Part shown: positions 1 to 64,000 of the stretch, in pieces
Layout of the letters: each line of letters opens with the position of its first letter
Numbering within the stretch: the stretch's first letter is position 1
Assembly: GCA_019637265.1 (NCBI GenBank)
Contig: JAHBVY010000001.1
Coordinates: 930,001 to 994,000, forward strand
DNA from: Polyangiaceae bacterium
Lineage (GTDB): Bacteria > Myxococcota_A > Polyangia > Polyangiales > Polyangiaceae
Length of the DNA stretch: 64,000 nt
Reading direction: 5' to 3'
Translations under genes and position numbers: made by a program
The notes under the pieces: generated by a model
Told to the model about the DNA's origin: nothing
The model's database searches: none
The model's input: only the letters and a program-made list of their open reading frames with translations

Positions 1-1103
1 ATCTGGTGGATGCCGATGATCCACACGAGGACCCAGAGCGCCGTCCAGAAGTCCTGCGTGAGCCCGACCAGCACCGCCGGGATGGTGCTGAGGATGGAGC
101 CGAAGATCGGGATCAGGCTCATCACCCCCGCGATCAAGGCGAGGATGGGCCAGTATTTCAGATCGAAGATCCAGAAGCCGATCGCCGAGAGCACGCCGTT
201 CACGAGGCAGATCATCAGCTGCCCCCGCACCACCCCCGCGAGCCCGCGGTCCATCCGCGCCAACAGTCGATCGAACGAGCGCCGCGCGCGCGGCGGCGGC
301 AGGGAGCGGAAGAAGCCGATGATGTCCTCCCGCGTCATGATCAGGTACGCGGCGATCATCAGGGTCATGAACAAGAGGAAGATACCGCGGGACACCTGAC
401 TGATGATCACCTGACCCACGCGCACCAGCTCGAGCGCGTTGCGCTTGATGTACTCGACGGTCTGATCGACGCCCTGGTTCAAGAGCTGCTGCACGCTGAA
501 GCGCGTCCCAGGCTCGGGTGGCGGCTGCACCCGCCAGCGCTTGGGGCCCTCTTGAACGATGTCGACGCCGCCTCGAAGCGCGATGTCGAAGCCCCCACCC
601 TCCCTCGGAGTCACCTCGAAGGCGGGCTTCGGTGGCTGCGGTACGTCAGGCGTACCATCCGGCGCGACCTCGGGGGAAGCGGTGGGTTTGGCGCCCGACT
701 CGAGGCGATCCAAGACTTCCTGCACCCGCCGCTCAGCGACCGGGCCCCACTTCTCGGCGAGGTTCTTCGCCATCACCGGGGTCTCCCGCGTGAGCTGCAC
801 CGCCTCATCCACCACGCGCGGGAAGATCAGCGCGCCGAAGCCATACAGCGAGGCGAACACCAGCAGGTAAACCAGGATGATGGCGAGCGCCCGCGGGATG
901 CGCGCGCGCTCCGCGTAGGCCACGAGCGGCGTCAGCACGTAGGCGAGGATGATCGCGACGATGAACGGGAGCAGCACCTCCCGCGTCGCGAGCAGCAGCG
1001 CCACCGCCAACACGGCGCTCACGGTGAGGAACACGACGCGCGAGCGGTTCCAGCCGGGCCTGGGATCTCGCGGCGGCAGATCGACGCTAGGGATCTCTGA
1101 CAT
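1..1103 (-). CDS. AI-2E family transporter (PerM/YdiK type), 3' end outside window
   Basis: This reading frame stays open on the minus strand from an ATG at 1103 through the left edge (367 residues visible). The N-terminus has a hydrophobic stretch followed by LLPFIVAIILAYVLTPLV, then a charged soluble segment of about 120 residues. The C-terminal part is very hydrophobic and contains GVMSLIPIFGSILSTIPA, the typical conserved loop of the AI-2E/PerM exporter family. These are inner-membrane permeases of about 350-400 residues, some linked to export of small signals or Na+/H+ exchange; the substrate here cannot be told. The plus-strand frame over the same bases is Arg/His-rich and has no family resemblance. 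No strong ribosome site precedes the ATG. Confidence 0.85.
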   Translation of the reverse strand, partial: MSEIPSVDLPPRDPRPGWNRSRVVFLTVSAVLAVALLLATREVLLPFIVAIILAYVLTPLVAYAERARIPRALAIILVYLLVFASLYGFGALIFPRVVDEAVQLTRETPVMAKNLAEKWGPVAERRVQEVLDRLESGAKPTASPEVAPDGTPDVPQPPKPAFEVTPREGGGFDIALRGGVDIVQEGPKRWRVQPPPEPGTRFSVQQLLNQGVDQTVEYIKRNALELVRVGQVIISQVSRGIFLLFMTLMIAAYLIMTREDIIGFFRSLPPPRARRSFDRLLARMDRGLAGVVRGQLMICLVNGVLSAIGFWIFDLKYWPILALIAGVMSLIPIFGSILSTIPAVLVGLTQDFWTALWVLVWIIGIHQ

Positions 1104-1337
1104 GCGTTACTCGAACTTCGCTTGCTTGCCTGTCTCGTCAGGCGCTCACACCCATCGCGCCCGCTGCCGAAGCGCTCACGCGGGGAGCGCCAGGAGCGCG
1201 ACGGAGGACCGCGCGCTGCCCCTCGGAAATAAAGCTCGCCCCGGGTGCTACACGCATCGCCTCGCCCCGTCGAGGGCCGACAGGCCGAGTCTGCGCGGGC
1301 TTGCGCTCACCGCGCATCCGTGCTGCACCCTGCCGTG

Positions 1338-2042
1338 ATGACGACCCAAGGCCACACCCTGACCTCTCCCCGTCCCCGCGTCCGCGCGAGCCTCGCTCGG
1401 GCGCTGGGCTCGCTCCTCGCGCTGGGCTCGCTGCTGGCTTGCTCCACGGAGCAGCCCAGCTCAGCGCCCAAGGGCGCCGCGGCGTCGGCCACCGCGACCG
1501 CCGCCGCCACCGCGGCGGACGAGAAGGTGTTCGACCCGAACAACCCGCCCCCCGGCTGGACCACCTGCCACCGCAACCACTGCCACCACCAAGACGGGCG
1601 CGTCGCCTCGTACCAGCAGGTGATGGCGGAGATGGGCGCGACCAAGATGGTCGGTGCGGCGCCGATGAAGGCCGCTCCGGAGGCCCCGCCGGACGTCGCT
1701 GCGCCCCCGGCGGACGCCGAGAAGACCGCGTCGGGGCTCGCCTCCAAGGTGCTGAAGGCCGGCACCGGCGCGGTGAAACCAGGGCCCACCAGCCGCGTGA
1801 CGGTGCACTACTCGGGCTGGACCACTGACGGGAAGTCCTTCGACTCGTCGATCCCGCGCGGGCGCCCGGCCACCTTCCCGCTCGACCGCGTGATCGCCGG
1901 GTGGACCGAGGGCCTGCAGCTGATGGTGGTCGGCGAGGAGCGGCGCTTCTGGATCCCGGTGGACCTCGCCTACAAGAACCAGCCCGGCAAGCCCGCCGGC
2001 ATGCTGGTCTTCGACGTGGAGCTCATCGAAGTCCAGAACTGA
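1338..2042 (+). CDS. FKBP-type peptidyl-prolyl isomerase lipoprotein
   Basis: Predicted 234-residue exported isomerase. The ATG at 1338 is chosen because it is followed by a basic n-region, a Leu/Ala-rich h-region and a lipobox (LLAC), giving a lipidated Cys. An Ala/Pro-rich linker precedes the C-terminal FKBP domain (about residue 130 to the end). Family signatures are VTVHYSGWTTDGKSFDSS and FPLDRVIAGWTEGLQLMVVG. Such enzymes help proline-limited folding in the periplasm. A His-rich stretch (CHRNHCHHQ) lies between lipobox and catalytic domain and could bind metal (inference). The last 20 bases overlap the end of the convergent ABC permease gene. Confidence 0.9.
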   Translation: MTTQGHTLTSPRPRVRASLARALGSLLALGSLLACSTEQPSSAPKGAAASATATAAATAADEKVFDPNNPPPGWTTCHRNHCHHQDGRVASYQQVMAEMGATKMVGAAPMKAAPEAPPDVAAPPADAEKTASGLASKVLKAGTGAVKPGPTSRVTVHYSGWTTDGKSFDSSIPRGRPATFPLDRVIAGWTEGLQLMVVGEERRFWIPVDLAYKNQPGKPAGMLVFDVELIEVQN

Positions 2043-3420
2043 GGTAGCGCCGGAGCCCGCGGCGCGTGAACGCAGCCAGCACCAGGGTGGGCACGAAGAG
2101 CCCCAAGGTGCCGAGCCCGACCCGCGCCGCGACCACGCGCGCTGGCAGCTCCTCACGGGTGAAGCTCGGCAGCGCCGCGAGATCGGCCGACGTCAGCCGC
2201 TGGCCTGCCCGCACGCGATCGAAGAAGAAGCGCTGATACTCCACGTGGTAGCGCTCTACCTGCGCTGAGAAGTGCTGGTGACGCTGGACGCCTGCTCCCG
2301 AGAGATCGGTCAGGGCCTCATACGTGATGATGGCGGGCGTCAAGAACCGCAAGCGATCCACCAGCGCCTGCTGGCGCCCGAGCTGACGCTCGAACGCCTC
2401 GAGCACCGGCGCCGCCTGACTCGAGAGCTGCTCCTGCAGGGCCACCCGACGCTCCGCGGCATCGGCGCGCGGCGCGGCGCCATGATCGCCCTCCTGCTCG
2501 CTCACCAGCGCCTCCGCGGCTCGCGTCACCTCCCGGGCGCGCGACACCAGCTCCACCCGCGAGGGGCTCGGGTACACGGCGTCCACCACCACGCTCGCGA
2601 GGCCAGGCAGCACCACCACCAGCGCGAGCCAGGTGGTCATCAAGAGCAGGCCGTTGCCCGCCGAGGTCTTCCCGTAGGCGTTCACGCACAAGCAGAGCGC
2701 CACCCAGAAGCCCGCGTAGCCGACGAGCAAGAGGAGGTAGAGCGCCGCCGCGCCCAGGCTCACCCCCTGACCGAGCGCCCAGGGGAGCGCGAAGCACGGC
2801 CCCAAGAGCACCAGCGACAGCAAGAGGGAGCGCGCGGCCGCCTTGGCCAGGGTGAGACGGGTGAGCGAGAGGGGCTGCGACAGCAAGAGCGCCAGGGTGC
2901 CTGACTCACGCTCGCGCGCGAGCACATCGAACAGCAGCGCGATGACGAGCAGCGGCAAGAGGTACACGATCACGAAGGCGAGATCGAAGGAGCCGGCCAC
3001 GCGCCGCGCGAGATCGCCCGCCTCCTCCCCCGCGTCGCCGGCGCGCCGCGCGTCGCTCGTCACCACGATCGACTGCGGGAGCAGATCCCGCTGACCCACC
3101 GCCAGCGCCGCGAGCGGCCCCGGCGGCAGCGTCGCCGTCCTCCGCCCGAGCGCGCTCCCCACCCGCAGCGGGTCCCGCGGATCGTCCAAATTCCTGACGG
3201 GCTCGCCCGCCTCTACCGCTCGCGCCAGGGAGACCAGCCCCGCGAGGCGCTCCGCCTCCTCCGTCAGCTCGGCTGTCTGCTCGGCGCGCACCCGGCGGCT
3301 GTCGCCCGCGCCGAGCGCCGCGGCATAGGCCGCGAGCGCCATGAAGCCCAAGAGCGAGAGCCAAAGGAAGCGCTCGCGCCACAGCGAGAGCAGCTCCACC
3401 CGCACGATCGCCCAGAACAT
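2023..3420 (-). CDS. ABC-2 type transporter permease (DUF3526-like), second permease
   Basis: A 465-residue membrane protein beginning MFWAIVRVELLSLWRERF, with an N-terminal membrane segment, a large soluble loop, a cluster of hydrophobic helices (LAFVIVYLLPLLVIALLFDVLA, LSLVLLGPCFALPWALG and others) and a final helix. This is the layout of ABC-2 permeases of the NosY/DUF3526 group. The start is set by the TGATG overlap with the stop of the upstream permease, a sign of translational coupling. With the two upstream genes it forms one exporter: ATPase plus two half-permeases. The cargo is unknown. Confidence 0.85.
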   Translation of the reverse strand: MFWAIVRVELLSLWRERFLWLSLLGFMALAAYAAALGAGDSRRVRAEQTAELTEEAERLAGLVSLARAVEAGEPVRNLDDPRDPLRVGSALGRRTATLPPGPLAALAVGQRDLLPQSIVVTSDARRAGDAGEEAGDLARRVAGSFDLAFVIVYLLPLLVIALLFDVLARERESGTLALLLSQPLSLTRLTLAKAAARSLLLSLVLLGPCFALPWALGQGVSLGAAALYLLLLVGYAGFWVALCLCVNAYGKTSAGNGLLLMTTWLALVVVLPGLASVVVDAVYPSPSRVELVSRAREVTRAAEALVSEQEGDHGAAPRADAAERRVALQEQLSSQAAPVLEAFERQLGRQQALVDRLRFLTPAIITYEALTDLSGAGVQRHQHFSAQVERYHVEYQRFFFDRVRAGQRLTSADLAALPSFTREELPARVVAARVGLGTLGLFVPTLVLAAFTRRGLRRYLSSGLR

Positions 3421-4925
3421 CACACCACCTGGATCCGCGCGGTCGCGCGCACCGCGAGCCACGCCGAGAGCACCAGCCACAAGAGCGCGAGGCCAGCGCT
3501 GATGAGCTGCCCCCTGAGCGCCGCGCGCGCGCTCGGCGGCTGATACGCGAAGCGCGGCGCGGTCTCCCACACCTCACGCCCCGCGCGGTAGTCAAACCCC
3601 GCCTCACCACCGCGCTCCGCGAACTCATGGTTCAAGCGCTCCACCAGCGCGCGGCGGTGCTGCTCGGCGCGCCCGCTGAAGTGGCGGTGGTGCGCTGCGT
3701 CCGTCCCGGCGAGCGCCATCGCGACCGAGCGCACCGAGAGGATCGGCGACAGCACACCGAACGCCTGCCCCACCCGCTCTTGGCGCACGACCTGCGCCTC
3801 GAACGCGCCGAAGTGGTGATCGATCACCTCGTTCTCGAAGCGCGCCTCCGCCATCAGCTCGATACCGCTGAGCAGCGAGGCGTCCATCAGCGTCTCCGCC
3901 CCCGCGAAGCCGTAGCGCTCGAGCAGCTGCTCTGACCAAGCGCCCACCCGATCGTCCTTCGGCTCACCGCCGGGCAGGCCCCGCTCGAGGCTCTCGGCCA
4001 CCTCCGCCGCCAGGGTGGCGGTGCTCGGCGTCCTCACCAGCGCGGTGGTGGCGCTCGCGCCGAGCCGGGGCACGACCAAGGCGCTCACCACCCAGAGCCC
4101 CAAGAGGAGCACCAGCGCGCTGCGCGACGAGCGCACCCGCGCCGACGCCCACAGCGTGAGCAGCATCCAGGTGAGGGCGTGCGCGGCGTACAACCCGAGC
4201 AGCAAGAGCAACCGCGTCAGGCTCCCCCTCTCCGACGCGAGCATGATGCTCGCCGCGATCAGCGCCAGCCCCGCCGGGAGCAGCAGCGCGCCGATCGCCA
4301 CCACCTGCGCGAGCAGCTTCCCCAAGAGGAGCGTGCGCGGCATCACCCCCATGCTCGCGAGCTGGCGCAAGGTGCCGCGCTCGCGCTCCCCCGTGAAGGC
4401 GCTGAACCCCACGCCGATGATCACGAGCGGCAACAGGAGCTCCACCACCGCCGCCACGCTGAGGCGCCCGAGCCGTGAGAGCGCCGTACCATCCTGCGCG
4501 CGCGCGCCGGAGGCAGCGCCCCGCCGGTGCGCCTCCAGCTTGATCGCGGAGCCCACGAACGCATCCACCCCTGGGTTGATGAACCGGAGCGCGCTCGCGG
4601 GCTTGAACACGTAGGTGCCGTAGTGCGCGGCGACGTGCGGGTTCTTGTCGTCTTGGTTGAGGAAATCCTCCTCCGCCTGGTGCGTCGCGTGAGCGAGCTC
4701 CGCGCGCAGCGCGCGTGACTCCGCGAAGGAGAAGGCGAGCGCCACGAACAGCAGCCCCAGCACCGCCACGCCGAGGATCCAGGAGCGACCGTCGCGGCGG
4801 ATCTCCAGGAGCTCCTTGATGACGAGCGCTTTGAGCACCGAGCCCGCCCGAGAGGCCGAGCCAGCCTCAGAGACTGCTGCCCGAGAGGCCGAGCCAGCCC
4901 GAGAGGCCGCGCCGCGCTCAGTCAT
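3420..4925 (-). CDS. ABC-2 type transporter permease (DUF3526-like), first permease
   Basis: A 501-residue membrane protein. After an unusual Ala/Ser/Arg/Gly-rich N-terminus with repeated ASRAGSASRA-type units (residues 6-28) comes the normal family start, KALVIKELLEIRRDGRSWILG, then a large extracytoplasmic loop and about six hydrophobic segments in the second half. It overlaps the ATPase gene by 8 bases and its stop overlaps the start of the next permease (TGATG). The N-terminal repeats come from short tandem DNA repeats at 4830-4915 and look like a recent in-frame expansion at the gene junction. Codon reading continues without a break. Confidence 0.85.
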   Translation of the reverse strand: MTERGAASRAGSASRAAVSEAGSASRAGSVLKALVIKELLEIRRDGRSWILGVAVLGLLFVALAFSFAESRALRAELAHATHQAEEDFLNQDDKNPHVAAHYGTYVFKPASALRFINPGVDAFVGSAIKLEAHRRGAASGARAQDGTALSRLGRLSVAAVVELLLPLVIIGVGFSAFTGERERGTLRQLASMGVMPRTLLLGKLLAQVVAIGALLLPAGLALIAASIMLASERGSLTRLLLLLGLYAAHALTWMLLTLWASARVRSSRSALVLLLGLWVVSALVVPRLGASATTALVRTPSTATLAAEVAESLERGLPGGEPKDDRVGAWSEQLLERYGFAGAETLMDASLLSGIELMAEARFENEVIDHHFGAFEAQVVRQERVGQAFGVLSPILSVRSVAMALAGTDAAHHRHFSGRAEQHRRALVERLNHEFAERGGEAGFDYRAGREVWETAPRFAYQPPSARAALRGQLISAGLALLWLVLSAWLAVRATARIQVV

Positions 4926-5622
4926 GCATGTGCTCTAGGTAGACGCGCTCGAGATCCGCGTGGCTGAGCTCGTCAGTTGGGTGGACCGCCACCAGCCGCC
5001 CCTGCTTCATGATGCCGACGCGGTCGCCGTCTTGCTTCGAGCGGAAGATGTCATGGGTCGCCATCAAGATGGCCATGCCGTCGTCGCGCAGCTCCCGGAG
5101 CAGCGCCGAGAACTCGTTGGCGGCCTTGGGGTCGAGGCCGCTGGTCGGCTCATCCAGGAGCAGCACCTTCGCGCGCTTGGCGAGCGCCATCGCGATCCCC
5201 ACCTTCTGGCGCATCCCCTTCGAGTAGGTGCCCACGCGGCGCCGCGCGGCGCTCTCCGCCAGGCCAGCCCGAGCGAGCAGCGCCATCAACGCGGGCTCCG
5301 AACCATCCGCAGCGCCCCCCAGGGTCGCGAAGAACGCCAGGTTCTCCAGGCCCGTGAGGTGCGGGTAGAGCATCACGTTCTCCGGGATGTAAGCGACGCG
5401 CTCCTTGGTCTTCAGGGGGTTGGATCGCACCTCGAGGCCATCGATGGTGGCCTCACCTGCCGTGGGCTCGATGAACCCGAGGAACAGCTGGATCGTCGTC
5501 GTCTTACCCGCGCCGTTCGCCCCCAGCAGGCAAAACAGCTCCCCTGACGGTATCCGAAGATCGAGCCCATGCAGGGCGGTGACGTCTCCGTACTGTTTCC
5601 TCAGCCCGCTCGCTACCAGCAT
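4918..5622 (-). CDS. ABC transporter ATP-binding protein
   Basis: A 234-residue ATPase with all nucleotide-binding motifs: Walker A GANGAGKTT, a Q-loop region, signature YSKGMRQKVG (a variant of LSGGQ), Walker B VLLLDEPTSGLD and the H-loop (MATHD). The pattern is that of ATPases paired with ABC-2 permeases (NosF/GldA type). It is the first gene of a three-gene minus-strand operon with two permeases and overlaps the first by 8 bases, so it should power that exporter at the inner membrane. Its substrate is not evident. Confidence 0.93.
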   Translation of the reverse strand: MLVASGLRKQYGDVTALHGLDLRIPSGELFCLLGANGAGKTTTIQLFLGFIEPTAGEATIDGLEVRSNPLKTKERVAYIPENVMLYPHLTGLENLAFFATLGGAADGSEPALMALLARAGLAESAARRRVGTYSKGMRQKVGIAMALAKRAKVLLLDEPTSGLDPKAANEFSALLRELRDDGMAILMATHDIFRSKQDGDRVGIMKQGRLVAVHPTDELSHADLERVYLEHMHD

Positions 5623-5688
5623 GCTCCGCCCGGCCCATAACCCCCTTGGTGAGGCGACTCAACCCACCAGGGGCGCGCGCATTCCCTC

Positions 5689-5717
5689 GAGGGTGGGGGT
5701 GGGTTGGACGGCACCGC
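5689..5717 (-). repeat. dispersed CCGTCCAACCC motif, copy 1
   Basis: Between the ABC operon and the Gly-rich lipoprotein gene. Read on the minus strand it is GCGGTGCCGTCCAACCC followed by ACCC, matching the first half of the copies at 7535 and 31467. Confidence 0.6.
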
Positions 5718-5852
5718 ACCCTACGTCTCCGCGAGCGCCGAGCCGTGGTGCTCTAGCTGCCATCCATGACGCGCTCAGGCGCTCACGCCGACCGCGCGAG
5801 GGCGGCGCACCGTGTCTTGGCGCTCCGCCGTGCGAACCTGCGCGCACCATCC

Positions 5853-5884
5853 AAAAACGGCCGAGGCCACCCGAAGGTGGCCTC
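5853..5884 (-). terminator. Rho-independent terminator of the Gly-rich lipoprotein gene
   Basis: On the minus strand, 28 bases past the lipoprotein stop, a perfect 9-bp stem GAGGCCACC/GGTGGCCTC closes a TTCG tetraloop, then GGCCG and five T. This is the clearest intrinsic terminator in the window. Confidence 0.9.
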
Positions 5885-5911
5885 AGCGCGCTGCTCAAGG
5901 TGAGCGGTGAC

Positions 5912-7183
5912 TCACTGGCAAGCAGCGAGGCAGGTGCCGTACTCGTTGGATGAATAGCCGAAGTTGCAGCCGAGTATGTCGTAAGCAGCGTTGATGTCCG
6001 CCGCGCTGTGCCCGGTCTCGCACGTGTCGCACTCGGAGCCAACGCACTCGAGGTAGCAGAAGTACACGTCCTCACAGCCCGGGCTGCAGGCGTTGACCTC
6101 TGCTGCGCAGCAGTTGTCCCAGGAATCAGTGATGCAGTCCACACACGCGTTCGCGCCTGAGTACTCCACGCCACCGTCGTAGCAGGTGTTGGTGATGTCC
6201 CAGCTGGCCGAGGCGACCGTCAGGCACCGCCCACCCGGCACCGGGGTGGTGTTGAGGCTCGAGTCGTAGGTGACCTCCACCAGGGTGACGTTGCTCAGCG
6301 AGCCCGCGCTGATCTGCGGGGCGATGGTGTTGACGCGACTGACAGTCATGTTGCCGGCCGACTGGAAGTAGAGCCGCGCAGCACCCGACGTGGTGACGTC
6401 CTCGTAACCACGCACCGCCTCATCCGAGGTGAGGTAGTTGTCGTTCGGCGGCGTCGCCAGGTTGAAGGTGCCGGTGCGCGCGTTCCACTGCTCGATCAGG
6501 ACGAAGTCTGGCTCGCCACCACCGATCGGGCTCACCTCGGCCCAAAGGGTGTTGGGCGTGAAGTAGCCCTGCACGTTGCTCAGGGTGACTGGGGTGCAGG
6601 TCGGGGCCGTGCCGCCGGTGCCGCCCGTGCCGGGCGTGCCGCCCGTACCACCCGTTCCCGGCGTGCCGCCGGTGCCACCCGTGCCGGGCGTACCGCCCGT
6701 GCCACCGGTACCAGGCGTACCGCCGGTGCCGCCCGTGCCGGGAGTACCACCCGTGCCGCCCGTGCCCGGCGTGCCACCGGTGCCACCCGTGCCCGGGGTG
6801 CCGCCGGTGCCACCGGTGGGCGCACCGCCGATGCCGCCCGTGGTGTCGCCGCCGACGCCGCCCGTGGTGTCACCGCCCACGCCGCCGGTGGGCGCGCCGC
6901 CGGTGCCCGCGGTGCCGCCCGTGGGCGCGCCGCCAATACCACCCGTACCGCCGGTGGGGGCGCCGCCGGTGCCCGCGGTGCCGCCCGTGGGCGCGCCACC
7001 CGTGCCACCCGTCGGGATGCCACCGCTGCCGCCGAAGCCAGCCGTGCCGCCAGAGGCGGCCACGCCGCCGGTGCCCGCCGTGCCTGCCGTCGAGCTGCCG
7101 CCCGAACCGCCACCACCGTCATCCGACGAGCAAGCGCCCAGCGCCATCACCAACCCCAGCAAACCCAAGCTACGAATCTTCAT
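5912..7183 (-). CDS. Gly/Thr-rich repeat lipoprotein with Cys-rich C-terminus
   Basis: A 423-residue exported protein. The ATG at 7183 has a strong ribosome site (CAGGAGG, 10 bases before) and opens a signal peptide ending in a lipobox (LGAC). Residues ~25-190 are low-complexity GGTGG(A/T)PTGG and GGTPGTGG units, the Gly-rich stalk common in myxobacterial surface lipoproteins. A globular part follows, then a Cys-rich end (about 14 Cys in the last 100 residues) with pairs such as CVDC, CCAAEVNAC and CDTC, suggesting a disulfide-bonded surface domain. The gene stands alone and ends at a strong terminator. Function unknown; adhesion or a surface stalk is a guess. Confidence 0.85.
   Translation of the reverse strand: MKIRSLGLLGLVMALGACSSDDGGGGSGGSSTAGTAGTGGVAASGGTAGFGGSGGIPTGGTGGAPTGGTAGTGGAPTGGTGGIGGAPTGGTAGTGGAPTGGVGGDTTGGVGGDTTGGIGGAPTGGTGGTPGTGGTGGTPGTGGTGGTPGTGGTGGTPGTGGTGGTPGTGGTGGTPGTGGTGGTPGTGGTGGTAPTCTPVTLSNVQGYFTPNTLWAEVSPIGGGEPDFVLIEQWNARTGTFNLATPPNDNYLTSDEAVRGYEDVTTSGAARLYFQSAGNMTVSRVNTIAPQISAGSLSNVTLVEVTYDSSLNTTPVPGGRCLTVASASWDITNTCYDGGVEYSGANACVDCITDSWDNCCAAEVNACSPGCEDVYFCYLECVGSECDTCETGHSAADINAAYDILGCNFGYSSNEYGTCLAACQ
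6605..7100. repeat. codon-periodic tandem repeats encoding the Gly/Thr stalk
   Basis: Repeats of about 24 bases (plus-strand pattern GTGCCGCCCGTGCCGGGC with synonymous changes) encode GGTPGTGG; the upstream part is less regular (GGAPTGGTGGIGG). Third-position variation between otherwise identical units shows that the peptide is maintained, so this is not a purely recent slippage product. Confidence 0.85.
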
Positions 7184-7687
7184 GTCCTTGTATCCTCCTG
7201 AACCCACTCATATCCACACGGAAACCGATGGGGAAGAGCCAACGGTGGCCTCGGTTCCGGGGGTGGGGTGGTGTACGCGCTCATCGCACCCGGGCGCAAT
7301 GAAAAACTTCACTAATACCACCCACCACGAGCCCTGAAAACTGCCAAATGAGCCAGGATTGGCACTTCAGGCCGGTCGACCGACAACCTACGGAGGGGTG
7401 CTCTGCGGGGCTTAGTTTGGGCTTCAGGGGCACCTACTTTGCGGGGGCACCTAGCGATGGGTTGGGGCCGAGAGCCGCCACGCCGCAGGAGGCGCGCCCT
7501 GGAGGGCTGACCTCCCTGAGGCGCCTCGCTGGTGCGGTGCCGTCCAACCCCCAAACCCTCAGCACTGAAGGCCCCGTTCGCGACAGCCAGGCACACTGAT
7601 CCAAGCCCTCCAGGTGCTGGCGGACGCGCCAGCGCTCGCCGGAGGCGCTGGCGTGCACAGGTCAACCGGTCGCCGATCGACCCGTGC
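7184..7687. other. intergenic region, 504 bases, no gene seen
   Basis: Holds the leader of the Gly-rich lipoprotein gene, a dispersed-motif copy at 7535 and an 8-bp inverted repeat CGCCAGCG/CGCTGGCG near 7628-7655 behind the DUF3817 gene. Short open frames here lack start signals and family features. Confidence 0.6.
7535..7557 (+). repeat. dispersed CCGTCCAACCCCCAA motif, copy 2
   Basis: CGGTGCCGTCCAACCCCC followed by AAACC. These 23 bases are identical to 31467-31489, 24 kb away. Confidence 0.8.
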
Positions 7688-8017
7688 TCACTCGCTCGCG
7701 ACGGCGCCCGGCTCCCGGCTCTTCGTAGCTGGGAGCGCGCGCTCCTCTTGGCGCAGCTGGTGCTCCAGCCAGAAGGTCCCGAAGGGGATCAGGCTCAGGA
7801 AGCCCGCCCACAGCGCCCGCCCGAACGTCCAGCGCCCCGAGACCAGGAGCCCGGCGCACAGGAAGACGTAGAGGATGAACAGCACGCCGTGGAGCCCGCC
7901 GACGAGGCGCACGCCGAGCGGCCAATCCGCGAGGTACTTGAGCGGCATCGCCACCAAGAGCAGCACCAAGTACGACACCCCCTCGGCCAGGGCGACCTGA
8001 CGGAAGCGGGTGAGCAT
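7688..8017 (-). CDS. DUF3817 family small membrane protein
   Basis: A 109-residue protein starting MLTRFRQVALAEGVSYLVLLLVAMPLKYL, with three hydrophobic segments and the conserved EG.SYL.L...MPLKY and GG.HG.LF motifs of the DUF3817 family. Its ATG overlaps the dapA stop as TGATG, so it is probably translated through coupling with dapA. The reading frame continues upstream inside dapA, but that part is a frame shadow. Function unknown; an integral inner-membrane protein is expected. Confidence 0.88.
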   Translation of the reverse strand: MLTRFRQVALAEGVSYLVLLLVAMPLKYLADWPLGVRLVGGLHGVLFILYVFLCAGLLVSGRWTFGRALWAGFLSLIPFGTFWLEHQLRQEERALPATKSREPGAVASE

Positions 8018-8904
8018 CAGCCTTTCACGTCGGGCAAGAGCTTCGCCTGCACCAGCGCGGCCCGCAGCGGCGCGTGACACGCCTCTCGAAGCGGCGTGAG
8101 GGGGAGGCGCAGCTCGTCGCTGGCCCAGCCGAGCAGGCCGATCGCCGCCTTCACCGGGATGGGGTTCGTCTCGAGGCCCAACGCCCGCATCAGGGGGAGC
8201 AACTGATAGTGGAGCTGCCGCGCCCGTGGCCAGCTCCCCTCGTGCGCGGCCTGCACCAGCTCGATCAGCGGCCGCGGGGCGAGGTTGCTCACCACCGCGA
8301 TCACCCCGCGCCCCCCCACCGCGAGGATGGGCAGCGTCAGGCTGTCGTCGCCGCTCAGCACCGTGAAGTGCTCCCCGCAGGCCTCGATGATGCGGCTCAC
8401 CTGATCGAGGGAGCCAGAGGCCTCCTTCACGCCTACCACGTGCGGCAGCTCCGCGAGGCGCGCCATCGTCTCCGGCGTGATGTTGACCGCCGAGCGACCC
8501 GGGATGTTGTAGACGAGCTGCGGCAGATCCACGCTCTCCGCCACCTTCGCGTAGTGCGCGTAGAGGCCCTCTTGGGTGGGCTTGTTGTAGTACGGCGCGA
8601 TGAGCAGCGCGCCGGTAGCGCCCTGCTGCTTCGCGAAGCGCGTGAGCCGCACGCTCTCGCTGGTGCTGTTGGAGCCGGTGCCCGCGATCACCTGGACCCG
8701 CCCCGAGGCGCGCTCCACCGTGAACGCGATCAGACGCTCGTGCTCCTCGTGGCTCAGGGTCGCTGACTCCCCGGTGCTTCCGCACGGAACCACACCGGTG
8801 ACCCCCGCCTCCACCTGACGCTCGATGAGCTCACCCAGGGCCTGGTAGTCGATCTCCCCGCCACTGAACGGGGTCACCAGCGCTGTATACGTTCCCTCGA
8901 ACAC
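8017..8904 (-). CDS. dapA: 4-hydroxy-tetrahydrodipicolinate synthase
   Basis: A 295-residue enzyme that condenses pyruvate with aspartate semialdehyde, the first committed step of lysine/diaminopimelate synthesis. The GTG at 8904 is chosen because GGAGG lies 6 bases before it and VFEGTYTALVTPF is the usual N-terminus. Motifs: pyruvate-binding GSTGES, catalytic Tyr in LVYNIPGRS, and Schiff-base Lys in VVGVKEASG. It sits upstream of and overlaps the DUF3817 gene. Length and motifs are normal for the family. Confidence 0.95.
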   Translation of the reverse strand: MFEGTYTALVTPFSGGEIDYQALGELIERQVEAGVTGVVPCGSTGESATLSHEEHERLIAFTVERASGRVQVIAGTGSNSTSESVRLTRFAKQQGATGALLIAPYYNKPTQEGLYAHYAKVAESVDLPQLVYNIPGRSAVNITPETMARLAELPHVVGVKEASGSLDQVSRIIEACGEHFTVLSGDDSLTLPILAVGGRGVIAVVSNLAPRPLIELVQAAHEGSWPRARQLHYQLLPLMRALGLETNPIPVKAAIGLLGWASDELRLPLTPLREACHAPLRAALVQAKLLPDVKG

Positions 8905-9090
8905 CTCACACCTCCGGCGCAGAGCATGCCGCTCGTCGCAGCGGCTCGCAACCTCAGCTAGGACGACGATCACCTGGTGCGACGACAGGCCGCCACAAAA
9001 ACGCCGAAGCGCGATCCACCTGCGTGAACCGCGCCTCGTCACCTCGATGTGAGAGCGGGCCCTTCGAGCCTGCCCTCACACCTCAGGAGG

Positions 9091-10872
<1,782 letters not shown>

Positions 10873-11212
10873 TGGGTTAAATGGGTCCTTCGGATGAGTC
10901 TCCGACCGGGTGAGCGCCGGGCGACGCCACCCCAGCGCGGCGCGAGCAGCGGCTCACGTCGGCGAGGAGGCAGCGCGATGAGCCGATGAGCCCATGCAAA
11001 CCGCGCACCTCTCCCAGGCGGGGGCCGGGTCCCTAGCGCACAGCCTATGAGGCGTCAAACGATTCCTCGGTGGGTTTCGCCCAAGTCGAAGAGTGCCCTG
11101 CTCGCTTTTTTTGGGGGGGGTTGGGAGGCGCCCGCTGGGTGGCGCGATCACCTGGTCGCGTGGCGTGGGTGTCCGCTGCGCCCGGCGGCTCCCGAACCAA
11201 CCCCACGGGGCC
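10873..11212. other. intergenic leader of rpsA, 340 bases
   Basis: No gene is seen. At 11106-11123 there is a striking run of seven T followed by eight G, then TTGGG (plus strand), related to the dispersed G-rich motif. The rpsA promoter or leader control region is probably here, but no clear sigma-70 boxes were recognised. Confidence 0.5.
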
Positions 11213-12154
11213 TCAATCCACTGCGCCCGGCTCCGTCGAAGCTTCGTCAGCCCCCAGCAAGGCCTGGACCGCGCTGGCAGGCACCGTCAGGCGCAGCACC
11301 AGGTGCGCGCCCACGCGGGAGAGCCGGGAGCCCGCGAACCAGGAGCGGAGCGGTGCGACGGTGAGCGCGTGGGTGAGCGCCTCCTTGGCGCGCGTCTCCG
11401 CCGCGCGCGCCGAAGGCTCGTCCGCGTACTCGAGCGCGAGCTCCACCTGGAGCTCGCCCGCCTCGAGCGAGGCGTGGCCCGTGACCTCACGCGCGCCCTC
11501 GAGCAGCTCACCCAGCTCCGGCGCGCGCCGCTGAAAGGCCAGGGGGCGTCGCTCGAGCCGCCCCGCCAGGGACAGCACCCCGAGCGCTGGCGGCGTCACC
11601 CGCCGGTCCCCCTCCAGCCGCTCGAGCTGCCGCGCCACGCTGTGGAGCTCGACCGCCGACACGAACACCAGGACGTCGTCCCCCGAGCGGTAGAGCCGCG
11701 CGACGTCTTGGCGCCGCAGCCGAGCCAGCCCGCGCCGCTCTTGGCGACGCCAGTCAGCCCCCAGGTCCACCTCCGGCCCCCACTGCTCGCCCTCACCAGC
11801 CGGCGTGAAGTCGCGGAAGCTCCCCTGGGCGATCACGACGTAGTCCGTGTCCTCCAGCCTCTCACCGGGCCGCAGCGCGAGCCACAGGGTGTCCGCGTGG
11901 AGCAGCGCGCGGGCGACGCTGGGCGCGTCGCCCGTCAGCTCTTCGGCGCCGAGCGCAATGAGCCGAGCGGCCCCCAGCGCGCGGCGCACGCGCCGTAGAT
12001 CGAGCCTGAGCACCCAGTCGAGATCCCCAGGGATCGCGGCCTCCGGACGCGCGGGCGCGGCGCTGGGCGGCGATGCGAGCTGTCGCGAGCCGCCACAGGC
12101 AGGTGACGTGACGAGCGCCGCGGTCAGCGCGACGACCCATCCAGCGCGCCTCAC
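11213..12154 (-). CDS. putative lipoprotein of unknown function (downstream of cmk)
   Basis: A 313-residue protein with a signal peptide and lipobox-like end SPAC. The mature part begins with DLDWVLRLDLRRVRRALG and continues as an alpha/beta sequence without recognised motifs. The opening resembles that of the lipoprotein encoded between hisC and aroA (LPSGAVGMLVVDAKVL), so the two may be distant paralogs. Its ATG overlaps the cmk stop (ATGA), placing it in the aroA-cmk operon. The -3 lipobox residue is Ser, so lipidation is less certain. Function not recognised. Confidence 0.75.
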   Translation of the reverse strand: MRRAGWVVALTAALVTSPACGGSRQLASPPSAAPARPEAAIPGDLDWVLRLDLRRVRRALGAARLIALGAEELTGDAPSVARALLHADTLWLALRPGERLEDTDYVVIAQGSFRDFTPAGEGEQWGPEVDLGADWRRQERRGLARLRRQDVARLYRSGDDVLVFVSAVELHSVARQLERLEGDRRVTPPALGVLSLAGRLERRPLAFQRRAPELGELLEGAREVTGHASLEAGELQVELALEYADEPSARAAETRAKEALTHALTVAPLRSWFAGSRLSRVGAHLVLRLTVPASAVQALLGADEASTEPGAVD

Positions 12155-12849
12155 CGGAGCGCGGCCTCGATCTGCCGCACGCGCTCGACGATGAGCGCCA
12201 CCACCTGCTCGAGATCGAGGCGCGAGCTGTCCACCAAGAGCGCGTCCTCCGCCTGGCGCAGCGGCGCCACGGCGCGCTCCATGTCGCGCGCGTCGCGCGC
12301 GCGCACCTCGGCCTCCACCTCGCTGGCCGACGGCACCTCACCGCGCGCGCGCAGCTCATCCAGCCGCCGCGCGGCGCGCACCTGGGTGTCCGCCGTGAGG
12401 AAGAACTTCGCCTCCGCGTCGGGGAACACCACGGTGCCGATGTCGCGCCCCTCGAGCACCACGCCGCCCTCCGCCGCCTGACTGCGCTGGAGTGACAACA
12501 GCGCCGCGCGCACGCCGGGCATCGCCGACACGAAGCTCGCCCCCTCCCCCACCCGCTGCTCGCGGATCCGCGCGGTCACGTCCTCACCATCGAGCAGCAC
12601 CCGCTGCTCGCCCCCTGGCGCCACCTCGAAGCGGATCCCGCCGCGCGCCGCCAGCGCCTCCGTCAGCGCCGTGAGCCCCGCCTCATCTCGCCAACCCACG
12701 CCCTGGATGAGCGCCGCCAGCGCCACCGAGCGGTACAGCGCCCCGGTGTCGAGCCGCAGGTACCCGAGCGCCTCGGCCACGCGTTGGCTCACGCTGGTCT
12801 TCCCCGCGCCCGCCGGGCCATCGATCGCCACCACCGGCCGCGCCCTCAC
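12151..12849 (-). CDS. cmk: cytidylate kinase
   Basis: A 232-residue kinase that phosphorylates CMP/dCMP with ATP. It has P-loop GPAGAGKTS (residues 11-19), LRLDTGALYRSVA, the lid-type Arg motifs and VVLEGRDIGTVVFPDAEAKFFL, all typical of Cmk. The GTG at 12849 is preferred: GAGG lies 8 bases upstream and VVAIDGPAGAGK is the usual N-terminus. A longer in-frame start would add a repeat-encoded (R/G)LVGGA stretch. It follows aroA and precedes a lipoprotein gene and rpsA, a widely conserved order. Confidence 0.93.
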   Translation of the reverse strand: MRARPVVAIDGPAGAGKTSVSQRVAEALGYLRLDTGALYRSVALAALIQGVGWRDEAGLTALTEALAARGGIRFEVAPGGEQRVLLDGEDVTARIREQRVGEGASFVSAMPGVRAALLSLQRSQAAEGGVVLEGRDIGTVVFPDAEAKFFLTADTQVRAARRLDELRARGEVPSASEVEAEVRARDARDMERAVAPLRQAEDALLVDSSRLDLEQVVALIVERVRQIEAALR

Positions 12850-12949
12850 GAGGCCACCTCGCGCTTTGCTCCCTGCGCCTCCGACCAACCTTGCGCCTCC
12901 GACCAACCTTGCGCCTCCGACCAACCCCGCGCCCTCACGAGGCCACCTC
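12838..12949. repeat. 89-bp duplication with three 18-bp units at the aroA-cmk junction
   Basis: A 23-base direct repeat (12838-12860 and 12927-12949) covers the aroA stop and the cmk start. Between the copies are three tandem 18-bp units (12873-12890, 12891-12908, 12909-12926; TGCGCCTCCGACCAACC core). In each copy the sequence GTGA could serve as overlapping start/stop, suggesting that aroA and cmk originally overlapped and were pushed apart. Confidence 0.85.
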
Positions 12950-14287
12950 CACCTCTGCGCCGAGCGCCCGCAGCGTGCCGACGAAGCGTGGGAAGCTGGT
13001 GGCGATACAGTCCGCATCCAAGATCCGCGTCGGCCCGTCCCCGAGCAAGCCGAGCACCGCCGCGGTCATCGCGATCCGGTGATCGCCCCGGGAGCTCAGC
13101 GAAGCGGCGGTCAGCTGACCATCCGGCTGACCATCCACCACCAGCCCATCGGGCGTCTCCTCGGCGCTCACCCCGAACGCGCCGAGCACCTTCACCATCT
13201 CCGCGATCCGATCGCTCTCCTTCACCCTCAGCTCCGCGAGATCCATGAACCGGCTCTGGCCGCGCGCGCGCGCCGCCAGCGCGCAGGCGATCGGGATCTC
13301 ATCGATCGCGCGCACCGCCAGCTCACCGCCCACGTTGCTCGCGCGGAGCTGGCGCGCCGAGACGCTCACCTGACCTTGGCTCTCCCCCAGGCGACTCCCA
13401 TGCGGCTCCACCCCCAAGGGCGCGCCCATCGCGCGCATCAGATCGAGGAGCCCGGTGCGAGTGTGGTTCAGCCCCGTGTCGCGCACCGTCACCGTGCTGC
13501 CAGGCACCAGGAGCCCGGCGGTGAGCACGAAGGCTGCCGCGGAGAAATCTCCCGGCACGCACAGCTCGAACGGCTCGATGCAGCTCGGATCCGCCGGCGG
13601 GTGCAGGCTCACCATGCCGCCCACTGTTTCCACGGGGAGACGCAGCGCCTCCATCAGGCGCTCGGTGTGGTCGCGGCTGACGAGCGGCTCGCTCACCAAG
13701 GTGGGCCCCGACGCGAACAGCCCGCTCAGGAGCAGGGCGCTCTTCACCTGCGCGCTGGCGACGGGTAGCGTGTACTCGAGCGGGCCCAAACGCTCACCGG
13801 GCGCGACCCCCAACACGCGGAGCGGCGCCGTGATCTCGCCGGGTTTTTCGGGGTTGGGTTGCCCCTGGAAGCGCCCCCCCCGCGCCTCGAGCGGCGCCGT
13901 CACGCGCCGCATCGGGCGGCGACTGAGGCTCTCGTCCCCCACCAAGACAGCCTCGAAGGGCTGCGCCGCGAGCAGCCCGGCGAACAGCCGCATGCTGGTC
14001 CCCGAGTTGCCGCAGTCGATGACGCCTTGGGGCGCGCGGAGCCCGCTCAGCCCCACGCCGTGGCACACGATGTTCCCGCGCTCGTCATCCTCGATCCGTA
14101 CGCCCAGCTGACGGAGCGCGCGCAGGGTGGCGACGTTGTCACCGCCGTAGCTGAAGCCGGTGATGCGGCAGGCGCCGCGCGACAGCGCCGCGAAGATCAG
14201 CGCGCGGTGACCGATGCTCTTGTCGCTGGGGACCGGCACGCTGCCGGTGAGGGGACGCTCTGCAGGGGAGACGATCAGCGTCGTCAC
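12935..14287 (-). CDS. aroA: 3-phosphoshikimate 1-carboxyvinyltransferase (EPSP synthase)
   Basis: A 450-residue enzyme of the shikimate pathway joining shikimate-3-phosphate and phosphoenolpyruvate. Motifs: SDKSIGHRAL (catalytic Lys 23), DCGNSGTSMR, GDESLSRRPM, SAQVKSALLLSG, LRVKESDRI and RGDHRIAM. The GTG at 14287 overlaps the upstream stop (GTGA) and follows GAAGG. Residues 141-153 (QGQPNPEKPG region) look like a small extra loop encoded by a copy of the dispersed motif. It is part of the hisC-lipoprotein-aroA-cmk operon. Confidence 0.95.
   Translation of the reverse strand: MTTLIVSPAERPLTGSVPVPSDKSIGHRALIFAALSRGACRITGFSYGGDNVATLRALRQLGVRIEDDERGNIVCHGVGLSGLRAPQGVIDCGNSGTSMRLFAGLLAAQPFEAVLVGDESLSRRPMRRVTAPLEARGGRFQGQPNPEKPGEITAPLRVLGVAPGERLGPLEYTLPVASAQVKSALLLSGLFASGPTLVSEPLVSRDHTERLMEALRLPVETVGGMVSLHPPADPSCIEPFELCVPGDFSAAAFVLTAGLLVPGSTVTVRDTGLNHTRTGLLDLMRAMGAPLGVEPHGSRLGESQGQVSVSARQLRASNVGGELAVRAIDEIPIACALAARARGQSRFMDLAELRVKESDRIAEMVKVLGAFGVSAEETPDGLVVDGQPDGQLTAASLSSRGDHRIAMTAAVLGLLGDGPTRILDADCIATSFPRFVGTLRALGAEVEVAS
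13838..13863 (-). repeat. dispersed motif copy inside aroA
   Basis: On the minus strand CCCAACCCCGAAAAACCCG, closely matching the intergenic copy at 38010 (CAAACCCCCAAAAAACCCG). It encodes PNPEKP in frame; the dnaE2 copy encodes PNPQKT. Confidence 0.55.
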
Positions 14288-15357
14288 GGACCTTCGTCCT
14301 TCACCCCGGGTGTGAGCGTGGCGTCGATCACCTTGGGCTGCGGGGGCACGCCGAGGAAGTTGCTCAGCTGATCGAACAGCCCACCCAACGCTTCCGAGTC
14401 CACCGCCGCAACGAACTTCGACTCCTTGCCCTCCGCCTGAGCCTCGAGCTTCTTCACCGGGTTCGAGAGGCCGAACAGCGACGTGAGCCAGCTCATGCTC
14501 GCCCACACCTCGTGCAGCGCGAGCAAGGAGCTCGCGCCGTTCGTCGCCTGCTCCTCCTCGGCGTAGACGCTGGTGCCCGCCAGGTGCATCCCGGGTGGCT
14601 CGAAGTTGCCGAGCACGCGCACCGACTGCATCCCCTTCAAGAACGGGAACTGATCGGAGACGGCGCTCACCACGTCCTGCTCCACCAGGTTGGCGCCGCC
14701 GATCACCGGCGCCGACGAGCCGAGCAAATCCCCCATCCAGCTCGGCACCTCGCGCTTCACGCGACCGTCAGCGATGCGATCCAACACGCGGCGCATCCCC
14801 GTCTCGTTGCCGAACAGCGCCGTGCGCCGCGACAGCACCACGAAGCCGAGGTTGTTCGAGACGTACAGGGTGTGCCCTGAGTAAGTCTGCTTGACGAGCG
14901 GCGCGCCGGTGGGCGTCACCGTGACGCCATCCGCCGCGGCCTCGATCGCCGCGGGGTCGAAGCTGCCGACCGCCGCCGCGGCGACGTCGACGCCCGTCAT
15001 CGAGTAAAAACCAATGTAGAGCCGCTCGAGATCGCGCTTGGGCTCGAAGTTCGCGCTCGGCGGCACCGGGACTCGCTGACTGAGCAGCCGCTCCACGCGC
15101 TGCCCGAGGTCCGAGGCGTGCAGCACCTTCGCGTCCACCACCAGCATCCCCACCGCGCCGCTCGGCAAGAGCGCCAGAGGGTCAGCGTCCAAATCCGTGG
15201 TGACGTCGGCCCCCGTCTTGGTGATCACCTCCTGCTCCTTCGAGCAGGCGACGGCTCCCCACCCGAGCGCCAAGCAGAGCGCCGAAGTGAAGACCCCAGT
15301 CAGGCGCCGCGCACGCCGCGTCTGAATGACGGCTCGCGCCCGGTGAGGCGCGCTCAC
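14284..15357 (-). CDS. putative lipoprotein of unknown function between hisC and aroA
   Basis: A 357-residue protein. The GTG at 15357 overlaps the hisC stop (GTGA) and opens a basic n-region, hydrophobic core and lipobox (AVAC at SKEQ). The mature part starts with DADPLALLPSGAVGMLVVDAKVL, then mixed alpha/beta sequence. It is joined by overlaps on both sides (hisC before, aroA after). It resembles the lipoprotein after cmk in size and opening motif. The placement inside an aromatic biosynthesis operon does not explain its role; no catalytic motif was recognised. Confidence 0.78.
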   Translation of the reverse strand: MSAPHRARAVIQTRRARRLTGVFTSALCLALGWGAVACSKEQEVITKTGADVTTDLDADPLALLPSGAVGMLVVDAKVLHASDLGQRVERLLSQRVPVPPSANFEPKRDLERLYIGFYSMTGVDVAAAAVGSFDPAAIEAAADGVTVTPTGAPLVKQTYSGHTLYVSNNLGFVVLSRRTALFGNETGMRRVLDRIADGRVKREVPSWMGDLLGSSAPVIGGANLVEQDVVSAVSDQFPFLKGMQSVRVLGNFEPPGMHLAGTSVYAEEEQATNGASSLLALHEVWASMSWLTSLFGLSNPVKKLEAQAEGKESKFVAAVDSEALGGLFDQLSNFLGVPPQPKVIDATLTPGVKDEGP

Positions 15358-16466
15358 CGAGCCCCCAGCGGCTGCAGCGCCCTCGAACACTGCGCGACCG
15401 CGGCGAGCAGCCGATCGTTCTCCCTGGGGGTCCCCACCGTGATCCGGACGAAGCGCGAAGCCATGGGTCGAATGATGACACCGAGCCGCAGCAGCGCATG
15501 GAACAGCTCGCGCCCTGGCTCGGCCCCCTCCCCCGGCACCACGGCGAACACGAAGTTCGTCTGGCTGGGGACCACCTGGAGCCCCGAGCGGGGCAGCTCC
15601 GCGAGGAGCCGGGCGCGCTCGGCGCGGTTCACCCGCACCGCCTCCGCCACGTGCTCGGTGTCGTCCAGCGCGGCCACCGCCGCCGCCTGACCCAGGCTCC
15701 CCACGTTGAACGGCGCGCGCACGCGGTTCATGTAGTCGATCAGCGGCGCCGGCCCGATGGCGTAGCCGACGCGCAGGCTCGCGAGGCCATAGATCTTCGA
15801 GAAGGTGCGGGTGGTGATCAGCCGCTCACGGAGCCCGCGCAAGCGGAGCGCGTCCACGTAGTCCGGCGCCTCCACGTACTGGATGTAGGCCTCGTCGAGC
15901 ACCACGATCACCTCCGGGGGCACCGCCTTCAAGAGCTCGCTGAGCGCCGCCTCCCCCACGTGGGTTCCCGTGGGGTTATTCGGGTTGGCGATGAAGAGCA
16001 GCTTGGTGTTGGGGCGCACCGCCTGTGCCATCGCCGGTAAGTCATGGGTCCAGTCTTTCACCGGCACCGCCGTGAACGGCACGCCGTGGGCCAGCGCCGC
16101 CAGGCGATAGACGACGAACGCCGGATCCGCGAACACCACGTGGTCCGCCCGGGTGGTGAAGGTGCGGATCAGCAGCTCGAGGATCTCGTTGGAGCCATTT
16201 CCATGAAGGATTTCGCTCGCGGGCACGTCGTGGAACGCCGCCAGGCGCTCGCGCAGCACGTAGGCCGCGGCGTCGGGGTAACGGTGGCCATCGGTGAGCG
16301 CCTGGCGCACCGCCTCCATCGCGCGCGGGCTCGGGCCGAGCGGGTTCTCGTTGCTCGCGAGCTTGATGATGTCGGTCAGGCCGAGCTCACGCGCCACCTC
16401 CTCGATGGGCTTGCCCGCCTCGTAAGGCGCGAGCGACTCGATCTCCGGTGTGACCAGCTGGGGCAT
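15354..16466 (-). CDS. hisC: histidinol-phosphate aminotransferase family protein
   Basis: A 370-residue PLP-dependent class I/II aminotransferase. SNENPLGPSP binds substrate, NPNNPTG and DEAYIQYVE bind PLP, and TFSKIYGLASLRVGY carries the Schiff-base Lys. It acts in histidine synthesis and, in aromatic operons like this one, may also transaminate prephenate or phenylpyruvate (inference from its place between pheA and aroA). No ribosome site precedes the ATG; a -10-like TAGGCT sits 8 bases upstream, suggesting a leaderless or near-leaderless mRNA. Confidence 0.93.
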   Translation of the reverse strand: MPQLVTPEIESLAPYEAGKPIEEVARELGLTDIIKLASNENPLGPSPRAMEAVRQALTDGHRYPDAAAYVLRERLAAFHDVPASEILHGNGSNEILELLIRTFTTRADHVVFADPAFVVYRLAALAHGVPFTAVPVKDWTHDLPAMAQAVRPNTKLLFIANPNNPTGTHVGEAALSELLKAVPPEVIVVLDEAYIQYVEAPDYVDALRLRGLRERLITTRTFSKIYGLASLRVGYAIGPAPLIDYMNRVRAPFNVGSLGQAAAVAALDDTEHVAEAVRVNRAERARLLAELPRSGLQVVPSQTNFVFAVVPGEGAEPGRELFHALLRLGVIIRPMASRFVRITVGTPRENDRLLAAVAQCSRALQPLGAR

Positions 16467-16474
16467 GGCGCGGG

Positions 16475-16503
16475 AGCCTAGAGCACTGCCTGGACAGAGT
16501 CAC
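16475..16503 (-). promoter_or_regulatory. candidate promoter of the hisC-aroA-cmk operon
   Basis: On the minus strand GTGACT, 17 bases, TAGGCT, then only 8 bases to the hisC ATG. The start would fall 1-3 bases before the ATG. The 17-base plus-strand string AGCCTAGAGCACTGCCT recurs at 43680, upstream of hpf. Confidence 0.4.
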
Positions 16504-16532
16504 CCGCAGAGCGGTGCGCCAGCTCACGCGGC

Positions 16533-16556
16533 GCGCTGCCAAACCCCCAAACCCAG
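16533..16556 (+). repeat. dispersed TGCCAAACCCCCAA motif copy
   Basis: GCGCTGCCAAACCCCCAA then ACCCAG, between pheA and hisC. It matches the dnaE2 copy and the 43798 copy over GCGCTGCCAAACCCCCAA or nearly so. Confidence 0.75.
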
Positions 16557-16617
16557 ACCCCTCGCCAACGCCTACTCCGCGAGCGCGCGGTACACCCAGA
16601 GGCGCCGCCGCGAGACG

Positions 16618-17676
16618 TCAGCCGTCCGACGGGAAGGAGCCGAGCACGCGCAGCAGCCGCGTGGTGCGCTTGACGCTCTCGATCGCGGTGACGAGCGCGC
16701 GGTCGGTGACGTGGCCGCTCAGCTCGGCGTAAAACACGTAGTCCCAGCTCGCCCCCTGCACTGGCCGCGACTGCAGCAGCCGCAAGTTGACGCCGCGCTC
16801 GACGAAATGACGCAGCACATCAAACAGGGCGCCGGCGGCGTCGTCCACGCTGAACAGTACCGCCGTCGCGTCCTTACCGGAGCGCGGCGCGGGGCGCTCG
16901 GCGGCGACGCCGAAGCGGTAACGGGTGTCGGGCTCATCGCCGACGTTGGCCTGAACCACCTGGAGATCTCGCAGCTCCGAGCCCTGCGGCACGATCGCCG
17001 CGCTGCCCGCGTCTCCCTGCGCGAAGTGCACCGCCAGCGCGGGTGAGCGCACCTCCAGCGCCGCGGCTTTGGGCAGCTCACGACCGACGAACCCAGCGCA
17101 CGCGGCGCGCGCGCTCGACGTGAGGTAGAGCTTCTCCACGTCGGATAGATTGCCTGTTTGACTGACCAAGTCGTAACGCGAGGTGAGGCGGTGCTCCGCG
17201 ATCAAGCTGAGCTCGCTCTTGGCGAGCGCGTCGAGCGCCACCTGAGACAGGCCGTCCTCGCTCGATTCGAACGGGAACACCGCGACCTGAGCGCGCCCGC
17301 GCGTGACCTCCTCCAGGCACTGCGCGATGGTGGCGCACTCGATGAGCCCGGCGGCGGCGCCGTAGCGCGCCCGCACCACCTGGGTCGTGAGCCCGCCCTC
17401 CGGCCCCAAGTAAGCCACCGTGACCGGCGCCGCGAGCGCGTTCAGCTCCACCCGCAGCTGCTGGAGCACCGAGCGCGCCGCGGTCTTGAGGGGCGGCTCC
17501 AAGGAGGCCACGAGCCCCTCCACCCAGGCCTCACGCAGCTCAGGCGCGCCACTGCCTCCGGCCGACCGCTCGGCCGCAGCGAGGGTAAGCCGCTCCGCCA
17601 GCGCGTCCGCGAGGCGGCGATCACAGGCCGCCGCTCGGTCGGCGAGGTCGCCCGGGGGCTGCTTTGGATCAGACAT
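16618..17676 (-). CDS. pheA: prephenate dehydratase (P-protein-like, degenerate chorismate mutase domain)
   Basis: A 352-residue enzyme of phenylalanine synthesis. The first ~85 residues are helical and in the position of a chorismate mutase domain, but the usual AK..RP..D..RE active-site pattern is not visible. A prephenate dehydratase domain follows (VTVAYLGPEGGLTTQVV, VFPFESSEDG, TRYRFGV). The C-terminal ACT domain has GALFDVL and QSRP, corresponding to the GALV and ESRP phenylalanine-binding motifs, so feedback control is likely. GGAG lies 8 bases before the ATG. Confidence 0.9.
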   Translation of the reverse strand: MSDPKQPPGDLADRAAACDRRLADALAERLTLAAAERSAGGSGAPELREAWVEGLVASLEPPLKTAARSVLQQLRVELNALAAPVTVAYLGPEGGLTTQVVRARYGAAAGLIECATIAQCLEEVTRGRAQVAVFPFESSEDGLSQVALDALAKSELSLIAEHRLTSRYDLVSQTGNLSDVEKLYLTSSARAACAGFVGRELPKAAALEVRSPALAVHFAQGDAGSAAIVPQGSELRDLQVVQANVGDEPDTRYRFGVAAERPAPRSGKDATAVLFSVDDAAGALFDVLRHFVERGVNLRLLQSRPVQGASWDYVFYAELSGHVTDRALVTAIESVKRTTRLLRVLGSFPSDG

Positions 17677-17759
17677 GGTTTGCTCCTACGCCCCCTGCCG
17701 CAGTTGCCCCGAGCATCGGGCAATCGAGCGGGGGTGTCACCCCCACGCATCACCCGACA

Positions 17760-17782
17760 CGACGAACGGTACCCGTGGGTCG
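17760..17782. repeat. hairpin family A, copy 1 (fmdB-pheA gap)
   Basis: CGAC-GA-ACGG / CCGT-GG-GTCG stem with a three-base loop, directly after the fmdB stop. The central GA/GG mismatch is the same as in the copies at 32185 and 55484. Confidence 0.7.
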
Positions 17783-17783
17783 C

Positions 17784-18107
17784 CTAGGGCTTGGCCTCGG
17801 CCTTGGCAGGCTTCGCGGGCTTGCTCTCGGCGCTGGGCTTGTCAGCGCTCGGCTTGTCGGCGCTGGGCTTGCTCTCCGCGCTCGGCTTGTCGGCGCCGTT
17901 CGCCTTCGTCGAAGCGCCTCCGTTGCTCGAGCCGTACAAGTCCGCGTACCAGCCGCCGCCCTTCAGGATGAACCCTGCGCCACCCGAAATCTGCCGTTTG
18001 GCATGGGCCTGACCGCAGCTGGGGCAGTCCTTGAGCGGAGCCGCGCTGATCGACTGGTCCGCCTCCCACTGATGTCCGCACGCTTCACACAGGTACTCGT
18101 AAGTCAT
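17784..18107 (-). CDS. FmdB-family zinc ribbon protein
   Basis: A 107-residue protein starting MTYEYLCEACGHQWEADQ. Two CxxC knuckles (CEAC and CPSC) form a zinc ribbon, followed by the family tail (GGAGFILKGGGWYADLYG). The last ~45 residues are a Lys/Pro/Ser/Ala-rich repeat (KPSADKPSAESKP). FmdB-like proteins are often called putative regulators, but their role is not settled. It lies 107 bases upstream of pheA on the same strand with a family A hairpin in between. Confidence 0.9.
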   Translation of the reverse strand: MTYEYLCEACGHQWEADQSISAAPLKDCPSCGQAHAKRQISGGAGFILKGGGWYADLYGSSNGGASTKANGADKPSAESKPSADKPSADKPSAESKPAKPAKAEAKP

Positions 18108-18177
18108 GTCAGGCTCCTGCCTCCGCCGGCGAGCCGACGAAGGCGCGCTAATGTGTTCGGCATTCCCGCGCTGTCAA

Positions 18178-18656
18178 CCGGCTCTTCAGAGCATTCAAGC
18201 TTCGAGGGATGCTCTTCAGGGCTCACGGAGACGCCCATGAGGTCGACGACCGGTCACCCAAGGGGCACTGCGGCGCCCGAACACTGCCCGACAGAGGGCC
18301 CAAGATGGCCCCAAGAGGGAGTGCACCGGCTCAGAGCATTCAAGCTTCGAGGGATGCTCTTCAGGGCCGCACGGAGACGCCCATGAGGTCGACGACCGGT
18401 CACCCAAGGGGCACTGCTACGTCGAACACTGCCCAAACAGAGGCCCGAGGCGCACCAAGAGGGAGTGCACCGGCTCTTCAACGTCTCATGGTGCCTCACG
18501 ACGCTCTTCAGGGCCGCACGGAGGCGCCCATGAGGTCGACGACCGGTCACCCAAGGGGCACTGCGGCGCCGAACACTGCCCGACAGAGGGCCCAAGATGG
18601 CCCCAAGAGGGAGTGCACCGGCTCAGAGCATTCAGGCTTCGAGGGATGCTCTTCAG
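18178..18656. repeat. tandem array of 148/144/148-bp units plus a partial unit
   Basis: Units start at 18178, 18326, 18470 and 18618 (the last ~39 bp). Each begins CCGGCTC, then a hairpin, GCTCTTCAGGG, CGCCCATGAGGTCGACGACC, GGTCACCCAAGGGGCACTGC and ends AAGAGGGAGTGCA. In units 1, 2 and 4 the hairpin arms are AGAGCAT/ATGCTCT; in unit 3 they are replaced by CGTC/GACG, so the sequence changed but pairing was kept. A diverged inverted relative lies at 56930-57055. An open frame runs through it, but two unit lengths are not multiples of three. Confidence 0.92.
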
Positions 18657-19125
18657 GGGCAAGGGTGCACTGCTCCTCGGTGGCTCCGAGCGACTGTGGC
18701 ACCGTGAGGAGCGCTCTGGATCTACCAACCCCCCGATCCCAATCGCACGGCTCTCGCCTGGGCTCGCCAGGGGGCGCTCGAAGTGGGACACTGGGCCCGT
18801 CACCAAGGATGCCCGACCTCGACCGAATGACCGAATAGTAGACCTCTGTTCAGACTGCTTGTGTGCTCAGTCTTGGCAGTGTACGACCGTGCAGTACCTG
18901 GCATGACCCTACATGACGTTAGGTGTACCCCCGCGGTGCCGTTCGGGCAGCGCTGCAGCCCGTGGATCGCGAGCCACGTCCACGGCTCCCCGTGGGTCGT
19001 TTCAAGGCGCCTTTCGGGTTGGGGGTTGGCTCACGCCGTGAGCCGCGGCGTGCGCTCGCGCATCAGCCGCCAGGTGCCGAGCGCTTCGAAGCGGGGCGCG
19101 CGGTCAGGGCGAGGGTGACAAGAGC
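18657..19125. other. intergenic region upstream of smc
   Basis: No gene seen. The stretch 18830-18920 is less GC-rich than its surroundings and probably holds the smc promoter, but no clear boxes were found. A CCGTGGGTCG half-hairpin lies at 18990 and a G-rich motif copy at 19015. Confidence 0.5.
19015..19032 (-). repeat. dispersed G-rich motif copy upstream of smc
   Basis: Plus strand GGGTTGGGGGTTGGC; the core CCAACCCCCAA reads on the minus strand. About 95 bases before the smc start. Confidence 0.5.
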
Positions 19126-22842
<3,717 letters not shown>

Positions 22843-22924
22843 CAGCGCAAAGTCGACATGACCGAGCTGCAGCTGAGGCGCGAGTCGTTAGTTCAGGCGA
22901 GCTGACTGAGCCGTGGGGTGACTA

Positions 22925-22942
22925 CCCGTCCAACCCCCAACC
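22925..22942 (+). repeat. dispersed CCGTCCAACCCCCAA motif copy
   Basis: ACCCGTCCAACCCCCAACC, between smc and the convergent lamin-tail gene. Confidence 0.7.
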
Positions 22943-23006
22943 GAGACAGAAGCACAACGATGGACCGCACCTCGCTGTGGAGGACGACCCCACCGCGAAC
23001 AGCAGC

Positions 23007-23028
23007 GGGGGCAACCTACGTTGCCCCC
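23007..23028. terminator. bidirectional hairpin between smc and the lamin-tail gene
   Basis: Perfect 9-bp stem GGGGGCAAC/GTTGCCCCC with loop CTAC, between convergent genes and 11 bases from the end of the minus-strand gene. No T-run on either side, so termination is inferred from position and stem strength only. Confidence 0.55.
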
Positions 23029-23038
23029 CTGATGCGCC

Positions 23039-24853
23039 TCAGTTCGTGAAAGGCGTGATGTCCAGCTCGAAGATCGGGTTGGGTCCACCCGGATCGCTCA
23101 CCGCGTCCCACTGGCTCGCCGTGGTGATCGGGCTGAGGTAAGCAGGGAAAGCCAGGCCGCTGCGGGCGCCGCTGTAGTTGCAGTTGGGCCCCAGCGCGGG
23201 GATCTCCACGAAAGCGGCGGCCAGCTCCGGCGGGAGCTCCGTCTGGTGACTGCTGCTCGCGCCGTCCACGAAGCCCACGTCGGTGGCGCAGGAGAGCGCG
23301 AACAAGAACCAGGGGGCCGCGGCGGTCCCCTGGTAGGCGAGGATCTGATCGCCGCTCGTAGAGAAGTTCGTCGTGTTGCGGAGCACGCTCACGTCAGGAG
23401 AGCTGGCGGTCAGCCCGTTGACCCGCACCACCGTCCCCGCGGGGATGAGCTGATTCAAAATCACCTGCGCGGTGCCCTCGCTGCTCGCGAGCCCCGTGGC
23501 CGCGTTCCAGCGGTTGTCGGTGAAGAGGATCTCGGTGCCGGGCCCCACGTCCACCAGGAAGCCGAACGCGAAGTGATCGGGGTCCTGGGTGCGCATGCCA
23601 GTGAGCACCAGCTGACCCGGCTTCAGGGTGTTGGCGACGCAGGTGTTGCGCCCGAGGTTGGTGAAGGTGTCCTGAGGCAGCTCCTCCCACTCGAGGGAGG
23701 GGTTGGTGAAGCCTGCGGGGTTGCCCTGGGTCACGCTGCACTTGCGGAGCAGGGTCCTGTCCGAGGTCCTGACCCCACCGCCTATCCATGCGGCGCCTGG
23801 ATCCTGGCCGATGGTGCCGAACACGTCGTGCACCTGACCATTGCAGACGAGCTCGAGGGCATCGTCGCCGTTGAAGTTGGCTACGACGGCTGACACCTGG
23901 TCACAGAGGCCGCCTCCGCCAATGTTCGCCGCGCGGCACAGGGTGTAGACCTCTCCGGTCCCTAGGGTCCCGCTGAGGGTGGCCGGTGTGTCTGGCGTGG
24001 AGCTACCGTTGACGTAGATCCGCACCTGACACTCACTGAGGTCCTGCGGCGGGCCCGCGTTGTAGATCTCGAGCGCCTTGTTGTTGGTGCCCGAGCCCTC
24101 GATGTACTCGCTGAAATAGAGGTTAGGGGTGACCGGCCCGGTGCCGCCGGTGCCACCTGCGCCGCCCACGCCACCGGCACCACCCGCGGCACCCCCAACG
24201 CCACCTGTGCCCGCCGTGGAACCACCGACGCCACCGGCGCCACCCGTGGAACCGCCCGTGCCACCCGTCGAGCCGCCGACGCCACCCGTCGAGCCGCCCA
24301 CGCCACCAGCCCCACCCGTCGAGCCACCCACGCCGCCAGCACCCGCCGTCGTGGAGCCACCCACACCACCGGCGCCAGCCGTGGAGCCACCCACACCGCC
24401 AACACCAGCCGTGGAACCGCCCACGCCGCCAGCGCCGGCCGCGGAACCACCCACGCCGCCAGCGCCGCCCGTGGAGCCACCCACACCGCCAACACCAGCC
24501 GTGGAGCCGCCCACGCCACCAGCGCCGGCCGTGGAGCCACCCACACCGCCGACACCCGCCGTGGAGCCGCCCACTCCGCCCGTAGAACCGCCGACTCCCC
24601 CGCTGCCACCCACGGCGCCCACGCCGGCGCTGCCGCCGAACGCACCAACCCCCGCGGTGCCGCCGAAGGCGCCGTTGCCCCCGGTCGCTGCGGTGCCGCC
24701 CGTGGCCGCGCTACCGCCGCTACCAGCCACACCAGCGCTGCCGCCGCTGCCTGGCTTCTTGTCGTCGTCATCGCCACCACAGGCGATCGTGAGGAGCGGC
24801 GCGCAGAGCACCAAGGCGGAGTAGGTTCGGAGCGGACGTAGGTAGGAAGCCAT
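23039..24853 (-). CDS. lamin-tail-domain lipoprotein with Gly-rich repeat stalk
   Basis: A 604-residue exported protein. The ATG at 24853 opens a signal peptide ending in a lipobox (TIAC) and an acidic DDDDKK. Residues ~35-235 are GGVGGSTAGAGG-type repeats. A lamin-tail (LTD) domain follows (LYFSEYIEGSGTNNKALEIY, DALELVCNGQVHDVFG), then a second beta-rich domain (FGFLVDVGPGTEILFTDN, LIPAGTVVRVNG) of the kind often paired with LTD in secreted proteins. It should sit on the cell surface; LTD domains in bacteria are linked to secreted nucleases and surface proteins, but no catalytic domain is seen here. Confidence 0.88.
   Translation of the reverse strand: MASYLRPLRTYSALVLCAPLLTIACGGDDDDKKPGSGGSAGVAGSGGSAATGGTAATGGNGAFGGTAGVGAFGGSAGVGAVGGSGGVGGSTGGVGGSTAGVGGVGGSTAGAGGVGGSTAGVGGVGGSTGGAGGVGGSAAGAGGVGGSTAGVGGVGGSTAGAGGVGGSTTAGAGGVGGSTGGAGGVGGSTGGVGGSTGGTGGSTGGAGGVGGSTAGTGGVGGAAGGAGGVGGAGGTGGTGPVTPNLYFSEYIEGSGTNNKALEIYNAGPPQDLSECQVRIYVNGSSTPDTPATLSGTLGTGEVYTLCRAANIGGGGLCDQVSAVVANFNGDDALELVCNGQVHDVFGTIGQDPGAAWIGGGVRTSDRTLLRKCSVTQGNPAGFTNPSLEWEELPQDTFTNLGRNTCVANTLKPGQLVLTGMRTQDPDHFAFGFLVDVGPGTEILFTDNRWNAATGLASSEGTAQVILNQLIPAGTVVRVNGLTASSPDVSVLRNTTNFSTSGDQILAYQGTAAAPWFLFALSCATDVGFVDGASSSHQTELPPELAAAFVEIPALGPNCNYSGARSGLAFPAYLSPITTASQWDAVSDPGGPNPIFELDITPFTN
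24130..24750. repeat. tandem repeats encoding GGVGGST(A/G) stalk
   Basis: Units of about 30 bases with many synonymous third-position changes encode GGVGGSTAGA; Val/Ser/Ala replace Pro/Thr of the stalk near 6.6-7.1 kb. Confidence 0.85.
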
Positions 24854-25037
24854 GGGGGCGCAGGGTACGGCCCCTGCCCTGCCCACGCAACGACGCACAG
24901 CGGCGTGGCGGCAGATGTCCCCGCGCTGTCACGAGATCCTGACTCATACCCGCTGAGGGCAGCCTCGGGTTGCCGCCAGGCGGACGGGGAAACCGCCCAA
25001 CGCGCGAGCGCTGCTCGAGGCGCGCCCGCCGCCTGTC

Positions 25038-28000
25038 TCAATGGAAGTCGCGAGAGCGCACCCCCAGCTCACCCGGCGGCTCGAGCCGCGCAAGGTGTGT
25101 GACCACGACGTGGAGCACCGGCACGGGCGCCTCCTCCACCGCGAGGCTCGCCGCGTGCGGTGACGAGCTCAGTGGCAGGCGCGGCGCGACCTGACGCTCG
25201 AGCCGCCCGTGGGCCAAGACCAGCATCGCGCTCCGCGCCACCCGTTGGAACCGCTCGAACACCCGGGTGTAGATCACCAGCTGGACGCACCCGAGCTCGT
25301 CTTCCAGCGTCATGAACACCACACCGCTCGCCGTCGCGGGGCGCTGCCGCGACAGGACCAGCCCAGCGACGCTCACCTGGCGCCCCGAGGCCGCGTCCGC
25401 GAGCTGCGCCGAGCTGAGCACCCCCTCCTGCGCGAGGCGCTGGCGCAAGTGGCTCATGGGGTGATCGGTCAGACACAGTGACTTACTGTGGTAGTCGAGC
25501 AAGAGCTGCTCGGCGCGCTTCAAGGGGGGCAATGGCACGGAGGGCTCTCGAACGTCGAGCGCCGCGAACAACCGCCCATGACTCGGCGCCGAGGCGCGCC
25601 ACAGCGCCTGACGCCGCTCGGGCTCCAGCGCCGTGAGCGCCCCCGCGCGCGCCAGCGCGTCCAGCTCGCGCCGCGTGAGCCGAGCGCGCCGCGTGAGCTC
25701 CTCGATCGACCGCGGCGGCGCCTCCGCCCGAGCCTGCGCGATCCGCTCGGCAGAGCCTTCGCCGAGCCCCCGGATCAGGCGCAGCCCCAGGCGAAGCGCG
25801 CGCCGGCGACGCCCACCGCGAGGGCTCGTGACCCAGCCCCCTACCCCTGGGATCCGCCGCGCGATTTCGTCCGCACCACTGACTCGATCGACTGAAGCGC
25901 CACCCGGCGCCTCGTCGGCCCACTCGAGGCTGCTGTCCCACTGGCTCCGCAGCGCACACACATCCCGCACCTCGACCCCGTGCTCCGCCGCGTCGCGCAC
26001 GATGCTGGCCACCGAGTAGAAGCCGAGCGGCTGTGAGTTCAGCAACGCACAGGCAAAATGCGCGGGGAAATACGCCTTCTGCCAGGCGGAGGCGTACACG
26101 ATGAGCGCGAAGGAGGCCGCGTGCGACTCCGGGAAGCCGTAGTCACCGAAGCCTTGGATCTGCTTGAACAGCGCCTCACCGAAGCGCGCGTCGATCCCCC
26201 GCGCCATGAACCCCGCGAGCAGCCTCTCCCGATGACGGAGCAGGTTACCCGAGCGCTTCCAAGCGGCCATGTCACGCCGCAGCTGATCCGCCTCCCCAGC
26301 GCCGTACCCCGCGCAGGTGATCGCGATCTGCATCACCTGCTCCTGGAACAACGGCACCCCGAGGGTGCGCTGCAGGATCGGCCACAGCGCGGGGTGAGGG
26401 ACGCGCGCCGCCTCCTCGCCGCTGCGGCGGCGCAGGTAAGGGTGCACCATCCCGCCTTGGATCGGCCCCGGCCGCACCAGGGCCACCTCGATCACGAGGT
26501 CGTAGAAGCAGCGCGGGCGGAGCCGAGGCAGCATCGCCCGCTGCGCGCGGCTCTCCACCTGGAACACCCCTACAGTATCCGCACGGGAAATCATGGCGTA
26601 GACCGCCGGATCTTCCGGGGGGATCTGGGTGATGGCGCGGAGCGGATCCCAAACGTCAGTTATCATGTCCATGAGGGCGGCTGGGGAGGCATGAGCCGAA
26701 GCGCGCACCCCGGGCTCCACGTCAGGCAGTTCGAAGCCACAGCCGAGCCGCGGCGCGCGAGGATCCGGCGCGCACGCGGGTAGTCCGCCATCCTCATCGA
26801 TCAGCAAGAGCGCCTTACGGATCGCCGTGAGCATCCCCAGGCCGAGCACGTCGATCTTGAAGAAGCCCAGGATCTCGAGATCGTCTTTGTCCCAGGGGAT
26901 CACCGTGCGCCCCTCCATGCGCGCCGGCTCGATCGGCGCCACCTGATCGAGCGGAGCGTCCGAGAGCACGAAGCCCCCCACGTGGATCGACAAGTGCCGC
27001 GGGAAGCCCTCGAGCGCCATCGCGACGCTCACCACCTGCGAGAGGCGCGCGTCGTTCGGGTCGAAGCCATGAGCGCGGAGGCGCTGGGGCACGGCGGCCG
27101 CGCTCTCCCACTGGGTCAGGGCGGCGCTCAGCTGGTCCACCTGCGCGAGGCTGAGCCCAAACACCCGCCCCACGTCGCGCAGCGCGCTCTTGCCGCGATA
27201 GCGGATCACCTCGGAGACCATCGCCGCCCGCCCGCGGCCGTAGCGCGCGTAGATGTCCTGGATCACCTCCTCGCGCCGCTCGTGCTCGAAGTCGATGTCG
27301 ATGTCCGGCGGCTCGGCGCGCTCCTCGCTGAGGAAGCGCTCGAACAAGAGCTCGCTCCGCGCCGGATCCACCGCGGTGATGCCGAGCGCGTAGCACACCG
27401 CGCTGTTGGCCGCGCTCCCTCGCCCCTGACACAAAATCTTCCGGGCACGCGCCAGCTCCACCACCTCCCAGGTGCTGAGGAAGTACGGAGCCACCCGCAT
27501 GCGCTCGATCAGAGACAATTCCTTGCGGATTTGTTCGTCGACCTGCATCGGGATCCCCTCCGGGTAGCGCCGCCTGGCTCCTTCCCAGGTGAGCCGCCAC
27601 AAGCGCTGATCGGCCGACTCGCCCGGGGCGAGCGCGCAGGGGAACTGATAATCCAGCTCCGCCAAGCTGAACGACAACGCGCGCGCGAACTTGGATGTGG
27701 CGTCGACCCACGCCGGCTCGTCCGCGAACCGCGCGCGCATCGCCGCCTCCGAGCGGAGCGCCTCGGCGTTCACGCTGAGCCAGGTCCCCGCTCGATCCAA
27801 GGTGAGCTTCCGCCTGACGCACTCGAGCACGTCGGCGACTCGGCGAAGTGAAGGGTGGTGGTAGCGCGGCCGCGCGCTGGCGATTGGAGTGAAGCCATGC
27901 TCCTCTGCCAAGCTCCTCCCCAGCTGCTCCCGCGCGCGATCGTAGCCATCCAAACGACGCACCTGCGCCACCGCGATGCGCCGCGCTTCGGGGTCGCTCG

Positions 28001-28577
28001 CACGCGCGTCGTACGCCTCCGCGAGCGCGCTCAGCTGCTCAGGACGGAGCTCGACGCGCCGCGGCTCGCCTGGACGCGGCTGCTCCGGCACCGGGAGCAC
28101 CAGCCGCAGCCCCGCGGCGTGCTCCAAGAGCCAGCTCAGCTCCACCGCCGCCTCCCCCTTCGGCTGGTCCGCGTGCCCCCGCGTCAGCAGCCGACACAGG
28201 TTGGTGTAGCCGCGATGATCTTCGACCAGGCAGTACACCGTGGGGAGCTCGAGCGACCCGGCGCTCAGCGCACGCCCCAAGGCCTCACGCTGCGTTTTTT
28301 GGGGGTTTGGCAGCGCGCTTCGGTGCAGCGTGGAGCCTGTCGGAGCGGAGTCACCGCGCGCCCCTGGGTTCACGCTCAGCTCCGCGCCCACGATCACCCG
28401 CTGCCCCAGCTCGCGCCCTCGTTGAAAGCTGCGCGCCGCGCCGTACAGCCCATTCCAATCGCAGATGGCGATCGCCTCGAGCCCCAGCTCCGCGGCGCGC
28501 GTCACCAGCTGCTCCGGGTGCGAAGCTCCCCGCAAAAATGAGAAATTCGAGCGCGCGAGCAGCTCCACGAACCCCAT
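25038..28577 (-). CDS. dnaE2: error-prone DNA polymerase III alpha subunit (DnaE2/ImuC)
   Basis: A 1179-residue C-family polymerase used for damage-induced mutagenesis. PHP domain at the N-terminus (NFSFLRGASHPEQLV, AICDWNGLYG), polymerase core with catalytic acids in PPDIDIDFEHERREEV, and a C-terminal helix-hairpin-helix and OB region (VSVAGLVLSRQRPATASGVV). Third gene of imuA-imuB-dnaE2, 14 bases after imuB. About residues 73-110 carry an extra segment absent from the usual sequence between the PHP motifs and VYCLVEDHRGY; part of it (SALPNPQKT) is encoded by a copy of the dispersed motif. Confidence 0.95.
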   Translation of the reverse strand: MGFVELLARSNFSFLRGASHPEQLVTRAAELGLEAIAICDWNGLYGAARSFQRGRELGQRVIVGAELSVNPGARGDSAPTGSTLHRSALPNPQKTQREALGRALSAGSLELPTVYCLVEDHRGYTNLCRLLTRGHADQPKGEAAVELSWLLEHAAGLRLVLPVPEQPRPGEPRRVELRPEQLSALAEAYDARASDPEARRIAVAQVRRLDGYDRAREQLGRSLAEEHGFTPIASARPRYHHPSLRRVADVLECVRRKLTLDRAGTWLSVNAEALRSEAAMRARFADEPAWVDATSKFARALSFSLAELDYQFPCALAPGESADQRLWRLTWEGARRRYPEGIPMQVDEQIRKELSLIERMRVAPYFLSTWEVVELARARKILCQGRGSAANSAVCYALGITAVDPARSELLFERFLSEERAEPPDIDIDFEHERREEVIQDIYARYGRGRAAMVSEVIRYRGKSALRDVGRVFGLSLAQVDQLSAALTQWESAAAVPQRLRAHGFDPNDARLSQVVSVAMALEGFPRHLSIHVGGFVLSDAPLDQVAPIEPARMEGRTVIPWDKDDLEILGFFKIDVLGLGMLTAIRKALLLIDEDGGLPACAPDPRAPRLGCGFELPDVEPGVRASAHASPAALMDMITDVWDPLRAITQIPPEDPAVYAMISRADTVGVFQVESRAQRAMLPRLRPRCFYDLVIEVALVRPGPIQGGMVHPYLRRRSGEEAARVPHPALWPILQRTLGVPLFQEQVMQIAITCAGYGAGEADQLRRDMAAWKRSGNLLRHRERLLAGFMARGIDARFGEALFKQIQGFGDYGFPESHAASFALIVYASAWQKAYFPAHFACALLNSQPLGFYSVASIVRDAAEHGVEVRDVCALRSQWDSSLEWADEAPGGASVDRVSGADEIARRIPGVGGWVTSPRGGRRRRALRLGLRLIRGLGEGSAERIAQARAEAPPRSIEELTRRARLTRRELDALARAGALTALEPERRQALWRASAPSHGRLFAALDVREPSVPLPPLKRAEQLLLDYHSKSLCLTDHPMSHLRQRLAQEGVLSSAQLADAASGRQVSVAGLVLSRQRPATASGVVFMTLEDELGCVQLVIYTRVFERFQRVARSAMLVLAHGRLERQVAPRLPLSSSPHAASLAVEEAPVPVLHVVVTHLARLEPPGELGVRSRDFH
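28292..28316 (-). repeat. dispersed motif copy inside dnaE2
   Basis: On the minus strand CGCTGCCAAACCCCCAAAA then AACGC, in frame, encoding LPNPQKT (dnaE2 residues 89-95). Confidence 0.75.
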
Positions 28578-28591
28578 CGTCCGGCCCGCTG

Positions 28592-30538
28592 CTAGTCGTA
28601 CACGCCCTGCAAGAAGCGCCCGCCGCTCTGGCGATCCACGAACGCCAAGGCCTCGAAGCTGGCGCGCTCCCCTGGCTCCGACAGGCTCTCCAGCGTGAGG
28701 CGCCAGTAGTCCCGCGAGACGGGCGCCTCACTCCACCACTCCACGCCTTCGAGCCGCGACTCGAGGCGCGCCTCCGCCACACGGTACAGCCGGCGCCCCA
28801 TGCTCAGCGTCGCGCCGCGCTCGAACGGCGGGCGCGGCGGCGCGGCCGGTACCTGACCCCGCGGGGAGATCCGCCGCAGCACACCACCCAGCTCGACGGG
28901 GCGCTGGAACAGCCGCGTGGGCAGCTCGAAGGCGGACAGCGGTGGACCGTAGGGCAAGAGCAGCGACGCCTCACGCCGCGACCGCGCGCGCCCGGCTCTG
29001 GGAGACGATTCGGCGCTGCGTCCTCGCCGTGGGCTCACCGCGACCAAGCGACTCTGCGCCTCCAGCCGGTGCCCATCCACCCGCTCGAGCACCCCCACCC
29101 GCTCCTCCCCCAGATCCGCCTCGAGCTCCGCGATCAGCACCGGCAGACGCTCGGCAGGATCCACCTGCCCCTCGGCGCCGCTCCGCCCCAGCTCGAGCTG
29201 CGGGAGCTGTGCGCGGGTGATGCTCGGCGCCTTCAGCACCAAGCCGATGCTCGGCGCCGCGAGGCGCAGGGTAGCGAGGCGCGCCGTCAGCACCCGCAGC
29301 AGATCGGCCTCGCGCCAGAGCGGCGCCGCGAGCTCGAAGCGATGACTCGCGGTGGGCTTCAGCTCACGCAGGCGCGCGACCGCGCGGTCATACAAGATGA
29401 CCAACTCGAGCTGCTGAGCCGCCGCGCAGCGCCCCCACAAGCGCGAGCTGAGGCGCGCGACCAAGCCGCGCAGCGCGAACTTCAGCGGCTCCAAACCATC
29501 CAACGCCTCTTCCCAGCTGCTCTGCTCCACCAGCCGCTCCTCGGGCTGGTAGGCGACGAGCGGCTCACGATCGGTACCCCGGCACAGCTCCAAGATCTGC
29601 CGCGCGCTCGGGCCCAGGCGGCTCTGCGCGAGCTCGGGCGGCAGCGCCGCGATCGCCGCGACCGTGTGCAACCCCAGGCGCGAGAGGCTCCCGAGCCGCT
29701 CCCGATCGAGGGGCAGCGCCGCGATGGGCAACGCCGCGAGCCGCGCCTGCTGCTCCTCTGGTGACACCACGGCGAGCCCCTCACGCGACAGCCGCCCCCA
29801 GCGCGCGATCGCCTGCGCCGCCCGCGGCCCCCCGGCGATCACCACGCGCGCCGCGCGCCCGCCCGAGCCGGGCGAGGCCTGCCGCACGCGATCGGCCAGG
29901 CTCATGGCGAGCAGCTCCTCCCCGCCGAACAGCCGAGCCGCGCCCGTGGTGTCCACCCACACGGTGTCCGGCGCCTGATAGCCCACCGTCGCCCCGAACC
30001 CGAGCGCCACCTCTGCCAGGCGCTGGAGCTCCCGCGTGACGCGCCGCGCGGGCAGCGCCTGGACCCGCAGCTCCGAGACCAGCGCGCGCGCCTCGGCCAG
30101 GCGCTGGCCGGGCCGCACCCCGAAGCGCTCCGCCTCCCCGTTCACGGCGCTGAGGAGCGCGCTCGCAGGCAGCTCGGCCGTGCGCTCATCTTCCTCCAAC
30201 ACCACCGCGAAGGGCTGGCGCATGAGCTCACGGATGGGCGTGGGCGCCATGCCCCGACAGCCCATTTCCTCACGGAACCAATCCGCCCCCAGCTCGACCA
30301 AGAGCTCCGGGAGCACCAGCGCCGCCACGCGCCGCGCGCCGACAGCGGTTGCCATTTCATCAGTATGGATGATGACAGAGCGACCATCGGCTTCAGGCGC
30401 CGATGCGTTAGCCTCACTGACGACAGGCTCAGGCGCTGCGGCTGCCACTATATCAGTATGACTGACCATTGGCTCAGCCGCCGCGGTGACTAGGCTATCA
30501 GCCTCACTGACGATGGGCTCAGGCGCTGCGACGCTCAT
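28592..30538 (-). CDS. imuB: ImuB, inactive Y-family polymerase-like mutasome adaptor
   Basis: A 648-residue Y-family-like protein. The ATG at 30538 is chosen because GGAGG stands 6 bases before it and it overlaps the imuA stop by 20 bases. The polymerase-like region starts at VAALVLPELLVELG where active enzymes have an acidic DxD strand, so it probably lacks polymerase activity, as known for ImuB. It should link the beta clamp, ImuA and DnaE2. The first ~55 residues are an unusual Ala/Pro/Glu/Val/Ser repeat (APEPIVSEA, AEPMVSHTD, APEPVVSEA) not part of the family. Confidence 0.9.
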   Translation of the reverse strand: MSVAAPEPIVSEADSLVTAAAEPMVSHTDIVAAAAPEPVVSEANASAPEADGRSVIIHTDEMATAVGARRVAALVLPELLVELGADWFREEMGCRGMAPTPIRELMRQPFAVVLEEDERTAELPASALLSAVNGEAERFGVRPGQRLAEARALVSELRVQALPARRVTRELQRLAEVALGFGATVGYQAPDTVWVDTTGAARLFGGEELLAMSLADRVRQASPGSGGRAARVVIAGGPRAAQAIARWGRLSREGLAVVSPEEQQARLAALPIAALPLDRERLGSLSRLGLHTVAAIAALPPELAQSRLGPSARQILELCRGTDREPLVAYQPEERLVEQSSWEEALDGLEPLKFALRGLVARLSSRLWGRCAAAQQLELVILYDRAVARLRELKPTASHRFELAAPLWREADLLRVLTARLATLRLAAPSIGLVLKAPSITRAQLPQLELGRSGAEGQVDPAERLPVLIAELEADLGEERVGVLERVDGHRLEAQSRLVAVSPRRGRSAESSPRAGRARSRREASLLLPYGPPLSAFELPTRLFQRPVELGGVLRRISPRGQVPAAPPRPPFERGATLSMGRRLYRVAEARLESRLEGVEWWSEAPVSRDYWRLTLESLSEPGERASFEALAFVDRQSGGRFLQGVYD

Positions 30539-31433
30539 CGGTGACCTCCAGCTCTTCATCGGCTCCACCACTCAAGAGCGCGCGGGCGCGCACCAGGGCC
30601 GACCCGGTGCCCTGCGCGCCCACTTGCCGCCCGTAGCGATCTTTCTCGAGCTTCACGGAGACCACCCCGGCGCGCTGCCGCAGCTCGAAGCGCTGCGCGA
30701 CGGGCAGCGGCGCGCGGCGCGTGGTGCTGGCGTCCGTGAGGAGCAGCACCGTCGTGTCCCCCCGCTCCGCCGCCAGCGCCAAGCGGCGCACCACCCGCCC
30801 GAGCCCGCCGAGCGGGATGTCCAGCGGCTGCGCCGCCGTCCCCACCCAATCCACCACCACGAGCGAGAACACCTGCGACTCCACCAGCTTGACGGCGGCG
30901 CGGTGCACCGCCTCCACCTGGGGCTGCACCACGAGCAGCCGATCGAGGGACACCCCCGAGCGCGCGACCGCCGGCGCGAACAATGACGCCGTGGGGTCCA
31001 CGAAGGCACACCACGCGCGCTCGCCCGCCGCCCCCTGCAGCGCCTCGGAACCCTGCAGCGCTTTGAGACCCTGCAGCGCCTCGAGACCCCGCGCCGCCTC
31101 GGAACCCCGCGGCCGCTGTGCCTCACGGCACGCCGCGAGCGCCACGCTGGTCCCCAGCGCCACGCCGCTCTGCGCGAGCTCCACCACCGCCCCCGCGGGG
31201 AAGCCACCATCGGGGAGCCAGGCGTCGAGCGGCAAGCCGAGAGGCCGCGCAGCGCGCTCGTTCGGCCGCAAGACCGAAGCGCGAACGCCGGGCAGCGCCG
31301 CATCGCTGCCGCCGGGCTGAGCGAGGTAAACGGAGCGAGGGAGTCGAGCCAAGAGGGTCGCTGGGAGCGCCATACTGAACATCATAACAGCACTGAACGC
31401 GCGCGCCAGGGGTGCTCGCTGACGGTAGGACAA
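30519..31433 (-). CDS. imuA: ImuA, RecA-like mutasome protein
   Basis: A 304-residue protein of the SulA/RecA-like ImuA family, first gene of the mutagenesis cassette. Recognisable parts: LGLPLDAWLPDGGFPAGAVVEL (target-recognition start), LFAPAVARSGVSLDRLLVVQP and FSLVVVDWVG (Walker-B-like). The TTG at 31433 is used because GGGAGGTGA lies just upstream; ATG codons at 31385 and 31373 are alternatives. Residues ~110-135 are an in-frame 18-bp tandem repeat (GLEALQGLKALQGSEALQG) within the otherwise conserved domain. Confidence 0.85.
   Translation of the reverse strand: MSYRQRAPLARAFSAVMMFSMALPATLLARLPRSVYLAQPGGSDAALPGVRASVLRPNERAARPLGLPLDAWLPDGGFPAGAVVELAQSGVALGTSVALAACREAQRPRGSEAARGLEALQGLKALQGSEALQGAAGERAWCAFVDPTASLFAPAVARSGVSLDRLLVVQPQVEAVHRAAVKLVESQVFSLVVVDWVGTAAQPLDIPLGGLGRVVRRLALAAERGDTTVLLLTDASTTRRAPLPVAQRFELRQRAGVVSVKLEKDRYGRQVGAQGTGSALVRARALLSGGADEELEVTDERRSA
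31374..31398 (-). promoter_or_regulatory. possible LexA-type sites near the imuA start
   Basis: Two direct copies of GTTCAGT (minus strand) 18 bases apart. Myxobacterial LexA boxes are reported to end in GTTCAG, but the rest of each site matches only partly, and both lie inside the frame if TTG 31433 is the start. Confidence 0.3.
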
Positions 31434-31466
31434 ACAATGTCACCTCCCGCTCGACACCTCACGGCT

Positions 31467-31489
31467 CGGTGCCGTCCAACCCCCAAACC
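31467..31489 (+). repeat. dispersed CCGTCCAACCCCCAA motif copy
   Basis: CGGTGCCGTCCAACCCCC then AAACC; identical over 23 bases to 7535-7557. It lies between the divergent imuA and lipoprotein genes. Confidence 0.8.
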
Positions 31490-31614
31490 TGCCCTGAAAC
31501 CCGGACAACTCGTCGCTTGGTGGCGTGCTTCTCGGCTCAGCCCCGACACGTCGAGCGCCCCCCCGCCACTGAAACCATCGCGCCACCTGCCCCGCCCCAG
31601 GCTATGCTCCCCCG

Positions 31615-32127
31615 ATGCGACCCCACGCTCTCCCTGGCGCCGTGCTCGCCCTCGTGAGCTGGGGCTGCACCAGCACCAGCCAGCCCGAGCCCGTCGACGA
31701 CTTCGCCCACCAGAAGAGCTGGGCAGGCTGCCACCAGGCGTACCAACCCACGGGGCAGCTGGACGCCGACTTGCGGTGGCTCGCGCGGCGCTGCGCCGAG
31801 CAGCTGGGCATGACCCAGCTCACCCCCACGGTGAAGGGCGCGCAATCAGCCCAGCAGCCCGCCGAGCGCTACAGCTTCTTCATCCCCGAGGCGGGTCTTT
31901 GCACGCGCGTGATCGCGGTGGGTGATGCTCAGGTGCGTGATCTGGATCTACTGCTGCGCGACCCCGAGGGCGCGCCCCTCGTCGCCGACTTGACGCACGA
32001 CAACTACCCCCTGTTGCCGCCGAGTGGTCCGCTGTGCTTCGACGCGCCCGGCACCTACACCCTGGAAGTGAGCGTGTTCGAGGGCAACGGTCGCTACGCG
32101 CTGCAGGTGTGGGCAGGGCTCCCGTAG
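31615..32127 (+). CDS. small putative lipoprotein of unknown function
   Basis: A 170-residue protein with a short signal peptide and lipobox-like SWGC. The mature protein has four further Cys (WAGCHQ, RRCAEQ, GLCTRV, LCFDAPG) and a beta-rich C-terminal half, RDLDLLLRDPEG and GTYTLEVSVFEGNGRYALQVW, resembling small beta-sandwich (pre-peptidase C-terminal-like) domains. No close family was recognised. It stands alone, divergent from imuA; downstream are a dispersed-motif copy and a family A hairpin. Confidence 0.75.
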   Translation: MRPHALPGAVLALVSWGCTSTSQPEPVDDFAHQKSWAGCHQAYQPTGQLDADLRWLARRCAEQLGMTQLTPTVKGAQSAQQPAERYSFFIPEAGLCTRVIAVGDAQVRDLDLLLRDPEGAPLVADLTHDNYPLLPPSGPLCFDAPGTYTLEVSVFEGNGRYALQVWAGLP

Positions 32128-32145
32128 AGCGCCGATCAGGTCGGT

Positions 32146-32168
32146 CTAGGGGGGTTGGACGGCACCGC
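32146..32168 (-). repeat. dispersed CCGTCCAACCCCC motif copy
   Basis: Minus strand CGGTGCCGTCCAACCCCCC, 20 bases after the lipoprotein stop and immediately before the family A hairpin. Confidence 0.7.
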
Positions 32169-32184
32169 GCTCTCTGAATTTTTC

Positions 32185-32218
32185 GAGCACGACAAACGGC
32201 AAGCCGTGGGTCGTGCTC
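32185..32218. repeat. hairpin family A, copy 2 (upstream of larE)
   Basis: Arms GAGCACGAC-AA-ACGGC / GCCGT-GG-GTCGTGCTC with two loop bases AA; 14 of 16 positions pair, the only mismatch being the central AA/GG. Confidence 0.75.
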
Positions 32219-32256
32219 ACTGGCTCCCATCGGCTCTGGTGATACACCTAGCTGAC

Positions 32257-33216
32257 ATGAGCGTCTCCCTCCCGCGCCCTGAGATCGCCCACGCTCGAAC
32301 GAGCGACGCGGCGACGGACGCCGTGACGCCCGGCGCTGCCATACCGAGCGCCACGCTTGGCGCTGCGACACCGAGCGCTGCTGCGCCTGACGCAGCCGCC
32401 AAGCTCGCGGCGCTGCGAGCACGGCTCCAGGAGCTGGGCTCGGTGCTCGTCTGCTACTCGGGCGGGATCGACAGCGCCTTCGTGCTGGCGGTGGCAACCG
32501 TTGAGCTGGGTGAGCGCGCCATCGGCATGACCGCCGTGAGCCCCAGCCTCGCGGAGTCCGAGCGGCTCGACGCTCAGCGCCTGGCGGCCGAGCTCGGCGC
32601 CCAGCACCGGCTGGTGGAGTCGCACGAGATCGAGCGCGCCGGCTACGTGAAGAACGATCCGGATCGCTGCTTCCACTGCAAGACGGAGCTCTACGAGATC
32701 GCCGAGGCGAAGCGCGTCGAGTGGCAGCTCGGCTGGGTGCTGAACGGCACCAACGTGAGTGACCTCGGCGACTACCGCCCCGGCCTCGAGGCGGCGAAGC
32801 ACGCCGGCGCCCTGAGCCCGCTGGTGGAGCTGGGCTTCACCAAGGCGGACGTGCGCGCCGCCGCCAAGCTGCTCGGCATGCGGATTTGGGACAAGCCCGC
32901 CGCTGCCTGCCTCTCGAGTCGCATCCCTTACGGCACCGAGGTCACGCGCGAGCGCCTGGCGCAGGTCGGCGCGTTCGAGGCGGCGCTGCGGGAGCTCGGC
33001 TTCAAGCAGCTCCGGGTGCGCTGGCACGAGCGCATCGCGCGCATCGAGCTGGCGCTCTCGGAGCTCCCGCGCCTCGCCGAGCCGGGCGTGCGCGAGCAGG
33101 CGGTGCTGGCGGGTCAGCGCGCGGGCTTCACCTACATCACGCTCGACCTCGCGGGTTACCGCACCGGCAGTCACAACGAGGTGCTGCCCAGCCGACGGTT
33201 ACCGCTCTTGGGCTGA
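32257..33216 (+). CDS. larE: LarE-family ATP-dependent sulfur transferase
   Basis: A 319-residue PP-loop enzyme (SGGIDS at 68-73) of the LarE family, which activates and adds sulfur to the nickel-pincer cofactor precursor. RCFHCK (Cys 138, 141) and ACLSSRIPYG (Cys 218) give three Cys; three-Cys LarE proteins are thought to use an Fe-S cluster rather than a sacrificial Cys (inference). The ATG at 32257 is chosen over longer frames. Residues 12-48 are an Ala/Thr/Pro-rich repeat-like leader outside the family. No larB or larC is present; the next gene starts 3 bases later. Confidence 0.9.
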   Translation: MSVSLPRPEIAHARTSDAATDAVTPGAAIPSATLGAATPSAAAPDAAAKLAALRARLQELGSVLVCYSGGIDSAFVLAVATVELGERAIGMTAVSPSLAESERLDAQRLAAELGAQHRLVESHEIERAGYVKNDPDRCFHCKTELYEIAEAKRVEWQLGWVLNGTNVSDLGDYRPGLEAAKHAGALSPLVELGFTKADVRAAAKLLGMRIWDKPAAACLSSRIPYGTEVTRERLAQVGAFEAALRELGFKQLRVRWHERIARIELALSELPRLAEPGVREQAVLAGQRAGFTYITLDLAGYRTGSHNEVLPSRRLPLLG

Positions 33217-33219
33217 GCC

Positions 33220-33951
33220 ATGCGCTGGCTCGAGGTCGAAGACGCCTATGAGGTCGCGCGGGTGGGCGCGGCCACGCGCGTGATCTTCAGCGCGGAGCAC
33301 GCCTCGAATCGGCTGCCTGACGGCTGGCGATGGCCGGAGGCGGACCTCGCTCTGGCCGACAGTCATTGGGCTTGGGATCCGGGGGTCAGGGAGCTCTGCC
33401 TCGAGCTCACCGAGCGCCTCCGAACCACGGCGGTGCTCGCGCGCTTCAGCCGCCTGCTCGCCGACCCCAACCGCCCCGAGGGTCACCCGGAGCTTTTCCG
33501 TAAGGAAGCGGACGGCGCGCCGGTGGCCTTGAACCAGGCGCTCAGCGACGAAGAGATCGAGCGGCGCCTCGAGCGCTGCTACCGGCCTTACCACGCGCGG
33601 CTCGATGGCGAGGTGGCGCGCCACCCTGCGCCGCTCTGCTTCTCGATTCACAGCTTCACGCCGGTGTATCAGGGCACCCCGCGCACGCTGGAGCTCGGGG
33701 TGCTCTTCAATGAGGAGGTGGCGCTCGCGGAGTCGCTCGCGGCGCACCTCGGTCAGGCGGGCTACGACGTGCGCCTGAACGAGCCGTACTCCGGTAAGGC
33801 GGGGCTCATCTACAGCATCGAGCAGCCCGCGCGTCGCCACGGGCGCCGCGCGCTGGAGCTCGAGGCCCGGAGTGACTTGCTCACGGACGGCGCGTTCCGG
33901 AGCAGGCTCCTGGAGCGCCTCGCGGAGTGGCTCCTAGCGCTGCGGCTCTAG
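33220..33951 (+). CDS. N-formylglutamate amidohydrolase family protein
   Basis: A 243-residue hydrolase-like protein with the family's conserved SAEHASNRLP, ADPNRPEGHPELF, YRPYH and CFSIHSFTPVY, where His, Glu and Asp residues are expected to bind zinc. Relatives cleave N-formylglutamate in histidine breakdown, but many homologs outside hut operons have unknown substrates. It follows larE after 3 bases, so the two are co-transcribed. The strand ends at an AT-rich perfect hairpin. Confidence 0.88.
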   Translation: MRWLEVEDAYEVARVGAATRVIFSAEHASNRLPDGWRWPEADLALADSHWAWDPGVRELCLELTERLRTTAVLARFSRLLADPNRPEGHPELFRKEADGAPVALNQALSDEEIERRLERCYRPYHARLDGEVARHPAPLCFSIHSFTPVYQGTPRTLELGVLFNEEVALAESLAAHLGQAGYDVRLNEPYSGKAGLIYSIEQPARRHGRRALELEARSDLLTDGAFRSRLLERLAEWLLALRL

Positions 33952-33988
33952 CCGTTCCACGGCTCGTTCGCGGCTCTTTTCATGGTCA

Positions 33989-34016
33989 GCTTGAATTTCC
34001 ATACGTAAATTCAAGC
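33989..34016. terminator. AT-rich hairpin between convergent genes
   Basis: Perfect 10-bp stem GCTTGAATTT/AAATTCAAGC with an 8-base loop, unusually AT-rich for this DNA. A partly similar segment follows at 34047-34080 (GGTTAGCTGTAATTTCC, with TTTCC/GGAAA). Position between convergent genes suggests termination; there is no T-run. Confidence 0.5.
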
Positions 34017-34091
34017 CCCAGCGTGAGCGGCAGCGCCCTTCTCAAGGTTAGCTGTAATTTCCACAAGGAAACACGAGCCCAGCCACTGAGC

Positions 34092-34565
34092 CTACCACCT
34101 CACCCGCTCCGCTCGGCCGATGCCGAACAGCGCCCCCAGCCACACGTCGTTGCCGGCGTCCGACAGGCGCCAGTCGTACTGCACAGTCAGGCTCAGTGAC
34201 ATCCAACCCAGCGCGAACACCCCCCAATCGAAGTAGGGGCTGGCGACGTTCACGTTGAAGCGCTCATCCACCCGCCCGATCTGGAACGCGTCCATCCCCA
34301 GGCGCCCGTACCAAATGGGCGACTCCCCCTCGAGCAAGAACAGGTGAGTCCCCGCCCCCACTTGCTGGACCGCCTCCGTGATCCGCGCGCGCGAGCTGAC
34401 GCCGATCCCTGAGTCCCCGCTCCCGTAGCCAGCGCTCGCGTGGAGCCCCAGCCCTTGCCGCCCCGGGTGACCCGTGACCGAGTGCACGTAACCGGAGCTC
34501 AGCTCACCGTATGCGGTGCAACCCATGAGCGCGAGCGCGCCGAGCATCACACACCCGCGAAACAT
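34092..34565 (-). CDS. small outer-membrane-type lipoprotein
   Basis: A 157-residue protein with signal peptide and lipobox (LMGC). The mature sequence alternates aromatic and small residues (GLGLHASAGYGSGDSGIGV, FDWGVFALGWMSLSLTVQYDW, LGALFGIGRAERVRW), suggesting a small beta-barrel or beta-sheet protein at the outer membrane. No enzyme motif. It lies upstream of the pnp gene end on the same strand, separated by 168 bases. Function unknown. Confidence 0.72.
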   Translation of the reverse strand: MFRGCVMLGALALMGCTAYGELSSGYVHSVTGHPGRQGLGLHASAGYGSGDSGIGVSSRARITEAVQQVGAGTHLFLLEGESPIWYGRLGMDAFQIGRVDERFNVNVASPYFDWGVFALGWMSLSLTVQYDWRLSDAGNDVWLGALFGIGRAERVRW

Positions 34566-34733
34566 CCGCGGAAGCTACCACGACGCCACCGCGCCAAGCG
34601 CCGCACAAAGCGCTGCACCCAAGCACGCGCGCCGCGCCCAGCGCGCGCAGCGCCCCCAAAAATGCGCGCGGCGCCGATCGCTCGACGCCGCAGCTGGTGA
34701 GGCGCACAGCTGATGCTGGTCGCCTTGGAGGGC

Positions 34734-36944
34734 TCAGCGCGGCGGGCGCGGCCCCCGGCGGTCACCACCACCCGGGCGCCCGCGACCGCGGTCGCCCCCG
34801 CGGCTGTCGTCGCGCGGACGGCGCTCACGCTCCGGCGGAGGCTCCCAGCCCTCGGGCGGCTGCATCAGCGCGCGGCGTGAGAGCCGCATCTTGCCGTCGC
34901 GCTCGAGGCTCACGAGCTTCACCTCGATCACGTCGCCGAGCTGGATCACGTCCTCCACCCGCTCCACGCGGGCGTAGTCAATCTCACTGACGTGCAAGAG
35001 CCCCTCGATGCCGGGCATGATCTCCACGAAGGCGCCGAAGTCCATGATGCGCTTCACCTCGCCCTTGTAGGTCTTGCCGGGCTCGGGCTCCGCCGTCAGG
35101 CCCTCGATGATCTCGAGCGCGCGCTTCACCGCCGCTTGGTCGTGGCTCGCCACGTTGACGGTGCCGTCGTCCTCCACGTTCACGGAGCAGCCCGTCTGGT
35201 CGATGATGCCCTTGATGGTCTTACCGCCGGGCCCGATGATGATGCGGATCTGATCGGGCTTCACCTTGATGCTGGTGATGCGCGGCGCCCAGCGGTTGAT
35301 CTCCGGACGCACGCTCGGGAGCGTCTCCAGCATCTTGCCGAGGATGTGCAGGCGCCCCTCACGAGCCTGCTCGAGCGCGGCCTCGAGCACCGTGCGGTCG
35401 AGCCCCTCGATCTTGATGTCCATCTGGATCGCGGTGACGCCATCCTTGGTGCCGCAGACCTTGAAGTCCATGTCACCCAGGTGATCTTCGTCACCCAGGA
35501 TGTCGCTCAAGATCGCGACGTCCTTGCCCTCCTGGATGAGGCCCATGGCGATGCCCGCCACCGGCGCCTTGAGCGGCACGCCGCAGTCCATCAGGCTCAA
35601 GGTGCCGCCACACACCGAGGCCATGGAGCTCGAGCCGTTCGACTCGAGCACCTCGCTCACGATGCGGATCGTGTAGGGGAACTCATCCGAGCCGGGGATG
35701 AGCCGCGACAGCGCGCGCTCGGCGAGGGCGCCGTGACCGATCTCACGGCGCGCGGGGCCGCGCAGCGGCTTCGTCTCCCCGGTGCTGAAGGGCGGGAAGT
35801 TGTAGTGGAGCATGAAGCGCTTCCACGAGTCCTCCAGCAGCGTGTCGATCTTCTGCTCGTCGTTCCGGGTGCCGAGGGTGGTGGTGACGATGGCCTGCGT
35901 CTCTCCACGTTGAAACAGCGCCGAGCCGTGGGCGCGCGGGAGCAGACCCACCTCACAGCTGATGGGACGGATGGTCTTGGTGTCGCGGCCGTCGATGCGG
36001 ACCTTTTCCTTCAGCACCATGGTGCGCACCACGACCGCCTTGCGGTGCTCCACCTCGGCCTTGAGCAGCTTCTCGTTGGCGAGGTACGCGGCCTCCCCCA
36101 GCTCCTCCTGCAGCGTCGCCAGCACGCGCGTCTTCACCGCGGCGTAGGCGTCGTAGCGCGCGTGCTTCTCCTTGATGCAGGCGGCCTGCTTCAAGTCGGC
36201 GTCCGCCAGCTGCGCGACGCGCGCGGCGTGCGCCTCCTCCAAGGCCTCCACCTTGAAGCTGCGCTTGGGCTGCCCCACCGCCTCGCGCATGCGCTCGATC
36301 AGGTCGATGATGGGCTGCGCGCCCTGGTGGGCGAACATCAGCGCGTCGATGATGTCGCTCTCGGCGGCCTCGTCGGCGCCGCCCTCCACCATCACGATCG
36401 CGTCGCGGCTCACCGCGACCACCAGGTCGATGGTGGCCTCGCGGATCTCGCTGAAGCTGGGGTAGAGCACGAACTCACCAGCGACCTGCGCCACGCGGAT
36501 CCCCACCACCGGGCCCGCCCAGGGGATGTCGGAGATGTGCAGCGCCGCGCTCGCGCCGGTCAGCGCCAGCACGTCAGTCGGGTTGTCTGGATCGGCGCTC
36601 AGCACCGTCGCGATGATCTGGGTGTCGCACTTGTAGCCCTTGGGGAACAGCGGGCGCAGCGGGCGATCCATGATGCGCGCCGTCAGCGTCTCGTTGTCGC
36701 GCAGCCGCCCCTCGCGCTTGAAGAAGCCGCCCGGGATTTTCCCTGCGGCATAGGTCTTCTCCACGTACTCACAGGTGAGCGGGAAGAAGTCCATGTGGGG
36801 GCGCTCGCTGGTGGAGACGGCGGTGATCAGCACCACGCAGTCCCCCAGGCGCATCAGCACCGAGCCGTTCGCCTGCTTGGCGAGCCGCCCCGTCTCGAAG
36901 GAGATCTCTTTGCCACCGACGGTGACCGATTCACGGATGATCAT
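34734..36944 (-). CDS. pnp: polyribonucleotide nucleotidyltransferase (PNPase)
   Basis: A 736-residue 3'-5' phosphorolytic exoribonuclease. Two RNase PH-like domains ([26 protein letters not shown] at the start; [20 protein letters not shown] in the second), then KH ([12 protein letters not shown]) and S1 ([20 protein letters not shown]) RNA-binding domains, and an Arg/Gly/Pro-rich tail. The ATG at 36944 gives the standard N-terminus; the open frame continues 100 codons upstream without family content. It is in the conserved rpsO-pnp arrangement. Confidence 0.97.
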
Positions 36945-37422
36945 GCTTTTTTTGCGCTCCTCGCGCGGCCGCTCACGTGCGGTAGACGCTGAATCCCCGG
37001 AGGAGCCTTGCTCGGCCTCGCCGCGCCGAGACGCGATGGAGGTCTGTCCTCGGTGAGTTTCAGAAGAAGTGGGATCGTGCTGGGTGTCGACGCTCGCTTC
37101 GGCCAAGCATCGTTCGTGGTCTCGCTCTGGCTCGCCGCTCGTGCGCTGGCTCGGTCGTTTGGCAGCTCGGCGCTCGTGCAGCCGCTGGTTCAGTGACGAC
37201 CGCCGCTCGAGGTTGCAGCCCAGCGCTTCGTCCGGGCGGCTCACCAGCGTCGCTCGCGCGCCCGCTTGGCCAGCGAAGCGCAGCTCCGTGGGGCGCTGCT
37301 CGCTGCGTCCATCAGACGCCGCCTTCGCCGCGCGTCCTGGACGGGCACCGTCGCTGCGTCGTCAGAGGTGCTGCCTCACCGCGTGCCCGCAGGGCCACCC
37401 CATGGGGGCGACGCCGACCGCC
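36945..37422. other. rpsO-pnp intergenic region, 478 bases
   Basis: Much longer than usual between these genes. It stays open in the pnp frame for 300 bases but shows no conserved protein. Short hairpin potential near 37355 (GACGG/CCGTC). In other bacteria this gap carries RNase-cleaved stems controlling pnp; nothing comparable could be shown here by eye. Confidence 0.5.
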
Positions 37423-37692
37423 TCAGCGGCGGAGCTCGAGCGTCTTGATCACGCTGCGGTAGCGCTCGACACTGGACCGCTTGAGGTAGTCCAGGAGGCG
37501 CCGACGCTGACTCACCAGCTTCAGCAGGCCGCGACGGGAGTGGTGGTCCTTACGGTGGACCTTGAAGTGCTCGGTCAGGTGGCTGATCCGGTGCGACAGC
37601 AGCGCGATCTGCACCTCCGGTGACCCCGTGTCGGTGTCATGCTGCCGGAACTTGGCTACGATCTCCTGCTTCTCAGGGATTTCAACGCTCAT
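37423..37692 (-). CDS. rpsO: 30S ribosomal protein S15
   Basis: An 89-residue protein of standard length with the S15 signature [38 protein letters not shown] and [14 protein letters not shown]15 binds 16S rRNA early in 30S assembly. GGAAGAA precedes the ATG. A good sigma-70 promoter lies 34 bases upstream. pnp follows on the same strand. Confidence 0.98.
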
Positions 37693-37725
37693 GAGTGTGT
37701 TCTTCCGTTCTTGAGTTGGCGGCGG

Positions 37726-37753
37726 AGTATACAGACGAGCGCCCCTCGGTCAA
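37726..37753 (-). promoter_or_regulatory. sigma-70 promoter of rpsO
   Basis: Minus strand TTGACC, 16 bases, TATACT with an upstream TG (extended -10). Predicted start is about 26 bases before the rpsO ATG. It is the best housekeeping promoter seen in the window. Confidence 0.75.
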
Positions 37754-38039
37754 CCAGCGCGGGCGGCTTTTCGCGCCGTTTCTGGGCTCCTTTCGTGGGT
37801 CGCTCCGCCGTGCGCGTGGCTGCCCCTGAAGGTGGGCTCGCAGGGACGGGAGGTGCCAGCCAGTGGGGGCGAACCCCAAACCAACGAGCGTGCAGGTCAA
37901 GCCGTGTCCGGCCCAATGGCCGGAACAGCTGAGCCCTTCGATGAAGACGAGATCCGGAAGGCCCCTGGGCTCGCTCAGCCGTCTTGCCGGCTGACTAGGT
38001 TGGATTCATCGGGTTTTTTGGGGGTTTGGCAAGGCCACG
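37754..38039. other. intergenic region between rpsO promoter and ptsI end
   Basis: No gene seen; contains a CGTGGGTCG half-hairpin near 37793 and the dispersed-motif copy at 38010. Confidence 0.5.
38010..38036 (-). repeat. dispersed TGCCAAACCCCCAA motif copy
   Basis: Minus strand TTGCCAAACCCCCAAAAAAC then CCG; close to the copies inside dnaE2 and aroA. It ends a few bases from the ptsI stop. Confidence 0.75.
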
Positions 38040-39971
38040 TCAGCGCCGCGAGCCCCCGCGCGGCCCCCGCAACACCGCACCGAGCCGCGCCTCGAGCTCG
38101 CGCCTCACCGAGACGGCGTCCACCTGCCTGAGCGCCGCGGCCGCCGCCTCCTCCGCAGCGCGGAGCCGCAGGCGCCGGAGCGCCGCCCGCACCCGAAGCA
38201 GCTGCCCGGGCTCCACCGAGAGCGCTCGTACCCCGAGCCCCACGAGCAGCGCGGCCCCGAGCGGCTCGCTCGCCAGCGCCCCACAGACGCTGAGCGGCCG
38301 CTCAGCCGCGGCCGCTGCCTGGCTCACCTGACGGATCAGCCGCAGCACCGCCGGATCGAGCGCCGTCGCCCGCGCCGCCACCTCCGGATCGGTGCGATCG
38401 GCGGCCAGGGTGTACTGCGCGAGGTCGTTGGTGCCCAGGCACAAGAAGTCGGCGCGCTCGCACCACACCTCCGCGAGCACCGCCGCCGCCGGCACCTCGA
38501 TCATCACCCCGAGCGGCGCCTGCCCGCCCTGCTCCGCTGCCTCGCGCCACAGCGCTCGCACCTGCTCGAATTCGTCAACCTGGCTCACCATGGGGATGAG
38601 CACGCGCGCGCTCCCATGCGCGGCAGCTCGCGCCATGGCGCGGAGCTGAGCTGGTAGCAGCTCGGGCGTCGCTAGCGCGAGCCGAACCCCGCGCAGGCCG
38701 AGCGCAGGGTTCGGCGGCGTCCAACGCCGCGCCGCCCCTGGGTAAGGCTTGTCCGCCCCGAAGTCGAAGGTCCGCAGCGTGACCGTGCGAGGCGCGGCGC
38801 CCTCCACCAGCGCTCGGTACAGCTCGTACTGCTCCTCCTCCGACGGCAGCCGCGTCCACCCGAGGCACATCAGCTCGCTGCGGTAGAGGCCCACCCCCGC
38901 CGCCCCCTGTTCGAGCGCCGCCGCCAAGCCGCCGAGCCCCTCGAGGTTCACTTGGAGCTCGATCGCGACGCCGCACGCCGTCGCGTCGCCGCCGAGCGGC
39001 TCCTCGACCGGCGCCACCACCGACGCGCGTGACAGCGCCCGCGCCACGCGCGCTTGGCTCGGCGAGCGCCACACCTCCCCCCGCTCCCCATCGATGAGCA
39101 GCGACTCACCCTCGCGCACCGCCATCAGCGCCGAGCCCACCCCCACCACCGCCGGCAGCCCCATGGCGCGCGCCAGGATCGCGGTGTGCGAGTCGCTCCC
39201 CCCGAGCGCCGTGATCAACCCGAGCGGCGGCGCGGACGCCCACCGCACGAGCTCCGTGGGGCTGATGTCCTCGGCGACCACCAGCCGGCCAGCGACACTG
39301 ACTGGTTCCAGAGCCCCCAAGGCGCCACGTGGCTCAGGAGCGCCCTGCTCAGCAGCGCGGGTTAATTCTTGTCCCTGACGAACTGGCACATCGACCGCCA
39401 GCGCCGCCACGATCTCACGCCCAATGAACTCGAGGTCGTGCGCCCGCTCGGCCAAGTAGCTGTTCGGCTGCTCGGCGAGGCGCGCGGCGAGCGCGCGGGT
39501 GACGGCCCGCGTGGCCCAAGCCGCGGTGGCGCGCTGCTCACGGATGAAGGCCTCGATCTGCATCAGGAGGCCCTCGTCCTCCATCAGCATCAGGTAGGCC
39601 TCGAGGATCGACGCCTCCGCCGAGCCGAGCTCTCGCGCCGCGCCCTCCGCCGCACCCTGAACAGCACCCTCTGCCGCGCCCTGCGCGGCCGCCCTCAGCT
39701 CGGCGGTGGCGCGGCTCACCGCCGCCCGCAGCCGGCGCACCTCCGCCGCCACCCGCGACCGCGGCACGCGGCGCTCGACCTCACCGCCCACCTCGGCCGT
39801 CAGCACGCGCGCCACTCCGAGCCGCACCCCGGGCGACGCCGCGACGCCCCGCAAGGGCCCTCGCGACCGCCGCCTGGGCCCGCTCACGCCAGCGCCTGGC
39901 TCAGCGAGACGCGCGCTCCCCTCTCCCCCGCCGCTCCCCCGATGAAGGCTCGCTCGCGCCGCGCCCATCAT
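38040..39971 (-). CDS. ptsI: phosphoenolpyruvate-protein phosphotransferase (PTS enzyme I)
   Basis: A 643-residue enzyme that takes phosphate from PEP and passes it to HPr. Phospho-His 262 lies in GGSDSHTAILARAMGLPAV; the PEP-binding barrel has RSELMCLG, LRTFDFGADKPYPG, EVPAA and the C-terminal VCGALASEP with the catalytic Cys. About 40 extra residues stand before GVAASPGVRLG, and residues 95-111 are an in-frame GAAEGAVQGAAEG expansion in the HPr-binding part. Its start overlaps the ptsH stop (ATGATG). Last gene of the regulatory PTS cluster. Confidence 0.95.
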   Translation of the reverse strand: MMGAARASLHRGSGGGEGSARLAEPGAGVSGPRRRSRGPLRGVAASPGVRLGVARVLTAEVGGEVERRVPRSRVAAEVRRLRAAVSRATAELRAAAQGAAEGAVQGAAEGAARELGSAEASILEAYLMLMEDEGLLMQIEAFIREQRATAAWATRAVTRALAARLAEQPNSYLAERAHDLEFIGREIVAALAVDVPVRQGQELTRAAEQGAPEPRGALGALEPVSVAGRLVVAEDISPTELVRWASAPPLGLITALGGSDSHTAILARAMGLPAVVGVGSALMAVREGESLLIDGERGEVWRSPSQARVARALSRASVVAPVEEPLGGDATACGVAIELQVNLEGLGGLAAALEQGAAGVGLYRSELMCLGWTRLPSEEEQYELYRALVEGAAPRTVTLRTFDFGADKPYPGAARRWTPPNPALGLRGVRLALATPELLPAQLRAMARAAAHGSARVLIPMVSQVDEFEQVRALWREAAEQGGQAPLGVMIEVPAAAVLAEVWCERADFLCLGTNDLAQYTLAADRTDPEVAARATALDPAVLRLIRQVSQAAAAAERPLSVCGALASEPLGAALLVGLGVRALSVEPGQLLRVRAALRRLRLRAAEEAAAAALRQVDAVSVRRELEARLGAVLRGPRGGSRR

Positions 39972-40240
39972 CCCCCCTCGTCGAAGCCCGCCTCGATCAG
40001 CGCGCCGAGCGCCGCGACCGCCGCCTCGGCGTCATCGCCCGTCGCCTCCACGTCGAGCCAGGTGCCCTGCGCGCCGCACAACAAGAGCACGCCCATCACG
40101 CTCTTGGCGTTGGCCCGCTCACCGTCGCGCGCGACCCACACCGCGCTCTGGTAACGCGACGCCAGCGTCACCAGCTTCGCCGCGGCGCGCGCGTGCAGCC
40201 CCCGCTCGTTCACCACCTGAAACCGCCCCTGCGCCGTCAT
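39968..40240 (-). CDS. ptsH: phosphocarrier protein HPr
   Basis: A 90-residue phosphocarrier. His 16 in RGLHARAAAKLV is the site charged by enzyme I, and Ser 47 in NAKSVMGVLLL is the site for HPr kinase, which is encoded four genes upstream. Both starts and stops overlap neighbours: ATGA with the 35-codon ORF before it and ATGA with ptsI after it. With no sugar permease nearby, it should serve regulation rather than uptake. Confidence 0.96.
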   Translation of the reverse strand: MTAQGRFQVVNERGLHARAAAKLVTLASRYQSAVWVARDGERANAKSVMGVLLLCGAQGTWLDVEATGDDAEAAVAALGALIEAGFDEGG

Positions 40241-40344
40241 GGGGACTGCCCACCCTCCTCCTCCCGCGCTGGCCGCGCGAGCACCTCGCTGACGCGCGCG
40301 CAGCGATCGAGCAGCGAAGCGCTGGGGCCCCCCGTCGTGGTCAC
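40237..40344 (-). CDS. 35-residue small ORF bridging rapZ and ptsH
   Basis: This short frame starts with a GTG overlapping the rapZ stop (GTGA) and ends with a TGA overlapping the ptsH ATG (ATGA), exactly like every other junction in the cluster. The peptide begins TTTGGPSASLLDRCARVSEVL and has an acidic, Gly-rich end (EEEGGQSP), with one Cys. In related myxobacteria a PTS EIIA of the mannose type usually occupies this position, so it may be a remnant, a coupling peptide or a true small protein. No family is recognised. Confidence 0.55.
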   Translation of the reverse strand: MTTTGGPSASLLDRCARVSEVLARPAREEEGGQSP

Positions 40345-41414
40345 GGCTCCCCTTCCCTCTTCAGCTCGACTGGCGGCGGCCGCACCGACGCTGCCTCCGC
40401 CTCCTGATCGCGCCGCTCATCCACGACCCGCTGCACGTCGCGGTGGACGACGTCGATGCGCAGCTCGGTCAGCTCCTGGAGGCGACTCGCCAGCTTCTCG
40501 GTGATGGCGACCGAGCGGTGACGCCCTCCCGTGCAGCCGATCGCCACCGTGAGGTAGCTCTTCCCCTCCTCCTCGTAGCGCGGCAGGCAGTATTCGAGCA
40601 GCCCCTCCAGGTGCTGCAGCAAGCCACGCGTCGCCTCGTCTTCGAGCACGAAGGCGCGCACCTCGGGCTCGAGCCCGCTGTGCTCCTTCAGCTCGGGCAC
40701 AAAGTACGGGTTCCTGACGAACCGCACATCGAACATCAGATCCGCGTCGACGGGCGCGCCGTACTTGAACCCAAAGGACACGAACCTCACGTGCAGCCGC
40801 GAGGCGGCGCCCGCGCCGGGGCCGAACTGATGCACGACGCGACGCCGCAGCTCATGCACGCTGAGCTTCGTGGTGTCGATCACCAACGAGGCGCGGGCGC
40901 GCAGCGGCGCGAGCCGCTCGCGCTCGACGTGCACCCCATCGAGGAGCGCCACCGAAGGGCGCTTGAGGTCGTCGTGGCTCAGCGGGTGGGGGCGCCGCGT
41001 GCCGCTGAAGCGGCGCAGCAGCGCCTCGTCGCTGGCGTCCAAGAACACCACGGAGAGCTCATGGCTCTCCGCGACGTCGTCGAGCTGCCGCGAGATGTCA
41101 TCCAAAAAACTTCGGCCGCGGACGTCGAGGCCGAGCGCCACCTCGGTCACCGCGCCCGCCTCGCACGCGGCAAGGGTCGCGCCGATCACCGGCGTCGGCA
41201 AATTATCCACGCAGAAAAACCCGAGATCTTCGAGCGTGTTCAGCGCGGTGGACTTCCCGGCGCCGCTGAGCCCAGTCACCACCACCACCCGCGCCCGGCG
41301 CGCGCCGGCTTCCTGATCCGAGCGGCCCGGATCCGAACGGTCCTGAGCAGCGCTCCCAAGGCCGCCCTGAGACCCCTCGCGGACTGGCGCACCAGACGCG
41401 CTGGCGCCGCTCAC
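40341..41414 (-). CDS. rapZ: RapZ/YvcJ family nucleotide-binding protein
   Basis: A 357-residue P-loop protein (GLSGAGKST, residues 48-56) with the family's CVDNLP, RRPHPLS, FGFKYG.P.DAD.MFDVRF.PNP-like region (RFVSFGFKYGAPVDADLMFD) and C-terminal CTGGRHRSV. Enterobacterial RapZ guides RNase E to small RNAs; in other bacteria it is a UDP-sugar-sensing regulator. The GTG start overlaps the hprK stop. An N-terminal leader of ~40 residues before ARVVVVTG is poorly conserved. Confidence 0.93.
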   Translation of the reverse strand: MSGASASGAPVREGSQGGLGSAAQDRSDPGRSDQEAGARRARVVVVTGLSGAGKSTALNTLEDLGFFCVDNLPTPVIGATLAACEAGAVTEVALGLDVRGRSFLDDISRQLDDVAESHELSVVFLDASDEALLRRFSGTRRPHPLSHDDLKRPSVALLDGVHVERERLAPLRARASLVIDTTKLSVHELRRRVVHQFGPGAGAASRLHVRFVSFGFKYGAPVDADLMFDVRFVRNPYFVPELKEHSGLEPEVRAFVLEDEATRGLLQHLEGLLEYCLPRYEEEGKSYLTVAIGCTGGRHRSVAITEKLASRLQELTELRIDVVHRDVQRVVDERRDQEAEAASVRPPPVELKREGEP

Positions 41415-42487
41415 CGCGGCCTCCAGCCCACCGGCGGTGGGACCGCGCTCTCGGTGCTCTGGCTGACACGCTCACCAGCCCCAGCCGAGCTCGGCTCGCC
41501 GAGCTGGGCGAGGAAGCGCGCCGCCGGGTCGCGCCCCGCGCGGCGGAGCAGCTCGCTGCGCGCGGCGATCTCCACGATCGAGCTCATGTTGCGCCCTGGC
41601 CGCACCGGCAACACCAACTCCGGCACCCGCACCCCCAAGATCTCGCGCGCCGAGCGCTCCACGCCGAGCCTATCGTACGCCGCGCTCGGGTCCCACAGCG
41701 CGAGCTGGATCACGAGGTCGATGCGCTTCCGCTCACGGATCGCCGTCACCCCGAACAAATCGCGGATGTCCAAGATCCCCAGCCCGCGCACTTCCATGTG
41801 GTTACGCAGCCGCTCGTTGGCGGCGCCGAACACCATCCCCGGAGGCCGGTAGTCGCACTCCACCACGTCGTCCGCGACCAAGCGATGGCCGTGCATCACG
41901 AGCTCCAGCGCGCATTCGCTCTTGCCGATGCCGCTCTGACCGAGCAGCAGCACGCCGACCTCGAACACATCCACCAGCACGCCATGGATCCGCGTTCGCG
42001 GCGCGAGCCGCTCGTCGAGCAGCTCATGGATCTTCGCGATCGCCTTCGAGGAGCGCTCCTCGCACGAGAAGAGCGGCGTCCCCAGCGCCTCGGCGGCGTC
42101 GACCACCCCCTGCGGAGGCCGCTCCCCGCGCGTCACCACCACCATGGACAGGCCCTCGAAGAACCGCGCGGCGCGCCGCCCTTGCTCCGCTTCACTCAAG
42201 CCCTGGAGGTAGCTGAGCTCCGTCTCACCGAGGATCTGCACGCGCGTCGCCACCACCCCATGGAGGTGCCCCGCCAAGGCGAGGCCCGACTTCTGGATGC
42301 GACGGTGGGTGATCCGCCGCGCCAGCCCCGCGGCGCCCGCGAGCAGCACCAGGCCCTGCCTCCAGAGTCGCAGCGCCGGATCGCCGAGCAGCTGCTCCAC
42401 GCTGATGCTCGGCTCTGGCGCGGGCGCCCCAGGCGCTGCGGGAGACGAAGGCGCCGGAGGAGACGAAGGTGGAGCCACCGACGTCAC
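41411..42487 (-). CDS. hprK: HPr kinase/phosphorylase
   Basis: A 358-residue enzyme that phosphorylates and dephosphorylates Ser of HPr. N-terminal domain, then IHGVLVDVFEVGVLLLG with catalytic His 168, P-loop GQSGIGKSE (183-191), LVADDVVE and the signature MEVRGLGILDIRDLFG. The first ~28 residues are Pro/Ala/Ser-rich and dispensable-looking. The GTG start overlaps the ptsN stop (GTGA) and its stop overlaps rapZ. Its presence with HPr Ser 47 shows that Ser control of HPr operates here. Confidence 0.96.
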   Translation of the reverse strand: MTSVAPPSSPPAPSSPAAPGAPAPEPSISVEQLLGDPALRLWRQGLVLLAGAAGLARRITHRRIQKSGLALAGHLHGVVATRVQILGETELSYLQGLSEAEQGRRAARFFEGLSMVVVTRGERPPQGVVDAAEALGTPLFSCEERSSKAIAKIHELLDERLAPRTRIHGVLVDVFEVGVLLLGQSGIGKSECALELVMHGHRLVADDVVECDYRPPGMVFGAANERLRNHMEVRGLGILDIRDLFGVTAIRERKRIDLVIQLALWDPSAAYDRLGVERSAREILGVRVPELVLPVRPGRNMSSIVEIAARSELLRRAGRDPAARFLAQLGEPSSAGAGERVSQSTESAVPPPVGWRPR

Positions 42488-42951
42488 CCCACCCCCTCGT
42501 CACGCACCCGGAGCAGCTCCATCACCTGCTCGGGCGCCTCCGCGCGGAGCAGCTCCGCGCGCATCTCCTCCGCGTGCAGCAGACGACTCACGCGCGCGAG
42601 CACCCGGAGGTGATCCGTCGGGCGACGCGGCCCCACCACCCCCACGGCGATGTGGACCAAGCCGCCGTCCAGCGCGCCGAACTCGACTCCGCGCGGAAAC
42701 AGCACCAGCGCGGCGTGCTGCGCCGGCGCGGCGTCGACGAAGCAGTGAGGCACCGCCACGCCGCCGCCGATGCCGGTGCTCTGCAGCGCCTCGCGCTCGC
42801 GCATCGAGCGCGACAGCTCACCCGGCGTGCTGTGGCTGACGCCAGCGAGCAGCTCAGCCAAGCTGTCGAGCACGGCATCGCGGCTGACTGGTCCTGGGCC
42901 AGCGTGGATCTGGATCCGCGCCGGGGTGAGAAAATCAGTCAGCCGCGGCAT
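42484..42951 (-). CDS. ptsN: PTS EIIA-Ntr family protein
   Basis: A 155-residue nitrogen-type EIIA. Phospho-acceptor His 69 lies in GGGVAVPHCF. The ATG at 42951 gives the usual MPRLTDFLTP N-terminus and follows GAGGGAG; an ATG at 42969 would add six residues. It lies just after hpf and overlaps hprK. EIIA-Ntr proteins regulate potassium uptake, nitrogen and stress functions depending on phosphorylation by the HPr/EI pair encoded downstream. Confidence 0.92.
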   Translation of the reverse strand: MPRLTDFLTPARIQIHAGPGPVSRDAVLDSLAELLAGVSHSTPGELSRSMREREALQSTGIGGGVAVPHCFVDAAPAQHAALVLFPRGVEFGALDGGLVHIAVGVVGPRRPTDHLRVLARVSRLLHAEEMRAELLRAEAPEQVMELLRVRDEGVG

Positions 42952-42977
42952 GCCCACACGCTCCCTCATAGCGCCGA

Positions 42978-43532
42978 TCAGCCGCCGCGTGGTGCCTTCC
43001 GTGTGACCTTCCTGGCGGGCGCAGCCGCTGCCGGAGCCTTCTTCGCCACCTTCTTCTTGGCCGCGGCAGGAGCTGCGGGAGCCTTCTTCGCCACCTTCTT
43101 CTTGGCGGCCTTCTTCGCGGTAGTCGCAGGAGCCGTGCGGCGCCGCGGGGGCGCGGGCGCCTCCTCCTCGTCGTCGTCATCCTCGTCGAGCTCTGCCGCT
43201 TCGGGCTCTTCAGGCGCGGCGCGCAGCGTCTCGCCGCTGCGCTTCTTCTTGGACTCCGCCACGCCCTTGCTCGCGCGGATCTGCCGCTCCAGCTTGTCGA
43301 TCACCTTGTCGATGGACGCATACAGATCGCTCGTCGCCTCCTTGGCGTCGAGGTGCTCACCACCGCTCGAGATCTGGACCTCAGCGACGTGCTTGCGCTT
43401 GTCGACGGACAGCGTCACCTTCGCGCGCATCGGCTGACGCAGCAGCTTCTGCAGCTTGCTCACCTTGGCGAGGGTGTGGTCCTTGATCGCTTCGCTCGAG
43501 TCCAGGTGACGGAACGTGATGCTGATGTTCAT
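42978..43532 (-). CDS. hpf: ribosome hibernation factor HPF with histone-H1-like tail
   Basis: A 184-residue protein. Residues 1-95 are a short-type HPF/RaiA domain (ISITFRHLDSSEAIKDHTLAK, SIDKVIDKLERQI) that binds the 30S decoding region and inactivates ribosomes in stationary phase. Then come an acidic run (ELDEDDDDEEE) and a 55-residue Lys/Ala/Pro tail with repeated KKKVAKKAPA units, like histone H1 or bacterial AlgP-type tails. The long-HPF dimerisation domain is absent. AGGAG precedes the ATG. It sits between rpoN and ptsN as in proteobacteria. Confidence 0.92.
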   Translation of the reverse strand: MNISITFRHLDSSEAIKDHTLAKVSKLQKLLRQPMRAKVTLSVDKRKHVAEVQISSGGEHLDAKEATSDLYASIDKVIDKLERQIRASKGVAESKKKRSGETLRAAPEEPEAAELDEDDDDEEEAPAPPRRRTAPATTAKKAAKKKVAKKAPAAPAAAKKKVAKKAPAAAAPARKVTRKAPRGG

Positions 43533-43964
43533 CGGCTCTCCTGCGCTAGCCCTGGCGCGCCCACCTGACCGCGCCAGCGGCGCGGAGGGAACGGGGGTGT
43601 TGGCGGCACGTCACGGGCGTCCGGGGGTTCGGTGGGCAGCGGCTCACCACCTTGGCGAGCGCTACCACCGGCTAGCCGAAGCCTAGAGCACTGCCTCGCC
43701 TGCCACCAGCGCGGCGAGCGGCTGACTCAGCGCAAAACCTGCGGCGCCTCGTCGGTCGCGCGCGTTGCGCCCGGTCGGCGACTCCAGCCGCGCGCGGTGC
43801 GCTGCCAAACCCCCAACCCCGAGCTCCCTCACCCTCCTGCGCCACTGCAAGTGCCACGCGGCTCGACACCTCCGACCGCAGCCCACGCCTCTCACGCTAG
43901 AGACGCGACCACGCGGCCTCCCACCGCCCACCAAGCCCGCGCGCCGAGTCGATCCGACGCGCGC
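43533..43964. other. intergenic region between rpoN and hpf, 432 bases
   Basis: No gene seen. It contains a 17-base string (43680-43696) shared with the hisC upstream region and a dispersed-motif copy (43798). In both places the motif lies on the 5' side of the shared string relative to the next minus-strand gene, so a promoter for hpf-ptsI may be here. Confidence 0.5.
43798..43820 (+). repeat. dispersed TGCCAAACCCCCAA motif copy
   Basis: TGCGCTGCCAAACCCCCAAC then CCC, downstream of rpoN. Confidence 0.75.
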
Positions 43965-45473
43965 TCAGAACAGCTTCTTGCGCCGCGACGACGCCAAGAT
44001 CCCAAGCATCTCGCGGTACTTCGCCACCGTGCGCCGCGCGATCTTGATGCCCTGCTCGCGCTCCAGCTCCTTGACGATGGCTTGATCGCTCAGCGGGCGC
44101 GCCTTGTCTTCCTCGTCGATCAGCTTCTTGATGGCCTGCTTCACGCTCTCGCTCGCGATGTCCTCGTCGGCGACGCGGCGGATGCTCGAGTTGAAGAAAT
44201 ACTTCAGCTCGAACAGGCCGTTCGGCGTGTGCATGTACTTGTTGGTGGTGACCCGCGAGATGGTGGACTCGTGCATCCCCACCGCCTCGGCGACGTCGCG
44301 TAGGATCATCGGCTTCAGGTGGCCGACGCCGTGCTCGAAGAAGTCCCGCTGCTTCTCGACGATCGCCTCCGACACCCGGATGATGGTCTTGCGGCGCTGC
44401 TCGATGGCGCGGATCAGCCACTGCGCGTTGCGCAGCTTCTCCCCCACGAATTTCTTTGCGGCTTTGTCCTGCATCAACTGCTTGGTGAGCGCCTCGTTGA
44501 TGAACAGCCGACTGACGCCGCGGTCGTTGTCGACCACCACGAACTCACCGCCGTCGCGGATCACGTAGACGTCCGGCGTGATCCCGATGCTCTTGTCGTC
44601 CGTGTCGCTGTAGTTGCGCGCCGGGCGGCTCTCGAGCTTCTGGATCTCCTTGGCGATCTCGTACACCTCCTCCAGCGGGATCTTCATGTCCCGCGCGATC
44701 GCCTGGTAGTTGTGGCGCTCCAGGTGGTGCAGGTGCTTGTCGATGACCTCGACCTCGGTGGCGTCGTAGCCAAAATACTTCGCCTGCACCAGCAGGCACT
44801 CCCGGAGATTCCGCGCGGCAACGCCCACCGGGTCGAAGTTCTGGATCAGCTCGAGCACCAGCGGCGCGTCCTCCGGGTGCAGCCCCGCCTCCTCCGCCAA
44901 ATCATCGATGGTGAGATCCGGGGTGCGCGTGCCGTCCGGGCGCTCCACCCCGCCGAGATCCAAGTAGCCCTTCTCGTCGAGGTTGCCGATGACGAGCTCC
45001 GCGAACACGCGCTCCTCGTCGTTGAAGTCGCTCATCTGGAGCTGCCAGCGCAAATGGTCAGCCAAGCTGCTCGGCTTGGTGAGGTTCTGCTCGATGGGCG
45101 GCAGCTCGTCGAAGCCCTGACGACTGAAGCCTGACTGCTGCTGACTCCGGTTCTCGAGGAACTTCTCCCAGTCCACCTCGCGCGTGGCCTTCTCCGTGTC
45201 ACGCGACTGCTCGCTCCGGTTGTGGAAGATCTCCTCGTCCGACTTCTGGGAACGGTCGCTGGTCTCCCCCGCAGCGGCCGCCGCGGCCTCGAGCCGCCGC
45301 GCGCGCTCCGTCGGATCTTCCTCGACGAGCACGGGGTTGTCGTCGAGCTCCTTGCGGATTTCATCCACCAGCTCGAACCGCGACAGCTGCAGCAGCTTGA
45401 TGGCCTGCTGGAGCTGCGGGGTGATGACCGGCTGCAGGGAGAGGCGGAGGTTCAGGTTCTGTTTGAGTTCCAT
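43965..45473 (-). CDS. rpoN: RNA polymerase sigma-54 factor
   Basis: A 502-residue sigma factor for promoters with -24/-12 elements. Gln/Leu-rich region I (LRLSLQPVITPQLQQAIKLLQLSRFEL), acidic linker, core-binding region, the helix-turn-helix (ESTISRVTTNKYMHTPNGLF) and the RpoN box ARRTVAKYRE near the end, which reads the -24 element. It lies in the standard lptB-rpoN-hpf-ptsN order. A good candidate target promoter is in this window at 57173. Confidence 0.97.
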   Translation of the reverse strand: MELKQNLNLRLSLQPVITPQLQQAIKLLQLSRFELVDEIRKELDDNPVLVEEDPTERARRLEAAAAAAGETSDRSQKSDEEIFHNRSEQSRDTEKATREVDWEKFLENRSQQQSGFSRQGFDELPPIEQNLTKPSSLADHLRWQLQMSDFNDEERVFAELVIGNLDEKGYLDLGGVERPDGTRTPDLTIDDLAEEAGLHPEDAPLVLELIQNFDPVGVAARNLRECLLVQAKYFGYDATEVEVIDKHLHHLERHNYQAIARDMKIPLEEVYEIAKEIQKLESRPARNYSDTDDKSIGITPDVYVIRDGGEFVVVDNDRGVSRLFINEALTKQLMQDKAAKKFVGEKLRNAQWLIRAIEQRRKTIIRVSEAIVEKQRDFFEHGVGHLKPMILRDVAEAVGMHESTISRVTTNKYMHTPNGLFELKYFFNSSIRRVADEDIASESVKQAIKKLIDEEDKARPLSDQAIVKELEREQGIKIARRTVAKYREMLGILASSRRKKLF

Positions 45474-45597
45474 GAGGGGCCCTCACCCGCCCGTGCGAGC
45501 ACGACCACGGGCGTTGCGAGGAGCGTATCACCCTCGCGTCGCCGGCGCTAAGCAAGATCCGGGCCCAGCCTCCGTATCAAGCCCTTCCTCGATCCGC

Positions 45598-45630
45598 GCA
45601 GGGGGATCGGGGGGTTTGGCAGGTCACTGG
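45598..45630 (-). repeat. dispersed TGCCAAACCCCC motif copy
   Basis: Minus strand AGTGACCTGCCAAACCCCCC then GATCCCCC. It shares 21 consecutive bases with the copy inside the GT-C gene at 52576. Confidence 0.8.
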
Positions 45631-45698
45631 GCCGCGAGCGCCGATCGGCCACCGAACGAGCTTCGCGGCGCCAGCGGCCTGGGCTCGTGCGCCGCAGC

Positions 45699-46397
45699 TC
45701 AACCCAGGTAGCGCTCGCGCACCAACGGGTGCTCCGCGAACGCCGCCGCGGGCACCGTGAGCTCCACCCGACCGTCCACCAAGAGCAGCGCGCGGCGGCT
45801 CAACCGGAGCGCCTCACGCACCCGATGATCGGAGAGCAGCAAGGTGGCGCCAGCCTCCACCCGGGACCGCAGCACGGCCGCCAAGAGCTCGGCGCTCTGC
45901 GGATCCACCCCGCTGAACGGCTCGTCACACAGGAGCACCGAGGGCTCCGTCACCAGCACCCGCGCCAGCTCCAGGCGCCGCCGCTCACCTCCGGAGAGCT
46001 GCCCGGCCCGCACCGTGAGTCGGTCCTCCAGGTGCACCTCCCGCGCGCGATCCTTCACCCGCGGCTCCCGCCCCGTCAGCTTCGCGAACGTCATCAGGTT
46101 GCTCTCCACCGTGAGCGAGCCGAGCACGCTAGGCGTCTGCGGGAGGTAACCCAGACCGAGCCGCGCGCGGCGCCACAGCGGCCACGAGCTGACGTCTTGA
46201 CCCAATAGGGTCACCGTACCGCTCGCCGAGAGCTCGCCGGCCAAGGCGCGAAACAGCGTGGACTTCCCGGCGCCGCTCGGCCCAAGCACGCTCAAGGCCT
46301 CGCCCGGCGCCGCGCTGAGGCTCACCTCACTGAGCAGCTCACGCCCCGCGCGACGCAGGCTGATCCCTTGGCAGACGAGGCTCGCTGCGTCGGACAT
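45699..46397 (-). CDS. lptB: lipopolysaccharide export ABC ATPase LptB
   Basis: A 232-residue ATPase: Walker A GPSGAGKST, LGYLPQTPSVLGSLTVESNL (Q-loop), signature LSGGERRRLELARVL, Walker B VLLCDEPFSGVDP and H-loop LSDH. The VLGSLTVE.N pattern and its location between lptA and rpoN fit LptB, which powers LPS transport to the outer membrane. ATG at 46397 follows a GTG that could also start. LptF/G are not in the window. Confidence 0.9.
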   Translation of the reverse strand: MSDAASLVCQGISLRRAGRELLSEVSLSAAPGEALSVLGPSGAGKSTLFRALAGELSASGTVTLLGQDVSSWPLWRRARLGLGYLPQTPSVLGSLTVESNLMTFAKLTGREPRVKDRAREVHLEDRLTVRAGQLSGGERRRLELARVLVTEPSVLLCDEPFSGVDPQSAELLAAVLRSRVEAGATLLLSDHRVREALRLSRRALLLVDGRVELTVPAAAFAEHPLVRERYLG

Positions 46398-46495
46398 CAC
46401 TCGCTGACGGCTAGCGCGGCGCGAAGGACAGTCACACGGACGGTGGGCGCCATGAAGTCAGGGGTGTTGACGTCGGGCCCGCGCGCGAAGCCATG

Positions 46496-47239
46496 TCAGC
46501 GCCGCGGCGCCCACGGGTCGATGAGGTCAGCGCCCTTTTTCCCACGCGGTTGCGGCGCCGCGCTGGGCTTGCCCGCCGCACCAGGCTTGCCCGCCGCTGG
46601 CGCCTCGAGCTCGTCGGCCGTTGGTTCTGCGCCACGCTTGCTCACAGGCGGCGTAGGAGAGCTCGAGTCGCCTTCCAGCGCCTGGAGCGACACGCTGCCG
46701 CTCACCTGCTCGAGGCGCACGCGGCGCGTGTCGAGGTCGATCGTGGCGCGCTTGGCGCGCAGCAGGCTCTTGCCCCGACGCACCTCCACGCCGCCGTGGA
46801 GCTCCGCACGCTTCTTCTGGGCGTCGAGCGACAGCCCGTCGCTCTTCAGCACGGCCCCATCGTAGCGCGCCGTGATCCCGCCGCGCGCCACGACGCGCTT
46901 CACGCGCGCGTCATCGTCGTAGCTGAGCTCCACCGTCTCGGACCGAAGCTCGAGCTTGCCGACCCGCACCACCACCTGACCGGTGAACAGCGCCTGGCCG
47001 CGCGCGACGTCGATGTCCAACACCTCGGCGCGCACCTTCAACGGCTCGCCGTCCACGGTGGTGAGCGGCAGCGCCTCGGCCGACTCCGGCGCGAGCCACG
47101 CGAAGGCGACGCCCGCCAACAGTAACACCGAGATCCACGACGCGAGCCTGCGCACGCGCCCAGCGTAGCCCACCTGGCGCGGGGCGCGTCGAGAAAAAGC
47201 CGCGCGCAGCGGAGAACGCTTCCGAAGCTCGAGGCGCAC
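46496..47239 (-). CDS. lptA: LptA/OstA-like LPS transport protein
   Basis: A 247-residue periplasmic protein with a signal segment (ASWISVLLLAGVAFAWLAPESAEA) and a beta-jellyroll core (LKVRAEVLDIDVARGQALFTG, LELRSETVELSYDD, RKRAELHGG-type repeats) typical of LptA, which bridges inner and outer membranes for LPS. The GTG at 47239 has GAGGG before it; GTG 47155 is an alternative giving a shorter n-region. The last ~65 residues are Ala/Gly/Pro/Lys-rich. It precedes lptB by 98 bases. Confidence 0.82.
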   Translation of the reverse strand: MRLELRKRSPLRAAFSRRAPRQVGYAGRVRRLASWISVLLLAGVAFAWLAPESAEALPLTTVDGEPLKVRAEVLDIDVARGQALFTGQVVVRVGKLELRSETVELSYDDDARVKRVVARGGITARYDGAVLKSDGLSLDAQKKRAELHGGVEVRRGKSLLRAKRATIDLDTRRVRLEQVSGSVSLQALEGDSSSPTPPVSKRGAEPTADELEAPAAGKPGAAGKPSAAPQPRGKKGADLIDPWAPRR

Positions 47240-47305
47240 CGCACCCTCACTGTGCGGCTAGCCGAGCGCCCGAGCAGCGGCTCATTCGTCAGAATCGCTG
47301 ATGGA

Positions 47306-49738
47306 TTACAGGCGCGCGCGCAAGGCGTGGAGCAGCGTCAAGGGGTGCGGCCCAGCGCTCACGCCAGCGTGAGGCGCCTGCTCGCGGCACCACGCGAGCA
47401 GCAGCGCCCCGAGCGCGCCGTCCCGCTCGCCGTCCTCTTCGCCGAGCCACAGCGCGCGGTAGTCCGCCGCCGCGAAGCCGCCGATCAACCCGAGGAGCTC
47501 CGCGCGCTTCAGCCCCGTCACGCCGCTCTCGCCCACCAGCGGCGTCAAGGCCGTGACCCAGCGCTCCCGCGCGCGGGCTGCGGCGTAGCGCCGCCCTCCG
47601 GGATCCAGCTCACCGCGCTCGAGCTCGCGCCGGAGCGGCAGCAGATCACGCTCCAAGGCGGCGCGCGCCGCGCGGAGCGGCTCGACGAGACGACCGGCCT
47701 CGATCGCGTCGGCCAAGCTCCGCTCCGGGGGAGCCTCCAGGGCGCTCGGGGGCGCGGGCGGCAGCGCCTCGAGCGCCCGCCGGAGCTCCGCCGTGAGGCG
47801 CGGTAAGCGGAGCTGGCCCGCGTCACGACGCAGCGCCGCCTCGAGCATCAGAATCTCTGACCAACCGGAGCTGGCGCGGGTGGCGTCGCTGGATGCTTGC
47901 CGCGCGGAAACGGCAATCACCGGGTACGCCGGGGTGAGCTCCGCCGCCGCGAGGCCTGACTCCACGTGCGCCAGGCAGGCAGCGCGCGCGGCGGCGTCCA
48001 AGCGGTCGAGCTTGTTCACCACCAGGATCAAGGGGAGCCCGCGCTCGCGGAGCGCCCGGAGGCGCTCGATCTCGCTCTGCGAGAGCGGCTGCGTGGCGTC
48101 GAGCAGCCACAGGGCGACGTGGGCGTCGTCCACCGCCAGAGTCACCGCGCGCGTGTGCTCCGCGTGCCCCGAGTTGAAGCCGGGGGTGTCCACCAACTCC
48201 AGCTCTCGGAGCGCCTGGTGCGGCGTGTGGATCACCACGCGAAGGACCTCCGGCGCCGCGATCAGCGCGCTCGCATCGCTCGTGAGCGGCAGCACGCGCG
48301 CGCTGCCATCCACCAGCTCGAGCCGCAAATACGGATCGCACGCGAAGGCCAGGTGGTGGCTCTTGGCGGTGGTCGGCACCACCCCCACTTGGGTCAGCTC
48401 CTGCCCCAGCCAGGCGTTGATGAACGAGGACTTGCCGGCGTTGAACTCCCCCACCACCGCGACCCGCAGTGGCCGCGAGAGGTCGGCCTCCAGCGCCATG
48501 AGGGTCTCCCTAAAATACAGATTAACTGACGAATCGCCCGGCAAGTGAAGCACAGCGACAGACTCTGCGACCCCCTCGAGCCACCTGAGCAGCTCAGCCA
48601 CCCGCTCGGGCGTGAGCAGCGCGCCCAGCGTCTCCGTCAACAGCTCTTCAGCCCAACTGCCTTTCTGCAGCGGGCTCGCGAGCAGCGCCTCGAGCCGCGC
48701 GGTGCCCGCTCGCGTGAGCGCGCGCTGGAGCGTCGCCTCCTCCTCCGAGAGCGCCGCGCCGTGGCTCTCCAGCGCCTCCGCGGCGCGCGTGAGATCGGCC
48801 GCGCTGCGGGTGCACACCGCCAAGGCCGCGTAGCGCCGCAGCCACGCCACGCTGGCGCCCGCCGCCGCGCCCTCGGCCAGCGCCGCGCGAGCCGCGTCGA
48901 AGCGCCCCTCGGCCTCCGCGAAGGCCGCGCGCCAACCTGAGTGCTCCTGCCACCCCAACGCCGACACCACGTCCCTCACCCGCGCGATGAAGACGGCGTC
49001 ATCCGCGCGCACCAAGTGCGCCGCCACCGCGGGCCCCACCCGCGGCGCCTCGAGCAGCAGCGCGCGGGTGAGCGCCCAGCTCGCGCTCGCGTCACCACAG
49101 GCAGCCCAAGCGCGGCCGCGCATCAGCCAGCCGTAGCCGTCGAGCACCTCCGGCGCCGGCGCCGCGTCCGCCAGGCCAAGCGCCTCGTCCACCCGCCCGC
49201 TGTCGAGCAGCGCCTCCACCTGGCGCCAGCGAAAGGCCGCGCTCTCACGCCCCGTGAGCCCCACCCGCGCGAGCCAGCGCTCCGCCCGCGCCACGTCCCC
49301 CCGGTCCAGGTCCAGATCGCACAGCCAGATCCGCGCGGCATCGGCCGCCGGGCGCGGCCCGTCTGCTTCGTCTGCGCGCTCGAGCGCTCGCTGCGGCGAG
49401 CGCCCGAGCGCCGCCTCGGCCTCCGCGAGGCGATACCAGACGTCAGCGCGGTGAGGCAGCAGCGGGGCCAGGCGCGCGAGCGCATCCGAAGCCTCCTCGA
49501 GCAGCCCGCAGGCTCCCGTCACGTCGGCCCACAAGAGCAAGGCGCTGGGCGACGCCGGTGAGAGCTCGAGCAGCTCTTCAGCGGGCTGCAGCGCCTCCCA
49601 GGGCCGCCCTGCGGCGAGCGCCGCGAGGCTCGCCTGACGCAGCCGCTCACCGCCCCGCGCCAGCACCTCCACGCGGCTCAGCCAGGCCTGGAGCTGCCCC
49701 TTGACCTGTCTCGAGCTAAGACCCGCGCGACGCTCCAC
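47306..49738 (-). CDS. TPR-dynamin-like GTPase
   Basis: An 810-residue protein. The N-terminal half (to ~residue 350) is a run of Ala-rich helical pairs of the TPR kind (LGRSPQRALERADEADGP, GYGWLMRGRAWAACGDAS). Then comes a dynamin-family GTPase: G1 GEFNAGKSSFINAWLG, G2 VPTTAK, G3 VDTPGFNSG, G4 VNKLDRLD. The C-terminal region is helical. Bacterial dynamin-like proteins remodel or protect membranes. The TPR fusion suggests a partner-binding role. GTG start; divergent from the kinase gene, 73 bases apart. Confidence 0.85.
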   Translation of the reverse strand: MERRAGLSSRQVKGQLQAWLSRVEVLARGGERLRQASLAALAAGRPWEALQPAEELLELSPASPSALLLWADVTGACGLLEEASDALARLAPLLPHRADVWYRLAEAEAALGRSPQRALERADEADGPRPAADAARIWLCDLDLDRGDVARAERWLARVGLTGRESAAFRWRQVEALLDSGRVDEALGLADAAPAPEVLDGYGWLMRGRAWAACGDASASWALTRALLLEAPRVGPAVAAHLVRADDAVFIARVRDVVSALGWQEHSGWRAAFAEAEGRFDAARAALAEGAAAGASVAWLRRYAALAVCTRSAADLTRAAEALESHGAALSEEEATLQRALTRAGTARLEALLASPLQKGSWAEELLTETLGALLTPERVAELLRWLEGVAESVAVLHLPGDSSVNLYFRETLMALEADLSRPLRVAVVGEFNAGKSSFINAWLGQELTQVGVVPTTAKSHHLAFACDPYLRLELVDGSARVLPLTSDASALIAAPEVLRVVIHTPHQALRELELVDTPGFNSGHAEHTRAVTLAVDDAHVALWLLDATQPLSQSEIERLRALRERGLPLILVVNKLDRLDAAARAACLAHVESGLAAAELTPAYPVIAVSARQASSDATRASSGWSEILMLEAALRRDAGQLRLPRLTAELRRALEALPPAPPSALEAPPERSLADAIEAGRLVEPLRAARAALERDLLPLRRELERGELDPGGRRYAAARARERWVTALTPLVGESGVTGLKRAELLGLIGGFAAADYRALWLGEEDGERDGALGALLLAWCREQAPHAGVSAGPHPLTLLHALRARL

Positions 49739-49811
49739 GGCGCTAGCATGGGCTCATGGCGCCCCGTTCCGGAAGCGGAAAGCCGAGCCAAGCGGCGCGC
49801 GGCGCACTAGC

Positions 49812-51506
49812 ATGCAACTCGTGCACCGGAAGGAGGGAGGCGGCACCACCGCCAGCGCGCGCATCAAGGCGCTGCTGATCCACGTGCACGCGCGCTCGGG
49901 CCCCGACGCGGCGGCCTCGCTGCTCCTCGAGACACGGCTCGATCGCGACTACCTCGAGGACGAGACGCGCCCCATCCCCTTCGAGCGCTGGCACGCCGGG
50001 CTGATCGCCTTCACCCGGCGCTGGGGCCGTGAGGCGCTCGCGGCGCTGGCGCCCGCGCTGGTGGCGGAGGAGGTGCTCGGCGCCTGGGGCCGCGTGCTGC
50101 GCGGCGCCACCGCACCCCACGAGGCCCTGGCGCAGCTCGATGGCTTCGGGGGGGACGACACGGACGCCGATCGCTGGGAGGTGCAGCGCGCCGCTCCCGG
50201 GCGCTGGCGCGGGCGCCTGCTCCTCGTGCGCGATCCGGCGCACGAGCGCGACGGGCTGTGCGCGCTCGCGCGCGCCGCTGAGCTCGCGGCGGTGCCGCTC
50301 TTGTTCGGGTGGGCGGAGGGGCGCGCCCAGCTAGTTCGCTTGGCTGTCGATGAGGGCTACGCCGAGTTCGAGCTCTGCTGGCGCGAGGCGCGGCGCGCGT
50401 TCCCCGTGGGCGCGCTGGTGGGTCTAGGCCTCGCGCCGCTCGTCAGCACCCTGATGGATCAGCCGCCGCTCACCGCCGCGCTCGCGGGTGTCGGCGGCGG
50501 CCTCGGGGGCGCACTGGCGGGCGCTTGGCTCACCCAGGAGCAGCGCCAGCGGGCTCGCGGCCAGGCCCAGCTGCTCAAGATCCAAGCGCTCGAGCGGCTG
50601 GCCGCGCTCCGGGAGCAGCGCGAACGAGGAGAGCTCGGTTACCACGCCGGCGCGGTGGTCGCCGGCAACTACCGGCTCGGGCGTCAGCTGGGGATCGGCG
50701 CCAGCGGCTCCATCTTCGAAGCCACGCGGCTGAGCGACCACGCCGAGGTGGCCATCAAGCTGCTGCGCACCCCGATCGCTCACGACACCGTGGCGGCGGA
50801 TCGCCTGCGCCGTGAGGCCGCGGCGCTCGGCCTCGCGTGGCACCCCAACGTGGTGGAGGTGTACGACGACGGCCACCTGCCCGATGGCACCAGCTACCTC
50901 GTGATGGAGCGGCTCCACGGCGAGACTTTATCAGCAAAGCTGACCGAATCGCCGCTCGAGCCCGCTGAGGTGCGGCGCATCGCCCTCGAGATCTGCGAGG
51001 CGCTCGAGGCCGTGCACGCCGCGGGGGTCATCCACCGTGACCTGAAGCCGAGCAACATCTTCCTGGTAGCTGGCGCGCCGGGGGAGCCGCCGCGGGTGAA
51101 GCTGCTCGACTTCGGGGTGGCCCGGGTGGAGTGGGCGGAGACCCGCATCACCCAAGCGGGGACGCCGGTCGGCACGCCAGGCTACATGGCACCCGAGCAG
51201 GAGCAGGGGATGGACGTCGACGCCCGGAGCGATCTGTTCGCGCTCGGCGGGGTGATCCAGGAGTGCCTGCTCGGCGCGCCGCCGAGCGAGCGCCGCTCCA
51301 TCGAGCCTCGCGAGCACCCGAGCGGTGTCCAGCGCGTGAGCCGAGCGCTGCCACGCGCTTGGCGGGTGCTGCTCGAGCGCGCCATGGCCCTCGAGCCGAG
51401 CCAGCGCTTCCCCGATGCGCGCCGCTTCAAGGAGGCGCTGCTCGAGCTGGATCCACAGCAAGGCGACCCCGAGCTCGAGCCGACCAGCGCCCCGTCGGCG
51501 CACTGA
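49812..51506 (+). CDS. Ser/Thr protein kinase with N-terminal sensor-like domain
   Basis: A 564-residue Hanks-type kinase. Kinase domain (~290-550): Gly loop LGIGASGSIFEA, Lys in VAIKLL, catalytic HRDLKPSN, DFGVAR, and GTPGYMAPEQ, all intact. Before it are ~185 residues of unknown alpha/beta sensor-like domain (residues 15-195; RWRGRLLLVRDPAHERDGLC, FELCWREA), a hydrophobic Gly/Ala stretch with two possible membrane segments and a coiled coil (QEQRQRARGQAQLLKIQALERL). The sensor part resembles small ligand-binding (HNOB/V4R-like) domains only loosely. ATG at 49812 chosen. Confidence 0.9.
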   Translation: MQLVHRKEGGGTTASARIKALLIHVHARSGPDAAASLLLETRLDRDYLEDETRPIPFERWHAGLIAFTRRWGREALAALAPALVAEEVLGAWGRVLRGATAPHEALAQLDGFGGDDTDADRWEVQRAAPGRWRGRLLLVRDPAHERDGLCALARAAELAAVPLLFGWAEGRAQLVRLAVDEGYAEFELCWREARRAFPVGALVGLGLAPLVSTLMDQPPLTAALAGVGGGLGGALAGAWLTQEQRQRARGQAQLLKIQALERLAALREQRERGELGYHAGAVVAGNYRLGRQLGIGASGSIFEATRLSDHAEVAIKLLRTPIAHDTVAADRLRREAAALGLAWHPNVVEVYDDGHLPDGTSYLVMERLHGETLSAKLTESPLEPAEVRRIALEICEALEAVHAAGVIHRDLKPSNIFLVAGAPGEPPRVKLLDFGVARVEWAETRITQAGTPVGTPGYMAPEQEQGMDVDARSDLFALGGVIQECLLGAPPSERRSIEPREHPSGVQRVSRALPRAWRVLLERAMALEPSQRFPDARRFKEALLELDPQQGDPELEPTSAPSAH

Positions 51507-51554
51507 CCGATTCCATTCGTGGGACAGACCATGACGCAGCTCCGTGCGCGGCTC

Positions 51555-51575
51555 GATCGGGGGGTTGGGCACCCC
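51555..51575 (-). repeat. dispersed G-rich motif copy after the kinase gene
   Basis: Minus strand GGTGCCCAACCCCCCGATC, partial match to the core. Confidence 0.5.
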
Positions 51576-51580
51576 CTGGG

Positions 51581-51604
51581 GGGGCAGGCACGGGGGCCTG
51601 CCCC
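51581..51604. terminator. GGGGCAGGC hairpin between convergent genes
   Basis: Perfect 9-bp stem GGGGCAGGC/GCCTGCCCC with a 6-base loop, followed by TACA. Located between the kinase gene and the convergent GT-C gene. From memory, very similar hairpins recur between genes of unrelated bacteria, so it may be a mobile repeat acting as terminator. Confidence 0.55.
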
Positions 51605-51625
51605 TACATCAATCATTTCAATGAC

Positions 51626-53089
51626 TTACAGGTCAGGTTGAATGGTGTGGATGATATATGTCTGCCCCCCTTTCCCTAGCGGCAGCGTGACGCGCTCGGC
51701 GCCCTTCAGCTCCGTGAGCTCCCGCAGGAGGCGCCGCTCCACCTGACGCGCGGGCAGCTCCGCGCCTGGCTCGTGCAGGAGCACCACCGCCTCGGCGCGG
51801 CGGCGTTCGAGCAAATGGGGATCGATCTGCTTGCTGGTGTGGCCGCCCGGCAGCTCCGCGATCCGTGGGTCGGTCACCCCCGCGAGGTCGATCACCTCGG
51901 CGCCCGTAGCCAGCACCCAGCCCACGTCCAGCGCGGCCACCCGGCGCCCCGTGAGGTGCGGCGTGGCCGCCTCGATCAGCCGCTCCCGATCCGCCATCAC
52001 GTGCCGCGCGGAAGCGCCCGAGTGCCACTGCATCAGCCCCGCGGCGGTGAGCACCAGCGCGCCCCGCGCGAGCTGCGAGCCCCAGTGCGTGCGCCAGGCC
52101 AGCTCGGCCGCCACCCGCGCCGCGAGCGGCAGCACCGGCACGTACAGGCGAAACAGCGCCATCCAGTCGCCGCCCACCAAGACCAGGCTCACGGCGTGCG
52201 CCCCGAGCGCAGCCGCCGCCACACGCCCCGCGTACGACAGCCGCCCGAGCCCCCACGGCGCCACCACACACAGGTACCCTGACAAGATCCAACCCCCCAG
52301 CGCGTAGCGCAGGCCGTGAGGCAGATCGCTGGGTTTGGCCAGGCTACTCAGCGGCGCTGGGCCCTCGAACCAGATCAGGCGAGCGGCGATCACGAGCGCG
52401 CTGGGGAGCAGGCCCACCGCGAGGAGCAGCAGCCGCCAGCGCCACGCTGGCAGCAGGCCCGCGGCGCCGAGCCACAGCACCAGCACCGCGGGCAGGAGCT
52501 CCGGCCGCCACGCCGCGGCGACGCCCAGCGCGAGCGCACCGGGGAGGCAGCGCACGAGCCGGGGCCCAAGGCCCCAGTGACCTGCCAAACCCCCAAAATC
52601 CCCAGCGAAATCGAGCATGAGAGCGGCCCCCAACGCGACGAGCAAACAGGCCCAGGGCGTCTCCATGCCGCTGCTCGCCCAAGCGCCGGCGCAAGGGACG
52701 AGCGCGAACAGCGCGAGCCAACCGAGCCCCCGCGCCCCGAAGCGGGCCAGCCAGGCGCCGAGCCAGGCCATCGTCACGAGCCACGCGGCGGCGCCCGCCG
52801 TGCGCGCGATCTGCAGCGCTTCGAGCGCGCTGGCTGGCTTCGCGAGCGCGAGCAGGTGCGCGTAGCCGAGCGGCGTCACGGCATCCACCAGCTCACCTGA
52901 CGGATTCACGCGATAGCCCAAGCCCGCGCTCAGGTTGGCGGCGACGCGCGCCGTGATCAGCGCGTCATCGACGGTGTAGCCCCAGCCCCACAGCACCATG
53001 CCCGCGCCGAGCAGGAGACCGACGAGCGCCCCCGCCCCACGCGAGCCGCGCCCCCCACCCTGGCCCCGGCTGCTCTCCAAACGACTCAC
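51626..53089 (-). CDS. GT-C-like multi-spanning membrane protein (glycosyltransferase 39/87-like)
   Basis: A 487-residue protein with about ten hydrophobic helices and the N-terminal loop motif TVDDALITARVAANLSAGLGYRVNPSGE, where paired acids after the first helix are the hallmark of GT-C glycosyltransferases using lipid-linked sugars. The last ~130 residues are soluble. The sugar and acceptor are unknown. Residues ~163-172 (GDFGGLAGHW) in a loop are encoded by a copy of the dispersed motif. It is convergent with the kinase gene. Confidence 0.78.
   Translation of the reverse strand: MSRLESSRGQGGGRGSRGAGALVGLLLGAGMVLWGWGYTVDDALITARVAANLSAGLGYRVNPSGELVDAVTPLGYAHLLALAKPASALEALQIARTAGAAAWLVTMAWLGAWLARFGARGLGWLALFALVPCAGAWASSGMETPWACLLVALGAALMLDFAGDFGGLAGHWGLGPRLVRCLPGALALGVAAAWRPELLPAVLVLWLGAAGLLPAWRWRLLLLAVGLLPSALVIAARLIWFEGPAPLSSLAKPSDLPHGLRYALGGWILSGYLCVVAPWGLGRLSYAGRVAAAALGAHAVSLVLVGGDWMALFRLYVPVLPLAARVAAELAWRTHWGSQLARGALVLTAAGLMQWHSGASARHVMADRERLIEAATPHLTGRRVAALDVGWVLATGAEVIDLAGVTDPRIAELPGGHTSKQIDPHLLERRRAEAVVLLHEPGAELPARQVERRLLRELTELKGAERVTLPLGKGGQTYIIHTIQPDL
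52574..52603 (+). repeat. dispersed motif copy inside the GT-C gene
   Basis: Plus strand CAGTGACCTGCCAAACCCCC then AAAATCCCC; 21 bases identical to the intergenic copy at 45598-45630. It is read in frame by the minus-strand gene. Confidence 0.8.
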
Positions 53090-53195
53090 GCGAGCCGAAT
53101 CCTGCCCTAGCCCGCTTGAGCGCGGGTGTCCAAAACCCGGCCAAGCCCGCGGGAAAGTTCGGCCTCCTGGCTCGGCTCCCTACGATTGCCCTCGC

Positions 53196-55484
53196 ATGTC
53201 GGCCCTGCACGTCGTCGTTCGTCCCCGCCCCCAAGGTCCCCCCGGTACCCCCCTCAGCTCGCTCTATGGCCTGTTCGACGTGGTCGTCGATGGGGTCAAC
53301 CTGACGGCGCGGATCGGCGAAGGTGAGGCGCTCGCCCTGCTGGGTGAGCTGGGTCACGCCGTCGCGAGCCTCGCGACGGGCCGCCACGCGCGCGCCACCC
53401 TGAACCTGTACGCCGACGTGGAGGCGTGGGAGCTCGGCCTCGAGCGCGTCGGGGAGCAGGTGCTGCTCAGCGTGTTCCGCAGCGGGCCGGTGGCGGAGGT
53501 CGCCGTGTTCGAGCGCAAGGTCAGCTTGCAGGCCTTGATCGATGGGACCCGCCGCGCGCTGGCCGAGCTCGAGCCCCCCGCGCGCGCGCCCACCCCCGTC
53601 GCTGCCTTGGTGCGCTCCGCCCGCGCGGCGCTCGAGCGAGGCACCCCCCCGACCCGCGCCCTCGCCACCCCGCGCGCGCCCGCGCGCGTCCAGCTCAAGA
53701 CGCAAGACGGCCTGGGCCTGGCGATGGCCGCCGCGTTCCGCACCGGCCGCGCGGATCAGCGGGGCGCCAGCGTGGAGCGCGCGGATCTGCACGCGCTGCT
53801 TGGCTTGGGGCAGCTCGAGGTGTCCAAGAACGGGAAGACAGCGCGCCTGTCCGACGTGCACCTGTTCCTGATCGCCGAGCGCTTGGTTCAAATCGCTGAC
53901 GATTTGCTCGAGGCCTGGCGCTCGGGGCGCGCCCTGATGCGGCGCTTCGAGGTGGGCGGGGCGCGCTTCGGGCTCCGTCGTGGTCCGAGCGACTCGCCGG
54001 TGGCGCTCACCCTCAGCGCCAGCCAGCAGGGTCCCGACGCGCCGAGTATCACCTTCCCGGAGCTGAAGGCGCCCGCCCTGGTGGACGGCGTCACGCGCCT
54101 GGTGCGCGCGCTGGCCAGTGCCTACATCGAGCACGACCCGAGTCAGCGCCAGAACCTGCGCCTGCTCGCGCTGTCGAGCGCCGCGGCCAGCCTCGCCGAG
54201 CGCCTGGACGACGCGCTGTGCGACGACAGCCTGACCAACCCCGAGCCGGAGAGCTACGCCTCGTTCGGCTCACGCCGCGCCACGCGGCACTCCGTTGGGA
54301 TGTGGGAGCACGGCGGCAAGATGCGCTTCATGCCGCGCTGGGTCGCCACCGTCCCCGGCATCGACTTGCGCGCCACCTTCCTGTGCGGCGATCGGGTGGT
54401 GGTCGGCGCCGCGCGCGAGACGGCGTGCATCGATCGCGCCACCGGCGAGATGCTGTGGCGGCAGCCCACCCAACGCGCGGCGGCGGTGGTGACGCCCGCC
54501 GGCCTCGCGCGGCTCCACCCCGACGGGCGCGTCGATTTGGTGAGCTTGGATGACGGTGAGGTCCGCTTCCGTAAGCAGCTGGCGCCGCGGGTGCCGAGCG
54601 GCGCCTCGGGCGCGGTGGTGCACACGCCCGGGCTGCCGAAGTTGCTCGTGGTGGCGGAGGGCGAGCGGCAGATCACGGCGCTCGACTTGGTGAGCGGCGA
54701 GGTGCGTTGGCGCCACACCGCGCGCCGCCCCGGCGCCTACCGCATGCGCCGCGCGGGCAAGCTGCTGCTCACCGGCGGCGGCGACTCCTCGCTGTTCGCG
54801 CTGGACGTGACCACCGGAGACGTCGTGTGGCGCGCGCGCGATCGCATGCCCTTCCACGCCGACGTCACCATCGACAAGGACACTGCCTTCGCCATGAGCG
54901 CCGCCGCGAGCGGCCCCTGTCGGCTGCACTGCATCGATCCGTGGACCGGGAGTGAGCTGTGGCGCGCCGACATCCCGGAGCACAAGGCCCGCGGGCAGGC
55001 GCCGCTCGTCACTCAAGAGGTGGTGATCGTGCCCACGCGTGACAAGCGCGGCGTCGGGGCCCGCGCCTTCCACCGCGACACCGGCGAGCCGCTGTGGGAG
55101 CAAGCGCCAGGGCTCGCCTCGGCGACCACCGCTTGGCTGGCGGTGGATGACGCGGTGCTCATCAACAGCGACGCGGGCACCTTCATTTGCCTCGACGCGG
55201 CGACCGGCGTCGTGCGCTACAGCCACGTCTTCTCACGCTCGGTGGACGCCGATCAGCCGCGACGCCTGGAGCCGGTGCTGAGGAGCGGCGCGCTGTTCGT
55301 GCCGCAGCACGAGATCCACGTGGTGCGCCCCAAGGATGGCGAGGTCATCGGCTGCGTCCCCACCGACTTGATCCCCGATTTGCTGCGGGTGGACGAGCGC
55401 TGCGATGTCTACGTGGCGGAGGAGAGCGGGCACCTGGCGGCGTTCGGCGCCGCGCCGCGACTCTCCGTGGTGGGGCGCCGCTAG
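53196..55484 (+). CDS. PQQ-like beta-propeller protein with duplicated N-terminal domain
   Basis: A 762-residue protein. ATG at 53196 chosen because the upstream frame is Pro/Arg-rich leader. Residues ~345-760 form a propeller with PQQ/BamB-type blade ends: GEMLWRQ, GEVRFRK, GEVRWRH, GDVVWRA, GSELWRA, GEPLWEQ. The first ~340 residues look like two copies of one domain: WELGLERVGEQVLLSVFRSG..LQALIDGTRRALAEL and FGLRRGPSDSPVALTLSASQ..PALVDGVTRLVRALA. No signal peptide is evident, so it may be cytoplasmic. Function unknown. Confidence 0.8.
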   Translation: MSALHVVVRPRPQGPPGTPLSSLYGLFDVVVDGVNLTARIGEGEALALLGELGHAVASLATGRHARATLNLYADVEAWELGLERVGEQVLLSVFRSGPVAEVAVFERKVSLQALIDGTRRALAELEPPARAPTPVAALVRSARAALERGTPPTRALATPRAPARVQLKTQDGLGLAMAAAFRTGRADQRGASVERADLHALLGLGQLEVSKNGKTARLSDVHLFLIAERLVQIADDLLEAWRSGRALMRRFEVGGARFGLRRGPSDSPVALTLSASQQGPDAPSITFPELKAPALVDGVTRLVRALASAYIEHDPSQRQNLRLLALSSAAASLAERLDDALCDDSLTNPEPESYASFGSRRATRHSVGMWEHGGKMRFMPRWVATVPGIDLRATFLCGDRVVVGAARETACIDRATGEMLWRQPTQRAAAVVTPAGLARLHPDGRVDLVSLDDGEVRFRKQLAPRVPSGASGAVVHTPGLPKLLVVAEGERQITALDLVSGEVRWRHTARRPGAYRMRRAGKLLLTGGGDSSLFALDVTTGDVVWRARDRMPFHADVTIDKDTAFAMSAAASGPCRLHCIDPWTGSELWRADIPEHKARGQAPLVTQEVVIVPTRDKRGVGARAFHRDTGEPLWEQAPGLASATTAWLAVDDAVLINSDAGTFICLDAATGVVRYSHVFSRSVDADQPRRLEPVLRSGALFVPQHEIHVVRPKDGEVIGCVPTDLIPDLLRVDERCDVYVAEESGHLAAFGAAPRLSVVGRR

Positions 55485-55513
55485 GACGACGAACGGTTCA
55501 CCGTGGGTCGTCC
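55484..55513. terminator. hairpin family A, copy 3 (after the propeller gene)
   Basis: Begins on the last base of the propeller stop. Arms GGACGAC-GA-ACGGT / ACCGT-GG-GTCGTCC; 12 of 14 positions pair, with the family's central GA/GG mismatch. A terminator role is inferred from position. Confidence 0.65.
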
Positions 55514-55544
55514 TCGAATCAGCGAGCTAGCGCGCCAATCCAGC

Positions 55545-56369
55545 TCAACCCGAGTGCGCTTCGCCGCCGTCGATGAACAGCGTGTTGCCCGTCATCCAGT
55601 AGGTGCAGGGCTGCGCCAGCGCCACGATCGCGTGCGCGATGTCCTCCGGCAGGGTGAGGCGGTGGGTCGGCACCTTGCGGATGGCCACCTCGGCGATCTT
55701 GTCGTTGTTGGGGATCTTCTTGAGCGCCGGTGTGTCGGTCACGCCGGCGCACAGCGCGTTCACCGTGATGCCGCGCGGCGCGAGCTCCATCGCCAGCTGA
55801 CGGCAGTGCGACTCCAGCGCGCTCTTGGCGGCGCTCACCGCGCCGTAGCCGCCCCACGTCTCCCGCGCGCCGTTGGAGGTCATCGCGTAGATGCGACCCT
55901 CGCTCGACATCAAGTCGCGCTCCAGCACCGCCTGCGTCCAGTACACCAGGCTGTGCGCCATCACGTCGCAGGTCATGTCCATCTGCCGCGGCGTGAGCTG
56001 CTCCTTCGGATCCGCGTCCACGAAGGGGCGGAGCGTGCCGAACGCCAGTGAGTGGAGCAGAACGCGGACTTGCTCGCCCTGCCCGCGCTCGTCGAAGCGA
56101 CGCTTCACCTCATCCAGCACCTCGGCGCGGCGCTGCTCGTCGGCGGCGTTGACGTTGAAGAACCACGCCTCGCGCCCGAGCCCACGGATCTCCTCCGTGA
56201 GCTGCTCCACCGCGGGCATCGTGGCGCGCCGATCGAGGTGCACCCCGATGATGTGGCAGCCTGCGCGCGCCAAGGTCCGGCTCACGGCGGCGCCGAAGCC
56301 GCTCGACGCCCCCAAGATCAACGCCCACCCCGTGAGGGATGGCAGCGCCACATGGTTGGTTTCGCTCAT
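55545..56369 (-). CDS. SDR-family enoyl-ACP reductase (FabL-like)
   Basis: A 274-residue NAD(P)H-dependent reductase. Rossmann Gly motif GASSGFGAAVS, HSLAFGTLRPF, and catalytic YGAVSAAK, a Tyr-x6-Lys spacing as in FabI/FabL enoyl reductases rather than Tyr-x3-Lys of ordinary SDRs. The C-terminus (AGVTDTPALKKIPNNDK, GNTLFIDGGEAHSG) resembles Bacillus FabL. It would reduce enoyl-ACP in the last step of fatty-acid elongation, or a related acyl substrate. It follows the small Fe-S gene by 15 bases. Confidence 0.85.
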   Translation of the reverse strand: MSETNHVALPSLTGWALILGASSGFGAAVSRTLARAGCHIIGVHLDRRATMPAVEQLTEEIRGLGREAWFFNVNAADEQRRAEVLDEVKRRFDERGQGEQVRVLLHSLAFGTLRPFVDADPKEQLTPRQMDMTCDVMAHSLVYWTQAVLERDLMSSEGRIYAMTSNGARETWGGYGAVSAAKSALESHCRQLAMELAPRGITVNALCAGVTDTPALKKIPNNDKIAEVAIRKVPTHRLTLPEDIAHAIVALAQPCTYWMTGNTLFIDGGEAHSG

Positions 56370-56384
56370 CGCTCTGGCGCTCTA

Positions 56385-56852
56385 CTACAGCCGAAGGGCG
56401 GTGTGAGCCCCATCCGCCGCCGCGTCCGCCGTCTCCGCCGCCTTGCTGCGCACGAACGTGGCAATTTGTCGCATCGGCACGCGCGTCGGGCACACGCGCT
56501 CCTTCTGCTCCAACACCGCGCTGGGCACGTGAGCGAAGCTCCGCGCCGCGGCCACGTAATCCGGCATGCTGCGGGAGCCCGCCAACATCAGCGACATCAC
56601 CCCCTGGTACTCCCCCTGCGAGGCCTCGATGCGCCCCTGCTCACCCGCGTCACACAGCCCACAGGCGATGCAGCCCCCGAAGCCTGCCATCGCCTCACGC
56701 TCCTCCGGGGTCACCGCTGGCAGCCGATCGGCGGCGTAGTTTGCCCGAAACGCCTGGAGCCCCGGCGCCCGCCGCGGCCCGAACCAACGCCGCCAGTAGG
56801 TGAGCAGCACCGCCCAGGTGAGCAGCAACACGGCCTTCAGGCGCCCAGACAC
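56385..56852 (-). CDS. small membrane-anchored Fe-S protein
   Basis: A 155-residue protein with one N-terminal membrane helix (LKAVLLLTWAVLLTYW) and CIACGLCDAGEQ, plus a later VCPTRVPM. This is CxxCxxC plus CP, one [4Fe-4S] site like half of the HdrC/SdhB/GlpC ferredoxin domain. It may pass electrons at the membrane. GTG start at 56852. It precedes the enoyl reductase by 15 bases, so a role as its electron partner is possible but unproven. Confidence 0.72.
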   Translation of the reverse strand: MSGRLKAVLLLTWAVLLTYWRRWFGPRRAPGLQAFRANYAADRLPAVTPEEREAMAGFGGCIACGLCDAGEQGRIEASQGEYQGVMSLMLAGSRSMPDYVAAARSFAHVPSAVLEQKERVCPTRVPMRQIATFVRSKAAETADAAADGAHTALRL

Positions 56853-56879
56853 GGGCTCACGCTAGCACGCCAAGTAGTA

Positions 56880-57055
56880 GCCCATGAGGTTTGGGGGTTG
56901 GGGGTTCACTCCCTCCTAGTGCGTGACGTGGTCTTCAAGAGACGCTGTTCATGCGTCGCGCGGCGCTCGGGTCACGGTCCTCGACCTCATGGGCGTCTTC
57001 GCGTGGTCTTGAAGAACGTCGTGCGGAGTCTCGGGGATTTGAAGAGCTGGTTGGA
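56880..57055 (-). repeat. diverged inverted copy of the smc-upstream repeat unit
   Basis: 56966-57050 aligns by eye at roughly three bases in four with the reverse complement of unit 3 of the 18178 array: TCGACCTCATGGGCG, TTGAAGA(A/G)CGTCGTG and TTGAAGAGC(T/C)GG are shared. An 11-base inverted partner GCCCATGAGGT lies at 56880-56890 facing ACCTCATGGGC at 56984-56994. Confidence 0.75.
56886..56909 (-). repeat. dispersed G-rich motif copy
   Basis: Plus strand GGTTTGGGGGTTGGGGGTT; a double core, directly next to the diverged repeat unit. Confidence 0.6.
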
Positions 57056-57066
57056 CGGCACCGCCC
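57048..57066 (-). repeat. dispersed CCGTCCAACC motif copy
   Basis: Minus strand GGTGCCGTCCAACCAGC, at the end of the diverged repeat unit. Confidence 0.55.
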
Positions 57067-57090
57067 CGGTGCGCCCCGTGAGACGCCGCT

Positions 57091-57140
57091 GGGCGTCACT
57101 GTGACGCCCCGAGGTGACGCTGTGACGCCCCGTGTGACGC
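57091..57140 (+). promoter_or_regulatory. palindrome and GTGACGC repeats upstream of the sigma-54 promoter
   Basis: Perfect inverted repeat GGGCGTCAC-T-GTGACGCCC (57091-57109), then further GTGACGC copies at 57114, 57122 and 57134. They lie 35-80 bases upstream of the -24 element, a plausible location for enhancer-binding activator sites. Confidence 0.45.
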
Positions 57141-57172
57141 ATCTAACTCATTGAAATCACTGGAGTTATTGT

Positions 57173-57188
57173 TGGCACGCCGGGTGCT
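57173..57188 (+). promoter_or_regulatory. sigma-54 promoter of the ECF sigma gene
   Basis: TGGCACG, four bases, GTGCT: an exact -24 element and one mismatch in the -12 element, with correct GG-N10-GC spacing. Predicted transcription start is near 57198, only a few bases before ATG 57201. Confidence 0.6.
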
Positions 57189-57200
57189 CTAGGCCAAGCC

Positions 57201-57845
57201 ATGGAGACCCAAGCCGCCGTGACCTCCCTCCCCCTGCGCCCCGTCGAGACCCCGGAGACGGCTGAAGAGCGCGTCCTGCTGGTGGGCCTGCTGAGGGACG
57301 ACCAGCGCGCCTGGCAGACCTTCAACGCCCGCTACTCGCGGCTCATCTACCGCTGCATCACCAAGGTCACCGGCCGCTTCAGCGCCGTGGTGGGCCCCGA
57401 CGACATCCGGGAGATCTACGCGGCGCTCTGCCTCAGCCTGCTGGCCAACGACAAGCGCAAGCTGCGCACCTTCGAGCCTGGCCGCGGCAACAAGCTCGGC
57501 AGCTGGATCGGGATGCTGGCCATCCACGCGGCCTACGACTACCTGCGGGGTCTCAAGCGCGAGCCCAAGCGCGGCTGCCTCGCCGAGGCGGAGACGCTGA
57601 GCAGCCAGACGCCGGACCCCTATGAGCAGGTGCTGATGCGCCAGCGCGCACGGATCGTGGCGCGGCTGCTCGAGAGCTTCAGCGACAAGGACCGGCAGTT
57701 CATCACCCTCTACTACGGTGAGGGCCTGGACCCCGAGGTGATCGCCGATCAGATGCAGATCAGCGTGAAGACGGTGTACAGCAAGAAGCACAAGATCCGC
57801 ACCCGACTCGCGGAGCTGCTCCAGGGCGCGGCGCTCGCCGCCTGA
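57201..57845 (+). CDS. ECF-type RNA polymerase sigma factor
   Basis: A 214-residue sigma-70-family factor with region 2 (FNARYSRLIYRCITKV, LGSWIGMLAIHAAYDYLRG) and region 4 helix-turn-helix (LDPEVIADQMQISVKTVYSKKHKIRTRL). No anti-sigma gene is adjacent. The predicted sigma-54 start is only about 3 bases before this ATG, and GGAGA at 57203 stands 11 bases before an in-frame GTG at 57219, so that GTG (208 residues) may be the true start. A strong terminator follows. Its role is likely in a stress or developmental cascade below sigma-54 (inference). Confidence 0.9.
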   Translation: METQAAVTSLPLRPVETPETAEERVLLVGLLRDDQRAWQTFNARYSRLIYRCITKVTGRFSAVVGPDDIREIYAALCLSLLANDKRKLRTFEPGRGNKLGSWIGMLAIHAAYDYLRGLKREPKRGCLAEAETLSSQTPDPYEQVLMRQRARIVARLLESFSDKDRQFITLYYGEGLDPEVIADQMQISVKTVYSKKHKIRTRLAELLQGAALAA

Positions 57846-57870
57846 GCCCGCTCGGCCAGTCTCCTCACGA

Positions 57871-57905
57871 GGAGCCCGGTCACGTGGCCGGGCTCCGGCG
57901 TTTTT
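57871..57905 (+). terminator. Rho-independent terminator of the ECF sigma gene
   Basis: Stem GGAGCCCGGTCAC/GTGGCCGGGCTCC (13 positions, one wobble), then CGGCG and five T, 26 bases after the stop. Confidence 0.85.
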
Positions 57906-58029
57906 GGCCGCCGAAACCAGCAGCCCGCTCAAACGGCGCGGCCAGCGGTCAGGGTGAGCCGCGGAGCGTTTCTCCCGCCTGGGCGGCAAACTGATCGGCG
58001 CTCGAGGGAGCTTTGCTATACCCGGCGCC

Positions 58030-60348
58030 GTGGTGGCGCGTCGTCTCATCGTCGGAGGAGCCTGCTTGCTGGCGCTCGGCTGCGGCGGCACGGCCTCCGG
58101 CCCAGCTGCCTTGGCGCCGGGCGCTCACGCTGGGATCGAGGTGGCCGAGAGCGAGGGGCGCCCGCGGCTCTCGCTGGTGCAGCGCGCCGCCACGCCGAGC
58201 GCCGCCGCGGCGCTGAGCGTGGCTCACGATCTCGGCCCCGCCGCCTCCGCGGCGCTGGGTGGCCTCCTCGAGGCGCGCCTTCAGGGCGCCGGATTCCCGG
58301 AGGCGCGAGCCGAGATCCACGGCCTGGGCATCATCCTGGTGACGCCCGTGAGCGCGGGCGGCGCCGAGCGCTTCGTCACCGCTAGCCACCGGGCCCTCAC
58401 CGCGGCGCTGCCCGCCACGGGTCCCGATCTCGATCGCGCCGCGCGGCACCTGGACGCCCTGAAGAGCCACCGCGACGAGCTCGAGAGCGCGCTCGCGCCC
58501 TGCACCGGGGGCCTCAGCCTGGCGCCGGGCGCTCCCGTGCCCGATCTGCGCACCCCCGCGGGGCGCGCCCAGCTCGCGAGCTGGCTCGCGCGGGTCGCGG
58601 CGCCGCGAGCCAGCGCGCTGGCCGTGGTCGGCCCCAGCGAGCTGCTCGCGGAGGCGCGAGCGGCTCACGCGGCGCTGCCCGAGGTGGCCTCCAGTGAGCC
58701 CGCCCCCAGCGACCCCTGGCCTGCGCGGGACGTGTTGGTGAGCGGAACGAACGACACCGCGGCGCACCTGAGCGTGGCGCTGCGAGCGCCCGATCCCGCG
58801 CGGGTGATGGCGAGCGCGGAGTCCGTGAACCAAGGACCGCTGCGGGAGCGCCTGGCGGCGCTGGGGCTTAGCCCCGAGCCGGCGCTCGGCGTGATCCGTC
58901 CCCGCGGTGGCTGCCTGCTCGTGGGGGTGCCGCTACAAGGCAGTGAGGCTGACCCAGCGCGCGTCGCGGTCATCCTCGACGATGAGCTGCGGCGGGCTTG
59001 GGCGGACGCGCCCAGCGACCGCTGGTACCTGGATGATCCGGTGGTCCGCTCGGGGGATCCTCGAGAGGTCGCGGGGCGAGCCAGCTGGCGCTCGCTCACG
59101 GGCCAAGCCGAAGCGGCGCCGCTACGCCGCTTCATCGCCCACCGCCCCGGCGCGGCGCAGGCCGCCGAGTCGCTCAGCGCCGAGCGCCTCGCGGCCGCCG
59201 AGCGCACCGCGCGCGTGGAGGTGCCGCTCGCGAGCCAACACGAGCCGGGGCTCGGCGGCATCGAGCTGCTCCTCGCGAGTCCCTGCTCACCCGCCGACGA
59301 GGACGCGAGCACCGCCGGCAGCGCGGCGCTGTGGGCCACCACGGCGGCGCTGGATGGCGGTGAGCCAGGGCTCACCGTGCGTCCCTGGATCACGAGCCAC
59401 GGCGTCGGGCTGTGGGTGGAGGCGCACCGCAGCCGCCCCGGTGAGTCGCTCTCGGCGCTGGCCGAGCGCGCCGCGCGCGCCGCCGGGCAGCGCCTCACGC
59501 GCCCGCTGCCGAACGCCGACGTCACCCGTGGCCGTGAGCAGCTGCTCGCGGAGCTCGGCGCCGAGCCAGACGCCGTGTGGGACTTGGCGCTCGAAGCGAG
59601 CGTGGGGCCGCACCCCTCATGGCTCGTTCCGCGCGGCACCTGGAGCAGCGTGAGCCTGCTCGGCGCCCCGCAAGTGGAGCGCCGCCGCCGACTGTCGCTG
59701 CGCGGTCCCTGGCGCGCCGCGCTCGTCAGTGGGAGCGCCGAGGCGCTGCCCATCGTGAAGCGTGAGCTGGGGCGCTGGCTGTGGCCTCACCACGATCCCG
59801 AAGCGCGCTGTGAGGCGGCCCGGCCGCGCGCCGCGCAGCCAGGGCTCTACCGCGTGAAGCCGCCGGCGGACACCACGCCGGCGAGCCGCGCGCGGATCGT
59901 GGTGGCGCTGCCCCCCTCCAGCGCCGAGCGCTCGGAGGCGGAGCTGCTCGTGTGGCTCTTGAGCCGCCCCGGCGGCTGGCTCGCTGGCGTGCTCCCCAAA
60001 ACGCAGGCCGCCACGGCGACGGCCACGCTGCTCGGCGGCGCGCGCGCCGCGGCGCTCTCCATCGAGATCCAGGCGGAGGAGGCCGGCGTGGAGGAGGCAG
60101 TGACCAGCGTGCGCGCGCTCCTCACGCGCCTCGCGCGCGGCGCTGTCTCCCCCCGCGAGTATGAGCTGGCCACCCTGGCGCTCGAGGCGCAGGGCGCCGA
60201 GCGCGCCTACGATCCCGCGCATCGCGCCGTGGCGCTGTGGCTCGGACGCAGCGTGCAGCCCCCGAAGACGCAGCTCGATCGCTTGAAGCAGCTGATGCAG
60301 AGCCTCGAGCCGAGCCGTCACGTGGTGGTGCTCGCCGAGGCGCCGTGA
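58030..60348 (+). CDS. large lipoprotein, possibly degenerate M16-peptidase fold
   Basis: A 772-residue protein. GTG start; signal peptide and lipobox (ALGC). The sequence alternates Ala/Leu/Arg helices with beta strands in the pattern of insulinase-type (M16) proteins, e.g. ALSVAHDLGPAASAALGGLLEARLQGAGF and SWLARVAAPRASALAVVGP, but the zinc motif HxxEH is absent, so it is not an active M16 peptidase. Similar proteins pair with active partners, but none is nearby. It follows the ECF gene and its terminator, so it probably has its own promoter. Confidence 0.65.
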   Translation: MVARRLIVGGACLLALGCGGTASGPAALAPGAHAGIEVAESEGRPRLSLVQRAATPSAAAALSVAHDLGPAASAALGGLLEARLQGAGFPEARAEIHGLGIILVTPVSAGGAERFVTASHRALTAALPATGPDLDRAARHLDALKSHRDELESALAPCTGGLSLAPGAPVPDLRTPAGRAQLASWLARVAAPRASALAVVGPSELLAEARAAHAALPEVASSEPAPSDPWPARDVLVSGTNDTAAHLSVALRAPDPARVMASAESVNQGPLRERLAALGLSPEPALGVIRPRGGCLLVGVPLQGSEADPARVAVILDDELRRAWADAPSDRWYLDDPVVRSGDPREVAGRASWRSLTGQAEAAPLRRFIAHRPGAAQAAESLSAERLAAAERTARVEVPLASQHEPGLGGIELLLASPCSPADEDASTAGSAALWATTAALDGGEPGLTVRPWITSHGVGLWVEAHRSRPGESLSALAERAARAAGQRLTRPLPNADVTRGREQLLAELGAEPDAVWDLALEASVGPHPSWLVPRGTWSSVSLLGAPQVERRRRLSLRGPWRAALVSGSAEALPIVKRELGRWLWPHHDPEARCEAARPRAAQPGLYRVKPPADTTPASRARIVVALPPSSAERSEAELLVWLLSRPGGWLAGVLPKTQAATATATLLGGARAAALSIEIQAEEAGVEEAVTSVRALLTRLARGAVSPREYELATLALEAQGAERAYDPAHRAVALWLGRSVQPPKTQLDRLKQLMQSLEPSRHVVVLAEAP

Positions 60349-60537
60349 TCGCCACCCGTGGGCTCCGAGCGACTGCAGCGCCGCGGGGCGCGACCCAGCG
60401 GGACCAACCCCCTGCCCTCCCCACCTCCCCACCTCGAGCGCTGCCGTGAACGACGCCGCGAGGAGCCCAACGCGCGCGTGCTGTGCCCTCGCTAGCGCGT
60501 GTTCCACGCTCGGGGCGCCCGTGGTAGCGGAGCCCGC

Positions 60538-62103
60538 ATGAGCCCAGCGTCGCCCCCGAAGCACCAGTCGGTGCTCATCCTCGACTTCGGATCCCAGTAC
60601 ACGCAGCTCATCGCGCGGCGCGTGCGCGAGAGCCACGTGTACTGCGAAATTCACCCGGGGACGCTGCCGCTCGAGCGCGTCGAGGCGCTCGCTCCGAGCG
60701 CCATCATCCTGAGCGGCGGGCCCGACAGCGTGTACAGCGAGCGCGCCCCGAAGGTCGACCCCGGCGTGTTTCGCCTGGGGCTGCCGTTGCTGGGGATTTG
60801 CTACGGGCAGCAGCTGATGGCGCGGGAGCTGGGGGGGCAGGTGGAGCCGAGCGACCACCGCGAGTATGGGCCAGCCGAGCTGACCATCGACGCGCAGCAG
60901 GGGCCGTTCCAGCCTTTTTCCGTGGGAGAATCGCTCGGCGTGTGGATGAGCCACGGTGATCGCCTGACGGCGCTGCCGCCCGGCTTCCAGCGCCTGGCGC
61001 ACTCCCAGGGCGCGCCGTTCGCCGGCATCGGCGATCCCGAGCGGCGCCTGTACGGCATCCAGTTTCACCCGGAGGTGGTGCACACGCCGCGCGGCCGCGA
61101 GCTGCTCGAAGCCTTCTTATTCCACGTGGCAAAGCTGTCACCCAGCTGGACGCCCGGCTCCTTCGTGGAGGAGTCGGTGGCGCGCGTCGCGGCCCAGGTG
61201 GGCCCGGACGAGCACGTGGTGTGCGGGCTCTCGGGCGGGGTGGACTCGAGCGTCGCGGCGCTCCTGTGTCACCGCGCCTTGGGCGACCGGCTGACCTGTA
61301 TCTTCGTGGATAATGGCCTCCTGCGGCAGGACGAGGCGGCGCAGGTCGCCCAGATGATGGGCGAGCACTTCCAGCTGAACCTGGTGACGGTCGACGCGCG
61401 CGAGGCGTTCTTGAGCCAGCTTTCGGGCGTGACGGACCCTGAGCAGAAGCGCAAGATCATCGGGCGCGTGTTCATCGAGGTGTTCGAGGCGCACGCGGCG
61501 AAGGTGCAGGGCGCGAAATACTTGGTCCAGGGCACGCTCTACCCGGACGTGATCGAGAGCGTCAGCGTCAAGGGGCCGAGCGCCGTGATCAAGAGCCACC
61601 ACAACGTGGGCGGGCTGCCCGAGCGCATGAAGCTCTCGCTCATCGAGCCGCTGCGCGAGCTGTTCAAGGACGAGGTGCGCGCCGTCGGTGAGGCGATGGG
61701 GATGCCACACGAGGTGGTGTGGCGCCAGCCCTTCCCCGGCCCGGGCCTCGCGGTGCGCTGCCTCGGTGAGGTCTCCGAACCACGCCTCGCGGTGCTCCGC
61801 CAAGCGGACAGGATAGTTGACCAAGAGATCCGACGCGCCGACCTGTATGACGCCGTGTGGCAGTCCTTCGCGGTGCTGCTCCCGGTGCGCTCCGTGGGCG
61901 TGATGGGCGACGACCGCACGTACGAGGAGACGTGCGTCATCCGCGCCATCCACTCGAGCGACGGCATGACCGCGGACTGGGCCCGGCTGCCGCACGAGCT
62001 GCTCGCCGTGATGAGCGCGCGGATCATCAACGAGGTGAAGGGGATCAACCGCGTGGTGTACGACATCAGCAGCAAGCCCCCCGCCACCATCGAGTGGGAG
62101 TGA
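60538..62103 (+). CDS. guaA: GMP synthase (glutamine-hydrolysing)
   Basis: A 521-residue enzyme converting XMP to GMP. N-terminal class I glutamine amidotransferase with Cys 88 in GICYGQQ and [11 protein letters not shown]-pyrophosphatase loop SGGVDSS; C-terminal dimerisation domain ending KPPATIEWE, the standard end. The ATG at 60538 gives the normal N-terminus before [22 protein letters not shown] small lipoprotein gene follows within 10 bases. Confidence 0.98.
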
Positions 62104-62110
62104 GCGCGTG

Positions 62111-62455
62111 ATGGTGACTAGTCAGCTCAGCGCCCTAACACGTGGTTTTGGGGGGTTCGCCTTGATGGCGCTGATCACGCTGGGGTGGCTGTGCGGCTGT
62201 GGTCCAGGCGCAGGCCGCGCCGCGGTGTCGATGCGGATCACCGGCCCCGCGGACACCCCGCGCGACGCCTCGGTGTTCATCGACGAGGAGTACGTCGGCC
62301 CGCTCGGCTTCGTCGCCGCGCGCGGTGTGCGGCTGCCCGTCGGGGAGCACCGCATCACGGTGCAGAAAGACGGCTACTTCCCCTGGGACGCCTGGGTGGA
62401 GGCAGATCGCCAGCCGGTGCAGCTGCGGGTCGAGCTGATCCCGATCCCTGACTGA
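62111..62455 (+). CDS. small PEGA-domain lipoprotein
   Basis: A 114-residue lipoprotein with lipobox-like LCGC and one PEGA domain: ASVFIDEEYVGPLGF followed by LPVGEHRITVQKDGYFPW. PEGA domains bind carbohydrate or cell-surface partners. A GTG at 62108 could add one residue. It is 7 bases after guaA and likely translated from the same mRNA. The signal peptide region (RGFGGF) overlaps a weak G-rich motif copy (62143-62160). Confidence 0.8.
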   Translation: MVTSQLSALTRGFGGFALMALITLGWLCGCGPGAGRAAVSMRITGPADTPRDASVFIDEEYVGPLGFVAARGVRLPVGEHRITVQKDGYFPWDAWVEADRQPVQLRVELIPIPD

Positions 62456-62517
62456 GCCGGGGGCTGGCCGTCCGGATCGAAGGCCCGCGGCGCCAGGCCG
62501 CGTTCCCCGAAATCGCC

Positions 62518-62546
62518 TTGCCGAAGCACGCGACCTCGACAATAAC
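62518..62546 (+). promoter_or_regulatory. candidate promoter of tRNA-Pro
   Basis: TTGCCG, 17 bases, AATAAC, ending 9 bases before the tRNA; the -35 box is good and the -10 box weak. Confidence 0.45.
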
Positions 62547-62555
62547 TCTCCCCCT

Positions 62556-62632
62556 CGGGGTGTACCTCAACCTGGTAGAGGGCCGGCTTTGGGTGCCGAA
62601 CGTTGTAGGTTCAAATCCTATCACCCCGACCA
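62556..62632 (+). tRNA. tRNA-Pro (anticodon UGG)
   Basis: Acceptor stem CGGGGTG/CACCCCG (starting C1-G72, as in bacterial tRNA-Pro), D-stem CCTC/GAGG, anticodon stem CCGGC/GCCGA with loop TTTGGGT (TGG at 62590-62592), T-arm GTAGG-TTCAAAT-CCTAT, discriminator A and an encoded CCA (62630-62632). The first anticodon-stem pair is C-A, an unusual mismatch. Confidence 0.95.
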
Positions 62633-62642
62633 CGCGACGCCG

Positions 62643-63422
62643 CTAGCGGCCTTGGAAGCGCGGGGGGCGCTTCTCCAGGAACGCGGCGAGGCCCTCGGCG
62701 AAGTCGCTACTCTCGAAGCAGGCGTCCACCAGGCCCTGGGCGCGGACCAGCTCGGCGGTGTCGCGCCGGAGCAGCGCGCTGAGGCCCGCCTTCACCGCGC
62801 GCAGGGTGAGCGGCGCGTTGTCCGCCACGCGGCGCGCCATCTCCTCCACCGCCTGATCCAGCTCCGCCTTGGGGTACACCCGCGACACCAGCCCCAGGCC
62901 GAGCGCCTCGGCGGCGTCGAACGTGCGCGCCGTGTAGAACAGCTCGGCCACGCTGGCCGGCGGTAGGCAACGGAGCGCGCGCTCCAGGTTCGCGAGGCCG
63001 TAGCCGATCCCGAGGCGCCCCGGAGGCAGCGCGAAGCGCGCGTCGTCCGCTGCGTAGCGCAGGTCGGCGCACAGCGCGATGGCGACGCCGCCCCCGACAC
63101 ACCAACCGTGGATCGCGCACAGCACCGGCACCTCGAGCGCCGTCAGCGCGCTGAACGCGGCGTCCGTCTCCGCCTCGAAGTCACGTTGATGGCTCGGGCT
63201 CAGGCGCAGCTGCTCGAGCTCATTGATGTCAGCTCCACTGACGAATGCCTCCTCCCCCGCGCCGCGCAGCACCACGCAGCGCACGTCGCTCGCGGCGCGG
63301 AGGCGCTCCGCGACCTCCGTCAGCCGTCGCCACATCTGACGATTGATGGCGTTGCGCCGCGGGAGCTGATCCAGCGTGAGCCACGCCACGTGGCCGTGTT
63401 GATCGACGCGCACCTCGCTCAT
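62643..63422 (-). CDS. enoyl-CoA hydratase/isomerase (crotonase) family protein lacking both catalytic Glu
   Basis: A 259-residue crotonase-fold protein: VSGADINEL (CoA-binding oxyanion region), AIHGWCVGGGVAIALCADLRYA and LPPGRLGIGY. In enoyl-CoA hydratases the two catalytic Glu lie in GGGxE and PE(I/L); here these positions read GGGVA and PGRLG, so hydratase activity is doubtful and another CoA reaction is possible. ATG at 63422. It is convergent with the tRNA gene, separated by 10 bases. Confidence 0.88.
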   Translation of the reverse strand: MSEVRVDQHGHVAWLTLDQLPRRNAINRQMWRRLTEVAERLRAASDVRCVVLRGAGEEAFVSGADINELEQLRLSPSHQRDFEAETDAAFSALTALEVPVLCAIHGWCVGGGVAIALCADLRYAADDARFALPPGRLGIGYGLANLERALRCLPPASVAELFYTARTFDAAEALGLGLVSRVYPKAELDQAVEEMARRVADNAPLTLRAVKAGLSALLRRDTAELVRAQGLVDACFESSDFAEGLAAFLEKRPPRFQGR

Positions 63423-63491
63423 GCGCCGAGTATGCGGCGCGCACGGCGACGAGAGAAGCTGCGGCGCCGAGAGAAACCGAGCGCCGACGCC

Positions 63492-64000
63492 TCAGCGCGG
63501 CGGCTCGATGTAGTAGCTGGCCACGACGGGCGCGTGGTCGCTCAGGTCGGCCAGCTCGCGGCTCAGCTCGGCGTCGTGGAGGATGTGGACCGAGCCGTTC
63601 ACGTAGGCCCCGGTCAGGCTCGGGCTGGTGAGCAGATCGTCGTGGAGCGCGCGCCCGCCGGGCGCGGAGCTGCTCTCCACCGTCCAGGCGCGCGCGTTGG
63701 GCAGGCGCCGTCCGGCGCTGGTGAACAGCAGGGGCGCGGCGCCATCCAGCGCGTTCATGGGTGGTGAGCCTGGGAAGTCGTTGAAGTCGCCGAGCACCAC
63801 CACCAGCGCCTCGGGGTCGCGCGCCAAGGTGGCGTCGGCCAAGAGCCGCGTGTGCTGGGCCTCCGCCAGGCGCTTGTCCGGGTCGTCGTTGCTCTTCGCC
63901 TTGAAATGCACCCCGAGCACGTGGAGGGAGCGCCCCGCGACCTCGAGCTGCACCTCGATGCAGTCCCGCGCGTAGCGGTACTTGGGGCCGTCGGGCAGAT
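63492..64000 (-). CDS. endonuclease/exonuclease/phosphatase family protein, 5' part outside window
   Basis: Reading in from the right edge, this frame gives DGPKYRYARDCIEVQLEV then GVHFKAKSNDD, VVLGDFNDFPGSPPM and a C-terminal SDHAPVVASYYIE. The GDFND and SDHAP motifs carry metal-binding Asp, Asn and His of the EEP (DNase I-like) fold. The N-terminal part with the first metal Glu is beyond the window. A GTG at 63953 is internal, because family sequence continues upstream of it. Confidence 0.85.
   Translation of the reverse strand, partial: LPDGPKYRYARDCIEVQLEVAGRSLHVLGVHFKAKSNDDPDKRLAEAQHTRLLADATLARDPEALVVVLGDFNDFPGSPPMNALDGAAPLLFTSAGRRLPNARAWTVESSSAPGGRALHDDLLTSPSLTGAYVNGSVHILHDAELSRELADLSDHAPVVASYYIEPPR

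What the first reader, a model, noticed from the sequence alone, without database searches (positions are those of the whole stretch)
18178..18656. Tandem 148-bp structured repeat array just upstream of smc
Three full units and one partial share >90% sequence by eye. The hairpin at each unit start changes its arm sequence in unit 3 (CGTC/GACG instead of AGAGCAT/ATGCTCT) while staying paired. Paired change suggests that a DNA or RNA hairpin is being kept, not a protein; the unit lengths (148, 144, 148) argue against coding. Position next to smc could mean a chromosome-structure element, but that is inference.
Basis: partly seen in the sequence, partly recalled or inferred. Interest (0 to 1): 0.7.

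Follow-up and report, generated by a model that had tools for sequence, protein, structure and literature searches.

The report
Modular dispersed repeat, BOX-like, species-specific
The repeat array beside smc is one enlarged copy of a roughly 147-base DNA module that sits in about 60 places between genes of this one bacterium, almost always spliced into a short motif (about 19 bases) that the same genome carries empty about 340 more times: probably a miniature mobile element, not a chromosome-structure element of smc.

Summary
The array is real: three head-to-tail units (148, 144, 148 bp) and a 40-nt partial, window 18180-18659, in the gap between a divergent zinc-ribbon gene and smc. It is not a local curiosity. 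A profile finds about 60 near-full-length dispersed copies in the 5.7-Mb genome and none in 183 other genomes of the order. The unit is inserted at one exact point in a short motif: GCGGTGCCGTCCAACC|unit|CCC. The same motif without a unit occurs 344 times (0-1 mismatch; reversed control 0) and is near absent in 97 family genomes. In 800 kb, 42 of 42 empty motifs were intergenic. Other motif 'dialects' also exist empty and filled. I read this as a two-tier, BOX-like family of non-autonomous intergenic repeats: a short, strongly maintained core plus an optional module that can go tandem. No Y1 transposase/RAYT or reverse transcriptase was found; the mobiliser is unknown. The smc link is not supported. 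Functional constraint on the short core is the most interesting open point.

The parts
18164..18179 (+). degenerate left core (ending GCGCTGTCAACC) abutting unit 1, aligned with GCGGTGCCGTCCAACC of other copies
   Evidence: sequence, left-flank comparison
18180..18327 (+). unit 1, 148 bp
18328..18471 (+). unit 2, 144 bp
18472..18619 (+). unit 3, 148 bp, different hairpin segment
18620..18659 (+). partial unit 4 (first 40 nt)
56900..57066 (-). second, single-unit copy of the element in the window (left core GGTGCCGTCCAACC + unit + CCCCCAACCCCC)
   Evidence: profile hit 128.2 bits, E 1.8e-38; left core at 57049-57061
5702..5714 (-). empty (solo) short motif, core GTGCCGTCCAACC
   Evidence: exact match
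7536..7551 (+). empty (solo) short motif GGTGCCGTCCAACCCC
31468..31483 (+). empty (solo) short motif
32151..32166 (-). empty (solo) short motif

Best explanation
The array is an expanded copy of a modular, species-specific, non-autonomous intergenic repeat that works like pneumococcal BOX (boxA-[boxB]n-boxC). The outer part is a short core (type A: GCGGTGCCGTCCAACC, then CCC and a C/A-rich tail). The inner part is an optional ~147-bp module that enters exactly at AACC|CCC. Its own right end, GGGAGTGNACC, recreates the junction, so further modules can be added head to tail (zero in ~344 sites, one in ~60, three and a part here). SHOWN: the exact insertion point, the empty and filled sites, the tandem array, the restriction to this genome, the intergenic placement, and constraint on core and module positions. 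INFERRED: that it moved by insertion through short shared ends (AACC/ACC), using an enzyme not identified here, and that arrays grew by repeated insertion or unequal exchange at the same junction. Any effect on smc is incidental.
For: About 60 near-full-length copies of uniform length in the genome. Filled sites read GGTGCCGTCCAACC|RGCTCTTC...GGGAGTGNACC|CCC. 344 empty motifs with 0-1 mismatch against 0 for the reversed pattern; 42/42 in 800 kb lie outside called genes although 84% is coding. Mismatch spectrum of the 16-nt core in intergenic DNA is 44, 11, 3, 9 for 0-3 mismatches, 0, 0, 3, 24 in coding DNA. Four 3'-truncated modules (L114, L116, L123, L124) are followed by a second copy of their own locus-specific left flank plus core, clear in three (about 50-64 nt) and weaker in L123: read as interrupted insertions closed by template return. 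Unit subfamilies follow the left-core dialect (A, A', F). Unit profile absent from 183 other genomes of the order; core near absent in 97 family genomes. BOX architecture and its parasitic reading as described in PMC3049150.
Against: No transposase was tied to it: no PF01797, no PF00078 and one unrelated-looking IS110 fragment. No terminal inverted repeat and no target duplication at full-length copies was seen, unlike BOX. No second strain was available, so no insertion polymorphism was observed. Strong column constraint on terminal branches (1.3 vs 5.5-7.0 substitutions per column) is more than expected for dead mobile copies and points to some function in place. Which came first, empty or filled sites, is not settled.
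Confidence: 0.62

Rival explanations
1. The short 16-19-bp core is a functional DNA site (for example bound by a nucleoid or recombination protein) kept by selection at about 390 intergenic places, and the ~147-bp module is a parasite that uses these sites as safe harbours.
For: In intergenic DNA the core is almost all-or-nothing in mismatch spectrum (44 exact, 11 one-off, 3 two-off). Next to modules that differ by about 34% on average, the left core is still exact in 30 and one-off in 9 copies. Wholly intergenic.
Against: Absent from the same-genus genome and the family, which is unusual for a regulator's binding site. A recent burst of the core or gene conversion could give the same spectrum. 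No orientation preference was found.
Confidence: 0.3
2. The unit is a family of structured small RNAs, transcribed from the copies and kept for their fold.
For: Hairpin between the boxes GCTCTTCA and CTTCAAGG exceeds shuffles; perfect alternative stems in some copies (for example ACCTCCCG/CGGGAGGT in L111, GCACC/GGTGC in L117); conserved columns remain constrained on terminal branches.
Against: No significant covarying pair in 60 sequences; consensus folding gave unfavourable covariation terms on both strands; whole-unit fold z -0.7 to -1.9; wobble patterns do not agree on a strand; no Rfam match.
Confidence: 0.12
3. A REPIN-like or IS200/605-derived element moved by a Y1 transposase (RAYT).
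For: Hairpin potential near the left end, insertion 3' of a tetranucleotide-like AACC, tandem copies, many short intergenic copies.
Against: No Y1 transposase in a 98.5% complete genome; the core is not palindromic and solos are single, not inverted doublets.
Confidence: 0.07
4. A chromosome-structure element (SMC loading or partition site) belonging to smc.
For: Position upstream of smc; conserved DNA blocks.
Against: About 60 other copies at unrelated loci; the array itself lacks an intact core and the usual right end.
Confidence: 0.03

Closest known systems
BOX elements of Streptococcus pneumoniae and S. suis (boxA-[boxB]n-boxC)
   Same: Intergenic, dispersed, lineage-restricted; outer modules enclosing zero to several tandem copies of an inner module; the same inner module can sit in alternative outer modules (S. 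suis; here dialects A, A', F, C-like, B-like); predicted stem-loop in the inner module (PMC3049150).
   Different: Sequence relation was not tested directly. Here the inner module is longer (~147 bp; boxB is about 45 bp by my own knowledge), GC-rich, the left outer module is only ~16-19 nt in type A, there are no terminal inverted repeats, and no target duplication at full-length copies.
Small dispersed repeats (SDR) of Nostoc
   Same: Very short (about 20 nt) intergenic repeats in many copies, nested with other repeats (own knowledge of Elhai et al. 2008; cited in PMC3116915).
   Different: Different sequence, different phylum; here one family serves as the exact insertion point of a larger module.
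REPINs / REP-RAYT
   Same: Short extragenic repeats in hundreds of copies, occasional tandem arrays (PMC3116915).
   Different: Core not palindromic, no inverted doublets seen, no RAYT in the genome.
MITEs (Correia, RUP, ERIC)
   Same: Small, non-coding, intergenic, non-autonomous.
   Different: No terminal inverted repeats; exact site specificity.
msDNA-like repeats of Nannocystis (retron-derived)
   Same: Dispersed ~150-bp repeats in a myxobacterium (own knowledge).

Membership tests
BOX-type modular repeat | outer modules with 0 to n tandem inner modules | tested here: met
   empty (344), single (about 60), array of 3 and a part
BOX-type modular repeat | terminal inverted repeats and target site duplication | tested here: not met
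   none seen at full-length copies; duplication only at truncated modules
BOX-type modular repeat | sequence homology to boxA/B/C | not tested
   box sequences not fetched; works like BOX, not filed as BOX
REPIN/RAYT | Y1 transposase in genome | tested here: not met
   none; the control search rings in 5 of 14 known genomes
REPIN/RAYT | palindromic core in inverted doublets | tested here: not met
   core GCGGTGCCGTCCAACC is asymmetric; solos are single
Retron / RT-based element | reverse transcriptase | tested here: not met
   none in own genome; the control search rings in 3 of 14
IS110-derived (bridge RNA) miniature element | ends shared with an IS110 element in the genome | tested here: inconclusive
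   single IS110 at a contig end (C15:400-816, L217) carries no similar ends on the side present; the other side lies beyond the contig
Integron attC site | RYYYAAC ... GTTRRRY pair flanking a cassette | tested here: not met
   GTCCAAC fits RYYYAAC but no GTTRRRY partner in the alignments
Structured RNA family (Rfam) | match to a covariance model | tested here: not met
Structured RNA family (new) | significant covariation | tested here: not met
   hairpin alone weakly positive
MITE | terminal inverted repeats matching a resident transposon | tested here: inconclusive
   no inverted repeat seen by eye; resident transposons not all surveyed

The most novel reading that the evidence does not exclude
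A 16-19-bp intergenic word, unique to one species, is maintained at about 390 sites by selection or by a targeted copying system, in several dialects sharing the ending AACCCCC plus a C/A-rich tail. A ~147-bp module inserts at one exact position of these words and polymerises there, by a mobilisation system with neither a Y1 transposase nor a Pfam RVT_1 reverse transcriptase.
Probability: 0.25. Interest if true: 0.75.

Novelty: new variant of a known kind. Interest (0 to 1): 0.5.

Why it matters
If right, it is a clean natural example of a two-tier miniature repeat with its empty and filled sites, truncated forms and a tandem array all in one genome. The insertion mechanism and the meaning of the short core therefore become testable without an ancestor. 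It also warns against reading a gene-adjacent repeat array as a feature of that gene.

Tried and rejected
Rfam at gathering and relaxed thresholds: no match. Whole-unit RNA folding and RNAalifold on 27-60 copies: no support. An early lead, AGACGC..CATG / CATG..GCGTCT with wobbles favouring the minus strand, did not survive: it changes register between subfamilies, and the start hairpin shows wobbles of the plus-strand kind in some copies. blastn of the array against phages and plasmids: none. Exact 20-mer scan of 84,980 genomes: 5 scattered hits, taken as chance; viral contigs 0. Weak profile hits in relatives were examined (seven of them) and read as chance matches. Hairpin upstream of empty motifs: little above composition-matched shuffles (-21.5 vs -20.8, sd 0.39). 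attC, tRNA T-arm mimic and CCA-tailed retro-insertion ideas were considered; none had a defining feature met. IS110 link: not seen. Paper searches on myxobacterial repeats found nothing specific.

Full report
OBSERVATION. The array is there. Tandem Repeats Finder reports 18192-18658, period 147, 3.2 copies. Cut at the recurring junction ACC|GGCTC, the units are 18180-18327, 18328-18471, 18472-18619 and a 40-nt partial 18620-18659. Identity is 91-95% over ungapped positions and 80-89% counting gaps. After the hairpin segment units 1 and 3 are 97% alike, while the partial unit 4 matches unit 2 best (95%): the array looks like a two-unit block copied, with a hairpin segment exchanged (inference). 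The array lies in the gap (18108-19125) between a minus-strand zinc-ribbon gene (PF09723) and smc (SMC_N and hinge). The ORFs that run through it have no Pfam match, and the unit lengths 148, 144, 148 do not keep one reading frame.

GENOME-WIDE COPIES. blastn of the array against the window's own genome (5.7 Mb, 21 contigs, 98.5% complete) gave over 40 hits. A sequence profile from 27 dispersed copies and 3 window units finds about 60 near-full-length copies (model positions roughly 3-170 of 171) and a few partial ones. Another copy is in the window at 56900-57066, minus strand. Mean pairwise identity of the 60-sequence alignment is 67%. Nearly all of the 29 copies whose neighbours I called lie between genes at unrelated loci (L012 was the exception, overlapping a called frame), with all four neighbour orientations.

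THE UNIT SITS IN A SHORT MOTIF. Left flanks of most copies end in the same word, GCGGTGCCGTCCAACC, directly followed by the unit (RGCTCTTCA...GGGAGTGNACC), then CCC and a C/A-rich tract. Weak partial hits showed the same word followed directly by CCCC, with no complete unit. The empty word GGTGCCGTCCAACCCC occurs 344 times in the genome at 0-1 mismatch, 178 and 166 per strand, against 0 for the reversed pattern. In 800 kb of contig C1, 42 of 42 empty words fall outside called genes, where 84% is coding, with no clear orientation preference (gene calls are from my own codon-score script). The window holds four empty words.

DIALECTS. The same 800 kb holds further words that end in AACCCCC plus a C/A tract: GACTACCCGTCCAACCCCC, TGCCAAACCCCC (22), GCGCTACCAACCCCC (6), GCTAGCCAACCCCC (3), GCAGGCAAACCCCC (4) and CAGCGGGGGCGAACCCCC. 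The unit is found in several of them: A' and F clearly; a C-like and a B-like left flank each at one locus by eye (L106, L121). In the unit tree, the A' copies group together and so do the F copies. So left core and unit travel or evolve together to some degree.

TAXONOMIC RANGE. The unit profile has no hit at E 1e-6 in 183 other genomes of the order, one of them in the same genus. A looser family search gave only marginal hits that I read as chance, after motif scoring of seven of them. The core is near absent in 97 family genomes (0-4 each, near the reversed-pattern background). An exact scan of 84,980 genomes for the unit's best 20-mer gave 5 scattered hits; viral contigs, phages and plasmids gave none. 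The genome's name is not shown; that it is a myxobacterium is my inference from genome sizes in the family.

STRUCTURE. (a) Folding energy of the ~25-nt segment between the boxes GCTCTTCA and CTTCAAGG in 62 copies: mean -6.25, against -4.09 (sd 0.25) for shuffles and -5.48 (sd 0.28) when left and right halves are swapped between copies. (b) Outer 5-bp stem: 180 Watson-Crick cells of 310 against 163 (sd 5.5) on permutation; with G-T 206 against 200 (sd 3.7). Neither test corrects for relatedness. (c) All column pairs against a tree-based null: none significant (my own script, R-scape-like, not R-scape). Some copies have striking alternative stems, others none. So there is hairpin potential at this place, but not a proven conserved structure. 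In the window, unit 3 carries a replaced segment whose stem is only 4 bp.

CONSTRAINT. Columns with no substitution on internal branches also have few on terminal branches (1.3 per column, against 3.8, 5.5 and 7.0 in the more variable classes). The core's mismatch spectrum in intergenic DNA is 44, 11, 3, 9 for 0-3 mismatches, with 0, 0, 3, 24 in coding DNA. Beside units that have diverged by a third, the left core is exact in 30 copies and one-off in 9. Selection in place, gene conversion, or a younger age of the core would each explain this; I cannot separate them without a second strain.

MECHANISM. The exact insertion point, shared AACC/ACC at both junctions, and tandem copies joined at the same junction indicate insertion through a short shared end (inference). 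Four loci with the unit cut short at its right side (L114, L116, L123, L124) are followed by a second copy of their own left flank and core, then CCC (clear in three, weaker in L123). That is the pattern expected if copying of the unit stopped early and the free end re-annealed upstream. Full-length copies, whose right end matches the site, show no such duplication. Whether the template is DNA or RNA is open. No Y1 transposase and no reverse transcriptase were found in the genome, and the one IS110 shows no shared ends on the side present.

COMPARISON. The architecture is that of BOX elements: outer modules with zero to several tandem inner modules, and, in S. suis, the same inner module in alternative outer modules (PMC3049150). 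It differs in lacking terminal inverted repeats and in site precision. The short core resembles Nostoc small dispersed repeats in size and number (own knowledge; cited in PMC3116915). It is not a REPIN: no RAYT, no palindrome. I therefore say it works like BOX and do not file it as BOX.

VERDICT. The smc connection and the conserved-structure reading are not supported. The system is most likely a parasitic or formerly mobile modular repeat; functional use of the short core is not excluded.

Noticed in passing
L165-L204 (800 kb of C1), e.g. L137, L139, L145, L158: A palindromic REP-like repeat GGTAGGGGCGGGTTTCAAACCCGCCC, 44 pattern matches in 800 kb counting both strands (22 if each palindrome is counted once), although the genome has no RAYT.
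   Followed up: no
L011/L044, around the unit copy at G000:C3:47808: Another repeat, CCGTAGGGGCAGCCCCCCGTGGCTGCCC, occurs on both sides of the unit copy (41-nt near-identical match).
   Followed up: no
L165-L204: Other short intergenic words ending in AACCCCC plus a C/A-rich tract (types B-F), some with a second conserved box about 30 nt upstream (GCGACTGCGGCG.., CACCCTGCGAGCG.., GGTGGGCTCGC..).
   Followed up: partly
L057, L060 (G000:C1:1936952 and 1935425): Two near-identical unit copies with matching right flanks 1.5 kb apart, apparently a segmental duplication.
   Followed up: no
L217 (G000:C15:1-900): IS110-family transposase reading into a contig end, possibly a collapsed repeat in the assembly.
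   Followed up: partly
window 6608-7089 and 24162-24601: Long minisatellites with 9- to 66-bp periods; the second lies in a 619-aa ORF (23039-24898, minus) with Gly-rich repeats that looks like a secreted or surface protein.
   Followed up: no
window 12874-12926: Perfect 18-bp tandem repeat (TGCGCCTCCGACCAACCT, 2.9 copies) near the start of the predicted cytidylate-kinase-like ORF 12151-13017 (minus).
   Followed up: no
window 17827-17896: Tandem KPSAD/KPSAES repeats in the C-terminal tail of the zinc-ribbon protein next to the array.
   Followed up: no
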